From Histomonas meleagridis (lineage: Eukaryota; Parabasalia; Tritrichomonadida; Dientamoebidae), in contig WSYJ01000009.1 of NCBI GenBank assembly GCA_020186115.1, positions 310,001 to 374,000 on the forward strand: 64,000 nucleotides of DNA, in the 5' to 3' direction. The translations under genes and the position numbers were made by a program. Under the pieces are notes generated by a model. The model worked only from the letters and a program-made list of their open reading frames with translations, made no database searches and had not been told where the DNA came from. Positions 1 to 64,000 of this stretch are shown here, in pieces. Within the stretch, counting starts at the first letter, position 1. Each line of letters begins with the position of its first letter.

Positions 1-1
1 T

Positions 2-1732
2 GAATTATGGTTTTATCAATATGATAGTTGGGTCCCAATTGTTAACACTATTATGCCAAGAAAGAATCATGCTGCTGCATATATTCCAACTCTTTCATCT
101 TTATTAATTTCAGGTGGCATAAATCAAAAACGAATTATATCGGATTTTTCACTTGTCAACATGGAGCTTAGAGAGACCAAAGCTGTTAAGCTTGAACGAG
201 AAATTCATCTTGCATGGCATTCATTGTTATTTTTACATGATACTACAGTTTGTTTAGTTGGAGGTTATGATGAAAAGAACACATTAAATAAATCAATATA
301 CATAATTGACATAGCCACTGGTAGCGTCAAACAAATAGACTCATTTTTACCTTTTTCACCAACTTATCCGTTTTCAATTTCTTATATTGATCGAATGCTT
401 ATTGTTACCAACCCACCACCAAAGAGTGATTCATGGTGTTATGATTTCACGTATAACATTTGGATGAGACTTGATCTTAGTGATGTGCTTCCTAATGCAC
501 TTTTTGTAGTTCCATCAGAAAATTGTCTAACTCTGTTCGATTCTGGCATGAAAAATTATGTTAAAGCCACTTATAATGACATTAATATTTTAAAAGATCG
601 GATTGTTACACATAATTTAAACTCATCTTTATATAAATTTGAAGAAGAACATTTTGATGAAAATCATAAATCAGTATTAAATGCACAAAAAACCGCATTA
701 GTATTGCTTCAATCCGTCGTACGAAATCATACACAAGTAAATGAATCAGCTCTTTTCCAGCTTGAAATTGAACATGATGAAAATGAGATACGACAACTTC
801 AACAAAGCTTTAAGAAAACAATTAAACATGAAGAATCGAAATCAAAAGCACCAAAACTTCAAAAGACTGCATTTGAATTAATGGAAATGATACAGAATCT
901 AAAAGAAAAGCAAAAAGAAGAATCCAATGAACATAATAACAACAACTTAGCATTACTTCAAACATTACGTTCATATACATTCGAAGGCTTTAATAAGACA
1001 AAAGAAATAAATGAAGAAACACTTAATTATTTCATTCATATGTCGGAAGAAATGTCCAAACAAATCACAGAACAGAACCAACGGATTAACCAATTACGTA
1101 AAATGATTGAAACGCAAAAGAACAAATATGGAAATTGTTTGTCATCACTTATTTACGCCAAGGAACAACTCGACTTATGGAACACGAATCTAAATGAATC
1201 CAAAAGTCAACTTTCAGCATCGATATCGCGTTATGTTGATTCACAAATCGAATATAACAACTCGTTATTAAATGAAATTCTTTATCCGAATGAAAATACA
1301 AATAAAAAGCGACTACTTAGACATGAAGCTTCTGTACTACAAAGACAACATATCAATCATAGACGTAGTAAACAAGCGAAGTTAAACCAATTAAACGATG
1401 AAATTAAAATGCTTATTAAACAAGGGACAAGTGGAGGACAAAAAGATGGCGAAATAATGTGCAGACAAGTAAAAACAAGAATTATAGAATTAGTTGAATG
1501 GGTAAATGAAAACGCTAGAGGCGTCGGGTCAAATAAGGAACTAAAATTAAATGAAGATAGTAACAAAGGAATTACTCCAACTTCAATTAGGAGAAAAGTG
1601 CCAGCGATGAGAACTCGAGTCGATTCAATGGGAAATTATCAGAATAACATTGAATCTGATATAAGTAGTTACTCAAAAAGTGTCATTCTGGCATTAGAGG
1701 AATTGAAAAGTTTATACAATTTAACGGTTTAA
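2..1732 (+). CDS. Kelch-repeat protein with C-terminal coiled coil (5' partial)
   Basis: The reading frame is open from base 2, before the first Met at 53, and the residues before that Met (WFYQYDSWVPI) complete a kelch-type blade, so the true start lies left of the window. The visible part has kelch-like blades over about the first 160 codons (motifs such as LLISGG, VCLVGGYDE and SWCYDFTYNIW). A long charged coiled coil rich in Glu, Lys and Gln follows to the end. Kelch plus coiled coil is a common architecture of cytoskeletal or signalling scaffold proteins in trichomonads; no catalytic motif is visible. The stop TAA (1730-1732) overlaps the stop of the convergent CBP20 gene. The exact role is unknown; the kelch call rests on blade patterns seen by eye. 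Confidence 0.7.
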   Translation, partial: ELWFYQYDSWVPIVNTIMPRKNHAAAYIPTLSSLLISGGINQKRIISDFSLVNMELRETKAVKLEREIHLAWHSLLFLHDTTVCLVGGYDEKNTLNKSIYIIDIATGSVKQIDSFLPFSPTYPFSISYIDRMLIVTNPPPKSDSWCYDFTYNIWMRLDLSDVLPNALFVVPSENCLTLFDSGMKNYVKATYNDINILKDRIVTHNLNSSLYKFEEEHFDENHKSVLNAQKTALVLLQSVVRNHTQVNESALFQLEIEHDENEIRQLQQSFKKTIKHEESKSKAPKLQKTAFELMEMIQNLKEKQKEESNEHNNNNLALLQTLRSYTFEGFNKTKEINEETLNYFIHMSEEMSKQITEQNQRINQLRKMIETQKNKYGNCLSSLIYAKEQLDLWNTNLNESKSQLSASISRYVDSQIEYNNSLLNEILYPNENTNKKRLLRHEASVLQRQHINHRRSKQAKLNQLNDEIKMLIKQGTSGGQKDGEIMCRQVKTRIIELVEWVNENARGVGSNKELKLNEDSNKGITPTSIRRKVPAMRTRVDSMGNYQNNIESDISSYSKSVILALEELKSLYNLTV

Positions 1733-2196
1733 TATGGTTGTGGGGGTGGGCCTGGGGGTGGCCTGCGCCTTCTATCGTTAAAGCCATCCCTCCTGAAGTT
1801 GCGGCGCGGCGGTTTGTCTCGGAGATATTGCCTTCCTTCTTCAAAGCCATAATCAATGTTAACAACTATTTTGTGACCACCAATAAAACTGTCATTCATC
1901 CATTTGGTTGCTGCAATAGCTGATTCTCTTTTGCAAAATTCTATAAAACAGAATCCAGCAAATTCATGTGTATCATGTTTAATGCCCATGATAATTCGTT
2001 TGATGGGCCCGCACTGAGAAAAAATGGTATAGAGTTGTGACTCAGTTGTAGGATTTTGTGATCTGCAATTAAGTTTTCCAACATAAACTGTTGTGGAAAC
2101 AGCTTCTTTCGCAGCTATTACTTCTGGTGAGTATTGCGCTTTCCGATCAACATATTTAAAAGGTGGTTTTTCGCTGAAAACAATGATCTCAGCCAT
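1729..2196 (-). CDS. NCBP2: Nuclear cap-binding protein subunit 2 (CBP20)
   Basis: A 155-residue protein with one RRM. RNP2 is TVYVGKL and RNP1 is GFCFIEF, and the CBP20-diagnostic segments IKRIIMG and YGFEEGRQYLRDKPPRR follow the family closely. CBP20 binds the m7G cap with CBP80 in the nucleus and supports splicing and export. The tail is Arg-rich then Pro-rich (RRRRPPPGPPP). The length matches the family (about 156 residues). The start ATG is at 2194-2196. The stop codon reads TAAA and overlaps the stop of the convergent kelch gene by a few bases. In trichomonads the mRNA cap was long uncertain, so a clear CBP20 is informative. Confidence 0.93.
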   Translation of the reverse strand: MAEIIVFSEKPPFKYVDRKAQYSPEVIAAKEAVSTTVYVGKLNCRSQNPTTESQLYTIFSQCGPIKRIIMGIKHDTHEFAGFCFIEFCKRESAIAATKWMNDSFIGGHKIVVNIDYGFEEGRQYLRDKPPRRNFRRDGFNDRRRRPPPGPPPQPY

Positions 2197-2415
2197 GAAC
2201 AGATGTTTGTCACTTTTGGGATTTTCTTAGCGTTACACCCCAAGTTCGTTTATTTTATTTTGATCGGTTTTAATAGAATCGCATTCAAAAAGTGATGCTG
2301 ATACAACTGATTTTTTGCAACCAGTTTATTGTGATAACAAACATTTAACTAAATTTCGAGATATTTTCTAACTTTAAATAAAATAACTTTCCATATTTAA
2401 AACAATTTATTCATT

Positions 2416-5220
2416 TTAATCCGTGTTGATTATATTATCAACAATTTTAAACAAATCGTTTAACGATTCCATCAAAGTTTCTTCTGTAACATCGTCCATA
2501 TAACTTACTTCTATTATATCAATCAATTTCCTTCTAAATATAACTTTAAAATTTTTCTTACATACCACATCCAACACAACAGTACAATCATTATATTTCA
2601 ATTTAGTTTTTTCTATTGTTTCAACCCAATTAATTTTTAACTCTGTACAAGAATCGACTAATTTCTTTACAACTTCCATTACAACTTTCACCAATCTTAA
2701 ATCGAATTTCATTAAATGAACAACAAAACTTGCTACAATTCTTAATGTATCTAAGTCACCATAATTATAATTTAAGAAAGCTTTTAAATTAGATGCAAGT
2801 GGTGTTTGTGAATCATTATCAGCTGAAGCAAATTTAATCGAATCAGGGCCTAAACAACACCAAACTTCATGATATTTAACATTGCCAGGGAAAGGAGAAA
2901 CTAATTCATTTCTACCTTCCGAATACAAAAAGTTTCTAAATCCAGCATTTACCATACATTCCTTATTTCTAAAGAAGTTTTCGACATAAGTTTTAAACAA
3001 ATGAATTTGTGACATATGAATTACAATAGATATGTGACTAACTTTTTTTATGTTACAAATTTCAGGGAAAAGTTTTATTGGAATTCTAAGTTCTGTGCTA
3101 TTATTAATTGATGGAATTATAAGTTGAAATGTTTGCGATGGTCTTAAGATAATATTAACTGTATATAAATTTTTATATATTAGAAAGAATGAACTATCTT
3201 CTTTTAATGATACAATTAACCATTCATAAGTATTAGGATTTGATGAAAATGAATTAAATAAAACATTTAATGGTATTAAGCTCATGTTTAAAAAGCTTGA
3301 AAATGAAAATATTGGATTGTTTGTATTTTCTTCATTAATTTGATATTGTAATTGAATGTATGGAACTAAATTAAATTTAATTTCAGGAAAATGTTTCATA
3401 TTACAAATATAAATTTCATTAATTTTCTGTATTTGTTCAAGTGATATAAATATTTTTGAACATTCGTTATGAATTAATTTAATACTAAAATGTAACGAAT
3501 CAATTGTATCAAGTTTTTGTATTGTATTTATTGAGAGATTACTTGAAGCTTGTGTTTTAATTTGTTGATACATATTAAGAACTGAAATTATTTGTGAAAT
3601 ATATTCAACAAAACGTATCGATATTGACTTCCCATATATGGAATATGATACATCGCTATATTTTGAATTACTTAATTTTATATGCCAACAAAGTGTTTTA
3701 CTAATTGTTAATGTAATATTATAAAATATATTTGAGGAATTAAAAAAAATTTTATTTGATTTAACTAAAAATATTGGAATTTTATTCTCGAAATTTTTAA
3801 AAATTTGTAGTTTAATTAATGAAATTATGATAACTTTTGATAACACTTTAATTTGTTGAATGTCATTGAGAATTAAAAACTTATTACAAAGTTTTTTAGT
3901 CTCATTTGAATATATTAAAACATATTTAGTAGTTGTTAATATGTCGAATTTTATATAATAATCATTTGCATATGAAAATCGAATGATTTTATCATTTGTT
4001 GACATTATATTTGAAATTAATTTATTCTCAAAAAATATAGAAGAATATACAATAAAAAGCATTGATTTATATGCTTCATGTTTATCTTCATTAGATCCTT
4101 CAATTTGTCTGATTATTTCATCTGAATTTGTTTTAAGTTTTGAATATTGTTTCATTTGAATTTTAAATTCTCTATTAATTGTAAATGAAAAAAATTCAAA
4201 ACCAAAACAAGAAATAGAAATAATTCGATTTTGCCTTAAAATAGAAAATGAATTTACAGAAAATAATTTAAAAGTTTCATGAAATGACATTAAAAAATGA
4301 TTTAAACGTGTTTCATATATTGATATTTCAAGAAATTGAAGAAATTGATTTATTTGATTGGAATCATTTATAATTTCAAATGAAATTAAACATTTCTCTC
4401 CTGTGTCTTGTAAAATCATCTCTTGAAGAGATGAAAAAAATATTTTGTTCCCAAATTTGTTGATTTTAAATTTGTATGAAGTTAGCCGGTGCGATAAGAA
4501 AATTGTATTGTTTACAAGAGACGTTTGGAAGCTTCCCAAAAATTTGGTATTATTACGCAAATTCTGGTAAATTGCAAGAAATTCCCCATGCAACACCAAC
4601 TTACGAAAAGCATAAAAATATCCAGCTGTTGTCATTTTCATTTTTGATATATATCTAATATATTTGATTGGAATTGTTTGATCTAATGATGAGGGCCATG
4701 GAACTTTTACAGAAGAAATCATGGGTGGCTTTGACTTGGTGATCTTAAAAGTAACTATTATATCATAGCAAAAAAAAACTTGAATATAATTTTGAATTTG
4801 AGTTAATGTTTTAATAAAACTTTTGTTTAACCCTAAAAGAAATTTAATTATTTGATGTTTTCTAGTTATTTTTAATGCATTTTTATATTTATATTGATTT
4901 AGGGATAAGTTTTTGAAACGTGGTATGGGAGGTAAGGCTGCATTTGATGATTTTAAATCTAATATATTTTTACTTCTGTTTTTATCATTAAAAATTGGTT
5001 GTATTAATGAATTTACATATATGTTAGCTAATCTTGAATTATTAAATCGATACAAAACAAGAAAATGTGTAAATGTCACCTTAACTTCGTATAATATTTT
5101 CATTAATGAATATCGTTTAGTTTGCATTTTTTCTTCTTTGCTTAATAAAATTAAAAATGATTTTTCACTCTGTCTTAGCGTGTCATGTAGAACTCTGAAC
5201 AATGGCACACAAGCTCTCAT
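2416..5220 (-). CDS. Large helical protein, possibly Mediator subunit MED14
   Basis: About 934 residues from the first in-frame ATG (5218-5220); the open frame extends 17 codons further upstream but has no ATG there. The first 250 residues are basic and helical. The order of features recalls MED14/RGR1: an N-terminal helical bundle (around VTFTHFLVLYRF), a linker with a conserved Pro-rich hinge (ALPPIPRF), then an alternating beta region (YDIIVTFKITKSKP followed by VPWP). The C-terminal two thirds have no motif I recognise. MED14 is the backbone of Mediator, linking head, middle and tail in Pol II transcription. The assignment is inference from pattern only; the protein could be another conserved trichomonad scaffold. 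The stop is followed by A (TAAA). Confidence 0.45.
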   Translation of the reverse strand: MRACVPLFRVLHDTLRQSEKSFLILLSKEEKMQTKRYSLMKILYEVKVTFTHFLVLYRFNNSRLANIYVNSLIQPIFNDKNRSKNILDLKSSNAALPPIPRFKNLSLNQYKYKNALKITRKHQIIKFLLGLNKSFIKTLTQIQNYIQVFFCYDIIVTFKITKSKPPMISSVKVPWPSSLDQTIPIKYIRYISKMKMTTAGYFYAFRKLVLHGEFLAIYQNLRNNTKFLGSFQTSLVNNTIFLSHRLTSYKFKINKFGNKIFFSSLQEMILQDTGEKCLISFEIINDSNQINQFLQFLEISIYETRLNHFLMSFHETFKLFSVNSFSILRQNRIISISCFGFEFFSFTINREFKIQMKQYSKLKTNSDEIIRQIEGSNEDKHEAYKSMLFIVYSSIFFENKLISNIMSTNDKIIRFSYANDYYIKFDILTTTKYVLIYSNETKKLCNKFLILNDIQQIKVLSKVIIISLIKLQIFKNFENKIPIFLVKSNKIFFNSSNIFYNITLTISKTLCWHIKLSNSKYSDVSYSIYGKSISIRFVEYISQIISVLNMYQQIKTQASSNLSINTIQKLDTIDSLHFSIKLIHNECSKIFISLEQIQKINEIYICNMKHFPEIKFNLVPYIQLQYQINEENTNNPIFSFSSFLNMSLIPLNVLFNSFSSNPNTYEWLIVSLKEDSSFFLIYKNLYTVNIILRPSQTFQLIIPSINNSTELRIPIKLFPEICNIKKVSHISIVIHMSQIHLFKTYVENFFRNKECMVNAGFRNFLYSEGRNELVSPFPGNVKYHEVWCCLGPDSIKFASADNDSQTPLASNLKAFLNYNYGDLDTLRIVASFVVHLMKFDLRLVKVVMEVVKKLVDSCTELKINWVETIEKTKLKYNDCTVVLDVVCKKNFKVIFRRKLIDIIEVSYMDDVTEETLMESLNDLFKIVDNIINTD

Positions 5221-5640
5221 GCTGTGAGAAATCACCTCTGTTTTTTGGGTAGATGTGTGGCCAAAATGCAAACGCGTTTTTTGTATCTTTTAATCAATAG
5301 TTTACAATAACTGAATAATTGTATCAGCAACCGCCCTACAAAAAACAATTTGAATAATATTTTATGGTTTTATATATGCCACTTCACAAATGGTGATCAT
5401 ATATTTGTAAAAAATAATTATAAATTAAATATATCATCACCCAAATACCAACACAACATTCCGAGTCAACAATCGACATCTAAATATCTGTTGCCATATA
5501 TAATAATTTGAATAATATTATTCGTGCACAAATCATTTGGCAACACGATTATATATCAAATTTTTCTGAGAAAAAATTGACAAAAGTCGAACGTTAAATT
5601 GAATTATTGAATGCTTCGAACAATATCAATTTTGAGTGTT
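5221..5640. other. Intergenic AT-rich stretch
   Basis: Region upstream of the MED14-like gene. A palindromic AACGCGTT lies at 5271-5278, about 50 bases before the ATG, and may be part of its promoter. I see no other feature. Confidence 0.4.
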
Positions 5641-5644
5641 ATCT

Positions 5645-6110
5645 ATGGCTATGAGTGTTGAAACGATATATCGAGAAAATCATATTGAAATAAAAAAATT
5701 ATTAGTGACAATGCTATCACATATGAGCGATTAGGCTGAAATTAGAAATAAAATTGTGAAAAGAAATTATGATGTTAAACGTTTCATCGTTGATTCTTTG
5801 CACACATATTAGAATTAGTTATCAATTGCATTCAAAATTTCAACAAAATTTATATTAAGTACATATTACCAATCAACAACATTAATAATGAATGATATAA
5901 AATTTCTATATTGATGCTCAACATATTTACGATGTTAGCATTTAAATCAGAAAAAAATGAAGATCATAGATCAAATTTAATTTTATTTACCAAATTCATC
6001 ATATTCTTGAATTAGCAAACACAATGTTACATAATGAAAATACCAAATTACATAATATTCTATAAAAATATCAAATTCAAAATCCAATTATTGACGACAA
6101 GTAATTTTTC
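5645..6110 (+). pseudogene. Decayed protein-coding remnant, family unknown
   Basis: Starting at ATG 5645 the frame reads like genuine protein (for example NHIEIKKLLVTMLSHM, then AEIRNKIVKRNYDVKRF) but is interrupted by TAG where a residue is expected and by further stops about 60 codons in. Another coherent stretch in a shifted frame appears near 5990-6090 (HHILELANTMLHNENTK). The composition is typical of trichomonad multigene families, but I cannot name the family. It lies between the MED14-like and TBC genes. The rest of the interval up to 6185 is AT-rich and featureless. Confidence 0.4.
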
Positions 6111-6185
6111 AAATTTTTATTTTTACAATTTTTGCTATTAAATTGTCCAAAAAAAATTACTTAAATTTAATTCGCTTTTTCATTT

Positions 6186-8300
6186 TTATTTATTTGCCGT
6201 TTTATATGCATTTAAATATTCGTCTTTCTTTATCATATTTCTGTCATAAGCATTCATTAAAACTCTCCAATCATCTTTAATTTCATCGCCAGGGTTTTGT
6301 AGTATTGACAAAACCGATTCGAACGATCCGATCATTATTTTCTTTTTTGCCAATTCGACGATACCCAATCCCAATGAAATTAACGTTCTCGTACCGAATG
6401 CCAAATACCGATCAAAAATTCGCAGCTTTACAACAGGCGGGAATTCCACGTTCATGAACGCGCATAAAAACCACGGCATTGTATAGAAAGTGTGATCAAT
6501 ATGTAACTCCCCGACAATTTTTTCATGAATTTTAGGGTACTTTTTTGCCAGGATTAAGTCCCAAGCTTTATTCACCTTATGTAACCCACTAAAATCATTA
6601 ATAAATAATTCACGTTGTCGATGATTATTCCCATTCATAATCGCCACGAAACATTTAAATGTTGTTTCTTCATCCATATAATTCATTAACATCGCTGCTA
6701 TAAATCCCATTCCTTGATAATACCCTAATTCGCGGTCAAAGTTACTATAAGCTCTAAGTACTCTATACAATGAAACCTTCAAGTTTTGTTGCCTAAATAT
6801 TAATACTTTCGGCATTGTTCGTGGTATATCGACAAGGATAACATGATTACTCGGCGGTTCTCCAATGGAAAAATATTCGTCGACACTTAATAAATCATTT
6901 CTTATCTCGCTCTGTAAGATTAAGTTCCATGCTAATGACCGCATACAATCGGGAATGCCTTTGTTGATACGTCGATCCAAAACTTTCCTTTTTCGAAGTG
7001 AATACGTTTCCCATTTCCGTGTCATTTCAATCCATTTGATCTCGCGCTCTTTTTCTTTCTTGGATTCCAATTTTTGGCGTTTCTTTTCTTCATTAGTATC
7101 GGCAGTTTCAATGACCCATCCATAGCGATCGATTTTCGCAGGCGCATCACTGCTTTGGTCCTCGCAGAGATATTTGGAGTCCGCGGAATCAACAAATGGT
7201 AAATCATTGGATGTGTGGGCGCGTTGCTTAAGATGTGGACCGGGGTGTTCATTAGTCATCTCTTGCGTTACATCATTAGATGTGGACGCGCGTTGAAGTT
7301 TATTAACAGATCGTTTGGAACGAATTGATTTGCCGTTTTTGGCTTTTGCCTTTCGAGCGGCAATTTTGGGTTTGCCCTTGGCTTTAGTGGCTCCTTTCTT
7401 GTGTTTACGTGGAGACGACTGCTTGGATGGCTTCTTGAGCTTTGTTTCTGTAGGTGGTTTGGGAGTCTGCTCATTTGCATCTGGCTGCAAAAGAGAGGAC
7501 TCGATAGAAGAAAGACGATTTCGATGAACGATTTCTGGAGATTCATCAGATGAAATATCTGAAGTGGTGGAACTGGAGCTTTCGGATTTATCTGAAGTGC
7601 TTTTCGATTTTTTGGAGCTGTCTGATTTATTATTGACTTCTAAATCATGCGAACTTTCTGAGCGTTTGGAACTGTCTATGTTCGTAGAACTTTTTGATTG
7701 TCTGGAATCTTCTGATTTATTATTGAATTCTAAATCATGTGAACTTTCTGAGCGTTTGGAACTATCTGTGTTAGTGGAACTTTTTGATTGTCTGGAATCT
7801 TCTGATTTATTATTGACTTCTAAATCATGTGAACTTTCTGAGGGCTTTGAACTATCTGTGTTAGTGGAACTTTTTGATTTACTTACTTCTATGTTATCCG
7901 AACTCTCTGAATGATTAGAATTATCTGAGCTTGTAGAACTTCTTGATTTTTTGGAACTATCTGTTACATTACTGACTTCTGAGTTATGTGAGCTTCCTGA
8001 ATGATTAGAATTATCTGAGCTTGTAGAACTTCTTGATTTTTTGGAACTTTCTGATTTATTGCCGGCTTCTAAATTATGTGAGCTTCTAGATACACTTGAG
8101 TTTTCTGAACTATTATAGGAGCTACTTGAACTCGTAGACTTTTTTGATTGACTTGTGCTACTGCTTTTTGAAAAAATGGGTTCTGATCTATTCGAGCTTT
8201 CTGTGCTGCTACTATTGCTACTTGAAGAGGTAGGTTTATCATAATCACTGGTGCTATCTGAATTCTGTGATGAAGTGCTCTCTGTATCAGATTTTTCCAT
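6186..8300 (-). CDS. TBC-domain Rab GTPase-activating protein with Ser-rich N-terminus
   Basis: A 704-residue protein. Residues 1 to about 250 are almost entirely Ser, Lys, Asp and Asn and contain a 30-residue tandem repeat. Residues about 270-340 are a basic Lys/Arg-rich linker. The TBC domain occupies about 440-680. Both catalytic fingers of the family are present: the Arg finger in IxxDxxR (ILVDIPR, Arg494) and the Gln finger in YYQGM (Gln529), so it should be active in stimulating GTP hydrolysis by a Rab on a vesicle membrane. The Ser-rich region is a likely phosphorylation platform. The start ATG at 8298-8300 is clear and the stop is TAAA. Confidence 0.88.
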   Translation of the reverse strand: MEKSDTESTSSQNSDSTSDYDKPTSSSSNSSSTESSNRSEPIFSKSSSTSQSKKSTSSSSSYNSSENSSVSRSSHNLEAGNKSESSKKSRSSTSSDNSNHSGSSHNSEVSNVTDSSKKSRSSTSSDNSNHSESSDNIEVSKSKSSTNTDSSKPSESSHDLEVNNKSEDSRQSKSSTNTDSSKRSESSHDLEFNNKSEDSRQSKSSTNIDSSKRSESSHDLEVNNKSDSSKKSKSTSDKSESSSSTTSDISSDESPEIVHRNRLSSIESSLLQPDANEQTPKPPTETKLKKPSKQSSPRKHKKGATKAKGKPKIAARKAKAKNGKSIRSKRSVNKLQRASTSNDVTQEMTNEHPGPHLKQRAHTSNDLPFVDSADSKYLCEDQSSDAPAKIDRYGWVIETADTNEEKKRQKLESKKEKEREIKWIEMTRKWETYSLRKRKVLDRRINKGIPDCMRSLAWNLILQSEIRNDLLSVDEYFSIGEPPSNHVILVDIPRTMPKVLIFRQQNLKVSLYRVLRAYSNFDRELGYYQGMGFIAAMLMNYMDEETTFKCFVAIMNGNNHRQRELFINDFSGLHKVNKAWDLILAKKYPKIHEKIVGELHIDHTFYTMPWFLCAFMNVEFPPVVKLRIFDRYLAFGTRTLISLGLGIVELAKKKIMIGSFESVLSILQNPGDEIKDDWRVLMNAYDRNMIKKDEYLNAYKTANK
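7621..7890 (-). repeat. 90-bp tandem repeat (three copies) in the TBC gene
   Basis: The block beginning GAACTTTCTGAG recurs at 7651, 7741 and 7831, exactly 90 bases apart. It encodes a 30-residue unit containing SSHDLE, NNKSEDSRQSKS and TDSSKR. The copies differ at few bases, indicating recent tandem expansion. Confidence 0.85.
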
Positions 8301-8854
8301 TTAAATCTTGGGCGTTATTATCTTACCAAAATTGTAAGCCAATCGTTTTCGTCAGAACTTTCAAACAAACCAATTCAAACGATGGCAAAAATAGGAACAA
8401 TAAGAAAAAAGAATTTATGAATAGAATTAGTGTTAATAATAACCATTTCCAATGTCTAAACACGACAAGTAAAAAAATTATAAGTTCATTAGGAATGGGA
8501 ATTTGAAGGAAGAAATACATTTAGGAAAAAATTTTCAGACCTCCAACCCGCCGCTTTTTGAACGTTCTTCAGCAAGTTTTTCCGTCATTTTTGATCGACT
8601 CATTGAAAATACTGTTATTTCAATACTTTATTCAAAAACGAACAAGTCGTTAAAATTTTTTTTTCTTACCATCATTACGGGCACCCCAATCGTCACTTTT
8701 CCCAATATGTATACATTCACAACAAAGCTGATATAAAAATGCATATTAACTCTCCAAAGGATTTACAACTATGAAATTACTTTGTTTAAAAAAAATTGAT
8801 TGAGTCAAAGAAATTCATACATCAAAAATAATTAAATGTATATTAATCCACTGT
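8301..8854. other. Intergenic region without a recognised gene
   Basis: Only short, unconvincing frames occur here. A slightly GC-richer patch (8540-8600) encodes a 22-codon minus-strand frame with no recognisable similarity. The TBC gene promoter lies at the left edge; a TAACG core is present just upstream of its ATG. Confidence 0.4.
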
Positions 8855-9190
8855 TTAGATATTGCTTGGGAAAAGCATAACACGGACCTTTTTGCCGAGC
8901 ATAATTGGTGGAAGGTTGCGATCAAACTTTGCACGAACAATGCCACTGTTTCCATGTTCTTGTGTGATAACACCCCAGTTGATGTGAGCATCGATCTTTT
9001 TACCATTTTTATCAACTTTAGCTTTGACATATGAAGCAACTTTCTTTCCAACATAGAATTTGGCTTCTTCCTTTGAATTTACCCCACTAATCTGAAGAAG
9101 AGCTTGATTTGGATTGATTTGGCGCTTGCTGCGACGGAATGATGTGAATACTGCACTAACCCAAAGTTTTGGTTGTTGCTCTGCTGACAT
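8855..9190 (-). CDS. RPL35A: 60S ribosomal protein eL33 (L35A)
   Basis: A 111-residue protein starting at the ATG at 9188-9190; the open frame extends upstream only with a TTG. It carries the eL33 signature: ALLQISGV, then EAKFYVGKK, then WGVITQEHGNSGIVRAKF and the C-terminal RVMLFPSNI. Human L35A is 110 residues, so the length is normal. It is a structural component of the large ribosomal subunit. A perfect M3-type box (TGCGGTTA on the coding strand) and a CCTTT stretch (M5-like initiator) lie immediately upstream, an arrangement described for Trichomonas promoters. The stop is TAAA. Confidence 0.96.
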   Translation of the reverse strand: MSAEQQPKLWVSAVFTSFRRSKRQINPNQALLQISGVNSKEEAKFYVGKKVASYVKAKVDKNGKKIDAHINWGVITQEHGNSGIVRAKFDRNLPPIMLGKKVRVMLFPSNI

Positions 9191-9205
9191 GAGAAAGGAG
9201 GACCA

Positions 9206-9213
9206 TAACCGCA
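9206..9213 (-). promoter_or_regulatory. M3-type core promoter box of eL33
   Basis: The coding-strand octamer TGCGGTTA fits the published Trichomonas M3 consensus [AGT][AG]C[GC]G[TC]T[TAG]. It sits 15 bases before the ATG and is followed by CCTTT (M5-like). Function is inferred from match and position. Confidence 0.6.
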
Positions 9214-9577
9214 AAAGGGGTGCCCTTAATCACGATACAATCAAGTAAACCATTGAATATAATTACTTTTTGGTCATGAAGTCGACTCTAAAGTGATTTT
9301 ACTTCTTGTGTATTTTTATTTGAATTTTCGAAAATATATTTTACACAATATTTTTGTGCAAAAGATAATGTAAAAAATATAAAAATAATAAGATAATAAT
9401 GTTTTTAATAGTTTATTATAAGTAAATTAAGTTAATATCTCCAAAAGTTCTCTAATTTTTTCTTGTTATCAAATCTTTATTGTTGGCATTCAGAAAGTTT
9501 CAACTTTAAAAATTATCAATATTATATTGATCGCAGTTTCATATGAACGATTTTGTTGTTATGAAAAAAAAATTGAA

Positions 9578-9870
9578 AAATCAAGTCAACCACCAACGAA
9601 TACCGATGAAGAAATAGGAAAAATGATATATGAGAATATAATTATATTAAATGGTGGTACAATTGTTGATGGAATGCATGAATTGATAAAGAAATAAAGA
9701 GTAAAACGAAAAATAAAGAGGTTAAAGTGATATCTCCAGCTGGAAAAAAGACATCATGTCGAGTGCAGTATGCTGTGTATGTTGATAATAATATAAATAA
9801 AGTATGTGAATGAAAATGATTGCTAAAGACATGGAATTCCCGTTGTATTACAAAATGTTGTGAAGAAAAT
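9578..9870 (+). pseudogene. Actin/actin-related protein pseudogene (C-terminal fragment)
   Basis: The plus strand reads TNTDEEIGKMIYENII then LNGGTIVDGMHELIKK, which matches the actin-fold segment that in actin reads ...NTVLSGGTTMYPGIADR. A stop is followed, after a frameshift, by EIKSKTKNKEVKVISPAGKK, equivalent to the actin segment before the conserved ERKYSVWIGG. A third frame continues with HGIPVVLQNV, like the actin C-terminus. At least two frameshifts and several stops make it non-functional. The rest of the 9191-9984 gap is AT-rich and featureless. Confidence 0.65.
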
Positions 9871-9984
9871 ATTAAATGCAATAAATTTTATCTAAGAATT
9901 TGAGAGTAATAAAAATATAAAATTATTTGAAAATCTCGTTTTTATTAAAGAAATATTATATCACAAAAGAAAGTTTTGTTTCGC

Positions 9985-12900
9985 TCAAAGAAGTGACAAA
10001 CTTACACCACCTTCAACATCAGGTGAGATTTCACTTTCTTCTTTCTTTTGACACAATTTCTTAAGACATGAACATCGTTCTTTCTTTCGCTGTAACTTGT
10101 GATTTTCTGCAATACTTTCGAAATCAATTCCTTTAAATCCATTTTCGATAACATTTTCCATAACATCGTACGGAACAGATGACCAAACTGTTTTAAATGA
10201 ATCTTCGAGCAAATCTTTTAATTTATTTTCATTTAAGTTAAATTTCGGGTTTTTACTTTCTTTTTCAATATATTTATGAAGTTCCTTAATCGTAATTTCA
10301 ACAATTTCATTCTCATCTCGATCTTTCTCATATTTCTCTTTCGACCATTTAAGAATACTTTCAAATATAGCTGAAAGTCGTTTCTTAATAGAATAAATAT
10401 TATTAAACCATTCTTGAACAAATGTTGTTATAATTCCTATAGCACCACTTCCAACAATAACAGTAAAAATTGTTATTGTGATTTCAATTGCATTATTTAA
10501 TTCACAACTTTCTGCTACTTTAGAACTTTTCTCTTGAATCATATTAAACCCTGTAGAATCATAACATCGATTATCATCTGTTGAATTACCTTGACATGTT
10601 GGCGGTACATTTGATAAACATTTAATTTCTAAATTACCAAATGCTTTATCTCCGATAACAATACTTTCATTATTATATGTTTCTTTATCAAAATGAATTT
10701 CCGTAAATCCTTTACATAATAAAAATGCATTTCGACCAATATATAATATATTTTTAGGTAATTCTAATACTTGTGTAAATCCCGTACAATATGCAAATGC
10801 TGAATCTCCAATATAAAATAATGAATCTGGTAATGTTAATTTATTTTCGAGTCCTTGGCAATTAAAGAATGCAAAATTACCTATCGAAATTAATGTATCT
10901 GGTAAATTTAATGTGCCTTTTAATGATGAACATGAAAAGAATGCATTATTCCCAATTTCTTTAAGAATTTTGGTATGAATTTCAAGTTGTCCATTAAACC
11001 CACTACATTCTGAAAATGCATAATCTCCAATATATTCAACATTATTTCCAATAATTAATGATCCTGTAAATGTTGAACATAATGCAAATGCATAACGATT
11101 AATAATTGTTACTTTATCTGGAATAATTAATGGGCCTGCAAAATTACAATTAGAAAATGCATATGCACCTATTTCAATAAGTGAATTAGGTAAAACTAAT
11201 GATCCACTTAATGAACTACATCCTAAAAATGCATATGATGATATAATTTCTAATTTCGTACAATTAGTAAAATCTAAAATACCATTTAACCCATTACAAT
11301 TAGCAAATGCATTAGATCCAATAGAAATAAGATTAGTAGGTATAAATAATGAACCAGTAATTCCGGTACATCCTGAAAATGATTCTTGTCCAATATTAAT
11401 AAGTCGTTCTGGTAATCGTGATGCTAATTCAAATGTATTAATCTTCCAAAATGCTTCATCGTCAATACTTAAATTATTCCCTTGATAATCAAGATCAAGA
11501 AATTCTAATGACTTAAAATTAGGACATTGTTCAATAAAATGTGGACTAATTCTTGTAACACTTGATGCAATTCGAATATACTTTAATGTACTTGATCCCG
11601 TAATTGCATAAGAAGGTATAACTGACATTGTAAATGTAAATCTTTGATAACAAGAATCTTGAAATGCATAAGATTCCATTGATAAAATATTGGAACAATC
11701 AAAATCTAATAATGAACATTTATAGAAAGCATAAGATTTAATTTCAATAATTCTTGAATTTTCATCAATGTTAATCGATTTAAGAGAAGGACAATTGGAA
11801 AACGAGTATTGCTTGAAAGTGATATTTGAATTTTTGAAATTAACAACACGAAGTGATGGAAAATCAGAAAATGCGTTTTCAAAGATATAATGATCATTAT
11901 CTAAAGTAATTTCTTTAAGTTTTGGACAATTACTTATTGAAATTTCATTTTCATAGCCAGCTCCACTAATAGTAATCGTTTCTAAGCTACTGCAATTACA
12001 AATAAAATCTTTGTAATAATATTGTGATCTTCCAATGATAACTGTTCGAAGAGAATCACAATTCATAAAAACCTTATCAGAAATAGTTCTTTTTTCATTA
12101 TCTTCAATTTCAACTGTCTGCAGAGATGAACACCCATAAAATGCATATTCTAAAATAATTTTATTACCAAATAGAATAAGATTTGTTAAACTTGTACACA
12201 TAGCAAAACTTCGATAACCAATTTCTATTGCATTCATAACTCCAGCTGTTATTACTAAGCTCCGACATTGTTCAAATGCTGCAGTGCCAATCTTGATTTC
12301 AGGATCGACACCAAATAAAACATTTTTAATGTTTGTATATGAAAAACTTGATGGACCAATATACATTGAATTATAAAACTTAAGATCGCATTCCAAGCCT
12401 GAATATTCAAAAGCACAAGTACTAATGTCCGTAATTGCTTTACCTAATGTTATCTTTGAAATATTTAATTGGTAAAAGGAATAACTTCCGATTGTAACAA
12501 GATCTTGAGGAAAAGAAATTTCACCAATTAAAGAAGTTTCCAAAAATGCAGAATCTTTAATCGTTTGTAAAACTGAATTAGCTTCAAATTCAAGAGAAGT
12601 GATTTGTGTGCCTTTAAATGCACTAGTTCCAATCGTTTCAAGTGATGATGGAATTTTTAAAACTCCTGTAAGTGTTGAATATTCAAAACCATAAGAATCA
12701 ATGGTTTTAATGTTAGAGCCCTCTGAAAATATTAACGAAGAAATACCTTGATTCAAAAAATATTCAGAACCAATATAGGTAATAGAACTAGGAATAGTTA
12801 GAGAACCATTTAAAAAAGCAGTAAGTTTTTCATGAAGTATTAATTGTACAACAGGATAATCTTTATTTTCATGTTGAATCGTAGAAGGAATATGTAAATT

Positions 12901-13044
12901 TTCAAAATCTTTAAGTATGTTTGTTAAAGTGGCTGTATTTGTTGTAAGGTTAATGTAATATTCATAGGCGCCATCTACAGTGATAAAATATTCAGGAACA
13001 TTCTCTTCTTCATGAGAAAAAAAGAAGATAAGGAAACAGAACAT
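9985..13044 (-). CDS. BspA-like leucine-rich-repeat (LRR_5) membrane protein
   Basis: A 1019-residue protein with a short hydrophobic signal peptide (FCFLIFFF, residues 2-9). About 30 LRR_5-type repeats follow (pattern LxxIGxxAFxxCxxLxGxLxLP; for example SLIEIGAYAFSNC and TVIIGRSQYY). A single transmembrane segment (around ITIFTVIVGSGAIGIIT) is followed by a tail of about 140 charged residues with a Cys-rich patch (CSCLKKLC). BspA-like proteins are the largest predicted surface protein family in trichomonads and are related to bacterial adhesins that bind host proteins or bacteria. The tail is much longer than the short tails usual in this family and is predicted helical, so a signalling or anchoring role is possible. 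The start ATG at 13042-13044 precedes the signal peptide directly. It is flanked on both sides by actin-related pseudogenes. Confidence 0.9.
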   Translation of the reverse strand: MFCFLIFFFSHEEENVPEYFITVDGAYEYYINLTTNTATLTNILKDFENLHIPSTIQHENKDYPVVQLILHEKLTAFLNGSLTIPSSITYIGSEYFLNQGISSLIFSEGSNIKTIDSYGFEYSTLTGVLKIPSSLETIGTSAFKGTQITSLEFEANSVLQTIKDSAFLETSLIGEISFPQDLVTIGSYSFYQLNISKITLGKAITDISTCAFEYSGLECDLKFYNSMYIGPSSFSYTNIKNVLFGVDPEIKIGTAAFEQCRSLVITAGVMNAIEIGYRSFAMCTSLTNLILFGNKIILEYAFYGCSSLQTVEIEDNEKRTISDKVFMNCDSLRTVIIGRSQYYYKDFICNCSSLETITISGAGYENEISISNCPKLKEITLDNDHYIFENAFSDFPSLRVVNFKNSNITFKQYSFSNCPSLKSINIDENSRIIEIKSYAFYKCSLLDFDCSNILSMESYAFQDSCYQRFTFTMSVIPSYAITGSSTLKYIRIASSVTRISPHFIEQCPNFKSLEFLDLDYQGNNLSIDDEAFWKINTFELASRLPERLINIGQESFSGCTGITGSLFIPTNLISIGSNAFANCNGLNGILDFTNCTKLEIISSYAFLGCSSLSGSLVLPNSLIEIGAYAFSNCNFAGPLIIPDKVTIINRYAFALCSTFTGSLIIGNNVEYIGDYAFSECSGFNGQLEIHTKILKEIGNNAFFSCSSLKGTLNLPDTLISIGNFAFFNCQGLENKLTLPDSLFYIGDSAFAYCTGFTQVLELPKNILYIGRNAFLLCKGFTEIHFDKETYNNESIVIGDKAFGNLEIKCLSNVPPTCQGNSTDDNRCYDSTGFNMIQEKSSKVAESCELNNAIEITITIFTVIVGSGAIGIITTFVQEWFNNIYSIKKRLSAIFESILKWSKEKYEKDRDENEIVEITIKELHKYIEKESKNPKFNLNENKLKDLLEDSFKTVWSSVPYDVMENVIENGFKGIDFESIAENHKLQRKKERCSCLKKLCQKKEESEISPDVEGGVSLSLL

Positions 13045-13249
13045 TTTCTCAGAATAGTCACTTTTCCGTCGCTATTTGAAAGCAGATCACAACAATCAAT
13101 TCAATTTGTGATTATATCGTTTTTTCAAAGCAAATGGCTATTAATTCAATTTTGTGTGATTGAACGTGAATGAAAGAATCGGTGACGGTTATCAAACACC
13201 AAACATATCACTTCTTAGCTAAATTTTAGATATTCCAAGATAAGGGCTC

Positions 13250-13610
13250 TCACATATTAAATTTCCTGAATTCCAGCAACAATCGTAGCTCCTCCTGTTA
13301 TAAAAATATGTTCCATATAATTTTTCGCTTTTCTTCATCAATACTCATTAATAATTAATAATTCATATAAAAGATTAATAATTCCATCGTTACCCTTAAA
13401 TAATTGTTCATAGCAACAAAGTCGTTCATGTGAAACAATGATCACCTGATCAGCATAAATACAACATTGAGAATCATATTGATTAATTGCAAATAATATT
13501 CTTGCACCAAAACAACTTTTTCGTAATACAATGAAAACGAACAACAATTTTTGATCGTTTTTAACTTCACTATTGACTCAACAAATTTCACAATAATTAA
13601 AAAAACAAAA
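13250..13610 (-). pseudogene. Actin-related protein pseudogene (central fragment)
   Basis: The minus strand shows QVIIVSHERLCCYEQLF followed by a GIINLLYELL segment, aligning with the actin region QVITIGNERFRCPEALFQ...GIHETTF. After a frameshift come SIDEEKRKII and then EHIFITGGATIVAGIQE, equivalent to the actin phosphate-loop region VLSGGTTMYPGI. Upstream pieces in another frame (FVESIVKLK) resemble the actin stretch REIVRDIKEKL. Several frame changes show it is dead. It abuts the RACK1 3' end. The interval 13045-13249 contains only the BspA gene's upstream sequence. Confidence 0.6.
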
Positions 13611-13638
13611 ATCCAATTGATCAAGTTTGAGTCTTGAT

Positions 13639-14655
13639 TTACTCGGAGCGAACCTCCCACACGCGGATTTCACCGTTGTTATAGCCAGCATAAAGAACTG
13701 ATCCATCTTCAGCCCATGCGAGTGACATGCAGTCTGGTGTACGGCCATTTCCAGAATTGCCCAATTCTGGGAAATTGGGTTGAACAAGGTCTATTTGAAC
13801 CTTGTTTTGGATATCCCATACAGCGATACCTTCATAAGTTGCAGCACATATCCAAGCACGTGATGGGCATGCAGCAAGTGCATTAACAACCTGTGGTGCT
13901 GTGAATGAAAGAATCTTTTGGCCTGTTGAAACTGACCACATGCAAACCTTATGATCTGATCCACCAGTGATGAGCCATTGACCATCTGGTGTGAAGGAAA
14001 CAGTTAAGACACGACCATTGTGTGCATCAAGGTTGAAAAGTTCTTCGCGTTTTTCTTGGATCTTGTAAACTTTAACTTTGCCGTTCCAGAAACCAACTGC
14101 GAAAATGAGTGGTGCATCTTCAGAAGCCATTGGAGCGCATGAAATGGATGTACCCCATGCATTGCCTTGGATGACATCTTTGCATTCACCAAGAATGTTC
14201 CAGATACGAACGGTGTTATCACGACCAGTGGAAATGATACGGCGGTTGCATGGAGAGAAGGCAACATCAAGAACATCCTTTGTGTGAGCATTGAAGATCT
14301 TCTTGCATGTACGTGTTTGAAGATCCCAAAGACGGAGGGTCTTGTCCCATGAGGATGTGATTAAGTGAGTTGAATCGCTGGAGAATGCAGCAGAAGATAT
14401 GAAATGGTTATGACCAACAAGACGTATGTATTCTTGACCCCAAGCTTCTTGTGTCCTTGGAAGTTTCCAGATAAGTGCTGTGCGATCACGGGAAGCAGAA
14501 ACTAATTGTTTGTGTTCGTTATCAACTTGGAGAGATGTAACAGAAAGATTGTGTCCTTTAAGAACAGCGCGTTCAATAAAATGAATTGCAACTGCTTGTG
14601 TTGGTTCTTCTTGTTGTTCTTGAACTTGAACATCACCTTCAACTGGCTGAGCCAT
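13639..14655 (-). CDS. RACK1: RACK1, seven-bladed WD40 ribosome-associated scaffold
   Basis: A 338-residue protein from ATG 14653-14655. Seven WD40 repeats are visible with typical GH...WD spacing (SASRDRTALIWKL, SSWDKTLRLWDL, STGRDNTVRIWNI, GGSDHKVCMWSV, and a last blade ending in IRVWEV). The blade-1 motif SASRDRT is the conserved ribosome-facing Arg/Asp patch of RACK1/Asc1. Compared with the usual ~317 residues it has an extra acidic N-terminal stretch of about 20 residues (EGDVQVQEQQEEPTQ). It binds the 40S head and docks kinases. A perfect M3 box lies upstream and the stop is TAAA. Confidence 0.95.
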   Translation of the reverse strand: MAQPVEGDVQVQEQQEEPTQAVAIHFIERAVLKGHNLSVTSLQVDNEHKQLVSASRDRTALIWKLPRTQEAWGQEYIRLVGHNHFISSAAFSSDSTHLITSSWDKTLRLWDLQTRTCKKIFNAHTKDVLDVAFSPCNRRIISTGRDNTVRIWNILGECKDVIQGNAWGTSISCAPMASEDAPLIFAVGFWNGKVKVYKIQEKREELFNLDAHNGRVLTVSFTPDGQWLITGGSDHKVCMWSVSTGQKILSFTAPQVVNALAACPSRAWICAATYEGIAVWDIQNKVQIDLVQPNFPELGNSGNGRTPDCMSLAWAEDGSVLYAGYNNGEIRVWEVRSE

Positions 14656-14680
14656 TATCAAAGTGGATTGGACTCGGCCA

Positions 14681-14688
14681 TAACCGTT
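14681..14688 (-). promoter_or_regulatory. M3-type core promoter box of RACK1
   Basis: Coding-strand octamer AACGGTTA, a perfect match to the Trichomonas M3 consensus, 25 bases before the RACK1 ATG. Confidence 0.6.
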
Positions 14689-14936
14689 TTCACCATTGAA
14701 ATTTTTTGGGCCACAGTGAAGTGAAATTTGTTAGTGTTCACAAAATTATTCAAACTTCAAGTTGTGATTTTTAATAAATCAAAGCAAATGATATCTTTTT
14801 TAGTTAGCTAGATGTAAAAACATTCACATTTTTATGATATAACTTTTATAAAAACTCTGGAAAAGAAGATGAGGAAAATCGGTGCTATCGTTCTGCCAAT
14901 TCTTTGGCGGTTTGTTCTGATTCTAACAGTTTTCGA

Positions 14937-15607
14937 ATGTGTATGTTTCTTTTCTAATTCAAGATGGTCAAGGTGATTATGATCAACAAAGATACCGTGG
15001 TGATGGGGGAGGTCCTCGCCAATTCGATGATCGCCATGGAGGATATGATGACCGTGGAAGATATGGTCCACCTGATGACCGAATGAGATACGGAGGCCCA
15101 GATGATTCACGCCGTGGTGGATATGATGACCGTGGAAGATATGGACCACCACAAGATCGTGGAAGAGGATATGATGATCGAGGAAGAGGTGGATATGATG
15201 ACCGTGGAAGATATGGACCACCACAAGACCGTGGAAGAGGATATGATGATCGAGGAAGAGGTGGATATGATGACCGTGGAAGAGGATATGATGATCGAGG
15301 AAGAGGTGGATATGATGATCGTGGAAGAGGATATGATGATCGTCGTGGTGGCTACGATGACCGTCGTCGTGGTCCAGATGATCGCCGCGGTGGCTATGAT
15401 GATCGCCGTGGTGGCTACGATGACCGTCGCGGTGGAGGAATGCACAATGATCGTGGGAGACCTCAACGTAATGAAAATTACACAGCTCCGAATATTGATG
15501 AAAGTCTTGTTGAAAAGGTTCGCAAAAAAGTTGAAGAAGATTTCCAAGCTAATAAGTTATACGAATTTCCACAGCCCCAAAGACCAAATGGTCAAACTTG
15601 GGACTAA
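14937..15607 (+). CDS. RG/YDDRG-repeat protein with a 23-nt intron after the fourth base
   Basis: The long frame from about 14964 encodes a protein rich in Arg, Gly, Asp and Tyr (units such as GRGGYDDRGRGYDDRG and RYGPPQDRGRG) with a distinct acidic/hydrophobic C-terminus (SLVEKVRKKVEEDF, ending PNGQTWD). That frame has no ATG before the repeats. If the 23 bases 14941-14963 (GTATGT...AAG) are spliced out, the bases ATGT (14937-14940) join to give ATG TAT GGT CAA, an N-terminus MYGQGDYDQQ that blends into the repeat composition. The spliced product is 215 residues. RG-rich proteins of this kind bind RNA or form condensates; the exact role is unknown. The splice model is inference but fits frame and splice-site sequence. 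Confidence 0.7.
14941..14963 (+). other. Putative 23-nt spliceosomal intron
   Basis: It begins GTATGT (the canonical trichomonad 5' splice site), is pyrimidine-rich, has a CTAAT branch-like motif, and ends CAAG. Its removal restores an ATG-initiated frame for the RG-rich protein. Very short introns are known in Trichomonas. Confidence 0.65.
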
Positions 15608-16186
15608 TCTAATAATGGGAGTTAAACATATCAAAAATGCAAAGAAAATTTAAAAGACATTGATTTGGTTGATTAAGGAAAGATGATTTTTTGCTTCATT
15701 ATAATTGAAATCAAAAAACCGCTGACAACGGTTAATTACCACTTTTTGACCATGATTTAATCGTAACAACTCAGAAAAAAATGATATCACTTGATGAGAA
15801 ACATAGTGAATAGAATGGGATTTTTGCTAACAAGGCATATGGGTTTTACTGATGCAAATAGATAGACTTAGTTATAAAATCTAATTAGCATAAAAACTAA
15901 ATCTTCAAATTATTGAAAATTCATTTTAATAACTTTCCGTAAAATAAAATGTAATAGAACAAAGAGTATATTCATTTGATATTGAATTAACATGCGCTCA
16001 AAATAAAAGAAGATTTTTTTAATCGTTTTATGAAATAAAAAGATAAGATTAAATACATTAAAAATAAAGAAAGGGCGTCTTTGAGTAAATGAGATCTTCG
16101 TGATTTTGTAGTAAAGTTATCATATAACTCAATTTTGGAACTATTTTTAGGTAATAAAGATTAAACGGCCGAAAATCCTGGATGTC
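15608..16186. other. Intergenic region, no gene seen
   Basis: AT-rich sequence with no coherent frame. An AACGGCC box (16164-16170), close to M3, lies about 20 bases before the VPS18 start and probably belongs to its promoter. Confidence 0.4.
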
Positions 16187-18547
16187 ATGTCTTACAATCT
16201 GACCACTCCCATTACTCCACATCTTAACAAAAGTATTTGTGCTTGTTCTGTAGGAAAAGATTATATATGGACTGTTTTATCAAGTGGTGAACTTTTTATT
16301 TTTGATCATCATAACTTCCAACAAATTGTTTCTCATAAATTTAAACTTGATTATATACCGGGCCAAACTCGCGTTAGGCTAGTTTTGTCACCAGATAATC
16401 AGCAATGTCTTATTATCAAAACGCCTGGTTGTTTATTTTATTTTTCTTTGTCAACTCCAGAAAAACCACCAATTGAACTCTCCTTAGTATCATGTGGTCT
16501 TCCTTCATGTGGCGCTTGGGTCAAGAACAATGATACATATTCATATATTATTTGTGGCACCAATAATGGTGAACTTGTGCAAACTTCACCGAACAAACCT
16601 ATGTACACCAGTCATTTATACAAATTCCATAATGGTGTTCCAATCACAGATGTTTTTATAATATATGGAGATATCAATTATGTCATTTTAGTTTTTGGTG
16701 AAAAAATCAAATTCTTTTATGGCACTGAAGAGATCCAAGTTATCTGTAACAAAGGTCCTATTAATCGTGAGTTAGTATTAGGACCTGTTTCAACTGCGTC
16801 TATAAATCGTTGTTACATATACAAAAACCATTTCTCAGCGCTTGTACAGTATGGCATTCTCGAAATAAGTCAAATCCATGTTCAATCGCAAAAATTAATT
16901 TATCAAGAAAATGCGATTCCACTTGATTCGAGCTCCATAACATCCTTTGTAACCAATGAATTTGGTACTTTTATAGCTCACAGTGATTATATTTTATTTA
17001 TTTCCAATACTAAGCAACAAACGCAAGTACAACTTCCAATTGAAAATATAATTTATATGTCATTTGAAGGAAACATTTTAATACTTGGAACTAATGATCG
17101 ATTTTATAGTATGCCGATTAGTCTTATCATACAGTTTTTATATCCATTTGCACAACGCTCTAATGATTATGAGTTAATTTTATTATTTTCGAATCAAGAT
17201 GAAAATAGTAAATTAGAAACACTTAAAAATTTAATTGGAAAAATAGATGAAGAAACTATAGGAAAATATTTAGAAAATGTTAATTTCAAAAATGTAATTT
17301 CGAATTTCTTAGATCAACCTAAAGTTCTTATTTCATATTTTGAGAATTTATTACAAAATAACAAAAACTTAATAATGAAAAATGAAATTGTTCAATTAAA
17401 TTATATATTTTATAGTCAAATAATTCCTGAAAAAGAAAAACATTTTATGAACTTTGTTACTAATTATTATAAACAATTTAATAAAAAACTTTTTTTGGAA
17501 ACATTTGAAAAGATTAAATACTTCAAAGGTATAAAACATTATTTGAATCTAATCGAAGATTATGAAACATTAATTAATTATTGTATATCATTCCAAAAAT
17601 ATGATGAAATAATTAAAATAATATTTCTAATACGAAATTCGAAATTATTTATTAAATCAATTTATTTATTAATGAATAAACTTGATGAAACTAAACAAAA
17701 AGAATTATTTAATGAGATTTGTAATAAAAAACCTTTTTCACCAAAAGAAATATTTCCTTTATTAATACAATTTTCGAAATATTCCAAAAATTATATCGAT
17801 TTATATCCACAATATAATACGGAAACATTTCCATTACGAATTTTATCATTATGTAAAAATATTAATAACGAAATAATAATAAATGAAATTCAATTCTATC
17901 AAAATGATAATAATTTGTTATTAATATCATTACGATTCTTTAATCAATTCGATCTTAAATATTATTCTTCGATAGTTTTAATGATGTTAGGTAAAATCGA
18001 AAAGTCAATTGAAGTTGCGAATTCATTAAGTTTCGATTCCGCTAAAGATATTATAAATAATTTCGCTGATAATTCACAAACACAAAAAATTTGTTGGAAA
18101 AAATTAATTTCAATTTCATCGAATAAGAAAAAAGTTTTTGAGTTAATAAAAGATAAAAACATTTTTTCATTCGAAGAAATGATTGAGTATTCGAATGATA
18201 ATGAGTATTTACTTAATTATAAAGATTTAATACTTCAATATGGAAAAAATATTCAACAAAAAATTAATATGAATATAAATAATGTGAAAATTTTACCGAA
18301 AATTGACGTAAAAAATAAAATAATTAAAATTAATGATTGTTGTGATTTGTGTAATAAAATGTTAATCGGAAATATGTTCGTTGCGTTTCCTTGTGGTCAT
18401 ATGTTCCATTCGAATTGTTTAATGGATAAAATTGATGCTTTGAAGATGGACAAGGTTATAAGAAATGATATAGAATGGAAACACTCGTGTCCATTGTGCG
18501 GATTTGTGGCAATTCCAAAAACAATTGCATATTTCGCATCGGATTAA
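16187..18547 (+). CDS. VPS18: VPS18-like HOPS/CORVET subunit with C-terminal RING
   Basis: A 786-residue protein. The N-terminal half (about 1-330) is beta-rich, as expected for the Pep3/Vps18 propeller. The middle (about 330-700) is an alpha-solenoid rich in Ile, Asn and Lys. The C-terminus (719-771) is a RING-H2: CDLC, then FPCGHMFHSNCL, then CPLC. The FPCGHxFHxxCL form is typical of Vps18 rather than Vps11. In other eukaryotes the protein tethers late endosomes and lysosomes for fusion. The start is the ATG at 16187 and the stop is TAAA. Vps11, which has the same architecture, is the main alternative. Confidence 0.8.
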   Translation: MSYNLTTPITPHLNKSICACSVGKDYIWTVLSSGELFIFDHHNFQQIVSHKFKLDYIPGQTRVRLVLSPDNQQCLIIKTPGCLFYFSLSTPEKPPIELSLVSCGLPSCGAWVKNNDTYSYIICGTNNGELVQTSPNKPMYTSHLYKFHNGVPITDVFIIYGDINYVILVFGEKIKFFYGTEEIQVICNKGPINRELVLGPVSTASINRCYIYKNHFSALVQYGILEISQIHVQSQKLIYQENAIPLDSSSITSFVTNEFGTFIAHSDYILFISNTKQQTQVQLPIENIIYMSFEGNILILGTNDRFYSMPISLIIQFLYPFAQRSNDYELILLFSNQDENSKLETLKNLIGKIDEETIGKYLENVNFKNVISNFLDQPKVLISYFENLLQNNKNLIMKNEIVQLNYIFYSQIIPEKEKHFMNFVTNYYKQFNKKLFLETFEKIKYFKGIKHYLNLIEDYETLINYCISFQKYDEIIKIIFLIRNSKLFIKSIYLLMNKLDETKQKELFNEICNKKPFSPKEIFPLLIQFSKYSKNYIDLYPQYNTETFPLRILSLCKNINNEIIINEIQFYQNDNNLLLISLRFFNQFDLKYYSSIVLMMLGKIEKSIEVANSLSFDSAKDIINNFADNSQTQKICWKKLISISSNKKKVFELIKDKNIFSFEEMIEYSNDNEYLLNYKDLILQYGKNIQQKINMNINNVKILPKIDVKNKIIKINDCCDLCNKMLIGNMFVAFPCGHMFHSNCLMDKIDALKMDKVIRNDIEWKHSCPLCGFVAIPKTIAYFASD

Positions 18548-18769
18548 ATTATTAGAGGAAAAGGAAAATGCAGCTTGTTTTGAATAAAAGAATATTACGT
18601 AACGATTTTACACATATTGAGTTAATTATTTTTATCTTTTTATAAATGTGTTGTATGAAAAAAAAAAAAAAAAAAAAAAAAAAGATTATTATATTTGCTG
18701 ACAATTTAAAAATGATTGAATCTTTTGTATTTTAAGGATGTAAATTATTAGAGGAAAAGGAAAATGCAG
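18545..18769 (+). repeat. Duplicated VPS18 3'-flank segment with a 27-nt A run
   Basis: A 29-base block (TAAATTATTAGAGG through AAAATGCAG) at 18545-18573, beginning with the VPS18 stop codon, is repeated exactly at 18741-18769. The bases before it (GGAT versus GGATG) also match with one indel, and weaker similarity (an AACGATTT core and TTGAGT) continues downstream. Between the copies is a run of 27 A (18658-18684). This looks like a partly decayed duplication of the gene's 3' end. The rest of the gap to 19062 is featureless. Confidence 0.75.
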
Positions 18770-19062
18770 TTGGAAGGGATGTATTTCATATATCTTCATT
18801 ATTAATAACATAACGATTTCTAATTTTGTCACTTCAATTGAGTACCAACTGTTATCATACAATTATTTACATTACAATTTTGGCACCGCATAATACCGGA
18901 TAAATTGATGATAAAAAATATTTAAAAAAACATTTTTATTCTTCAAAATAAAATGAAATTTTAAGTAATCGTTAAAGCCAGAGGCTGTTAATTACAATTT
19001 TGATAAGGAAGAATGAATACAAAAAATAAATATTTATTAAATTACTAAAGTTCTTATAAACA

Positions 19063-19725
19063 TCAGTCTGAAGGATTAATGTTTTCTTCTAGATCATTTT
19101 CAGGATTATTTCTGCGTTTGTGTTTATTATATATAACGATTCCCATATTAATGCAAATACTGCATGCTACAGCAGACAATGGCAAAACAGAAAAAGGCAA
19201 AAACATTGGCATGACCAAAGATAAGAAAGCTATTCGATAATTTGCATTTTTAGAACATTCTGTGTAAACATAATTTTCTAGAATGTTCATAAAATTAGAC
19301 GAGTTTATACCAAACCTGCGCCTAAATTTTAGCATTTCGAAAGAATCAATATTATATATTGCATATCTTTTAAAATCATCAGTTACTTCGCAAGAAAGCG
19401 AATTAACGAGCAACATTATCGTAAATGTAAGGTATCCAATACAAAACAGAGCAAAAAATATAAGTAAGTAAAAATCTTTGGCTGATATAATCTTTTTATA
19501 AGAAAATACAGCCAAAATAATTAAAGCGTTGAGAATCATACATATAAAAGTAAATATAATTGTAAGCACATTAGAAACAGTATCTGAACTTGTGATAAAA
19601 AAATAATAATCATCTCGTTTTATATCACTGATTTCAACACAAATCTGACCTATATATCCAATAAATGTAATGGATGAAAGTATACTTATTGCTGTTTTGA
19701 TATACTTAATGTTTAATTCCACCAC
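19063..19725 (-). CDS. Four-transmembrane protein (tetraspan-like), start unclear
   Basis: Four hydrophobic helices are visible (around ISILSSITFIGYIG, NVLTIIFTFICMILNALI, FYLLIFFALFCIGYLTF and PMFLPFSVLPLSAVACSI). A loop of about 65 residues containing two Cys lies between helices 3 and 4, and a basic then acidic tail follows (KHKRRNNPENDLEEN). The topology is like tetraspanins, but the CCG motif of their large loop is absent. The frame has no ATG before the first helix: it opens with GTG GTG, and the nearest upstream ATG pair (just left of an in-frame TGA at 19744-19746) is one frame off. Either a one-base lesion, an unrecognised short intron, or a non-AUG start is involved. Function unknown. 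Confidence 0.55.
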   Translation of the reverse strand: MVELNIKYIKTAISILSSITFIGYIGQICVEISDIKRDDYYFFITSSDTVSNVLTIIFTFICMILNALIILAVFSYKKIISAKDFYLLIFFALFCIGYLTFTIMLLVNSLSCEVTDDFKRYAIYNIDSFEMLKFRRRFGINSSNFMNILENYVYTECSKNANYRIAFLSLVMPMFLPFSVLPLSAVACSICINMGIVIYNKHKRRNNPENDLEENINPSD

Positions 19726-20099
19726 AAATGTTTTTGAATTGCATCATTTAAACTTTTTGTTGATCACATAGAATAAATTGAATACAGTTTCATTGGCAGT
19801 TTTCCAATAAGTTCGGGCTTGCACTCACCAAATAAACATTTGCTGAGCCATTACAACTTAATATAACAATTATCCAACCATTATTTTTTACATATTTAAC
19901 AAAATAATTTCTTTAGATTCATTGTCTGCTTTAAATTCTTCTTATTTCTTTATTACGATTATTTCAATAATTATCGATATTTCAAACAAAATATTCTACC
20001 AATCGAAGAAGATAAATGTTGTTTATTTTTTTTTTTTAATGTAATTTAACTATTTCTACAACTTTTTTCAAATGATTACTTTTTAGTTATAAACTTTAA

Positions 20100-20756
20100 A
20101 TAAAACAAATAAATATCATCAACATTAACATCAATTCCTTTTTGTTCAAGAAGTAATTTAACAATTTCGATTCAACCATTTTTAGATTCCCAAATAAGTG
20201 CTGCTTCAAATAGCTTAAATAATTTCCAAATATTATTTTGAATTCTTAGAAAGTTAAAATAAATGTTATATAAAACAAATAAATATCATCAGCATTGATA
20301 TCAATTCCTTTTTGTTCAAGAAGTAATTTAACTATTTCTGTGTGGCCTGTTAAATGCAAAAATTTTTAAATGTTTTCAGTAACATTTACATCAACTAAAT
20401 TTTGCTCAATCATTTTCTCAATTAGATAATATCGTTTGAATATTGCTTATATAATGAGTAAAAACGTTAATGATATTAGAATTATTTTTATTTTGTTCTT
20501 CTTCTTTTCTTTGAATACCTTTAAATATATATTTAAATATAAGTCAGAATATTTTAGGTCTTTTTGCGAAAAAAATGAATAATAAAACAAACTACTAATA
20601 AGTTAAATCATATGAATATGGAAATATTGAATCATATAATTTTATTGCTCTTACAGCAGCTGTAGATAATTCAAGATTTGTATTAATTAGTTTAAAAATA
20701 ATATGTTCAAGCGAAGAAGTTAATTCAGTACTGTCAATATGACTGCTTGAATCTCA
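20100..20756 (-). pseudogene. Ankyrin-repeat protein pseudogene
   Basis: The minus strand holds clear ankyrin pieces: ALIWESKNG, stop, IEIVKLLLEQKGID (20120-20210), then HLTGHTEIVKLLLEQKGID (20290-20355), then LIEKMIEQNLVDVNV (20380-20430). Upstream is a coherent non-repeat stretch (STELTSSLEHIIFKLI, about 20650-20750) as found before the repeats in trichomonad ankyrin proteins. A TGA replaces the His of the GH motif and frames shift between pieces. Two 60-base blocks (20101-20160 and 20271-20330) are nearly identical. The remainder of the 19726-20836 interval is AT-rich. Confidence 0.8.
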
Positions 20757-20836
20757 TGGCTATCAAGCTAGCTTTCTTTGATAAGGTCAAAATACATTAG
20801 TATTAACGTTCTCTCTTTATTAAAAACCGTTTAAGT

Positions 20837-21514
20837 ATGCTGCTGTTCTGCACAATTTTATGTTTAAAGTGGAACACAGAATTTTTGAACTACACAGACG
20901 AAGATATATCAAAATACATGAGGAATAAAGAAGAGAAAAAATCACTATTTTTATATTTTGGAAATTCTGATTTAAAAAAGCATCGCAAATTGATTGAAAT
21001 TTTAAACATGGTTTGCGATGAGGCTAACATGTACACCAAATTTGGATATGTTGATGTTGATTATAATTTAAAGATTACAAAATATTATGGAATTAATACT
21101 TTTCCATCAATAATACTTTTTACAAAAAAAGGCCCAACAGTTTATAAGGGAGAAGTAAGAGTAAATTCGATTTTGCGCTTTATTGTTTCCAATATGGAGA
21201 AAAACATTTTTCCTATTGATGAAAAATGGTCGATTTCCAAAGATAATTACATTGCTTTGTTCCACAAAACATTTGTGGCCCCTCCTTGTTTCATTGCACT
21301 TTCGTCACAATACATTGGGACAAACATAAAATTTGGATTTGCATCTTCAGAAGAAATATTTGATATTTTTGGAGTTAATTCAACACCGCAACTTCTGATA
21401 TCCAAAAAAGGTATTCAACAGTTTGTACCTGACTTTGCTATTTATAATTTGACATTTTCAGATCTTCAAACTTTACTTATCAAATACTTTCCACAGGCTC
21501 AAGAAGAGTTGTAA
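20837..21514 (+). CDS. Secreted/ER thioredoxin-fold protein lacking CxxC
   Basis: A 225-residue protein with a short signal peptide (MLLFCTILCL). The first thioredoxin-like domain (about 25-115) has the cis-Pro loop INTFPSIILF and the following KGE turn, but where PDI has WCxxC it reads FGNSDLKKH, so it cannot do thiol-disulfide exchange. A second, weaker domain ends with a similar FGVNSTPQLL. Non-catalytic thioredoxin folds in the ER usually act as chaperone or binding modules. No KDEL-type signal is visible (C-terminus QEEL), although QEEL is loosely similar. The AACCGTTT box 5-12 bases before the ATG is an M3 match on the opposite strand. Confidence 0.7.
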   Translation: MLLFCTILCLKWNTEFLNYTDEDISKYMRNKEEKKSLFLYFGNSDLKKHRKLIEILNMVCDEANMYTKFGYVDVDYNLKITKYYGINTFPSIILFTKKGPTVYKGEVRVNSILRFIVSNMEKNIFPIDEKWSISKDNYIALFHKTFVAPPCFIALSSQYIGTNIKFGFASSEEIFDIFGVNSTPQLLISKKGIQQFVPDFAIYNLTFSDLQTLLIKYFPQAQEEL

Positions 21515-21757
21515 TGTTTTTTGTGAATAAAAATGTAGAGGAAACAATTGAACATTAATAATATATTCATAATTTTTTTTAAAAATAACATGTTTTATTC
21601 ACAACCTCATAGTCCTAAGCAATTTGGTTTCAAGTACTCTTCTTCAATAATTAACATGTTAAGCAATGATTTTTTTTGATGTAAAGTATTCAAACTATAA
21701 ATTCAATATGATCGTTTAGGTACGTTATTTTCAAACGGTCAATTTTGAAATGGAGGA

Positions 21758-23110
21758 ATGAGCGCTTCCCCAGGAAAACCCATTTTGATATCAGAAAGAT
21801 CTCCAGAAAAGCCAAAAACATTAAAAATAGAAAATGATTATTTACAAAGTAAATTAACAGAAAAAAAGAATATATTTGAAATACATGAATCTCAAACCCA
21901 GCGACTATCTGAACTTTCATCACTTCTAAGACAGTTGATATGTGACTTTCAAAGTGAAGGAGATTTAAAATTTGATGATTTTGAAAGAAACCAAGATCTT
22001 GAACCCAAAAAGGCCATATCGATCATTCGGAATGGGTTGAGCAAATTTCTTAATTATCACGAGAAACTTAAATCGAGTTATGAGCTTGAATTTTCACGAA
22101 ATTTGTTTGAATTAAATCAGAAGCTTGATGCCAAAAGGTTCGAATTAGCAGCTGAAGAATCTCTTTTATTAGAAGCGCAACAAGAATCTGTTCATAAGCA
22201 AAAGATCATTGATACAATAATAAATGAAAAGAAGATAATTGAACAAACTATTCAACTAAAGCAATCATCACTTAATCGACGCAAAGCGTCCAGTTCCCGC
22301 GATATTTCTCTTATCAATGATCAACTAAATAATGCAATTCAAAATCAAAATCGATCAGAATCATTACTTGTCAGTGAAGAAGTCGAAATCCATTCCAAGA
22401 ATGCTCAGATTTCGGAACGGAACACTCTTTATTCACAGCGCCAACAATCGCATCAAGACTCTCTGAAAAAAGTGACACGTCTTCGCAATGAATATCAAAA
22501 AGAAAGTCATCAACATAATATTACGCGATCATTATTAGATCAATCTAAAGAAGAACTTTTTTCATTAAAGCGAACAATTGAATCATATCGAAACAATCTT
22601 AAAACTCAAGAACTTTATAATACTGAAATTGATAATCAAAGATTAAAATCGGTAATTAATATTGAGAAAGATGAATTTGAAGACAAAATGAAAATGCAAA
22701 TTAATTATCAGAAAGAATTAGAAGAAGAAATTAATAAATTAAATCATCGAATTGACTTATTAAATAATCAATTAACACAATCGGAACAAAAATTACAAAC
22801 ATTACTAATGAAAATTCCGGACTTTGTACAACTAAAACAAGCATTGGATAATTCATTGGAAAGTTCAAAGAAATATAAAGAATTCGTACAAAAGAGAAAA
22901 TATGTTTTGGATGAAATTCAAGAACGAAACAGAATTTTGGAGATGCAGAAGATCCAAGAAAGCAAAGACAGGATGAAGCTGCTGAATACACTAATGCCGT
23001 CGAAAGAAGCTGAAAAAGAAAACGAGTTAAAAATTGAGGAACTGATCGAAGAGAGCCAGAAAAACCAAAAAGAAATGGATGAACTGATAGAAGAGATTGG
23101 AATGAAATGA
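21758..23110 (+). CDS. Coiled-coil protein
   Basis: A 450-residue protein. A short disordered N-terminus with a Pro/Ser stretch (LISERSPEKPKTL) precedes almost continuous coiled coil from about residue 30 to the end, rich in Glu, Gln, Lys and Ser. No globular domain or targeting signal is seen. Such proteins in trichomonads are often cytoskeletal (axostyle, basal body, flagellum), but nothing here fixes the site. An AAACGGTC box lies about 20 bases before the ATG. A tiny upstream ATG overlaps the start (ATGGAGGAATGA). Confidence 0.75.
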   Translation: MSASPGKPILISERSPEKPKTLKIENDYLQSKLTEKKNIFEIHESQTQRLSELSSLLRQLICDFQSEGDLKFDDFERNQDLEPKKAISIIRNGLSKFLNYHEKLKSSYELEFSRNLFELNQKLDAKRFELAAEESLLLEAQQESVHKQKIIDTIINEKKIIEQTIQLKQSSLNRRKASSSRDISLINDQLNNAIQNQNRSESLLVSEEVEIHSKNAQISERNTLYSQRQQSHQDSLKKVTRLRNEYQKESHQHNITRSLLDQSKEELFSLKRTIESYRNNLKTQELYNTEIDNQRLKSVINIEKDEFEDKMKMQINYQKELEEEINKLNHRIDLLNNQLTQSEQKLQTLLMKIPDFVQLKQALDNSLESSKKYKEFVQKRKYVLDEIQERNRILEMQKIQESKDRMKLLNTLMPSKEAEKENELKIEELIEESQKNQKEMDELIEEIGMK

Positions 23111-23319
23111 AATTTGTTAATAAAAATTGTTTTATTTCATAATTCAAATTCTCTTGTTAAAAATTTTTTTTTCATTAAAAAGTAATTTACTTTAGAAAGA
23201 ATAAATGCAGAATTCGATGTGAATAAAAAATAATTTTCATTATACAAAAAAATTTTTAAGTATTTTTCAATAAATATTTTTCATATGTCATTATAAAAAC
23301 AAATTCAAAATTCCTTTTT

Positions 23320-26300
23320 TTATTTTGTAAGTACCTCTTTGATCAACAAAAACAATCCATTCATTCTATCGTTTTTGACTTCACTTTTCAGTTCATTTTC
23401 GCACATTTCGCATAAACCTTTCAATTCATCTTCAAACGGTTTCTTTGGTATATTGCAACTTTTCACCACTTCCAACACGTCAATAATTTCATTACAATAT
23501 TTATCAAATTCCGAATTTCCTTCGAACTCCAACATTATATCCTTCATAATATTAATATTTGTTAATACTTTTCTTTGAACGATTTCGATTATTTCTTTAT
23601 TATCTTTGACTACTTCCATATATTTATTTAAGTATTTTATAACTATATTATATTTCCCATTAATTTCTTGATTAATTATTGAGTATGCGAAATTCTGTGA
23701 GAACAACATATTTTGACAATTTTCGCACAAAAATTCAAAGCTCAGTTCAAATGCGTTCAAATCATTCTGAGCCGATTCAATAAGTAATTCAATTGAGTCC
23801 ATCGTCTTCTCAATCAGCAAATATTTTGTCAGATACAACCAGTCTCCTTTATAATTATAAACTTTTTTGAACTCATCGAATTTCGGCTTATATTCATAAA
23901 CTAAATTCCAAATATTCTCTCTACCAGTTTTAGTAATACCTGGTGAATTCAAAAGGGATATAATTTGCGAAATATTTTTCACGTTTGAAGTGTTTTCATT
24001 ATATAAAAATGTTTTTTCTATTAATGTTCCTAATGAGAAATATTGTTTCTTGTTAACAGCTGTCCATAAGTAATCCAAAATTGGTAATTTCTTATTAACG
24101 CATTCAAGGATTATTAAGACCGCCGATAAAAATGTATTTGCGCAATCGTATAAATTATCTTTCACATAATTATATATTAAATCCGGCTTTTTACTTGTGA
24201 AATTCCATAAATATTTGGCAAAGATATTATACTGTAAAATAATAATTTGATTCGATGTGAATATATAATAATCCAAAAAACTTAAAATGAATTCATCAGA
24301 AGGATTAAATGTTATTAACAAAGGTTCTAATATTTCGAAGAATCGAATTGATCTTGAAACGACATTACCTAAAGGCTTTAATTCCTTTGGGAATATTTTT
24401 ACAATTAATTCGTTTGATAAGTTCATTTGAATTCTAAACATTGATATAATTAATTGCATAACATGATAATCGAAATCATTTGCAATTTTAATTAATTCAT
24501 TCATAAAATTGATATAAATTTCATTAATGTTTGGTATCTTAACAATTACATTTAATTTATCAATGACTTCAATCATTTGTACTCCTATCGCATGATTATA
24601 ATCATTAACCTCTTTAATTTTTGTGATTTTCTCTATCAAATTAGGTATCTTATCAATCAAATATATTAAAATGACGGATGAAATCGATTTAATCATTTCA
24701 TCAACTTCTTTATATTCTAATTCTAATGAACCAAATGTTTTTATTAATTCATGTTCAGGGAACTTTGGTAAATTGGAAAATATTTCATTTTGGACTAAAA
24801 ATGCTATTGCATATTCAGCAGCAATTCGACAATTTAATATATCATTAGTTAACATATTAAATAACCATTTCGAATAATTCTCTAATATTAATTGTCTTAA
24901 AGGTGTATGTTTAATCATTACACAAATTGCACAACATAAATCAAAATCATTAAAACTTCGTTCTCCAATCATTAAATTAATATTTGGTATAATATCAAAT
25001 GCATTTTCTCGGAAATAATTAAACAAAACTGAAATTAGTTTAAATGGCGGCGAAAATATTCCATAATTTTGTGAATATTCAAGTAACTTTAAACTAACTT
25101 CTGATTGATTTTCAAATGTTTTTATTAAATTGATATATGAAAATATTGTTGTACGTGATTTTAGATAATGTAAAATGAATTCATTATCAATAAAATATTG
25201 TTGGAACTTTTGTGGTATTTTAATTACATAAAGTAAATCAAATAATCCATTAAATGTTATTCGATTATAAAACTTTTCTTCGAATTTATCAGAGTTTTTA
25301 CTTTCAATGTAATTAGGTATATCAATACATATTAATTTCGATATTATATATGAAAGATTATATTGATTTGCATATTGTAAATATTTTGTTGAATTCTTTA
25401 ATATATATGAAATTAATGTAAATGTTTGATCAAATACTTGATAATAACTTATAATAGTTTTTATCGAATTAAATAATCGTTTAATGAATTCAATTGGTAA
25501 TAAATTACAATCAATTAATTCAATGATTTGTAATGATCCATTTCTTAAATCTAATTCAGGTGAATATATTAATGAATATTCAAATGATCCATTTGTTAAA
25601 TATTTAATTAAGAATTGTAATATTTGTGGGTTTTCTACAATTTTATTGATTAATTTATTCGAAAATTCTTTTGCTTTTTTAACATAATTAGTAAATGGAT
25701 ATGTATCAAAATAATAACTTAATGATATACATACAAATAAATTGTTTTTAGATTCGGCTAAATTATTCATAAACTTAGAATATGAACTTGAACAAAATAG
25801 TCGATATTCATCTTTCATATTTGATTCTTCATTAATTTCATCAATTAAATTATCCGGAATTTTAGGCTTTTTAATATTTAAGTTATTATTTAATGTATCA
25901 ATTCGATCATAAAATAATATATAAGCAGAAGCAGATTTTGATTTCTTACCATATATCATATTAAATATATCATTTAATTTCACTTCTGTTACATCATTAT
26001 CATTATATAAATACCATTTTTCTGTTTTCGATTCTCTATCTTTAATAAATGATGTATAATGTCCAAAATCTGCATTTCCAATATGCATTATAATTCCAGA
26101 TAATTTATATTTCGTTTCTTGATTTTTATTACTTGTATAATCAATTAAATCTAAATCAATTGGAAATTCAAATATCGAATTAACTTTAACTTTTCTAAAT
26201 GTTTCATAATTATAATTAAATCGTGATAATTGGATAATTAAATAAGGTGGTAAATTACCTAATGATATGAACTTTTTAGCATCAATATTCTTCTTTAATT

Positions 26301-29300
26301 CTTCTGAATGATATTGATTTTTACCAGTTAAAAAGTCCGGTTTTTGTATTTTATCAAACGCTTCTTTATAATAATTAATTCCTTGAATAGGTAATGTAAA
26401 TGTATAAAATGGTTGTGTATTTTCTGTCGAGAACTTTTCTGTTATTCCTTCAATATGATTTATCATTGTTCCTCTAAATAATGATTGAATAAATCCTTTT
26501 TGTAAAGAATTCTCAAATTTATCTAAAATGACTTCTAAAAATTCACATGCATCTTGTTGTTCATAAGGATTAATCGGTTCTCCATCCCAACCAACAAATT
26601 TCTCAACTAATAATTCTGGTGATGCTACTTGTCCATTCTTTAAATACATATGAGCAAATAAATTTTGTAATTCAAGAATTTCTTCACTATCTCCATCATA
26701 TTCTAAAATAGTATTACGTAAAATTGGTATTGCATAAAATTGTTGTAAAGTAGAATTTAAAAAACATGTTGCGCCTAAGTTTTCTAATCCTGATTTACCT
26801 GTAGGTGATATAATGATTGAATCTCCATCAATATTCCATTCATCATATGGCATTCGATTATTATGTATTTTACTTAAATGAATTAAAAGTATTTTATTTT
26901 GTAAATATGTTAAACATTTAATAGCTGAATCAAAACAATTTTTCTTTTTCTCACGTGAATCAATATTTAAATATCGATCAATTAATGAATTTGTAAAATA
27001 AATTTGATCTTCTTTAGTTATCATATTTAATTCAAGCATTTTAGATAAGATTTCTAATAATGCAGAGTTCTCGATTGATGATTCTTGTTTAATAATTTGT
27101 AATAATTCTTCCGAATATTTATCGATATGTGGAATCATTGAAATGAAATAATATTTTGATATTTCTTTGTTTTGTTCATATTTTGGTAATAATTCTAAAA
27201 AGTAATCAAATGGAATTTTAATAGTTGAAAAGAATTTAGATGAAAGTTTTCGAATATTTTTATTTTGATGGAATAATAATTGTTCTAATATATTTATCAT
27301 ATTATTTGGTAATTCTGGTTCATTAAATAATTTGGATAATGAAGTTAAAAATAAAATTGTTGAAATAAAATCATTTTCTTCATTTAAATCAGATAATTTT
27401 GTTAAAATTGGTATTATATTTATAAATATTAATTTCGAATATTTTAATTTCATTTCTTCCGTCATTCCTTTATCTATAAATTGTATTATTTTTGGTTCTA
27501 ATTGTATTATATTTGATGATTCAATTAAATAAGTAAATCCTCCAGTTTTATCAAAGTTTAATCTAAATTCTTCAGTAAAATGTGTATAAATTGCTTCGAA
27601 GTTATATAAAAATACTTCTGGATATTCACGTGGTAATAATAAATTATAATCATAAGTTTTCCTAAAGTTGATTTGATTTAATTGTATTAATGTTTTAGAT
27701 ATTGTTGGTAAATAATCTAAAAGTTCTTTAACTTCTTCATAACCTTCTTTTAATAAATCAATTAATTGATCCATTAAAGGAGATCGTGATATTAAAATAG
27801 ATGGAATACATTCTCTAATATGATTATATTTATTATTAATATTAGAACTCATTAATGTTAATTTAATTGCTTTAGTTTTATTAGCAACTTCTTTAATTGT
27901 TTTCTTAATATCTAATAAAACTTTATTCTTATATAATACAAATGAATTTAATGGTATCATCGAAATAGTAGAAATTCGATTCATTAATGCACTAATTGTC
28001 ATATTTTCAGGTAAATCAAATGATAATTCTGATGGTAAATTCCTACCAAGAATATCTACATGAATATTCTCATGTTTTTTAGATGAATGTCTTTTAATAT
28101 TAAATGAATCAATATCAATTAATCTTTCGATTTCATTAATAAATGATTTTAATAAAAGTATTATTGATTTCTTATTTTTCGATATTTGTAATTTTTGTAT
28201 ACATTTCTGTATAAATGTTGTCATCATTGTATAATCTGTTAATACAATTCCATCATTTAATGAGTAAACACTTGATAAAAATTGTGAAAATTCATTTGTG
28301 TAATTGGTATCTAATTCTATCATATGCCATAATAAATTTTCTCGTTTAAATGGTAAACTTTTTAATACTTTTTCAACTTCCATTTTATTTTCAAAGTATA
28401 CAATGATTTTACATAAACGAAATACATTTTGATCAACTTCTTCTTTTTGTAAATTAATTAATAACTCTTCTAAATAATCAATTGATATTAATGATTTAGA
28501 TATTAATGGTGTTAATGATGGTACAAAGTTTGGATTTGATTTAAATGAATAAAATAATTTCTTGACTTGTTCATTAGGGATTTCAAAATGATTATAATAA
28601 CATAAATGTGTAATAAATGATAAAATTATTTTTACATTATTATCATCATTTAATGTATTAGTTAATAAATCAATAGCTTCGATTAAATAGAAATTAACTT
28701 TATCAATTGGTATCTTATGATCTTTAAATGTTGGTGTAATTAATTTAATTAAAAAAATCGATTTCGAATTCGCTAAGTTATTCAGAATTTCTTCGAATTT
28801 TTCATCATCTAAATGTAAGTTAATAATTTTCGGTAATATCCCTTCAACTATCTCTTGTAATTTCTTATCATTATTATTCTCAAAACAAAAATTAAATAAA
28901 CAATCTCGAACCTTATAAAATGATTCTTTCGCATCTTCACGTTTTCCAAGTGATTCACATAAATCACCTAAAAATGAAAACCATTGCTCCGTTTTATCAG
29001 TCGGATTTAAACACATATCTACAAAATCATTAATTTTATCGGATGGTAATGTAAATGCAACTGATGAAAATATTTTAAAAAAGTTTCGTAAATCATCAGA
29101 ATGTTGAAATGAATGAAGATTCCATAAATTTAATAATAATTCATTCGAAATAAGATCATGTCTTGCTAAGATTGATAAGCTCTTTGAGATTTGTGGTGAT
29201 AAATCAGGATGAATGGTTTGTAAAGAAAAGATTTTCAAACCGTCGGTTTCTCTGAAAAAGTTGACGGTAGAATCTAACGTCTCCTCATTCCCTAACATGC

Positions 29301-30042
29301 CAATAATCTCTTTGAATCCTGTTTGTTGCTTCTCAAAAATATCGGACTGTGCAAATAAAACCCATATGCTAAGCCATGTGAAACAAAATGATTGTGGAAT
29401 TTCAAAATCAAAATTAAGTGATAAAGAATTATAAATGTCAAGGATAGTAGACGTAGGTGATCGAGGTTGTTGTTTAACAATATCAAGGACATTGTTTGAT
29501 GTGATTTCCGCAAATTCATCTTTATTAAAATCTTGTATGTAAATACTAATGTCGGAACAAATATTAAATAGAACATCGAGAAGCTTAAGAGAATTTACAC
29601 CTTTTTTGATCGCATCATATGATGAATCATATAAATCACAATCAACACATAGCTGAATAATACTTTTGTAAGGAATAAATTTATAGATTGGAAATGTTGA
29701 TGTGCCAATAATTGAGTAAGCACACATAATAATCTTTTCATCTAATATGGAAATTCCGTAATTACCAAGCTTGAAAATAAGTTTGAAAAAATCATGGATT
29801 TTATCTTTTGATTCTTCATCTACATTAGTCAAGTTCAAGATCCTAAAGATTATTTCCTTTCGTAGTTTTTTAATAAAAAGATCTTGAAATGATACTAAAT
29901 CATTTGGAAGAGAACCAGTATCAATTATTGAACAAACAAGTTCTTCAATTTTTGGAATACATGCCTTGAATTGCTTCGCACTGTTAAGTGATGTATATAA
30001 TGTTGAAAGCCAATTCTCAAAGTTTTCTTTCCGATTTTCCAT
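23320..30042 (-). CDS. Giant ubiquitin-specific protease (USP34/USP9X type)
   Basis: A 2240-residue protein. Residues 1 to about 650 are helical-repeat. A ubiquitin-like segment is at about 655-735 (LPENMTISALMNRIS), as in USP9X and USP34. The USP core runs from about 1083 to 1440: Cys box GLENLGATCFLNSTLQ (Cys1093), then FEFPIDLDL, His box GHYTSFIKD (His1328) and WYLYNDNDV. The remaining 800 residues are again alpha-solenoid. The catalytic residues are intact, so it should remove ubiquitin from substrates. The two CxxC zinc pairs of the fingers are missing (YHSEELKKN where relatives have YHCEKC). The ATG at 30040-30042 is clear, with an AACGGTC box just upstream; the stop is TAAAA. Confidence 0.92.
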   Translation of the reverse strand: MENRKENFENWLSTLYTSLNSAKQFKACIPKIEELVCSIIDTGSLPNDLVSFQDLFIKKLRKEIIFRILNLTNVDEESKDKIHDFFKLIFKLGNYGISILDEKIIMCAYSIIGTSTFPIYKFIPYKSIIQLCVDCDLYDSSYDAIKKGVNSLKLLDVLFNICSDISIYIQDFNKDEFAEITSNNVLDIVKQQPRSPTSTILDIYNSLSLNFDFEIPQSFCFTWLSIWVLFAQSDIFEKQQTGFKEIIGMLGNEETLDSTVNFFRETDGLKIFSLQTIHPDLSPQISKSLSILARHDLISNELLLNLWNLHSFQHSDDLRNFFKIFSSVAFTLPSDKINDFVDMCLNPTDKTEQWFSFLGDLCESLGKREDAKESFYKVRDCLFNFCFENNNDKKLQEIVEGILPKIINLHLDDEKFEEILNNLANSKSIFLIKLITPTFKDHKIPIDKVNFYLIEAIDLLTNTLNDDNNVKIILSFITHLCYYNHFEIPNEQVKKLFYSFKSNPNFVPSLTPLISKSLISIDYLEELLINLQKEEVDQNVFRLCKIIVYFENKMEVEKVLKSLPFKRENLLWHMIELDTNYTNEFSQFLSSVYSLNDGIVLTDYTMMTTFIQKCIQKLQISKNKKSIILLLKSFINEIERLIDIDSFNIKRHSSKKHENIHVDILGRNLPSELSFDLPENMTISALMNRISTISMIPLNSFVLYKNKVLLDIKKTIKEVANKTKAIKLTLMSSNINNKYNHIRECIPSILISRSPLMDQLIDLLKEGYEEVKELLDYLPTISKTLIQLNQINFRKTYDYNLLLPREYPEVFLYNFEAIYTHFTEEFRLNFDKTGGFTYLIESSNIIQLEPKIIQFIDKGMTEEMKLKYSKLIFINIIPILTKLSDLNEENDFISTILFLTSLSKLFNEPELPNNMINILEQLLFHQNKNIRKLSSKFFSTIKIPFDYFLELLPKYEQNKEISKYYFISMIPHIDKYSEELLQIIKQESSIENSALLEILSKMLELNMITKEDQIYFTNSLIDRYLNIDSREKKKNCFDSAIKCLTYLQNKILLIHLSKIHNNRMPYDEWNIDGDSIIISPTGKSGLENLGATCFLNSTLQQFYAIPILRNTILEYDGDSEEILELQNLFAHMYLKNGQVASPELLVEKFVGWDGEPINPYEQQDACEFLEVILDKFENSLQKGFIQSLFRGTMINHIEGITEKFSTENTQPFYTFTLPIQGINYYKEAFDKIQKPDFLTGKNQYHSEELKKNIDAKKFISLGNLPPYLIIQLSRFNYNYETFRKVKVNSIFEFPIDLDLIDYTSNKNQETKYKLSGIIMHIGNADFGHYTSFIKDRESKTEKWYLYNDNDVTEVKLNDIFNMIYGKKSKSASAYILFYDRIDTLNNNLNIKKPKIPDNLIDEINEESNMKDEYRLFCSSSYSKFMNNLAESKNNLFVCISLSYYFDTYPFTNYVKKAKEFSNKLINKIVENPQILQFLIKYLTNGSFEYSLIYSPELDLRNGSLQIIELIDCNLLPIEFIKRLFNSIKTIISYYQVFDQTFTLISYILKNSTKYLQYANQYNLSYIISKLICIDIPNYIESKNSDKFEEKFYNRITFNGLFDLLYVIKIPQKFQQYFIDNEFILHYLKSRTTIFSYINLIKTFENQSEVSLKLLEYSQNYGIFSPPFKLISVLFNYFRENAFDIIPNINLMIGERSFNDFDLCCAICVMIKHTPLRQLILENYSKWLFNMLTNDILNCRIAAEYAIAFLVQNEIFSNLPKFPEHELIKTFGSLELEYKEVDEMIKSISSVILIYLIDKIPNLIEKITKIKEVNDYNHAIGVQMIEVIDKLNVIVKIPNINEIYINFMNELIKIANDFDYHVMQLIISMFRIQMNLSNELIVKIFPKELKPLGNVVSRSIRFFEILEPLLITFNPSDEFILSFLDYYIFTSNQIIILQYNIFAKYLWNFTSKKPDLIYNYVKDNLYDCANTFLSAVLIILECVNKKLPILDYLWTAVNKKQYFSLGTLIEKTFLYNENTSNVKNISQIISLLNSPGITKTGRENIWNLVYEYKPKFDEFKKVYNYKGDWLYLTKYLLIEKTMDSIELLIESAQNDLNAFELSFEFLCENCQNMLFSQNFAYSIINQEINGKYNIVIKYLNKYMEVVKDNKEIIEIVQRKVLTNINIMKDIMLEFEGNSEFDKYCNEIIDVLEVVKSCNIPKKPFEDELKGLCEMCENELKSEVKNDRMNGLFLLIKEVLTK

Positions 30043-30330
30043 TTGAAACGACCGTTTAAAAGCCTGTCATTTTACTTGTCATATTTTCAAAATTTAAAAT
30101 TAAAAAATCCTTATTCACACTATTTTTCTTACTATAATATCATCTAAAACAACAATGTTTCTGTTTTGAGTTAAAGGAAAAAAAATCATAATAATTTTAT
30201 TTATTTTGATTTTGGGAATTAAACATTTAATTCATATTTATGACTTACACAAGAAAACTAAAACACTTTATATTATAAATAATTAAATATTTTTTTTTTT
30301 TAAAAAAATGATGATTTCAAAATATCTAGT

Positions 30331-30804
30331 TTAGGCTCGGAACTTAGGGAAATAAGATGGTATCTTCATTCTGAAGAGTTGGAATGCAAGAAACATCCAT
30401 ATTGGAGTTGAACAACCAAACAATCCCATGAATTTTACAAACTCTCCTTTATCCTTATCATGTTCATGTGACATGGCATAGAAAGCTGCAATAACTGATG
30501 CTGCTCCAAGAGTATAAACAAATGAACATAAAATTCCTTCGGCTAATAATTGAGAACTAAGACCTCCTTGAGTATCAATCCATGTTTGATATATCTGACC
30601 ATTTTGGTTTCTTGCATAACCGAATAAAGGCATATTATTAACATAGCAAAAGATAAATCCACCAACAATCACGAAAAATGATATAAATACAAGGGTAGTT
30701 GTGACAGCTGTTGATGGCATCTTGATTGTAGAAATTGGTGTCTCTACAACTGGTGCCTTGAAAAACTTCTTGAATGGTATTAGAAGAGTTTCAGATAAAG
30801 GCAT
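30331..30804 (-). CDS. OSTC: Oligosaccharyltransferase subunit OSTC/DC2
   Basis: A 157-residue protein from ATG 30802-30804; the longer frame upstream starts with GTG only. It has the OSTC/DC2 pattern: MPS at the start of helix 1 (MPSTAVTTTLVFISFF), the GGFIF turn, a luminal loop (YQTWIDTQGG), helix 2 with LAEGILCSFVYTLGAA, and helix 3 ending in the diagnostic FRMKIPSYF (human FMRMKLPGYL). It is a three-TM ER protein that attaches the STT3A catalytic subunit to the translocon for co-translational N-glycosylation. The N-terminal KKFFKAP matches the family's basic start. It shares a short divergent promoter region with the next gene. The stop is TAAA. Confidence 0.88.
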   Translation of the reverse strand: MPLSETLLIPFKKFFKAPVVETPISTIKMPSTAVTTTLVFISFFVIVGGFIFCYVNNMPLFGYARNQNGQIYQTWIDTQGGLSSQLLAEGILCSFVYTLGAASVIAAFYAMSHEHDKDKGEFVKFMGLFGCSTPIWMFLAFQLFRMKIPSYFPKFRA

Positions 30805-30887
30805 AATGTTTATGTAATTAACAGTTATTGTTAAATAATTCACTGAAAACCATTTTAACGAACGTTTAGAAATTTTTCATCCATTTT

Positions 30888-31547
30888 ATGGGCATTGACC
30901 CAAAATTTTCTAGCAATGGAATTATTGGAGTTTTTCATTACTGGAACAGATGGGCTCAAAATGTTGTTTTATTAAGTTATATATGTTTTTCTATTTATTT
31001 AATAACAATTCTTGCTGATAGTTTTTGGAAAAAGGTAATTGGAGCAGGTACTCTTGCATCAGTTATCATTTCTATGATTTTTGCATTTATTTCTCTTGGT
31101 ATGCATATTCTTTTTCAATTTTCAATTTTAAGTCGATTCCAAAATATCATTAAAATTGTATATATTTGCACAAATACAGTCGCATTAATTACATGTGCAA
31201 TAGCAATACCATCATTTTCACCCATTTCATCATTTCGTTATTTTAACGATCTTATTCAATATTCAAATCAAACACAAATGACAGACACTCAAGCTGCAGA
31301 ATTTTATAATCTTACACAAACCAATATATATGCAGTATATCAATATGTACAAAAAAGAACAATTGATGCGAAATTACCAACAGAATCAATATTTACTGTC
31401 TGGTTCACATTGTTCATACTTTATATATCGTGTATTGTGAAATTTCCTGAAAAGCAGGAGGAAGAGCCAAAGCAAAATGAAACGTTTCAAGTTAGCTTTC
31501 ATGAAGAAGAGGAAGAAGAAGAAACTCAAGAAGATGTTAATAATTAA
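30888..31547 (+). CDS. Four-transmembrane protein with acidic tail
   Basis: A 219-residue protein with four hydrophobic segments (VVLLSYICFSIYLITIL, ASVIISMIFAFISLGM, IIKIVYICTNTVALITCAIAI, SIFTVWFTLFILYISCIV). A lumenal or outer loop of about 60 residues carrying N-glycosylation sequons (NQTQ, NLTQ) lies between helices 3 and 4, and a very acidic tail (EEEEEEETQED) ends the protein. It is tetraspanin-like in topology but has no CCG motif. The start is 83 bases from the divergent OSTC ATG, and a shared TTAACGAACGTTTA block lies between. Function unknown. Confidence 0.75.
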   Translation: MGIDPKFSSNGIIGVFHYWNRWAQNVVLLSYICFSIYLITILADSFWKKVIGAGTLASVIISMIFAFISLGMHILFQFSILSRFQNIIKIVYICTNTVALITCAIAIPSFSPISSFRYFNDLIQYSNQTQMTDTQAAEFYNLTQTNIYAVYQYVQKRTIDAKLPTESIFTVWFTLFILYISCIVKFPEKQEEEPKQNETFQVSFHEEEEEEETQEDVNN

Positions 31548-31702
31548 AAGACAAAATATAAAATTCATTTTTATCTTTTAAATTGTTTTGATGCGAATTT
31601 ATGATTTTGTTTCATTAAGTAAAAATTTTGTCAAACAAAGTGATGAATTTAAATTTCTTTAAAAAAAAAATCAAATTCGTAAAAATAATTTCATTTATAT
31701 AT

Positions 31703-34700
31703 TTAATCGGTAACATTTGTGACTGTTCTTTCAACATGCGATGCTGATTGATTCAAAGACGTCCTAAATATTACATTTGCATTACTCCACATGCCTTCTT
31801 TCAAGCTCACAATTATAAACTGTGACTTTTGGAACGATCTTTTCAGCATTTTTCCAATGCTTTGAGTTTGCCCCAAATCAAGTTGTGCATCGACTTCATC
31901 CAAAATGTATAATGGAGCTGGCTTGAACTTAAGTAATGCAAGAATTAGGGCCAGAGCAACCATTGACCTTTGGCCGCCACTTAATTCTTGTAATGATTTT
32001 TGTAAATTTGAAAACGCAACAATTACTTCGAGACCTTCATATATTGTCATTCCATCAGGTGGTGCAAGAGCTGCTGATGTACCAGGGATAATTTGTGATA
32101 CAATATCGTTCAAATCCTTGTTAACACTTTTATGTGTCTTTTCGATTGCTTCATTCTTTTTGATTTCCAATTCTTTAATGACTGACACAATTCCACTTTT
32201 TTCTTTTTCAACTGTTTCTTTCTTTTGAATAAGTGAATTTAATTCATTTTCCGCAAGTTCATACATTGAAATAACACGCTTGTTAACTCTTCCTTCAAGT
32301 TCTTTTTGTTCATCAGTAAGATTTGCAAGTTTTTCTTTGGCTTCTTTTGGATCATAAATTTTGAAATCAAAGTCGGTATGAGGCACCCCGAAAAACCGCT
32401 CTTCCTGTTCAATCCATTCAAAATCTTTTTTCATTTGCTTTAACGTATTCTTGGCATTTTTCTTATTTTCCTTTAAACGTTCGATTTTTTGACTTATTTT
32501 CTTTTTTTGTATTTTTAAATTATTTAATTGCTTTTGAATTTCTTCTTCTTCTTCGATTTTTTTAGAAAGTGTTTCATTCGTTTTACTCATTTCATTTCTT
32601 AATTCATTTAAAGCTGTTTCTTTAATTTCTTTTTCTTTTTCAAGTTCATTTTGTTTTTCAGTTTCATCATCTCTAATTTTTTCATTTTTATCAATTTCAT
32701 TTTCTACATTTTCAAGTTCTTTCTTTAATGTTTGAATTTCTTTTTCAGTTTCACCAATTTCTGCTTTAATTGTTTCTAGTAAATTTGTTTTCTTCGTTTT
32801 ATTCTTTTTAATTTTATCATATTCTTTCTTTATTTCTTTTTGTTGTTTCTCCAATTCATTTACTGTTGAATCTTTATTTTCTTTCCATAACTTTAATTCT
32901 TCTTCTAATTTACCCAATTTTTGTATTGATTCTTCTCTATTTCTTGAACATTCTTCAATTGTATCATTACATTTTTGTAGGAATTGTTCTAATTCTTCTA
33001 ATTGTCTTTTCACGTCATAATAAGTCGAATGATTTAATGCGTCATGTGCAAGTTCTGCTTCATGATTAACTAATTCTCTTTGTTGCTTTAATTCATGGAA
33101 TCTTCGTGATGTTTCATACATGTCTTGTAATTCTTGATCTATTTCTCTAAGTCTTGTAACAATTTCTGTTTCTTGATTCTTTAAATCTCTATATTCAGAC
33201 AACAATAACATTATAGTTCCTTGATTCCTTCGATATCCACCTCTAAGTGTACCTTGTGGATCATAAACATTACCATCTTTAGTAACTGCTTTAGTTTTAA
33301 TTAAATTATCTTGCATAATAGCTCGTGCATCTGCTGATGTATCACAAATAAATGCTTGTTCAAATGCAAATCGAATTGCAGGTTCAATTTCTTTTGGATA
33401 TCGTACTAAATCAATAGCTAATCGTGATGACTTTGCAATATTTCGTGCTCGTTCGACAGCTTCTCTTGGTACTTTATTTGAAATGATTTCTTTTAATGGA
33501 ATTAATGTATAATGTTTTGGTAATTTCCCATTTTTTAATAGTTCTTTTGCTGTTTCTGCATTGTCAACAATTACATTATATAACTTTCCTCCTGCTACAT
33601 TCTCAAGTGCTACATTATATTCATTATCTTTAACTTCAATAAGTCGTACTAATACTCCATAAACTTTACGATTATCAAAACCTGGTGGTGGTGTATATTC
33701 GAAATCAATTCCTACTAATTGACGTTCTTTTTGTTCAATTTGATTACGTACATTTGTAAGTTGTTGCATTAATGAATTACGTTCTTCTGTAATACTTATT
33801 TCATAATTCTCATTAAAGTTTAATAGATTCATTGAATTCTCGATCTCATTAAGTCGTAATAATGCTTGATTACGTTGTTGTTCATTTTCTTCATTTTCTC
33901 TTTGTGATTTTACAAGTTGATTTTGAAGTTCAGTATGTTTCCGACTATTATGAATTAGTGAATTTTGTGAACTACGAATTTTAACTTCGCAATCTGAAAT
34001 AATTCGTTTCTCTTCTTCAATTTGATCAGTAAGTGAAGAGCCATCGTTTTCATTTGCTATGCCAACATTAACTGATGAAATTCGATTTTCGATTTGTTTC
34101 ATTTTTTCTTTAATGCTACTAAGGTTACTAGATATATCTTTAACTTCTGAAACAACTGTATCGCGTTGATTAATAGCTTTCGATAATGTTTCTTCTGATG
34201 TTTCGATTTGTTCTTGAACTTTTGAATGCTTTTCTTGATAACGTTCAACTTCATAACTTGCTTGAGTAGCAAGCGCTTTAGCTTTGGCAATTTGGGTTTC
34301 ATATTGGTTGATTTCTTTGTCAAGTTCTGCAAATTTACCTTTTTCATTCCCTTCTTTGACTTCAGTTAATTCTTTGATTTCAACTTTCAATGTTTCCATC
34401 CGTTTTTTGGCTTCTTCCTCTGATTCATTTGCTTTGGCTTCTTTTTCTGTAGCTTTTTTGAGCATTTGAACTCCATTTTTGATGGTTTTTTCACATTCTT
34501 TATAATCATATGCAATAACCCATCTTTTAAGTCTTTCACTTTCACTCCTCATTGATGCCCATCGATTATATTCATCTCTTTCATGTTGTAATTTTTCAAG
34601 ATTAGGTATGAGATTTTCATTAATTATTTTGTCAATTTCATCAAGCTGTCGTTGTTTTCTTTCTAAAGTCTTGAGTGAATCTTCTTTTTTGTCTTCGAAC

Positions 34701-35218
34701 ATACGAATTCCTGCGGCTTCTTCAATTAAGCCAAGAATTTCATTGGGCTTCATATTAAGAACTTCTGTAATTCTACCTTGCATAATCAAGAAATGAGGAT
34801 TATTTACATTCAGCTGAACTGAATGAAACAAATTTTGAACTCTTTGTTGATTTGCATTATGTCCATTAATTGCATATTTTGAAACAGAACCTGACGTAAT
34901 AGTTCTTGATACTTGAATACGATCAAATTGTTCATACCCAACCGGACTCATTGCTTTGTTTTCATTATTAAATACAATTTCTACAGATGCTTTTGTAACA
35001 CCAGATTGACCATAGCCAAAAATAAGTTCTTGTAATGTTGAAGCTCGAAGATGTGTTAAATTACTAATTCCAAGAACAAAACAAATTGCATCAAGAATGT
35101 TTGATTTTCCACTTCCATTAGGTCCTGTAATAGCATTGAAGTATCTGTCAAAACCATCGATGATTGTACAATCTCTGTATGTCTTAAAACCATTGATGGT
35201 CAAGCTTTCTACAAACAT
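31703..35218 (-). CDS. SMC2: Condensin ATPase subunit SMC2
   Basis: An 1171-residue SMC protein. Walker A is GPNGSGKSN (32-40) in a head that also has NNPHFLIMQGRITEVLNMKP and EEAAGIRMFE, the exact SMC2 signatures. Two coiled-coil arms (about 170-500 and 670-1010) flank a hinge (about 510-660, beginning PPPGFDNRKVYGVL). The C-terminal head has the ABC signature LQELSGGQRS and Walker B LYILDEVDAQLDL. Length and order match SMC2 in other eukaryotes. With SMC4 it forms the condensin motor that compacts mitotic chromosomes. The start ATG is at 35216-35218, preceded by ACCGTTTA; the stop is TAAA. Confidence 0.96.
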   Translation of the reverse strand: MFVESLTINGFKTYRDCTIIDGFDRYFNAITGPNGSGKSNILDAICFVLGISNLTHLRASTLQELIFGYGQSGVTKASVEIVFNNENKAMSPVGYEQFDRIQVSRTITSGSVSKYAINGHNANQQRVQNLFHSVQLNVNNPHFLIMQGRITEVLNMKPNEILGLIEEAAGIRMFEDKKEDSLKTLERKQRQLDEIDKIINENLIPNLEKLQHERDEYNRWASMRSESERLKRWVIAYDYKECEKTIKNGVQMLKKATEKEAKANESEEEAKKRMETLKVEIKELTEVKEGNEKGKFAELDKEINQYETQIAKAKALATQASYEVERYQEKHSKVQEQIETSEETLSKAINQRDTVVSEVKDISSNLSSIKEKMKQIENRISSVNVGIANENDGSSLTDQIEEEKRIISDCEVKIRSSQNSLIHNSRKHTELQNQLVKSQRENEENEQQRNQALLRLNEIENSMNLLNFNENYEISITEERNSLMQQLTNVRNQIEQKERQLVGIDFEYTPPPGFDNRKVYGVLVRLIEVKDNEYNVALENVAGGKLYNVIVDNAETAKELLKNGKLPKHYTLIPLKEIISNKVPREAVERARNIAKSSRLAIDLVRYPKEIEPAIRFAFEQAFICDTSADARAIMQDNLIKTKAVTKDGNVYDPQGTLRGGYRRNQGTIMLLLSEYRDLKNQETEIVTRLREIDQELQDMYETSRRFHELKQQRELVNHEAELAHDALNHSTYYDVKRQLEELEQFLQKCNDTIEECSRNREESIQKLGKLEEELKLWKENKDSTVNELEKQQKEIKKEYDKIKKNKTKKTNLLETIKAEIGETEKEIQTLKKELENVENEIDKNEKIRDDETEKQNELEKEKEIKETALNELRNEMSKTNETLSKKIEEEEEIQKQLNNLKIQKKKISQKIERLKENKKNAKNTLKQMKKDFEWIEQEERFFGVPHTDFDFKIYDPKEAKEKLANLTDEQKELEGRVNKRVISMYELAENELNSLIQKKETVEKEKSGIVSVIKELEIKKNEAIEKTHKSVNKDLNDIVSQIIPGTSAALAPPDGMTIYEGLEVIVAFSNLQKSLQELSGGQRSMVALALILALLKFKPAPLYILDEVDAQLDLGQTQSIGKMLKRSFQKSQFIIVSLKEGMWSNANVIFRTSLNQSASHVERTVTNVTD

Positions 35219-35320
35219 CTCGAATTAATAAACGGTATCAGACATGTGATATTAAAAAATACCAAAAAAGAAAAACGTTTATTTTGGTGTAAAACCGACC
35301 AAACATAGTCAACTTATTAA

Positions 35321-36841
35321 ATGTCCGAATCCAAAGTTCATATCGATGTGACCATTTTAATCAGAAAAAAGCAACGTCTTTATGGCGTACCAAATGGAGA
35401 GTTCCTTCGCTATGCACAGTATTGTACTCGTCGTATTGCACGTCTTACCAAACTTCTTCGAAAGAATCCCGAAGTTGAAGGCATGAAAGGACCTAAATTT
35501 GATTTATCTCCAGAAAAAAATCAAAATTTGGAACATATGGAAATTGTTATTTACAATGCAGAACGTGCCTATGCAAGATATAGATATTTAAAGAACACAG
35601 CTGAAGGTAACGCACGCCGTAATGCTCATGCACTTCGCCGTCTTATCAAATGTCAAAAACTTTGGCAACAAGCACATGATTGTGCTGTTGCATTTTGCAC
35701 GCAAAGAACACAACTTGAAATTGATGCATTCCAAAACAATGCTAAAGCTACTCTCCAACTTGAAAAAGGTGAATGGGCTAATGCACTTGACACATTTACA
35801 CAAGTATCCGAAGTCTTTACTGAAATTATGAATTCATCCACAGATACAACGCTTAAATCCTACTGCAATGACATTGTTAATGACATTGAACCTCTTCTTG
35901 AGTTCTGTCGTTTCAATCTTGGACAATCTGCCAGCACACATATCAATGCTGAATTACGAGAAAAAGTTCGTGGTATGTTTTCCATAGACACGGAGAAAAC
36001 CGCAAGTGTTAGGCGTATTACAGAGCTCAAATGGCATGGTAAAACAGTATCAATTGTTCATGATGGATTATGTCACAAGCTAGCCACAGTTGCCGATCTC
36101 GTTGAAGACTCCAACAGGGAGGACATTGATTATGATTTCCGTATGACTATCTTTGACCGCCTCATTGCCGAATCGCACGGCGTTCGTCAACTTGTCAAAT
36201 CGATATCACAAAAAAGTGACAGCGAAGATCTTCGAACGATAGACTATTACTTAATGTGGAATTCATTTATTGCCACGATAGCACGATCACAGCTATTACT
36301 TGATTCACTTACTAAGCCATCAGAACGTGCTGAATTTGCATCTCGTACATATTCACGTATCCAAGAAGTTAAGAACCAATTCGATAATGACCCCGCAGTC
36401 ATGAGCCTTGAAATGATATGGCGCGCGCTCAAAGTAATGAATATTGCGTTGACCAAAATCGGGCCCGAGTCAGCATGTCTTCTTGATCGCGCGAGTTCAT
36501 ATTGCGGAAATGCAGTTTCGACAATTACATCCGAAAACGTAACCGATCCTCCGTACTTAAGAAAGTACGCAAACGATTTACTGATGAAAATAAGGAAGGC
36601 GAAGATCGAAGCGATCGTTGCAATGACAAATGATAAGAAGAATGACGGCGTGGAAGAGAAACTGTTTGTCGAGGACACCGAAAGCTTCGCGCCATGCAAG
36701 CAGCTCGTCGAAATGCCGCCGAAGCCAAGGACAATCACGCCGAAGGGAATGATATTCGACCTCATCGGAGACTACTTGGAATACCCGAGTCTGGAAAGTA
36801 AGTTCAAGAAGAGTTGGGCAAACAGACTTAAGTTTTGGTAA
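35321..36841 (+). CDS. SRP68: Signal recognition particle subunit SRP68
   Basis: A 506-residue protein. The N-terminal RNA-binding domain is recognisable: RLYGVPNGEFLRYAQYC, TRRIARLTKLLRK, then NAERAYARYRYLKN and the basic NARRNAHALRRLIK, with EKGEWANALDTF as in SRP68. The middle is TPR-like. The C-terminus ends KGMIFDLIGDYLEYPS, the motif seen near the SRP72-binding end. It is shorter than human SRP68 (627). SRP68/72 helps SRP recognise signal peptides and pause translation in the cytosol. Codon use becomes noticeably GC-rich in the last 400 bases. The stop is TAAAA. Confidence 0.9.
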   Translation: MSESKVHIDVTILIRKKQRLYGVPNGEFLRYAQYCTRRIARLTKLLRKNPEVEGMKGPKFDLSPEKNQNLEHMEIVIYNAERAYARYRYLKNTAEGNARRNAHALRRLIKCQKLWQQAHDCAVAFCTQRTQLEIDAFQNNAKATLQLEKGEWANALDTFTQVSEVFTEIMNSSTDTTLKSYCNDIVNDIEPLLEFCRFNLGQSASTHINAELREKVRGMFSIDTEKTASVRRITELKWHGKTVSIVHDGLCHKLATVADLVEDSNREDIDYDFRMTIFDRLIAESHGVRQLVKSISQKSDSEDLRTIDYYLMWNSFIATIARSQLLLDSLTKPSERAEFASRTYSRIQEVKNQFDNDPAVMSLEMIWRALKVMNIALTKIGPESACLLDRASSYCGNAVSTITSENVTDPPYLRKYANDLLMKIRKAKIEAIVAMTNDKKNDGVEEKLFVEDTESFAPCKQLVEMPPKPRTITPKGMIFDLIGDYLEYPSLESKFKKSWANRLKFW

Positions 36842-37321
36842 AAGATTTCCTAACAATGTAACGAATTTGATTGTGTGCAATATGAAATTTTGTTTGTTCA
36901 TTTCTTTATTTTTATTGGGTGCGTTTCAATGGATTAATATGTAACTCAGGTCATTTTTATACTTATAAATAGATAAATCAATGGAACACTAATTTTTTTT
37001 TATTAGTAAAGAATAAATTATGTAGTAAAAACGTATAAATTGTGCAAATTGGTGTAAAAATAACCACAAAAAACGGTTAAGAATTTTCACACGATAATTC
37101 AAAGGTGGCCGTTTGATGATAATCGCAACTGTAGTAACAAAAAAATTATTCGATAGCTAAAGGGCTTATGTCTATTTTCATACTTACATTTGTGTGTCAA
37201 TTTAGCCAAGTTAAATGTGATAATTTAAGTCATTATTCTTATAAATTTCAGACCAAACAATTACACAATTGTCACATGAACTACGAAATATTAGATAAAC
37301 CCGAATTAATTAATTAAAAAA
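36842..37321. other. Gene-free interval with an orphan M3 box
   Basis: No coding potential seen. A perfect M3 octamer AACGGTTA lies at 37072-37079 on the plus strand with no ATG-initiated gene behind it; the next 180 bases could hold a small non-coding RNA, but I recognise none. Confidence 0.4.
37316..37321 (-). terminator. Pol III oligo-T terminator of the tRNA
   Basis: Six consecutive T on the minus strand immediately after the tRNA-Gly discriminator base. Confidence 0.85.
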
Positions 37322-37392
37322 TGCATCGCCCGGGAATCGGACCCGGACCCCCAGCTTGGCAAGCTGAAATTCTACCATTAGACCAGCGATGC
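37322..37392 (-). tRNA. tRNA-Gly (GCC)
   Basis: The minus strand folds as a full cloverleaf of 71 nt. The acceptor stem is GCATCGC/GCGATGC with discriminator A, the D arm contains TGGTCTAATGGTAGA, the anticodon stem CAGC/GCTG closes loop TTGCCAA with anticodon GCC, and the T arm is CCGGG-TCCGATT-CCCGG. The A and B box promoter elements are present inside. Six T residues directly follow the 3' end as a Pol III terminator (37316-37321). No intron and no encoded CCA. Confidence 0.97.
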
Positions 37393-37893
37393 TGACAAAT
37401 TCTTACAATTATTATATTACATCATTATATTTGAGGGTTTTTTTATGATATTTTTCAGGGACTAGATTTAGGTCAAAATGTGTTAATTATATCTATCACT
37501 CCACACATTCATTAACTGTGCAAAATGTCATCCATCTTCCGAGGTTGTGCTTGAAAAAGTAAAAATTTTGATATCATGTTACAACAATTATTATATTTAA
37601 ATTCCAATTTTCGTTTGTTTAATAATGTTTTAGGAAACGATTTATGTAGAGAAACATTTCAAACTACTACAAAACCATTAACTTATGGTATTTTATTGAT
37701 ACCAAATATAAAAAGCCAAATATCATATTTTAAAAATATATATACTAAATATTTTTATTCGAGATTTTTGTTTGTTTCTAATTTTATAAGTTTCCCAAAA
37801 AAATTTGGATTATTATTTCTAATTCTTATTTATAATTTTCTTACCAAATATATACCAAATAAAAGGAAAGATGATTTTAAATATATTTCGTTA

Positions 37894-39477
37894 ATGTTTA
37901 TTTTATTTATGATAAATTCATTTCAACTTTCTTATGTTGAACCAAGTAATACATTAATATTAAATAATGCTCTTGATTTTTCAAGTATTTACAAAGATTA
38001 TCAAAATTTTGCACAAAATTTAATCATTGAAGGAATCACCACGATACCAGATGGTGCTTTTGCTGATTGGATTATGTTATATTCTGTTAAAGTTGGCAAT
38101 GTGGTTTATACAGTTGAACAAAATGCGTTTGCAAGGTGTTCTAAATTAGAAATTGTTATATTTGAAGAAGATCTTAAAACAATTGGTAATTATGTATTTC
38201 AAAATTGTATTAATTTAATTAATATAACAATTCCAAAATCAGTTGAATCAATATCATTAAACCCTTTTTTGAATTGTTCAGGACTTCAATTTATTGAAGT
38301 TTCCAATGAAAATTTATATTATTCCAATTATGAAAATGATGGAATTTTATATGATAAAAATATAACAAAATTAATTAGTTATCCTCCAGCTAATTTAACA
38401 AATTTGCTTACAATATCAAAAACAGTTATATCAATCGAACAAAGAGCAGTTCAAATATGTAACAATTTAATAACAGTTATCATTGGAGAAAATGTTAAAA
38501 CAATTGGAGCATTTGCATTTTATTCATGTGGCAATTTAAGTACAATTATTATTGGACAAAATGTTGTATCAATTTTTGATTTTGCTTTTTCTTATTGTAA
38601 TTCACTTGAATGTATATACTTTAATGGTAATAATGAACCAATAATTTTCGAAAATGTATTTTCTGATATTAATAACTTATATGTAATGGTGCCTTTAACA
38701 TATAATGAAGAAAAATTTGGTGATTTTCCTGTTATAAAGGGAACAACAATCGAAGAATGCATTTTACCAACATATATATTTTTTCAATCTTATACATTCA
38801 CTAATTCAAATACATTTATTAAATCAAAATCATTTACTAATTCAAATACATTTGATAAAACAAATACACTCACTATATCAAATGCATTTACAAATTCAAA
38901 TACATTTGCCAAATCAAACGAATTTACTAAATCAAACACATGTACTAAATCAAGTACATATTCGCAATACAATGTCAATACTCAATTGCTTTCGAATGCA
39001 ATATTAATTAATACGTATACGTTAACTTGTTCATTATTATTTTCATATTTTCCTTCGATAATAAATTTAATATATTCAAAAAGTTTTATAATTTCAAATA
39101 TTGGCACAACAAATACATATATTCAAACTATGATTATTTATTATGATTATACAATTGTTATTTATTCATTTTATCAAAGTTATTATTATAATTATTTCTC
39201 AATTTATTTTCTAAATGAATCACAGCCAAATAATGACAAAACGATTATCATCATAATTTGTGTTATAATTATAGTTATTATAATTGTGGTTTTACTTGTT
39301 ATTGTTTTTATTAAAATTTCCAAAAAGAAGCAAAACAAAAAAGAAGAAACAAGTAATACAGAGCCAAATGAAACTGAAACAATGAATACATTCCTAACAG
39401 GATTTTCTACCAAAAATATTGCAGAAGACCCTTTTGCAATTGATTTCAAAGAAGAAAAATTTGATGTTCAGATATAA
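37894..39477 (+). CDS. BspA-like LRR surface protein with hexapeptide stalk and membrane anchor
   Basis: From ATG 37894 the protein has 527 residues: a signal peptide (MFILFMINSFQLSY), about ten LRR_5 units (for example TTIPDGAFADWI, AFARCSKLEIVIF, VKTIGAFAFYSCGNL), ten hexapeptide units of the form xF(T/N/K)xSN (38794-38973), and a Tyr/Ile-rich region (YYDYTIVIYSFYQSYYY). A strong transmembrane helix (IIIIICVIIIVIIIVVLLV) and a cytoplasmic tail of about 60 residues, Lys-rich then acidic (ending KEEKFDVQI), complete it. The frame is also open for 106 codons upstream (to ATG 37576), but those residues precede the signal peptide, so I prefer the internal ATG. Likely a surface adhesin; the stalk would hold the LRR head away from the membrane. 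Confidence 0.85.
   Translation: MFILFMINSFQLSYVEPSNTLILNNALDFSSIYKDYQNFAQNLIIEGITTIPDGAFADWIMLYSVKVGNVVYTVEQNAFARCSKLEIVIFEEDLKTIGNYVFQNCINLINITIPKSVESISLNPFLNCSGLQFIEVSNENLYYSNYENDGILYDKNITKLISYPPANLTNLLTISKTVISIEQRAVQICNNLITVIIGENVKTIGAFAFYSCGNLSTIIIGQNVVSIFDFAFSYCNSLECIYFNGNNEPIIFENVFSDINNLYVMVPLTYNEEKFGDFPVIKGTTIEECILPTYIFFQSYTFTNSNTFIKSKSFTNSNTFDKTNTLTISNAFTNSNTFAKSNEFTKSNTCTKSSTYSQYNVNTQLLSNAILINTYTLTCSLLFSYFPSIINLIYSKSFIISNIGTTNTYIQTMIIYYDYTIVIYSFYQSYYYNYFSIYFLNESQPNNDKTIIIIICVIIIVIIIVVLLVIVFIKISKKKQNKKEETSNTEPNETETMNTFLTGFSTKNIAEDPFAIDFKEEKFDVQI
38794..38973 (+). repeat. 18-bp / hexapeptide array (10 units)
   Basis: Ten consecutive six-residue units such as TFTNSN, SFTNSN, AFTNSN, TFAKSN and EFTKSN. 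Same unit type as the array at 63532-63801. Confidence 0.9.
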
Positions 39478-40216
39478 TTTTTGTAGTTAAATAAAAATAA
39501 TATTTTGTTTTGGATTTTGTTATTTTAGTGAAGTTTTTTGTGTGGCTTATAAATTTTAATCACCAAAAAAACGTTATTGATTGATTTAATTCTTTGATTA
39601 TTTATGAAACTTCTTCAAGTAATTTATATAATATAGTATAATAATGTTAAAAATATGAATTAATTTTTTTAAAAAAATATAATTGAAATAATCTTCCAAC
39701 TTCTTTTAAATGATATATGTAAATATTATAAATTCCTTTATTCATCAAATTCATTATTTTGTATTTTTGATGAAAATATTCATCAAATATTGGAATTTTT
39801 ATCACCTAAACTTTAAAAAAATTGAGTTGTATATGAGGGTTTTTTGCTAATTTACCACCAACTCATGAATACCTTTTGGAAAAAGACCAATGTTCCCCAA
39901 TATGTAAAGGAAATTTTCCGAAAATTAAAATTCTTTTCGGAAATTCTTCTGTTTTCGGAAATGAAATATAATAATCCCACATGTAACACCCACCGAAGCA
40001 CCACCCAGGGTCACCCCCATATACACAAGTAACACTCACAAATTCCTCCCACCAATCCCACATGTAACATAAATACAATTAATCGTTTAGCTCATGCCCG
40101 AACAGAATCACTGCCTATTCGACTCCATTATATAATAAAAGCATAAATGCGAAGAAGTTTCATCGAATCACATATCATTTAATTAAAATATTATTCACTT
40201 TATTTATTTAAAATAT
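39478..40216. repeat. Intergenic region with inverted and direct short repeats and a C-rich strand
   Basis: TTTCCGAAAA (39915-39924) and its inverse TTTTCGGAAA (39934-39943, again at 39952-39961) form a 10-bp inverted repeat. A 16-base direct repeat AATCCCACATGTAACA occurs at 39973-39988 and 40054-40069. The 39970-40060 stretch is C-rich on the plus strand (CACCC, CACCCAGGGTCACCCCC), unlike its AT-rich surroundings. No convincing gene. It may be a remnant of an interspersed repeat. Confidence 0.6.
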
Positions 40217-42730
40217 TTAATTGTTTTTCATTTCATGCGATATCAGCTTCAGTGCCGCCAAGTTCATTCCGCACCTGTTTCTCATTTCCTTAATTTTCAC
40301 GTGCACGATATCCTTTGCCTCTGCGAACATTTCTCTCACGTCAGCGGACGCCTCCAGCTGCACTCTGTGGTGCTTAATCAAGCAGCACATGCACCTCACG
40401 ATCAGCTCTGTCTCTTTGTTCTCATTGAGCCATCCGACCATCCAATTAATCAATGATATCGCCGCGTGCAATGGCAGCGATGTCATTACTATGTCCAAGT
40501 TCGCCCTATTAATCCTTTGCAGACTTCGCAGCAAATATTCCGACGGCGTAATGTCTCTCATTAGTGGACTGTCCTCGATTCCGTCGCGTTGTTTATCAGC
40601 GGCAACAATCGCATCGCACAATAAGTCGCCGTGTGTGATGGATTCAACTGATTGGCGAACTGCTAAATCCTCAACTGCGCCCCCGTATATAGAGCCACGT
40701 AACGCAGCTACTGTTCGATCGATTCGGTCGGCGCCATCGCGTTCCATTTGTCGCGCAAGTTCGTTTTCGCGCTCTTGTGAGACAAATAATTGCTCTTGAG
40801 TGCGACCCCAAATCCGGACTGCTTTATCACGTCCCCCTGTGATTACATATTGGCCATGCGTGGAGACACTTAAGCCCCAGATCTCTGAGATGTGACTACG
40901 TAACTTTTGGACACATAAAAAGCGATCGCAATCCCATAACTTGAGAACGCCATCGCGTCCTGTCGACCAGGCAAGGTGTGTGTTGGGTACAAACTTGACG
41001 TTGGAGACTGGGGAATCATGTGCCCATAATGAACGATGACAATCGCCAAATTCACTTCCCCAGATGCGGATGTTCTTATCTGCAGAACCTGTGATTATAA
41101 GTGCACCATCAGTAGAGAAGTCAATGGATGTGACTGGGAGTTGTGAGCCGTATAAAGGAAGATGGAAATTAAGTGTATCTGTATGGAAAATTCGTACTGT
41201 GGTATCTAAAAGACCAGCAGCTATAAGTGTGGAATCTTTGTTGTATGCAATGGAGGTTACTTCATCATTGAGTTTAAGTGTTCGCTTATGGACAAGGATT
41301 GGGCGATCATCTTCAAAACGGAAACTCCAAAATCGAACTTCATGATCTTCTGACCCTGTAGCAACTTCTGAGAAGTCTGATGAAACAGCTATAGACCAAA
41401 TGATACCACTGTGAGCACGGACTGAATAGTAGACTTCGGCAGACGATAGATCGACAAATTGAATTAAACCGTCTTTTGTCCCGATGATGACAAAACGTCC
41501 TCCAGCAAGCACAGAAAGGCACATTGCATAGCCACACTCAATATGGCTAACGCAAGCACCACTTTCGAAGTCCCAAACACGAATTTCACCATTACCAGCA
41601 GTAATGATTTGGTCTTCACTCATTGAAACACAACGAATATCAGTCTTATGACCTCTTGTACTTAGAGTTATTTCATAGGCATCAGAATCGGCCGACTTAG
41701 AGATCTTTTGGATTGTGTTATTAGATAAAGATGCAATAATGGAATCACCAACAAACGTAAGAGCACATAACTTTGATTCAACAGCAAATGTTGTCTTAGG
41801 TTCGAACTCAACAACATTTGTAATGGTTGTGGCCTCTTCTTGGTTCTTTGATTTTGATTTCCTACGTTTCTTCTTTTGCTTCTTCTCAATCGTGGCAATG
41901 TCATGAACTGTCCATATTTCGATAGTTTTGCCGCTGGAACCAAACGCAAGAAGACTATTGTCTTCGTTCGTGACAATTGTTTGACATCTGTGAACACATC
42001 CTCTGCCATAGTTAGAGCGCAGAGTTAGGATGGAAGGATTGGACATATCAACATCTTCAGGTTTGGAGATGTTAAAAACAAAAAAGTCTTTCGATTTTCC
42101 GGCACAAATTATTTCATTATGAATTTTGATATAACAAAGACTCCAAACTTCAGAGGCAGCTGTTGTGACAGTTTGAATGCACGTCTGTAGTTCAATGTCC
42201 CAAACTCTGATATGAGTATCTTTTGATGATGATATCATCCAATTTGTATCTGGAATAAAACATATGTCAGTAATTGCATTTTGATGGCCAACAAGACGAC
42301 AAATACCGGAATCACCTGAACAATCCCATAATATAACATCATTATCTTGCGAACCACTTGCAAGTATGTTTGAATCGTAATTAAATTTAACGCATGTAAT
42401 AGCTCTGCGATGTCCAACAAATCTATTTTGTATTTCCCCATCTTCGGTGAACACAACAATTTCACCATTTGAATAACCAACAGCAATAAATGTTCCATTT
42501 GGTGAAGTTGCAATATCTGTAACACTAATTGTTTCATCATCTTCAAAAAATTCGTGTGGTGGTTTAAATGTTTGCACAACTTGAGAAAGTGTAGAATTAA
42601 AAGCGCCAACATTATCTGCTTGTGCGGTTAATATTAAAGATCCTCCTTTGAACGCTTGGATGCTCTTAGCGCGCGTTGTGTTCATGCCTAAGGTGCGGCT
42701 GAGCTCTGTTTTGAGGTATGCGTGTTCCAT
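40217..42730 (-). CDS. WDR3: WDR3/UTP12 small-subunit processome protein
   Basis: An 837-residue protein with about 12 WD40 units in two propellers (for example GHRRAITCVKFN, SGSQDNDVILWDC, STGRDGVLKLWDC, TGGRDKAVRIWG). The C-terminal Utp12 helical domain (about 690-837) has PSEYLLRSLQRI, then ETELIVRCMCCLIKHH and RNRCGMNLAALKLI, the same order as human WDR3. A basic insert (KKRRKSK) sits between the propellers. It belongs to the UTP-B module that binds the 5' external transcribed spacer in the nucleolus. TBL3/UTP13 and PWP2 share the architecture, but the C-terminus fits WDR3 best. The ATG is at 42728-42730; the stop is TAAA. Confidence 0.85.
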   Translation of the reverse strand: MEHAYLKTELSRTLGMNTTRAKSIQAFKGGSLILTAQADNVGAFNSTLSQVVQTFKPPHEFFEDDETISVTDIATSPNGTFIAVGYSNGEIVVFTEDGEIQNRFVGHRRAITCVKFNYDSNILASGSQDNDVILWDCSGDSGICRLVGHQNAITDICFIPDTNWMISSSKDTHIRVWDIELQTCIQTVTTAASEVWSLCYIKIHNEIICAGKSKDFFVFNISKPEDVDMSNPSILTLRSNYGRGCVHRCQTIVTNEDNSLLAFGSSGKTIEIWTVHDIATIEKKQKKKRRKSKSKNQEEATTITNVVEFEPKTTFAVESKLCALTFVGDSIIASLSNNTIQKISKSADSDAYEITLSTRGHKTDIRCVSMSEDQIITAGNGEIRVWDFESGACVSHIECGYAMCLSVLAGGRFVIIGTKDGLIQFVDLSSAEVYYSVRAHSGIIWSIAVSSDFSEVATGSEDHEVRFWSFRFEDDRPILVHKRTLKLNDEVTSIAYNKDSTLIAAGLLDTTVRIFHTDTLNFHLPLYGSQLPVTSIDFSTDGALIITGSADKNIRIWGSEFGDCHRSLWAHDSPVSNVKFVPNTHLAWSTGRDGVLKLWDCDRFLCVQKLRSHISEIWGLSVSTHGQYVITGGRDKAVRIWGRTQEQLFVSQERENELARQMERDGADRIDRTVAALRGSIYGGAVEDLAVRQSVESITHGDLLCDAIVAADKQRDGIEDSPLMRDITPSEYLLRSLQRINRANLDIVMTSLPLHAAISLINWMVGWLNENKETELIVRCMCCLIKHHRVQLEASADVREMFAEAKDIVHVKIKEMRNRCGMNLAALKLISHEMKNN

Positions 42731-42936
42731 ACTTTGTTTGCTTTTGTTCGACCGAACCTAAAATCAGCGGTTGCGGCGGTTATTGTGGTCATGTGAAAAT
42801 TTGACAGACAGAGATAGTGAAATAACATATAAAGAAAAAAAAATGTTTTATTTATTTATAGGGAAACAATGTGTTTGTACCTTTCTGCTAACAGTATACA
42901 AAAGGCCGCTTTTGAATCTGAAAAAGATTTGCAAAT

Positions 42937-45900
42937 TTATAATTCAGTATTTTCTTCTGTCTTTTCTTCATTTGGATTTTCATTTTCGTTTTCTTCATTT
43001 TGAATTATTTCTTCTGTATTTTCCTTGCTTTGCATGTTTTCTTCTGTCTTTTCTTCATTTGGATTTTCATTTTCGTTTTCTTCATTTTGAATCATTTCCT
43101 CTTTGTTTTCTTCTGTCTTTTCTTCATTGGCATTTTCATTTTCGTTTTCTTCATTTTGAATTATTTCCTCTGTATTTTCCTTGCTTTGCATGTTTTCTTC
43201 TGTCTTTTCTTCATTTGGATTTTCATTTTCGTTTTCTTCATTTTGAATCATTTCCTCTTTGTTTTCTTCTGTCTTTTCTTCATTGGCATTTTCATTTTCG
43301 TTTTCTTCATTTTGAATTATTTCCTCTGTATTTTCCTTGCTTTGCATGTTTTCTTCTGTCTTTTCTTCATTTGGATTTTCATTTTCGTTTTCTTCATTTT
43401 GAATTATTTCTTCTGTCTTTTCTTCATTGGCATTTTCATTTTCGTTTTCTTCATTTTGAATTATTTCTTCTGTCTTTTCTTCATTGGCATTTTCATTTTC
43501 GTTTTCTTCATTTTGAATTATTTCTTCTGTCTTTTCTTCTGTTTCTTCTATATTTTCTTCAGTTTTTTCTTCCTTTGTATTATTATTTTCTTCATTGGGA
43601 TTTTCATTTTCTTTGTTTTCTTCTGTTTTTTCTTCCTTTGTGTTTTCATTTTCTTGATTTTCTTCGTTTGTATTTTCATTTTCTTTATTTTCTTCTGTTT
43701 TTTCTTCATTTTCTTTGATTTCTTCATTTTGAATTATTTCTTCTTTGTTTTCTTGATGATTTTCTTCATTGATATTTTCATTTTCGATTATTTCTTCTGT
43801 TTTTTCTTCATTGACATTTTCATTTTGCATATTTTCTTCTTTATTTTCTTCATTTTGTATTATTTCTTCTGTCTTTTCTTCATTTGTATTATTATTATTT
43901 TCTTCATTTTGTATTATTTCTTCTGTCTTTTCTTCATTTGTATTATTATTATTTTCTTCATTTTCTTCGTTTGTATTATTATTTTCTTCAGTTTTTTCTT
44001 CGTTTGTATTATTATTATTTTCTTCATTTTCATTTTGCATATTTTCTTCTTTATTTTCTTCATTTTGTATTATTTCTTCTGTCTTTTCTTCGTTTGCATT
44101 AACATTTTCTTTGTTTTCTTCTGTTTTTTCTTCATTTTCTATATTTTCTTCAGTTTTGGCTTCGTTTGTATTATTATTATTTTCTTCATTTTCATTTTGC
44201 ATATTTTCTTCTTTATTTTCTTCGTTTGTATTATTGTTATTTTCTTCATTTTGTATTATTTCTTCTGTCTTTTCTTCGTTTGTATTATTATTATTTTCTT
44301 CATTGACATTTTCATTTTCTATGTTTTCTTCTGCTTTTTCTTCATTTGTATTCTCATTTTGTATATTTTCCTCTTTGTTTTCTTCCTTAATTTGCTTATT
44401 TTGTATGTTTTCTTCATTAACATTTTCGTTTTGAACAATTTCTTCATTTTCTACATTTTCATTTTTGTTTTCTTCATCTTTTATGTTTTCATCTTTCCTT
44501 TCTTCATTGGCAATTTCCTTTTCTTTATTTTGATTTATTTCTTCAGACTTTTCTTCATTTGTATTATCATTTTGCATGTTTTCCTCTTTGTTTTCTTCAT
44601 GATTTCCTTCATTTGGAATCACTTCTTCTTTATTTTCTTCTTTTTGTATTGTTTCTTCTGATTTTTCTTCATTTTCATTCTCATTCTTCGTATCTTCATT
44701 TTGCATAATTTCTTCTTTACTTTCTTCGTTATTTGAGTTTTCTTCATTTGACTTTATTTCAGTTTCTTCATTTTGTATTATGACTTCTCTATCCTTTTCA
44801 TTAGCATTTTCTGCATTTTCTTCATTTTGCACAAATTCTTCTTTACTTTCTTCATTAATATTTTCGTTTTGAATGTTTTCATCAGTTTTTTCTTCATTAT
44901 ATTCATTCATCTTTATTTCATTATCATCATTTGATGTCTCTTTCTCTTTTTCGTCACTTGATTCTGAATGCTTGTCTTCGTTTATCTTGATTTCTTCTGT
45001 TTCTTTCTCTTTTTCGTCACTTGACTCTGAATGTTTATCTTCGTTTATCTTGATTTCTCCTTCCACATCACTCGATGTTTCCTTATCGTTTATCTTTTTT
45101 TCTTCTTCTTTATTGATTTCTTCTGTTTCTTTCTCTTTTTCACTACTTGAATCTGAATGTTTATCTTCGTTTATCTTTATTTCTACTTCGTCATCACTCG
45201 ATGTTTCCTTATCATTTATTTTGATTTCTTCTGTTTCTTTCTCTTTTTCGTCACTTGAATCTGAATGTTTGTCTTCGTTTATCTTTATTTCATTATCTTC
45301 ATCACTTAATTCTTGTTCTTTGTCGTTTATCTTTATTTCTACTTCATCATCACTTAATTCTTGTTCTTTATCATTTATCTTTATTTCTTCTGTTTCTTTC
45401 TCCTTTTCGCTACTTGAATCTGAATGTTTATCTTCGTTTATCTTTATTTCATTATCTTCATCACTTAATTCTTGTTCTTTATCGTTTATCTTTATTTCTA
45501 ATTCGTCATCACTCGATGTCTCTTTATCATTTATCTTTATTTCTTCTGTTTCTTTCTCCTTTTCGCGACTTGAATCTGAATGTTTATCTTCGTTTATCTT
45601 CAATTCAACTTCTTCATCACTTGTTTGCTCTTTATCATTTATCTTTACTTCAGCTTCTTCTTCATTTTGTTCCACTTCTTCTTTCTCCTTTTCGCTACTT
45701 GAATCTGATTGCTTTTCTTCGTTTATCTTCATTTCAACTTCATCGTCACTTGAATTTGATTCTTTCTCTTCGTCGCTTGATGTTCCACTTCTATTCTTTT
45801 CTTCTTTCTCTTTCTCTGCGCCCACATTACCCCAGCTCACTTTCATTCTTTCTCTTCCTCCTCCTTCATTTACAGAATCGCTATTTTCATCATCAAATTC

Positions 45901-47013
45901 AATTTTTGTACAAAATCCGAATTTGTTTGGCTCTGATCTTCTTTTCACGTTTAATCTTTTCTTTGGCTTTTGTTTTCTCGTTGGCGATTCAACATTTATA
46001 GGTATCTTTGATTCGCGTTTCGGCGATGTCCTCTTTAAAGGCGATTGTACAACAGCACCTGCAGTAGCAAATAACTCTTTAACAGTTACATGTCGTCTAT
46101 CAATTGAATCACGCGCGTTATCGATTTCTTCTCTATAAGATTGAAGATTTTGGATATCGCCTGAAATTGATGATCGGTCATCTTGTGATGTAAAGGAAAT
46201 AGCACTTGTTTCGAAGTCAGAGGACGTACTCGAGCTGTCAAAGTTCAGTGGAAGTTTGGAAATTTCTTCATCAATTTGTGATTGTGTCTTGGAGAGGAAT
46301 TTCTCTTCGTCGCGGAGATTAGTATCAAATGCCTTCTTGAATGGAGATGATGTTGGACTGCTATGTTTCGCCTTTTGTTTACTTTCGGAATTTGGATAAT
46401 AATTAAAGAGATCTAGTTCAGGTTTATCAATGGCTTCTTGAACAGGAACCTTTGGAAGTGGCTTCTTCAATTTTATGGAGGCATTGTTTAATTCTTGAGC
46501 TAGAGATTTGATCATTACTAATGTTTGTTGAGCTCGTAATTTGACAAATCCTGATGTGGTGAATTTTATTAGATCACTTGAATCAAGTGATATTGTTTCA
46601 GACCCGCGAGTTAAAGTGACTGGATTGATTTTTGTGAGTAAATAACCATCTAGAAGATATGGATTAACCGTGAGTAATAATTTCTTGGATTGCTCAACTT
46701 CTTTTTGGGTAACTGCTTTATCATCTATAATTTTGATATTGGTTCCAATTGTAATAAGAAGCATAATTCGATAGTAGGTAAAATATGTTAATGGAGATTG
46801 ACCAAGAGAAATACTAGTAATACTTGAGTGAAACTGAACACCTCTAAGATCGGATATAAGAGTATTCCTTGCGTCAACTGATGTAAGTTTTGGATAATTC
46901 TTTATTAACTGGAGGGAATCACATTGTGAATCAGAAATATCCAAAAATGTGGTTGTTGTAGGAATTGTGGATTCAGATATTGCTCTTCTTGATTGGGTCT
47001 TTCTGTGTTTCAT
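42937..47013 (-). CDS. LRR protein with very long Glu/Lys/Asn repeat tail
   Basis: A 1358-residue protein. Residues about 20-115 look like a U2A'/SDS22-type LRR cap (DSLQLIKNYPKLTSVDARNT, then ISDLRGVQFHSSITSISLG). A Ser/Pro-rich basic linker follows to about 390. The rest is low-complexity repeat. First come units with EIKINEDKHSDSSSEKEKE and KINDKEQELSDE, then Asn/Glu units (IIQNEENENENANEEKTEE). The last part is a 156-base tandem repeat. The tail is strongly acidic and presumably extended. Some cytoskeletal LRR proteins of flagellates have the same head-and-tail plan, but I cannot name an orthologue. A perfect M3 box (AACGGTTA, 47064-47071) lies about 50 bases before the ATG; the stop is TAAA. 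Confidence 0.8.
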   Translation of the reverse strand: MKHRKTQSRRAISESTIPTTTTFLDISDSQCDSLQLIKNYPKLTSVDARNTLISDLRGVQFHSSITSISLGQSPLTYFTYYRIMLLITIGTNIKIIDDKAVTQKEVEQSKKLLLTVNPYLLDGYLLTKINPVTLTRGSETISLDSSDLIKFTTSGFVKLRAQQTLVMIKSLAQELNNASIKLKKPLPKVPVQEAIDKPELDLFNYYPNSESKQKAKHSSPTSSPFKKAFDTNLRDEEKFLSKTQSQIDEEISKLPLNFDSSSTSSDFETSAISFTSQDDRSSISGDIQNLQSYREEIDNARDSIDRRHVTVKELFATAGAVVQSPLKRTSPKRESKIPINVESPTRKQKPKKRLNVKRRSEPNKFGFCTKIEFDDENSDSVNEGGGRERMKVSWGNVGAEKEKEEKNRSGTSSDEEKESNSSDDEVEMKINEEKQSDSSSEKEKEEVEQNEEEAEVKINDKEQTSDEEVELKINEDKHSDSSREKEKETEEIKINDKETSSDDELEIKINDKEQELSDEDNEIKINEDKHSDSSSEKEKETEEIKINDKEQELSDDEVEIKINDKEQELSDEDNEIKINEDKHSDSSDEKEKETEEIKINDKETSSDDEVEIKINEDKHSDSSSEKEKETEEINKEEEKKINDKETSSDVEGEIKINEDKHSESSDEKEKETEEIKINEDKHSESSDEKEKETSNDDNEIKMNEYNEEKTDENIQNENINEESKEEFVQNEENAENANEKDREVIIQNEETEIKSNEENSNNEESKEEIMQNEDTKNENENEEKSEETIQKEENKEEVIPNEGNHEENKEENMQNDNTNEEKSEEINQNKEKEIANEERKDENIKDEENKNENVENEEIVQNENVNEENIQNKQIKEENKEENIQNENTNEEKAEENIENENVNEENNNNTNEEKTEEIIQNEENNNNTNEENKEENMQNENEENNNNTNEAKTEENIENEEKTEENKENVNANEEKTEEIIQNEENKEENMQNENEENNNNTNEEKTEENNNTNEENEENNNNTNEEKTEEIIQNEENNNNTNEEKTEEIIQNEENKEENMQNENVNEEKTEEIIENENINEENHQENKEEIIQNEEIKENEEKTEENKENENTNEENQENENTKEEKTEENKENENPNEENNNTKEEKTEENIEETEEKTEEIIQNEENENENANEEKTEEIIQNEENENENANEEKTEEIIQNEENENENPNEEKTEENMQSKENTEEIIQNEENENENANEEKTEENKEEMIQNEENENENPNEEKTEENMQSKENTEEIIQNEENENENANEEKTEENKEEMIQNEENENENPNEEKTEENMQSKENTEEIIQNEENENENPNEEKTEENTEL
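42940..43420 (-). repeat. 156-bp tandem repeat (three copies) at the 3' end of the LRR gene
   Basis: The landmark TTGCTTTGCA occurs at 43025, 43181 and 43337, exactly 156 bases apart, and the intervening sequence is nearly identical. The unit encodes 52 residues (MQSKENTEEIIQNEE through EEKTEEN). Shorter 57-base units (19 residues) precede it at about 43390-43530. Confidence 0.9.
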
Positions 47014-47063
47014 ATAAAACTGTCAAGATATTAATAAACGTAATAACATTTGAAAACATTATT

Positions 47064-47071
47064 TAACCGTT
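47064..47071 (-). promoter_or_regulatory. M3-type core promoter box of the LRR/Glu-rich gene
   Basis: Coding-strand AACGGTTA, a perfect M3 match, about 50 bases upstream of the ATG at 47013. Confidence 0.5.
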
Positions 47072-47187
47072 AATATGAAATGAAAAGAAAAACATTTAAC
47101 TCACAAAAAAAAAGATGTTTTATATTTAAATATATTCCCTAGAAAAAATACTTAATAAAAATATTAAAAAGTGATGCAAAACAATAT

Positions 47188-50100
47188 TTATTTCCCTTGC
47201 AATTTCAAATATTTTTTAGCTATATTTTTCATGACTTTCATAAAGATTCCGTCTTCTATTTCTATACCATCAAGTTGATCAAGTTCATCAAATTCATTTA
47301 ATATTGTCGTAAATATGTTATGTTTATTTTTGTTGTTTTCAGATATCAAAGCTAAAATTTCTTTTTGATGTAATGTTTCATCTGATATTGATTTACACGT
47401 GAATTGTTGTTTTAATATTTGTGATTCTCTTATCATTTGTTCATTTAATGTTTGAATTTGTGCTTCAGCAGAATTCTTTTCCATTATAGTTTTTGATAAA
47501 GTTTGAGAAAGTTGTTGAATTTTATCCTCATTTGTTTGAAGAGAATTAGATAAATTTTCATTTAACAAATGATTTTCTTCTATTTGTGATTTCATTTTGT
47601 TTATTGTATTTTCATAATGAGTTTTTAATAAAAGTTCTGAATCATTTGCTTTTTGTGTTACTTCATTTAATTGATTTTCAGTTATTTGAAGTAATTCTTT
47701 AAATTTATTTTCTTGTTTCTTTTGTTTTTGACGAATCATAGCAATTATTTGTTTAAATTTTATTTCTTTTGTCTTATATAAATTTTTCATTGATTCATTA
47801 TCTTTCTTTAATCTCGAAATTTGATGCTCAAAATCAGATTTCGTAATTTGCATTTGAATTGTTAATTCTCGAATCTCTTTATTTTTTTCTTCAATTATAT
47901 TTTCGCATTGACTAACTTCATCAAAACTTTTCTTTTGAAGTTCTTTTGTTTCTTCTGTAAGTTGAGAATGAGATTTCTGTAATGATTGTAATTGTTGTGT
48001 TTTAGTTTCAAGTTCATTTTGAAGTATTGATATTTCAGTAACAACAGAGCCAAGATTTTGTCTTAAGTTTTTAATGTTTTCTTCTTTTTCCTTATTTTTC
48101 TTTTTTAAGTTTTGAACAAATTCTTTATTTCGCTTCATTTCTCCATAATTTTTATCAATTATTTCTAACTTTTTGATTTTCTTTGATAATTTTTGCGATT
48201 CGACAGTTCCAAAAATTTTTTTGATTTGAGATATTTGATTTTTATATTCATCAATAAAATTTCTTTGTTTTTCATTTTGTTGATATAATATAATATTAAT
48301 AAATGATTGCAAACAAAATAAATTAAATGTTGTATCATTACTAAATCCTTGTTTAGATATGTTTTGAATTGCCTCTTTTCTTTGTTCATAACTACAACTA
48401 AAAAGATTTTTATCTTTTAAGTCAATTTGATTTATAATTTCTTCATTTTTAAGTGAGTTTTCAATTTTTCGCGTTTGTAATGAAAGAAAATCAAAAAGTG
48501 ATTGATCATCACCAATGCATTTTATTAAATTACTAAATCCATAATTTAATGATAGTAAAACTTCATTAAGATTTTTATTATTTTCTGTTTCATTATTTCC
48601 ATTATTAATATTTGGATTTTTAACAATTTCTAAGAGTTTGCTGAAAAGTTTTTGAATTTTTTCTACATGTGATTTCGATGATTCATTAATAATTAATAAA
48701 AGTTTATCACAATTCTTTTTATCTAATTCTTTAGTAAATAAATTTTGAAGGAAATCAAATAAAGTGTTTGGAATATAATTATCCATTCTTGATTTTAACA
48801 ATTTATTTCGTTTTTTAAGTTTTTGATTTTTTATATGTTCGCTTTCTAAACGCTTTTCTTGCTCCAAAAGAATTGAATTCATTTTTTGAATTATTAAAAT
48901 TGCTGACGATTTTATATTATTAAGTGAATCAATTTCTTTCATTTGCGATTTTGTTTGAGATTCAATTAATGAAAATGAATTTCGTGCTTCTTGTAATTCG
49001 TTGTTTTTAGAACACCATGCAACTTCACTCTGTTTAAAAGAGGCATGAGCAGCTTGAATTTGGATTTGTAAAGATTCGATTTCTAATTTTGAATCATTTA
49101 AATTTCGTGCTAATTCTTCATTTTTTAGTTGTAATTGTTGAATTTGTATTTGATTTTCTTTTTGCTTCTCTGTAAACATTTTGTTTACATTTCCAATTTG
49201 CTTTTTATATTTCTTATATTGTGTAATTTTTATATTTGCTTTTGATAATTTATTTTTTAAATCGTCATTATGAGATTGAATTTCTTTGATAGTATTACTT
49301 AAATTTTTGTTTTCATTACTAAGAAAATTAAGTTGTTGAATTAATTTTTGCATTTCTTCTGTTTGAGCAATAACTGGTCTTGCGATTTGTTCCCTTAAGT
49401 TATTTATTCTCTGTTCCTTTATTTCTATTTGTTCTTTATATTTAAGAATTTCTTCATCGTAATCTTGAATAAGTTGCGCTTGAGCTCTTTTCATATCATT
49501 AAGTTCTTTGGTCAATGATTGAGTAGTATTAAATGATTCATTAGCTTTGTTTTGATGCATTAGTTCTTCATTTTGTTGCTTAAGAGATTCAATTGATTTT
49601 TTGAACTTAGCATTTTTCTTTTGTAGGCTTTGAATTATTTTTTGATTGTTTTTCCCATTGACATTATTATCTATTTCTGATTTCATTTGTCGAAAAAGTT
49701 CTGTTATTTCAATATAATTTGAGATATCTTGATCAGAAAGATTTGATATGTTACGAAAGAATGCTGACTCGGACTGTTTAGCAAGTGAAAATGATTGTTT
49801 GTACTCTTCATTTGCTTGATGTAATTGAGTATTTTCTGATTTTACTTTTTCGAGCTCTAAAACAAGCATTTCCTTTTCATGCTGAATTCCTTCTTTTACA
49901 AGATCGAAGTTGTCAATTTGTATTTGAAGTTCTTGGTTCTTTTCACTTAAAATTTGTAATCGGTTTTGATAATTTGTAATTTTTTGATCATATTCAAAGA
50001 TTTTTGTATTTAAACTTCGTTTTTCTTTATGTAATAATTCCAATTCTGTTGTTAAACCAAGTGCTCGATTTAATTGAGATTTTAAAGATTCATTTTCATT

Positions 50101-50202
50101 TTGAAGCTGTGCATTTAGCTCTGTTATTTGAATTATTTTCTGAGCCTTTGTTTCCCCAGCAATTTCTCTATTGGATATTGGCGATTGCGGATTACTTTTC
50201 AT
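47188..50202 (-). CDS. Large coiled-coil protein
   Basis: About 1004 residues from the ATG at 50200-50202 (KSNPQSPISNREIAGE follows); an upstream in-frame ATG at 50254-50256 would add 18 hydrophobic/basic residues but lies upstream of an ACGTTAAGG promoter-like box. Nearly the whole length is heptad-rich coiled coil (Gln, Glu, Lys, Asn, Ile). One less regular, possibly folded region lies at about 480-650 (TLFDFLQNLFTKELDKKNC). The C-terminus ends IAKKYLKLQGK. Possible golgin, basal-body or cytoskeletal filament protein; no diagnostic domain is seen. The stop is TAAA. Confidence 0.75.
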   Translation of the reverse strand: MKSNPQSPISNREIAGETKAQKIIQITELNAQLQNENESLKSQLNRALGLTTELELLHKEKRSLNTKIFEYDQKITNYQNRLQILSEKNQELQIQIDNFDLVKEGIQHEKEMLVLELEKVKSENTQLHQANEEYKQSFSLAKQSESAFFRNISNLSDQDISNYIEITELFRQMKSEIDNNVNGKNNQKIIQSLQKKNAKFKKSIESLKQQNEELMHQNKANESFNTTQSLTKELNDMKRAQAQLIQDYDEEILKYKEQIEIKEQRINNLREQIARPVIAQTEEMQKLIQQLNFLSNENKNLSNTIKEIQSHNDDLKNKLSKANIKITQYKKYKKQIGNVNKMFTEKQKENQIQIQQLQLKNEELARNLNDSKLEIESLQIQIQAAHASFKQSEVAWCSKNNELQEARNSFSLIESQTKSQMKEIDSLNNIKSSAILIIQKMNSILLEQEKRLESEHIKNQKLKKRNKLLKSRMDNYIPNTLFDFLQNLFTKELDKKNCDKLLLIINESSKSHVEKIQKLFSKLLEIVKNPNINNGNNETENNKNLNEVLLSLNYGFSNLIKCIGDDQSLFDFLSLQTRKIENSLKNEEIINQIDLKDKNLFSCSYEQRKEAIQNISKQGFSNDTTFNLFCLQSFINIILYQQNEKQRNFIDEYKNQISQIKKIFGTVESQKLSKKIKKLEIIDKNYGEMKRNKEFVQNLKKKNKEKEENIKNLRQNLGSVVTEISILQNELETKTQQLQSLQKSHSQLTEETKELQKKSFDEVSQCENIIEEKNKEIRELTIQMQITKSDFEHQISRLKKDNESMKNLYKTKEIKFKQIIAMIRQKQKKQENKFKELLQITENQLNEVTQKANDSELLLKTHYENTINKMKSQIEENHLLNENLSNSLQTNEDKIQQLSQTLSKTIMEKNSAEAQIQTLNEQMIRESQILKQQFTCKSISDETLHQKEILALISENNKNKHNIFTTILNEFDELDQLDGIEIEDGIFMKVMKNIAKKYLKLQGK

Positions 50203-50386
50203 TCTTGGAGCCTTAACGTACAATAAAAAGAAATGTCTAAACTTTTCAAAAAGCATAAATCCAACAAATGATAATGCATTTGCCTAGAACAAAACAAACA
50301 AAAATTATTTTCTTTTATTTTCGGAATGAGATTCACAAAAAAATATCTTAATTTATATAATGATTTATATGAAAAAAAAAGTACAA

Positions 50387-50980
50387 TTAATCTTGCTTGT
50401 TTTTGAGCCTTTGGGTTCGGAGCTTTCTTTTTTCTGATAACAATTTTCGGGGTACATAATAGTTACGAACCCATTGAGTTACAAGCTGTGAGAAAATAAT
50501 CGAAGCGCCAAGACATATAAAGCTAAGATTACGGATTATCCATGGTTGCTCTTTGACATTTTTAACAAAATGGTAAACAGTCCATTCATTTGTTCTATTG
50601 TCAATTAAATGTAATTCAAATCTTTTACTTTCATATACATTTAGAACATATGAAAAATAGTTGTAACTTCCAGATGCTGATACCTGGAATCTGAATTGTT
50701 TTCTTAGGAAAACTTTTATTTCATTGAGATCAAAAGCTTCATTAAAATATATCTCGCCATATTTTCCAAAATGTATTTGAAATTTAAAAGACGTGTAATC
50801 GCTTCCTCCAATTATTTCCCCAGAAAAATGAGATTCATTTAAACAATCAACATAACATTTGTATTGAGAAATTAAATCAGTTTTATGTGGATGCCTTGCT
50901 TCAACAAACCAATCACCCGGAATAATTTTTTTGATGTCGTCATTGATTCTTGCCAATACAAAGGGAATGAAGATTAACAT
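50387..50980 (-). CDS. Type I membrane protein, conserved hypothetical
   Basis: A 197-residue protein: signal peptide (MLIFIPFVLARI), a lumenal beta-rich domain of about 130 residues with a CYVDC pair and GGSDYTSFKFQIHFG, one transmembrane helix (FICLGASIIFSQLVTQW), and a short very basic tail (RKLLSEKRKLRTQRLKNKQD). The size and layout recall small ER or Golgi membrane proteins, but I recognise no family. The tail has Lys near the end (KNKQD), not a canonical KKxx. Function unknown. Confidence 0.7.
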   Translation of the reverse strand: MLIFIPFVLARINDDIKKIIPGDWFVEARHPHKTDLISQYKCYVDCLNESHFSGEIIGGSDYTSFKFQIHFGKYGEIYFNEAFDLNEIKVFLRKQFRFQVSASGSYNYFSYVLNVYESKRFELHLIDNRTNEWTVYHFVKNVKEQPWIIRNLSFICLGASIIFSQLVTQWVRNYYVPRKLLSEKRKLRTQRLKNKQD

Positions 50981-60024: not shown

Positions 60025-61446
60025 TTTATTTTGTTTTCTTCTTACAAGCAACCAGGGAAAAAAACTCATTTTTCTCTTGGAAAGATATGCAGCGCTGACG
60101 AATGTGAAGATGTTGATCAAGTTATTATAGAAATTAAAAATTTCGTTAATTATATTTCAACCAGTTTTACAGACGAATCATCAATATCTGATGCTGTTTC
60201 GTTTATTTGTAGTAAAATGCAAATATGCGATTTAAAAATTTCCAATGTAATTTATGAAAATCAAATATGTATTAACGAATTCTTAATGAATTGTTTATTT
60301 AACTTAAAAATAGCTAATTTAACATATGAAATTTTGAAGTCATTTAATGAGTTCTACAAAAGAACAAAATATAACCCAGTTCCTGAAAATTTACCACGTT
60401 TTTTGGGGATTTTATACTCAATCGAACCTGAATTTCTCAAAGAGAAAGTAATACAACAAATTACCATTGAATGCTTGACCAGTATACAGTTTTATTTTGA
60501 TATTTCTTTTTCAGAATATTTTGATGAAGACTTTTTTGATTTCATTAACAACACTCTCTTTGGTAATGACAGCGAAGTTGACTATATCATTGGTTTTGTT
60601 TTATATGAATTTATTATGAAAATCCCCATAAATAATCAATTCTCAATTTTTATAAAAGATTTTTTCAGAAACAACATAACATTTAAAACAGCACCTCAAC
60701 TTTCAATCAGCTTTTATGAAATAAGCACAAAATATCCTGAAGCATGTAGTGAAGAATGGATGCAAATGTCTTTTTTTTCACTTCTTCAGTTCAACGAAGA
60801 CCCAATTCGCGTACAGCTTTTCAGGGCATTGTATAAAATGCATGAGGAATATCTTCCTTTCTATATTACATACGACACAATTGGTTGCATTTCTGATGCT
60901 CTTTCTCGTCAGGGGTACCCCGAAATTGTCACTTTTGCGTTGAGATTTGTCTATCGTTTTTTACAATTCGATATAGTTAAATGCATTCAATTATTTTTTT
61001 CTGATGATTTTGAAGGTGTAAATATCATATGCAATTTAACATATCATTTATTTAATGCTCCTTTCAAAGTCAAACAAATTACGTCATATATTTTCACTAT
61101 TTCTTTAAGTTATTCACCCCAAATATTTTATGAATATTTCCAAATCAAAGCTGAGGATTACGAAAATTGTTTGGACTATGTGAAGAATGGTTTCCAAGCG
61201 ATTTCCGAAGTTTTTAATTTAAGTCAATCTGATATTTCTAATTTGATGCTAATTGCATTGGATTCTTTAATAAATGTAATGGAGAGCAGAAACGCAATCG
61301 AAGACTTCCTGGAGACTATAAATAAGTCGGGAATTGATGAGCAAATTAGAGAAATTGCGACAATGGAAACAATTGAAGATGAAATTGATAATGAGATAAA
61401 AGAAAGAGCATCAGTCCTTTGCGAAAAATATTTTGGTTATGAATAA
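60025..61446 (+). CDS. Helical-repeat protein without an obvious start codon
   Basis: An open frame of about 470 codons with normal coding character: a helical, ARM/HEAT-like protein rich in Phe, Ile, Asn and Glu (for example LMNCLFNLKIANLTYEIL, DIVKCIQLFFSDD), ending MESRNAIEDFLET and ERASVLCEKYFGYE. The frame is open from 60025, but the first in-frame ATG is only at 60217 (codon 63 counted from TTG 60031). An Inr-like TCACTTTT and an AACGATTTAACG box lie at about 59975-60010. Start loss, a short intron or an indel in the A run near 60055 could explain it. Function unknown. The stop is TAAA. Confidence 0.6.
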   Translation, partial: FILFSSYKQPGKKTHFSLGKICSADECEDVDQVIIEIKNFVNYISTSFTDESSISDAVSFICSKMQICDLKISNVIYENQICINEFLMNCLFNLKIANLTYEILKSFNEFYKRTKYNPVPENLPRFLGILYSIEPEFLKEKVIQQITIECLTSIQFYFDISFSEYFDEDFFDFINNTLFGNDSEVDYIIGFVLYEFIMKIPINNQFSIFIKDFFRNNITFKTAPQLSISFYEISTKYPEACSEEWMQMSFFSLLQFNEDPIRVQLFRALYKMHEEYLPFYITYDTIGCISDALSRQGYPEIVTFALRFVYRFLQFDIVKCIQLFFSDDFEGVNIICNLTYHLFNAPFKVKQITSYIFTISLSYSPQIFYEYFQIKAEDYENCLDYVKNGFQAISEVFNLSQSDISNLMLIALDSLINVMESRNAIEDFLETINKSGIDEQIREIATMETIEDEIDNEIKERASVLCEKYFGYE

Positions 61447-61639
61447 ATATAAATTATTAAATATAACTGTTAAAATAATTCTGAAAATGAAATTTACAGG
61501 CTGAAGATTTAAGAAATATTTGTATAAAATAATGAGTATCAAAAAGCATTTGTAACCATAGAGATAACTCGCATTGATATGTTTCAACATTTTCGATCAA
61601 ATATTATCAAATGCATAAATAAAATATATTTCTTCATCT

Positions 61640-62342
61640 ATTCGAATGGAGGCAATGTCTTTATGATGCATATCTCTGACATTGGCTGAGATCCGTAATT
61701 GAAAGTCGTATTAACCCTCAGCATGAATTGTGTGTCTCTTCTTTTAGCAAATACATCACTTGTGTCAAAGCCCCTTTTGGGTCCTCGGGATCAGTCCCGA
61801 CCGCATTATATACCTACCTACCTCCGGTCATTATTAGCTGAAAAATAAATCATTTGTAAGGCTATTTGATTTGTATTGTTAGGGTTAACTTTACATTGTC
61901 CGAATATAACAATGTCATTACCTCTATATAATTTAATACTTTCTTTAATACTTTTTTTCTAAATTTTCTTTTGTAGCATAATTATGATCATGATTATGAT
62001 CAATATTTGAATAAGTATTATCATGATTATGATCTTTTAATGCTGTGTTATCTGGATCAATACCATTAATTGTTTCACATTCGAAATTCTTAATATTTGT
62101 AATATTACTTGTAATTATTGTTGTTGTATTTAATGCTGATTTAAAGTCCTCAGTATCAACATAATTTTGACTAATAGAATTTGATAAAGTACTAATTCCA
62201 TTTGTTAATTCTTCTTTTGAAGCATAAGGTTTAACAGCGCTTTCGACCTATGAGTCTTATGCCCAAGTTTCATCCGAAATTTATTCATCAATCGTACCAA
62301 ATCCTTTTTCGCATTATCTAAAGTAAATTGTACATAGTTCAT
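61640..62342 (-). pseudogene. Tail-fibre-like / mobile-element-derived pseudogene
   Basis: The minus strand contains coherent protein across several frames: VKPYASKEELTNGISTLSNS, SQNYVDTEDFKSALNTT, a His/Asp-rich motif (DHNHDNTYSNIDHNHDHNYA), SIKESIKLYRGNDIVIFGQC, and GTDPEDPKGALTQVMYLL. The H-x-H-D-x-x-Y pattern is typical of phage tail fibres and of some virus-like element structural proteins. Frames change in an A run and in a GGTA microsatellite (61810-61830), and upstream codons include TAA and TAG where residues are expected. A perfect hairpin TCGGGA-TCAG-TCCCGA lies within it (61785-61800). Probably a remnant of a Polinton/Maverick-like or other acquired gene. The rest of 61447-62613 is AT-rich. 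Confidence 0.5.
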
Positions 62343-62613
62343 CAAAAGAAAAATAACTAAATAAAATTATTTTTTAATAAATTAATAATGATTCTAACAA
62401 AAAATAATCTGGTTCCAGCCACTGTATGTTCTCTGACTGTACATTGTTCTAACATATATAAAATCCGATTGTTTTATACATTTTTTATCGAAAATTCTTA
62501 AAGAATTTGCAAATTGAGCGGACTACAAAAAATTGATAAAATTTATCAGAAAAATGTGCATTCATTCAATTTTCTAAACTTGATGAAACTACCACAAAAT
62601 CGATTTGGAGTGT

Positions 62614-64000
62614 ATGTTTCTGGTCTTATTAACGAATATCATGTCCGCCCATAGTCTAGAAATAGACCCATTATCGAAATTATTGGCAGATATTCACTTG
62701 GGTATAATGAGACTATCATATTACATCACAATACCCCCAGAACCCGCAGGCCCAAGCACAGGCGATTCGGAAGGCTGGACCGATATACGAGAAGAAATAT
62801 CAAAAGCATCAGATGGGGAGCTTATAATGATAAGCCATTTACGATATAATTTATTACTTTCATCTATCGAATCATGGGAGCTTAATGACATAATTGGAGT
62901 GTCAGTAATTCATAATGGCACTCACATATATCAGAATATTCCTTATACTCAGACCAACGGTTCGTTTTACCCAGATACGACGATGTACACGGATTTTCCG
63001 ATCGTCAATTTAATATCTTATTATCCTTTCGATTATTCTTATACTGTTTTAAAGAAAGACACAAGCAAGCAAAATTTAACAACTCAGAAAGAAATGGATT
63101 TCATGTTTGCAAGCAGCGAAAATGTTACGATTCCACGTGTTGGTGCAGATCCTGTATATGAACTCTATTTCATACATAAAATGTCATATTTCTATATGAC
63201 TATACATCTAAACACTGAAAGGAATCAATCAAACATTTCATTGTTTATCAATGGGTTAAAACATAACGGAACATTTAGCACATTAAATGGTACGGTATTC
63301 ATCGATGATGACGCGCAACCACTTAATAATTGGAATATTACAAATCTTTGCAATATGAGTAACTCTGAAACAATTCAATGTAAAATGATATTATTTCCAC
63401 AAATGCTTAATAACGATATTGAAATATCAATTTTTAATGATGAATTTATATATAACGAAACAATTCAACAGGAAGAACTCAAATCAGGATATTCATATTC
63501 TTGCGAATTATATGTTAATATTAGTACAGCAACATTTACACAAAGTAATACATTCACACAATCAAATGAATTTACACAAAGTAATATTTTTACAAAAAGT
63601 AATACATTCACACAATCAAATGAATTTACACAAAGTAATAAATTTACAAAAAGTGATACATTTACACAATCAAACACATTCTCTAATTCCAACACATTGA
63701 TACAAAGTAATGAATTTACTCGATCAAATACATTTTCTATTTCAAATACATTGATACAAAGTAATAAATTTATCCAAACAAATACATTTTCTATTGCGAA
63801 TACATTTTATGTAAATTTAACATATTCTTATGCATTAACATATAATTTTATTATTACCGAAACATATATCATTCATAATTCATTTGTAACGAACACATAT
63901 TCTTTAACTTTATTAAATTCGACAAATGTATATACAAACATTAATTATATTTATTATGAATATACAATTGTTCAATACACATTTTCTTATTCATATTATT
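62614..64000 (+). CDS. Fimbrillin-like surface protein with hexapeptide stalk (3' partial)
   Basis: The frame runs from ATG 62614 to the window end (462 codons, no stop). A signal peptide (MFLVLLTNIMSAHS) is followed by an ectodomain of about 290 residues with the layout of Bacteroidetes fimbrillin/Mfa-like domains: SWELNDIIGVSVIHNG, NIPYTQTNGSFYP, FPIVNLISYYPF, QKEMDFMFASS, YELYFIHKMSYFYMTIHL, ILFPQMLNNDIEISIF and LKSGYSYSCELYVNI. Then come 15 hexapeptide units xF(T/S)xSN (from residue 307) and a Tyr-rich region (YYEYTIVQYTFSYSYY) that resembles the region after the hexapeptides in the gene at 37894. A membrane anchor is expected beyond the window. Many N-glycosylation sequons are present. 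Likely a surface adhesin with a bacterial-type head. Confidence 0.75.
   Translation, partial: MFLVLLTNIMSAHSLEIDPLSKLLADIHLGIMRLSYYITIPPEPAGPSTGDSEGWTDIREEISKASDGELIMISHLRYNLLLSSIESWELNDIIGVSVIHNGTHIYQNIPYTQTNGSFYPDTTMYTDFPIVNLISYYPFDYSYTVLKKDTSKQNLTTQKEMDFMFASSENVTIPRVGADPVYELYFIHKMSYFYMTIHLNTERNQSNISLFINGLKHNGTFSTLNGTVFIDDDAQPLNNWNITNLCNMSNSETIQCKMILFPQMLNNDIEISIFNDEFIYNETIQQEELKSGYSYSCELYVNISTATFTQSNTFTQSNEFTQSNIFTKSNTFTQSNEFTQSNKFTKSDTFTQSNTFSNSNTLIQSNEFTRSNTFSISNTLIQSNKFIQTNTFSIANTFYVNLTYSYALTYNFIITETYIIHNSFVTNTYSLTLLNSTNVYTNINYIYYEYTIVQYTFSYSYY
63532..63801 (+). repeat. 18-bp / hexapeptide array (15 units)
   Basis: Fifteen contiguous 18-base units encode TFTQSN, EFTQSN, IFTKSN, KFTKSD, TFSNSN, TLIQSN and similar. 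Blocks of two or three units are repeated nearly exactly at the DNA level, suggesting recent expansion. Confidence 0.92.

Follow-up and report, generated by a model that had tools for sequence, protein, structure and literature searches.

A fimbrillin-like head on a chassis shared with BspA-type proteins in Histomonas meleagridis

Results and Discussion

Near the end of the stretch of Histomonas meleagridis DNA that was analysed (64,000 nucleotides, hereafter the window), a gene starting at position 62614 was found that probably encodes a single-pass trichomonad surface protein, in which a head of Bacteroidota type is fused to a chassis shared with BspA-type proteins, and which belongs to an expanded family that would act in binding coupled to endocytosis. 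The predicted fold of a pilus subunit of gut Bacteroidota would thereby serve a eukaryotic parasite, in many copies, as the head of surface proteins, carried on a BspA-type anchor and tail. The features of the gene, together with those of a second window gene that shares the chassis, are given in Table 1.

Table 1. Features of the fimbrillin-headed gene and of the BspA-type gene (window positions, except where prefixed by the contig label C8)
Feature	Position	Strand	Basis or remark
ATG and probable signal peptide, residues 1-15, MFLVLLTNIMSAHSL	62614..62658	+	hydrophobic start by inspection and crude hydropathy scan
N-terminal extension of divergent sequence (residues 16-85), where the gene is richest in GC	62659..62868	+	outside the Pfam match
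Fimbrillin-like head, Mfa_like_1, residues 86-302	62869..63519	+	Pfam E 2.8e-22; PDB 3ufi profile match
Stalk, six-residue repeats of TFTQSN type	63532..63806	+	Tandem Repeats Finder
Start of the chassis in the window: Y-rich membrane-proximal part	63814..64000	+
Predicted transmembrane helix, past the window end	about C8:374081-374143	+	hydropathy
EDPFAKDF tail motif, past the window end	C8:374258-374281	+	stop ends C8:374311
BspA-type LRR_5 head, with stalk, anchor and tail of similar kind; sequence ending in AEDPFAIDFKEEKFDVQI	37576-39477	+	Pfam LRR_5 E 7.6e-31

The head is a member of the fimbrillin-like domain family

The initial annotation had recognized a fimbrillin-like ectodomain from a series of short ordered motifs. 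All of these (WELNDIIGV, YTQTNGSF, ISYYPF, QKEMDFMFA, LFPQ and SGYSYSCEL) were present in the ORF at 62614, and all fell within one match to the Pfam family Mfa_like_1 (PF13149), which exceeded the cut-off of 27 bits with a score of 80.4 (E 2.8e-22) and covered profile positions 6-232 of 246. The proposed span of the domain, from residue 15 onward, was too wide at its beginning; the match starts near residue 86, and residues 16-85 form a divergent extension. When the window head alone was compared with PDB, one solved structure, 3ufi, was matched (E 1e-6). A profile built from 22 heads matched 3ufi at E 1.8e-31, spanning positions 10-238 of 239, and also matched 4k4k (4.1e-20), 3t2l (6.4e-8) and 4eps (9.2e-7), with a weak match to 3sy6 (0.0088). 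Moreover, when the head-family profile was compared with a profile of six bacterial fimbrillin proteins, a probability of 100 and an E of 3.6e-42 were obtained. The Mfa_like_1 match goes beyond chance, because only one of 14 control genomes, that of Bacteroides ihuae, was matched. An NCBIfam scan of the window head matched no fimbrillin model. These combined profile comparisons confirm the window head as a member of the fimbrillin-like (Mfa_like_1) domain family, and the matches to solved structures predict for it the transthyretin-like fimbrillin fold.

The window head is only about 21-27% identical to bacterial heads, a level that would fit a beta-sandwich of the host that had drifted toward fimbrillin likeness. 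However, the likeness spans the whole domain with the motifs in order, and identity reaches 44% over part of the head of copy L012, which is too high for such convergence; we therefore regard it as highly improbable. Membership in the bacterial domain family is the reading followed below.

The 462-residue ORF as cut by the window end, which includes the stalk, returned no family in the same Pfam scan. Among ten longer ORFs of the family, Mfa_like_1 was found in six and was missed in L001, L003, L014 and L017; L014 trimmed after its head still gave no Mfa_like_1 match in a Pfam scan. In the profile search of the genome contigs, the window head scored 80 bits and L003 and L014 scored 95 bits each; L017 was found by tblastn only. 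Because the window head, L003 and L014 all cleared the cut-off by a wide margin in the genome search, we infer that the missing full-length matches reflect the composition filter of HMMER, triggered by the sequence repeats. Stalk repeats would thus mask the domain in full-length scans (four of ten ORFs), and similar heads may be missed elsewhere.

Layout of the gene at 62614

The full ORF, counted from the ATG, comprises 565 codons (C8:372614-374311) and ends at window coordinate 64311, 311 bases beyond the window. The head domain contains 12 NxS/T sequons. Tandem Repeats Finder resolved the stalk into repeats of period 18 (14.3 copies at 63532-63789) and of period 54 (up to 63806). The helix that precedes the tail is strongly hydrophobic, and the tail itself is about 55 residues long, with EDPFAKDF nine residues from the C-terminal end.

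A family of fimbrillin-headed proteins in the genome

The genome searched comprised 43,276,120 bases in 121 contigs. The Mfa_like_1 profile gave 26 matches, 25 of them over the cut-off, and tblastn found 24 places, six of which were outside the Pfam list. The copies are spread over many long contigs. Two of the Pfam rows, at C48:27165-27867, represent one broken gene in two frames, and the copy at C48:291466 has an internal stop (TGA). A group of near-identical fimbrillin genes was also observed at C48:17033-40543, C48:291466 and C12:158828.

Among the Histomonas ORFs longer than 300 residues, the tail motif was present in 24 of 26, although two of these (L010 and L053) have incomplete heads; open frames running through a complete head to the tail numbered 22. 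A single C-terminal helix, a short motif-bearing tail and a head of extracellular type were likewise common to 24 of the 26 ORFs and to P0001, a protein of 559 residues outside this genome, encoded on a 2,009-base contig and having the same architecture. Over most of its length, P0001 shares no more than 38-40% identity with the Histomonas copies. Stalk length varied among the copies from near zero to more than 20 repeats.

By a crude rule (Met followed by a hydrophobic stretch), start codons were lacking in three of 22 copies (L003, L021 and L039). The 5' ends of L003, L005, L021 and L039 have signal-like hydrophobic starts and no clear upstream in-frame ATG; these starts may be broken or unusual, or a short exon may have been missed. 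No intron consensus of trichomonad type was found near the starts examined, which leaves the absent Met unexplained. The 40 nt upstream of the start contained a TCAYTW initiator in none of 19 genes, with 1.8 expected by shuffling.

A protein search for relatives in other species returned a single bacterial protein, P0009; the same search also missed known relatives, so it is a weak test of absence from other trichomonads. Three weak matches came from phage sequences, all of them records of faecal phages that lack annotation.

BspA-type LRR proteins have the same chassis

A query of 165 residues from the C-terminus of the window protein matched at least 150 places in the genome (150 of 747 candidates scored), and the C-terminus of a second copy likewise matched at least 150 places (150 of 793 candidates scored). 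Six ORFs without a fimbrillin head were taken from these chassis matches, and all six carried BspA-type LRR_5 heads. A seventh LRR_5-headed chassis protein is encoded in the window, about 23 kb upstream of the fimbrillin gene, with its tail motif at C8:349424-349447 (window 39424-39447). Seven chassis heads besides the fimbrillin ones were classified in all, every one of them LRR_5; the remaining chassis proteins may carry further head types. As a DNA pattern, [ED]DPFAxDF occurred at 358 sites in the genome, and a reversed control pattern occurred at none. Chlam_PMP heads gave no matches in the genome with a model of a 19-position repeat, which makes this a weak test. The shared C-terminal module was also observed at G000:C116:430867-431343 (minus strand), within an open frame of 23,065 residues, which may encode a giant surface protein or may be a long frame of repeats.

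The trichomonad BspA-like (TpLRR, LRR_5) proteins of this genome, including that of the window, thus share with the fimbrillin-headed proteins their type of stalk, the membrane-proximal part, the helix and the DPF tail, but their head is an LRR solenoid and the fimbrillin domain is absent. The proposal that fimbrillin would be a second family of bacterial-like heads beside BspA was borne out, with both heads on one chassis.

That unrelated heads can be joined to a common trichomonad helix and tail is already known in principle. In the portions available of PMC11288935, PMC6701047 and PMC2843621, the BspA-, Pmp- and BAP-like adhesins of Trichomonas are likewise described as having unrelated extracellular heads with a common helix and tail; the accessible text of PMC11288935 explains the helix-tail units common to BspA, Pmp and BAP heads by gene fusion, and that of PMC2843621 reports [DE]D[PS]FA tails in 15 TvBspA proteins of T. 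vaginalis. According to the same partial sources, many of the Trichomonas adhesins with shared tails carry NPx[YF], whereas the tail of the window gene has no visible NPx[YF]. A fimbrillin head is absent from the accounts of Trichomonas adhesins in the available parts of PMC11288935, PMC2843621 and PMC6701047. Moreover, a search of the open-licence literature, main texts only, found neither a fimbrillin head in trichomonads nor a fimbrillin domain in any eukaryote. Within the literature searched, what is new here is a fimbrillin head on a known trichomonad chassis.

Origin of the head

Given that the domain family is bacterial, as the control genomes indicate, and that the parasite is cultured with bacteria, a Bacteroidota gene could have entered the assembly by contamination or misassembly. 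Several observations speak against this. Head, stalk, anchor and tail share one open frame on a contig of 557 kb, the fusion recurs in many copies on many long contigs, and the unrelated record P0001 has the same architecture; eukaryotic neighbours (SRP68, SMC, WDR3 propellers and ARM-repeat genes) are found in the window on the same contig. The nearest bacterial heads, moreover, reach an identity of only about 37-44%, and BACON, another Bacteroidota domain, had no profile matches in the genome. The published culture, as described in the available part of PMC8529796, depends on E. coli, which its authors sequenced separately. Because the fusion of head and chassis lies in a single frame across many copies, contamination is already refuted, and we consider it next to impossible.

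The phylogeny of the heads is consistent with acquisition from bacteria. In the head tree, 25 trichomonad and 49 bacterial heads were split by one branch (support 100/98), and in a second tree, computed under a mixture model with three long bacterial rows removed, 25 and 46 heads were again split by one branch (100/99). The head tree omits the partial L053 and L023, L044 (internal stop), the fragments L016, L018, L020 and L022, and those bacterial rows that were duplicates or did not reach E 1e-10 or 160 profile columns; alignment A1 omits L046 and L050 (near copies), L023 and L053. The bacterial rows were partly picked by similarity, and wider sampling could change the one-branch result. The head of P0001 nests among the Histomonas heads (100/98); this position of P0001 inside the Histomonas copies implies that the family would have diversified before those lineages parted. 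The trees support a reading in which one old bacterial transfer was followed by expansion, and the distribution of the family suggests that the direction was from bacteria to trichomonad.

The best-scoring bacterial genomes were those of an uncultured Bacteroidales MAG, Bacteroides propionicigenes and B. fluxus. Of 295 genomes from the class to which G004 belongs, one, G004 itself, matched the L012 head at E <= 1e-20. As for the donor microbiota, urogenital Bacteroidetes had been named beside those of the gut; Histomonas meleagridis is a gut parasite whose habitat is the poultry caecum, and the caecal microbiota would be the relevant one. Proteins of fimbrillin-like type (L076 and L083) were also observed in two MAGs labelled Spirochaetaceae or Spirochaetes; they may reflect either a binning error or a transfer.

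The initial annotation had seen a GC-rich first part of the gene as agreeing with lateral transfer. The enrichment itself was found, with 36% GC at 62614-63100 against 28% just upstream, but its richest part (39%, or 0.389, at 62614-62860) precedes the domain, and the domain has 31%. Across 26 copies, GC of the heads ranged from 0.255 to 0.384 and third-position GC from 0.133 to 0.318, against 28.7% for the genome. The composition of the heads is levelled to that of the host. Lateral transfer as such is consistent with both trees and draws no support from composition; a recent transfer, read from GC, was rejected, since head GC is near that of the host in the 26 copies.

Fusion history and recent evolution

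A chassis tree was computed from 26 fimbrillin-headed and seven BspA-headed rows. It contained four label changes, and a single clade was not rejected (p-AU 0.165); repeated swapping of heads is thus unsupported. The chassis of P0001, a row flagged for odd composition, grouped with the BspA protein of the window (99/96), at odds with the place of its head among the Histomonas heads.

Synonymous divergence was compared between heads and chassis in nine pairs of copies. In L021 and L039, which are neighbours on C40, head dS was 0.77 and chassis dS was 0; in L003 and L004, which are on separate contigs, the values were 0.28 and 0.03, respectively. In the latter pair the change-over lies within the head, and high identity extends downstream of the gene. 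The simplest reading of near-identical chassis with differing heads, seen in these two of nine pairs, is gene conversion or other recombination.

A multicopy family with such pairs might form a coat for antigenic variation, in which the heads would be mainly variable antigens and the chassis would merely display them. However, the contrast between head and chassis was weaker in L003/L005, L004/L005 and L043/L050 and small in L001/L002 and L007/L008, and dN/dS of the heads was 0.34-0.90 in the nine pairs, none exceeding 1. As the main function of the heads, antigenic variation appears unlikely to us, although it is compatible with an adhesin role.

Pilin features and proposed role

The domain family builds pili in Bacteroidota, and N-terminal strand-like residues seem, by eye, to be kept in some copies, so the heads might still act as fimbriae that polymerise at the parasite surface. 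By crude patterns, however, a lipobox was found in none of the 25 trichomonad rows but in 45 of the 49 bacterial rows, and a conserved Trp region just past the domain end showed the same distribution (0/25 and 45/49). With a stricter pattern for the C-terminal strand, the counts were 0/25 and 25/49. As reported in the available part of PMC5954841, assembly of P. gingivalis Mfa1 uses a lipoprotein route, and both terminal regions are needed for its polymerisation. Every copy, moreover, has its own predicted membrane anchor. By the features tested, the fimbrillin-headed proteins of Histomonas are not pilins, because their heads have neither the lipobox nor the C-terminal strand of the bacterial proteins; surface polymerisation is accordingly judged very unlikely. 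With the Mfa_like_1 proteins of Bacteroidota (3ufi, BACOVA_04980; 4k4k), they share the domain across nearly its full length, but they differ in having neither lipobox nor C-terminal strand Trp, and in bearing a transmembrane anchor of their own with a host stalk and tail.

The preferred reading, that of a bacterial head taken onto a host chassis, may be set out as follows. An ancestor would have acquired an Mfa_like_1 domain from a Bacteroidota-type bacterium, and the acquired head would have been fused to a host chassis that already bore BspA-type LRR heads. This chassis comprises a stalk of short repeats, a Y-rich membrane-proximal part, a predicted transmembrane helix and an acidic tail that contains EDPFAxDF. 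The family would then have expanded to about two dozen open copies. Host mucosa, mucus or bacteria may carry a ligand for the head, which the stalk may keep away from the membrane; the DPF tail, to judge from its motif, could recruit adaptor proteins, so that bound material or the receptor would be internalised.

An adhesin or receptor coupled to endocytosis would accordingly be the most likely role, because the tail motif resembles the DPF/DxF signals recognised by AP2 and related proteins, adaptor families are present in the genome (12 matches for the adaptin-ear family and 23 for the adaptor small chain, some of them broken) and the BspA and Pmp proteins of T. vaginalis offer parallels. In the accessible part of PMC6701047, DxF is given as an AP2 motif in BspA and Pmp tails, and expression of BspA and Pmp is reported to have raised adhesion. 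A more specific version, which we regard as improbable, holds that one endocytic chassis bears various bacterial adhesin folds and that the fimbrillin heads are turned against the bacteria from which they derive: having lost their C-terminal strand, they could take in a strand from Bacteroidota fimbriae, and prey bacteria would thereby be caught and internalised.

If the preferred reading is true, trichomonads would take up bacterial surface folds repeatedly and in a modular way, onto a defined acceptor. The fimbrillin-headed proteins would also be candidate surface antigens and adhesins of a poultry pathogen for which, according to the available text of PMC8529796, neither treatment nor prophylaxis exists.

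Elsewhere in the window, at 42937-47013 on the minus strand, an acidic, repeat-rich protein of 1358 residues is encoded, with E/N-rich arrays and a strong strand skew.
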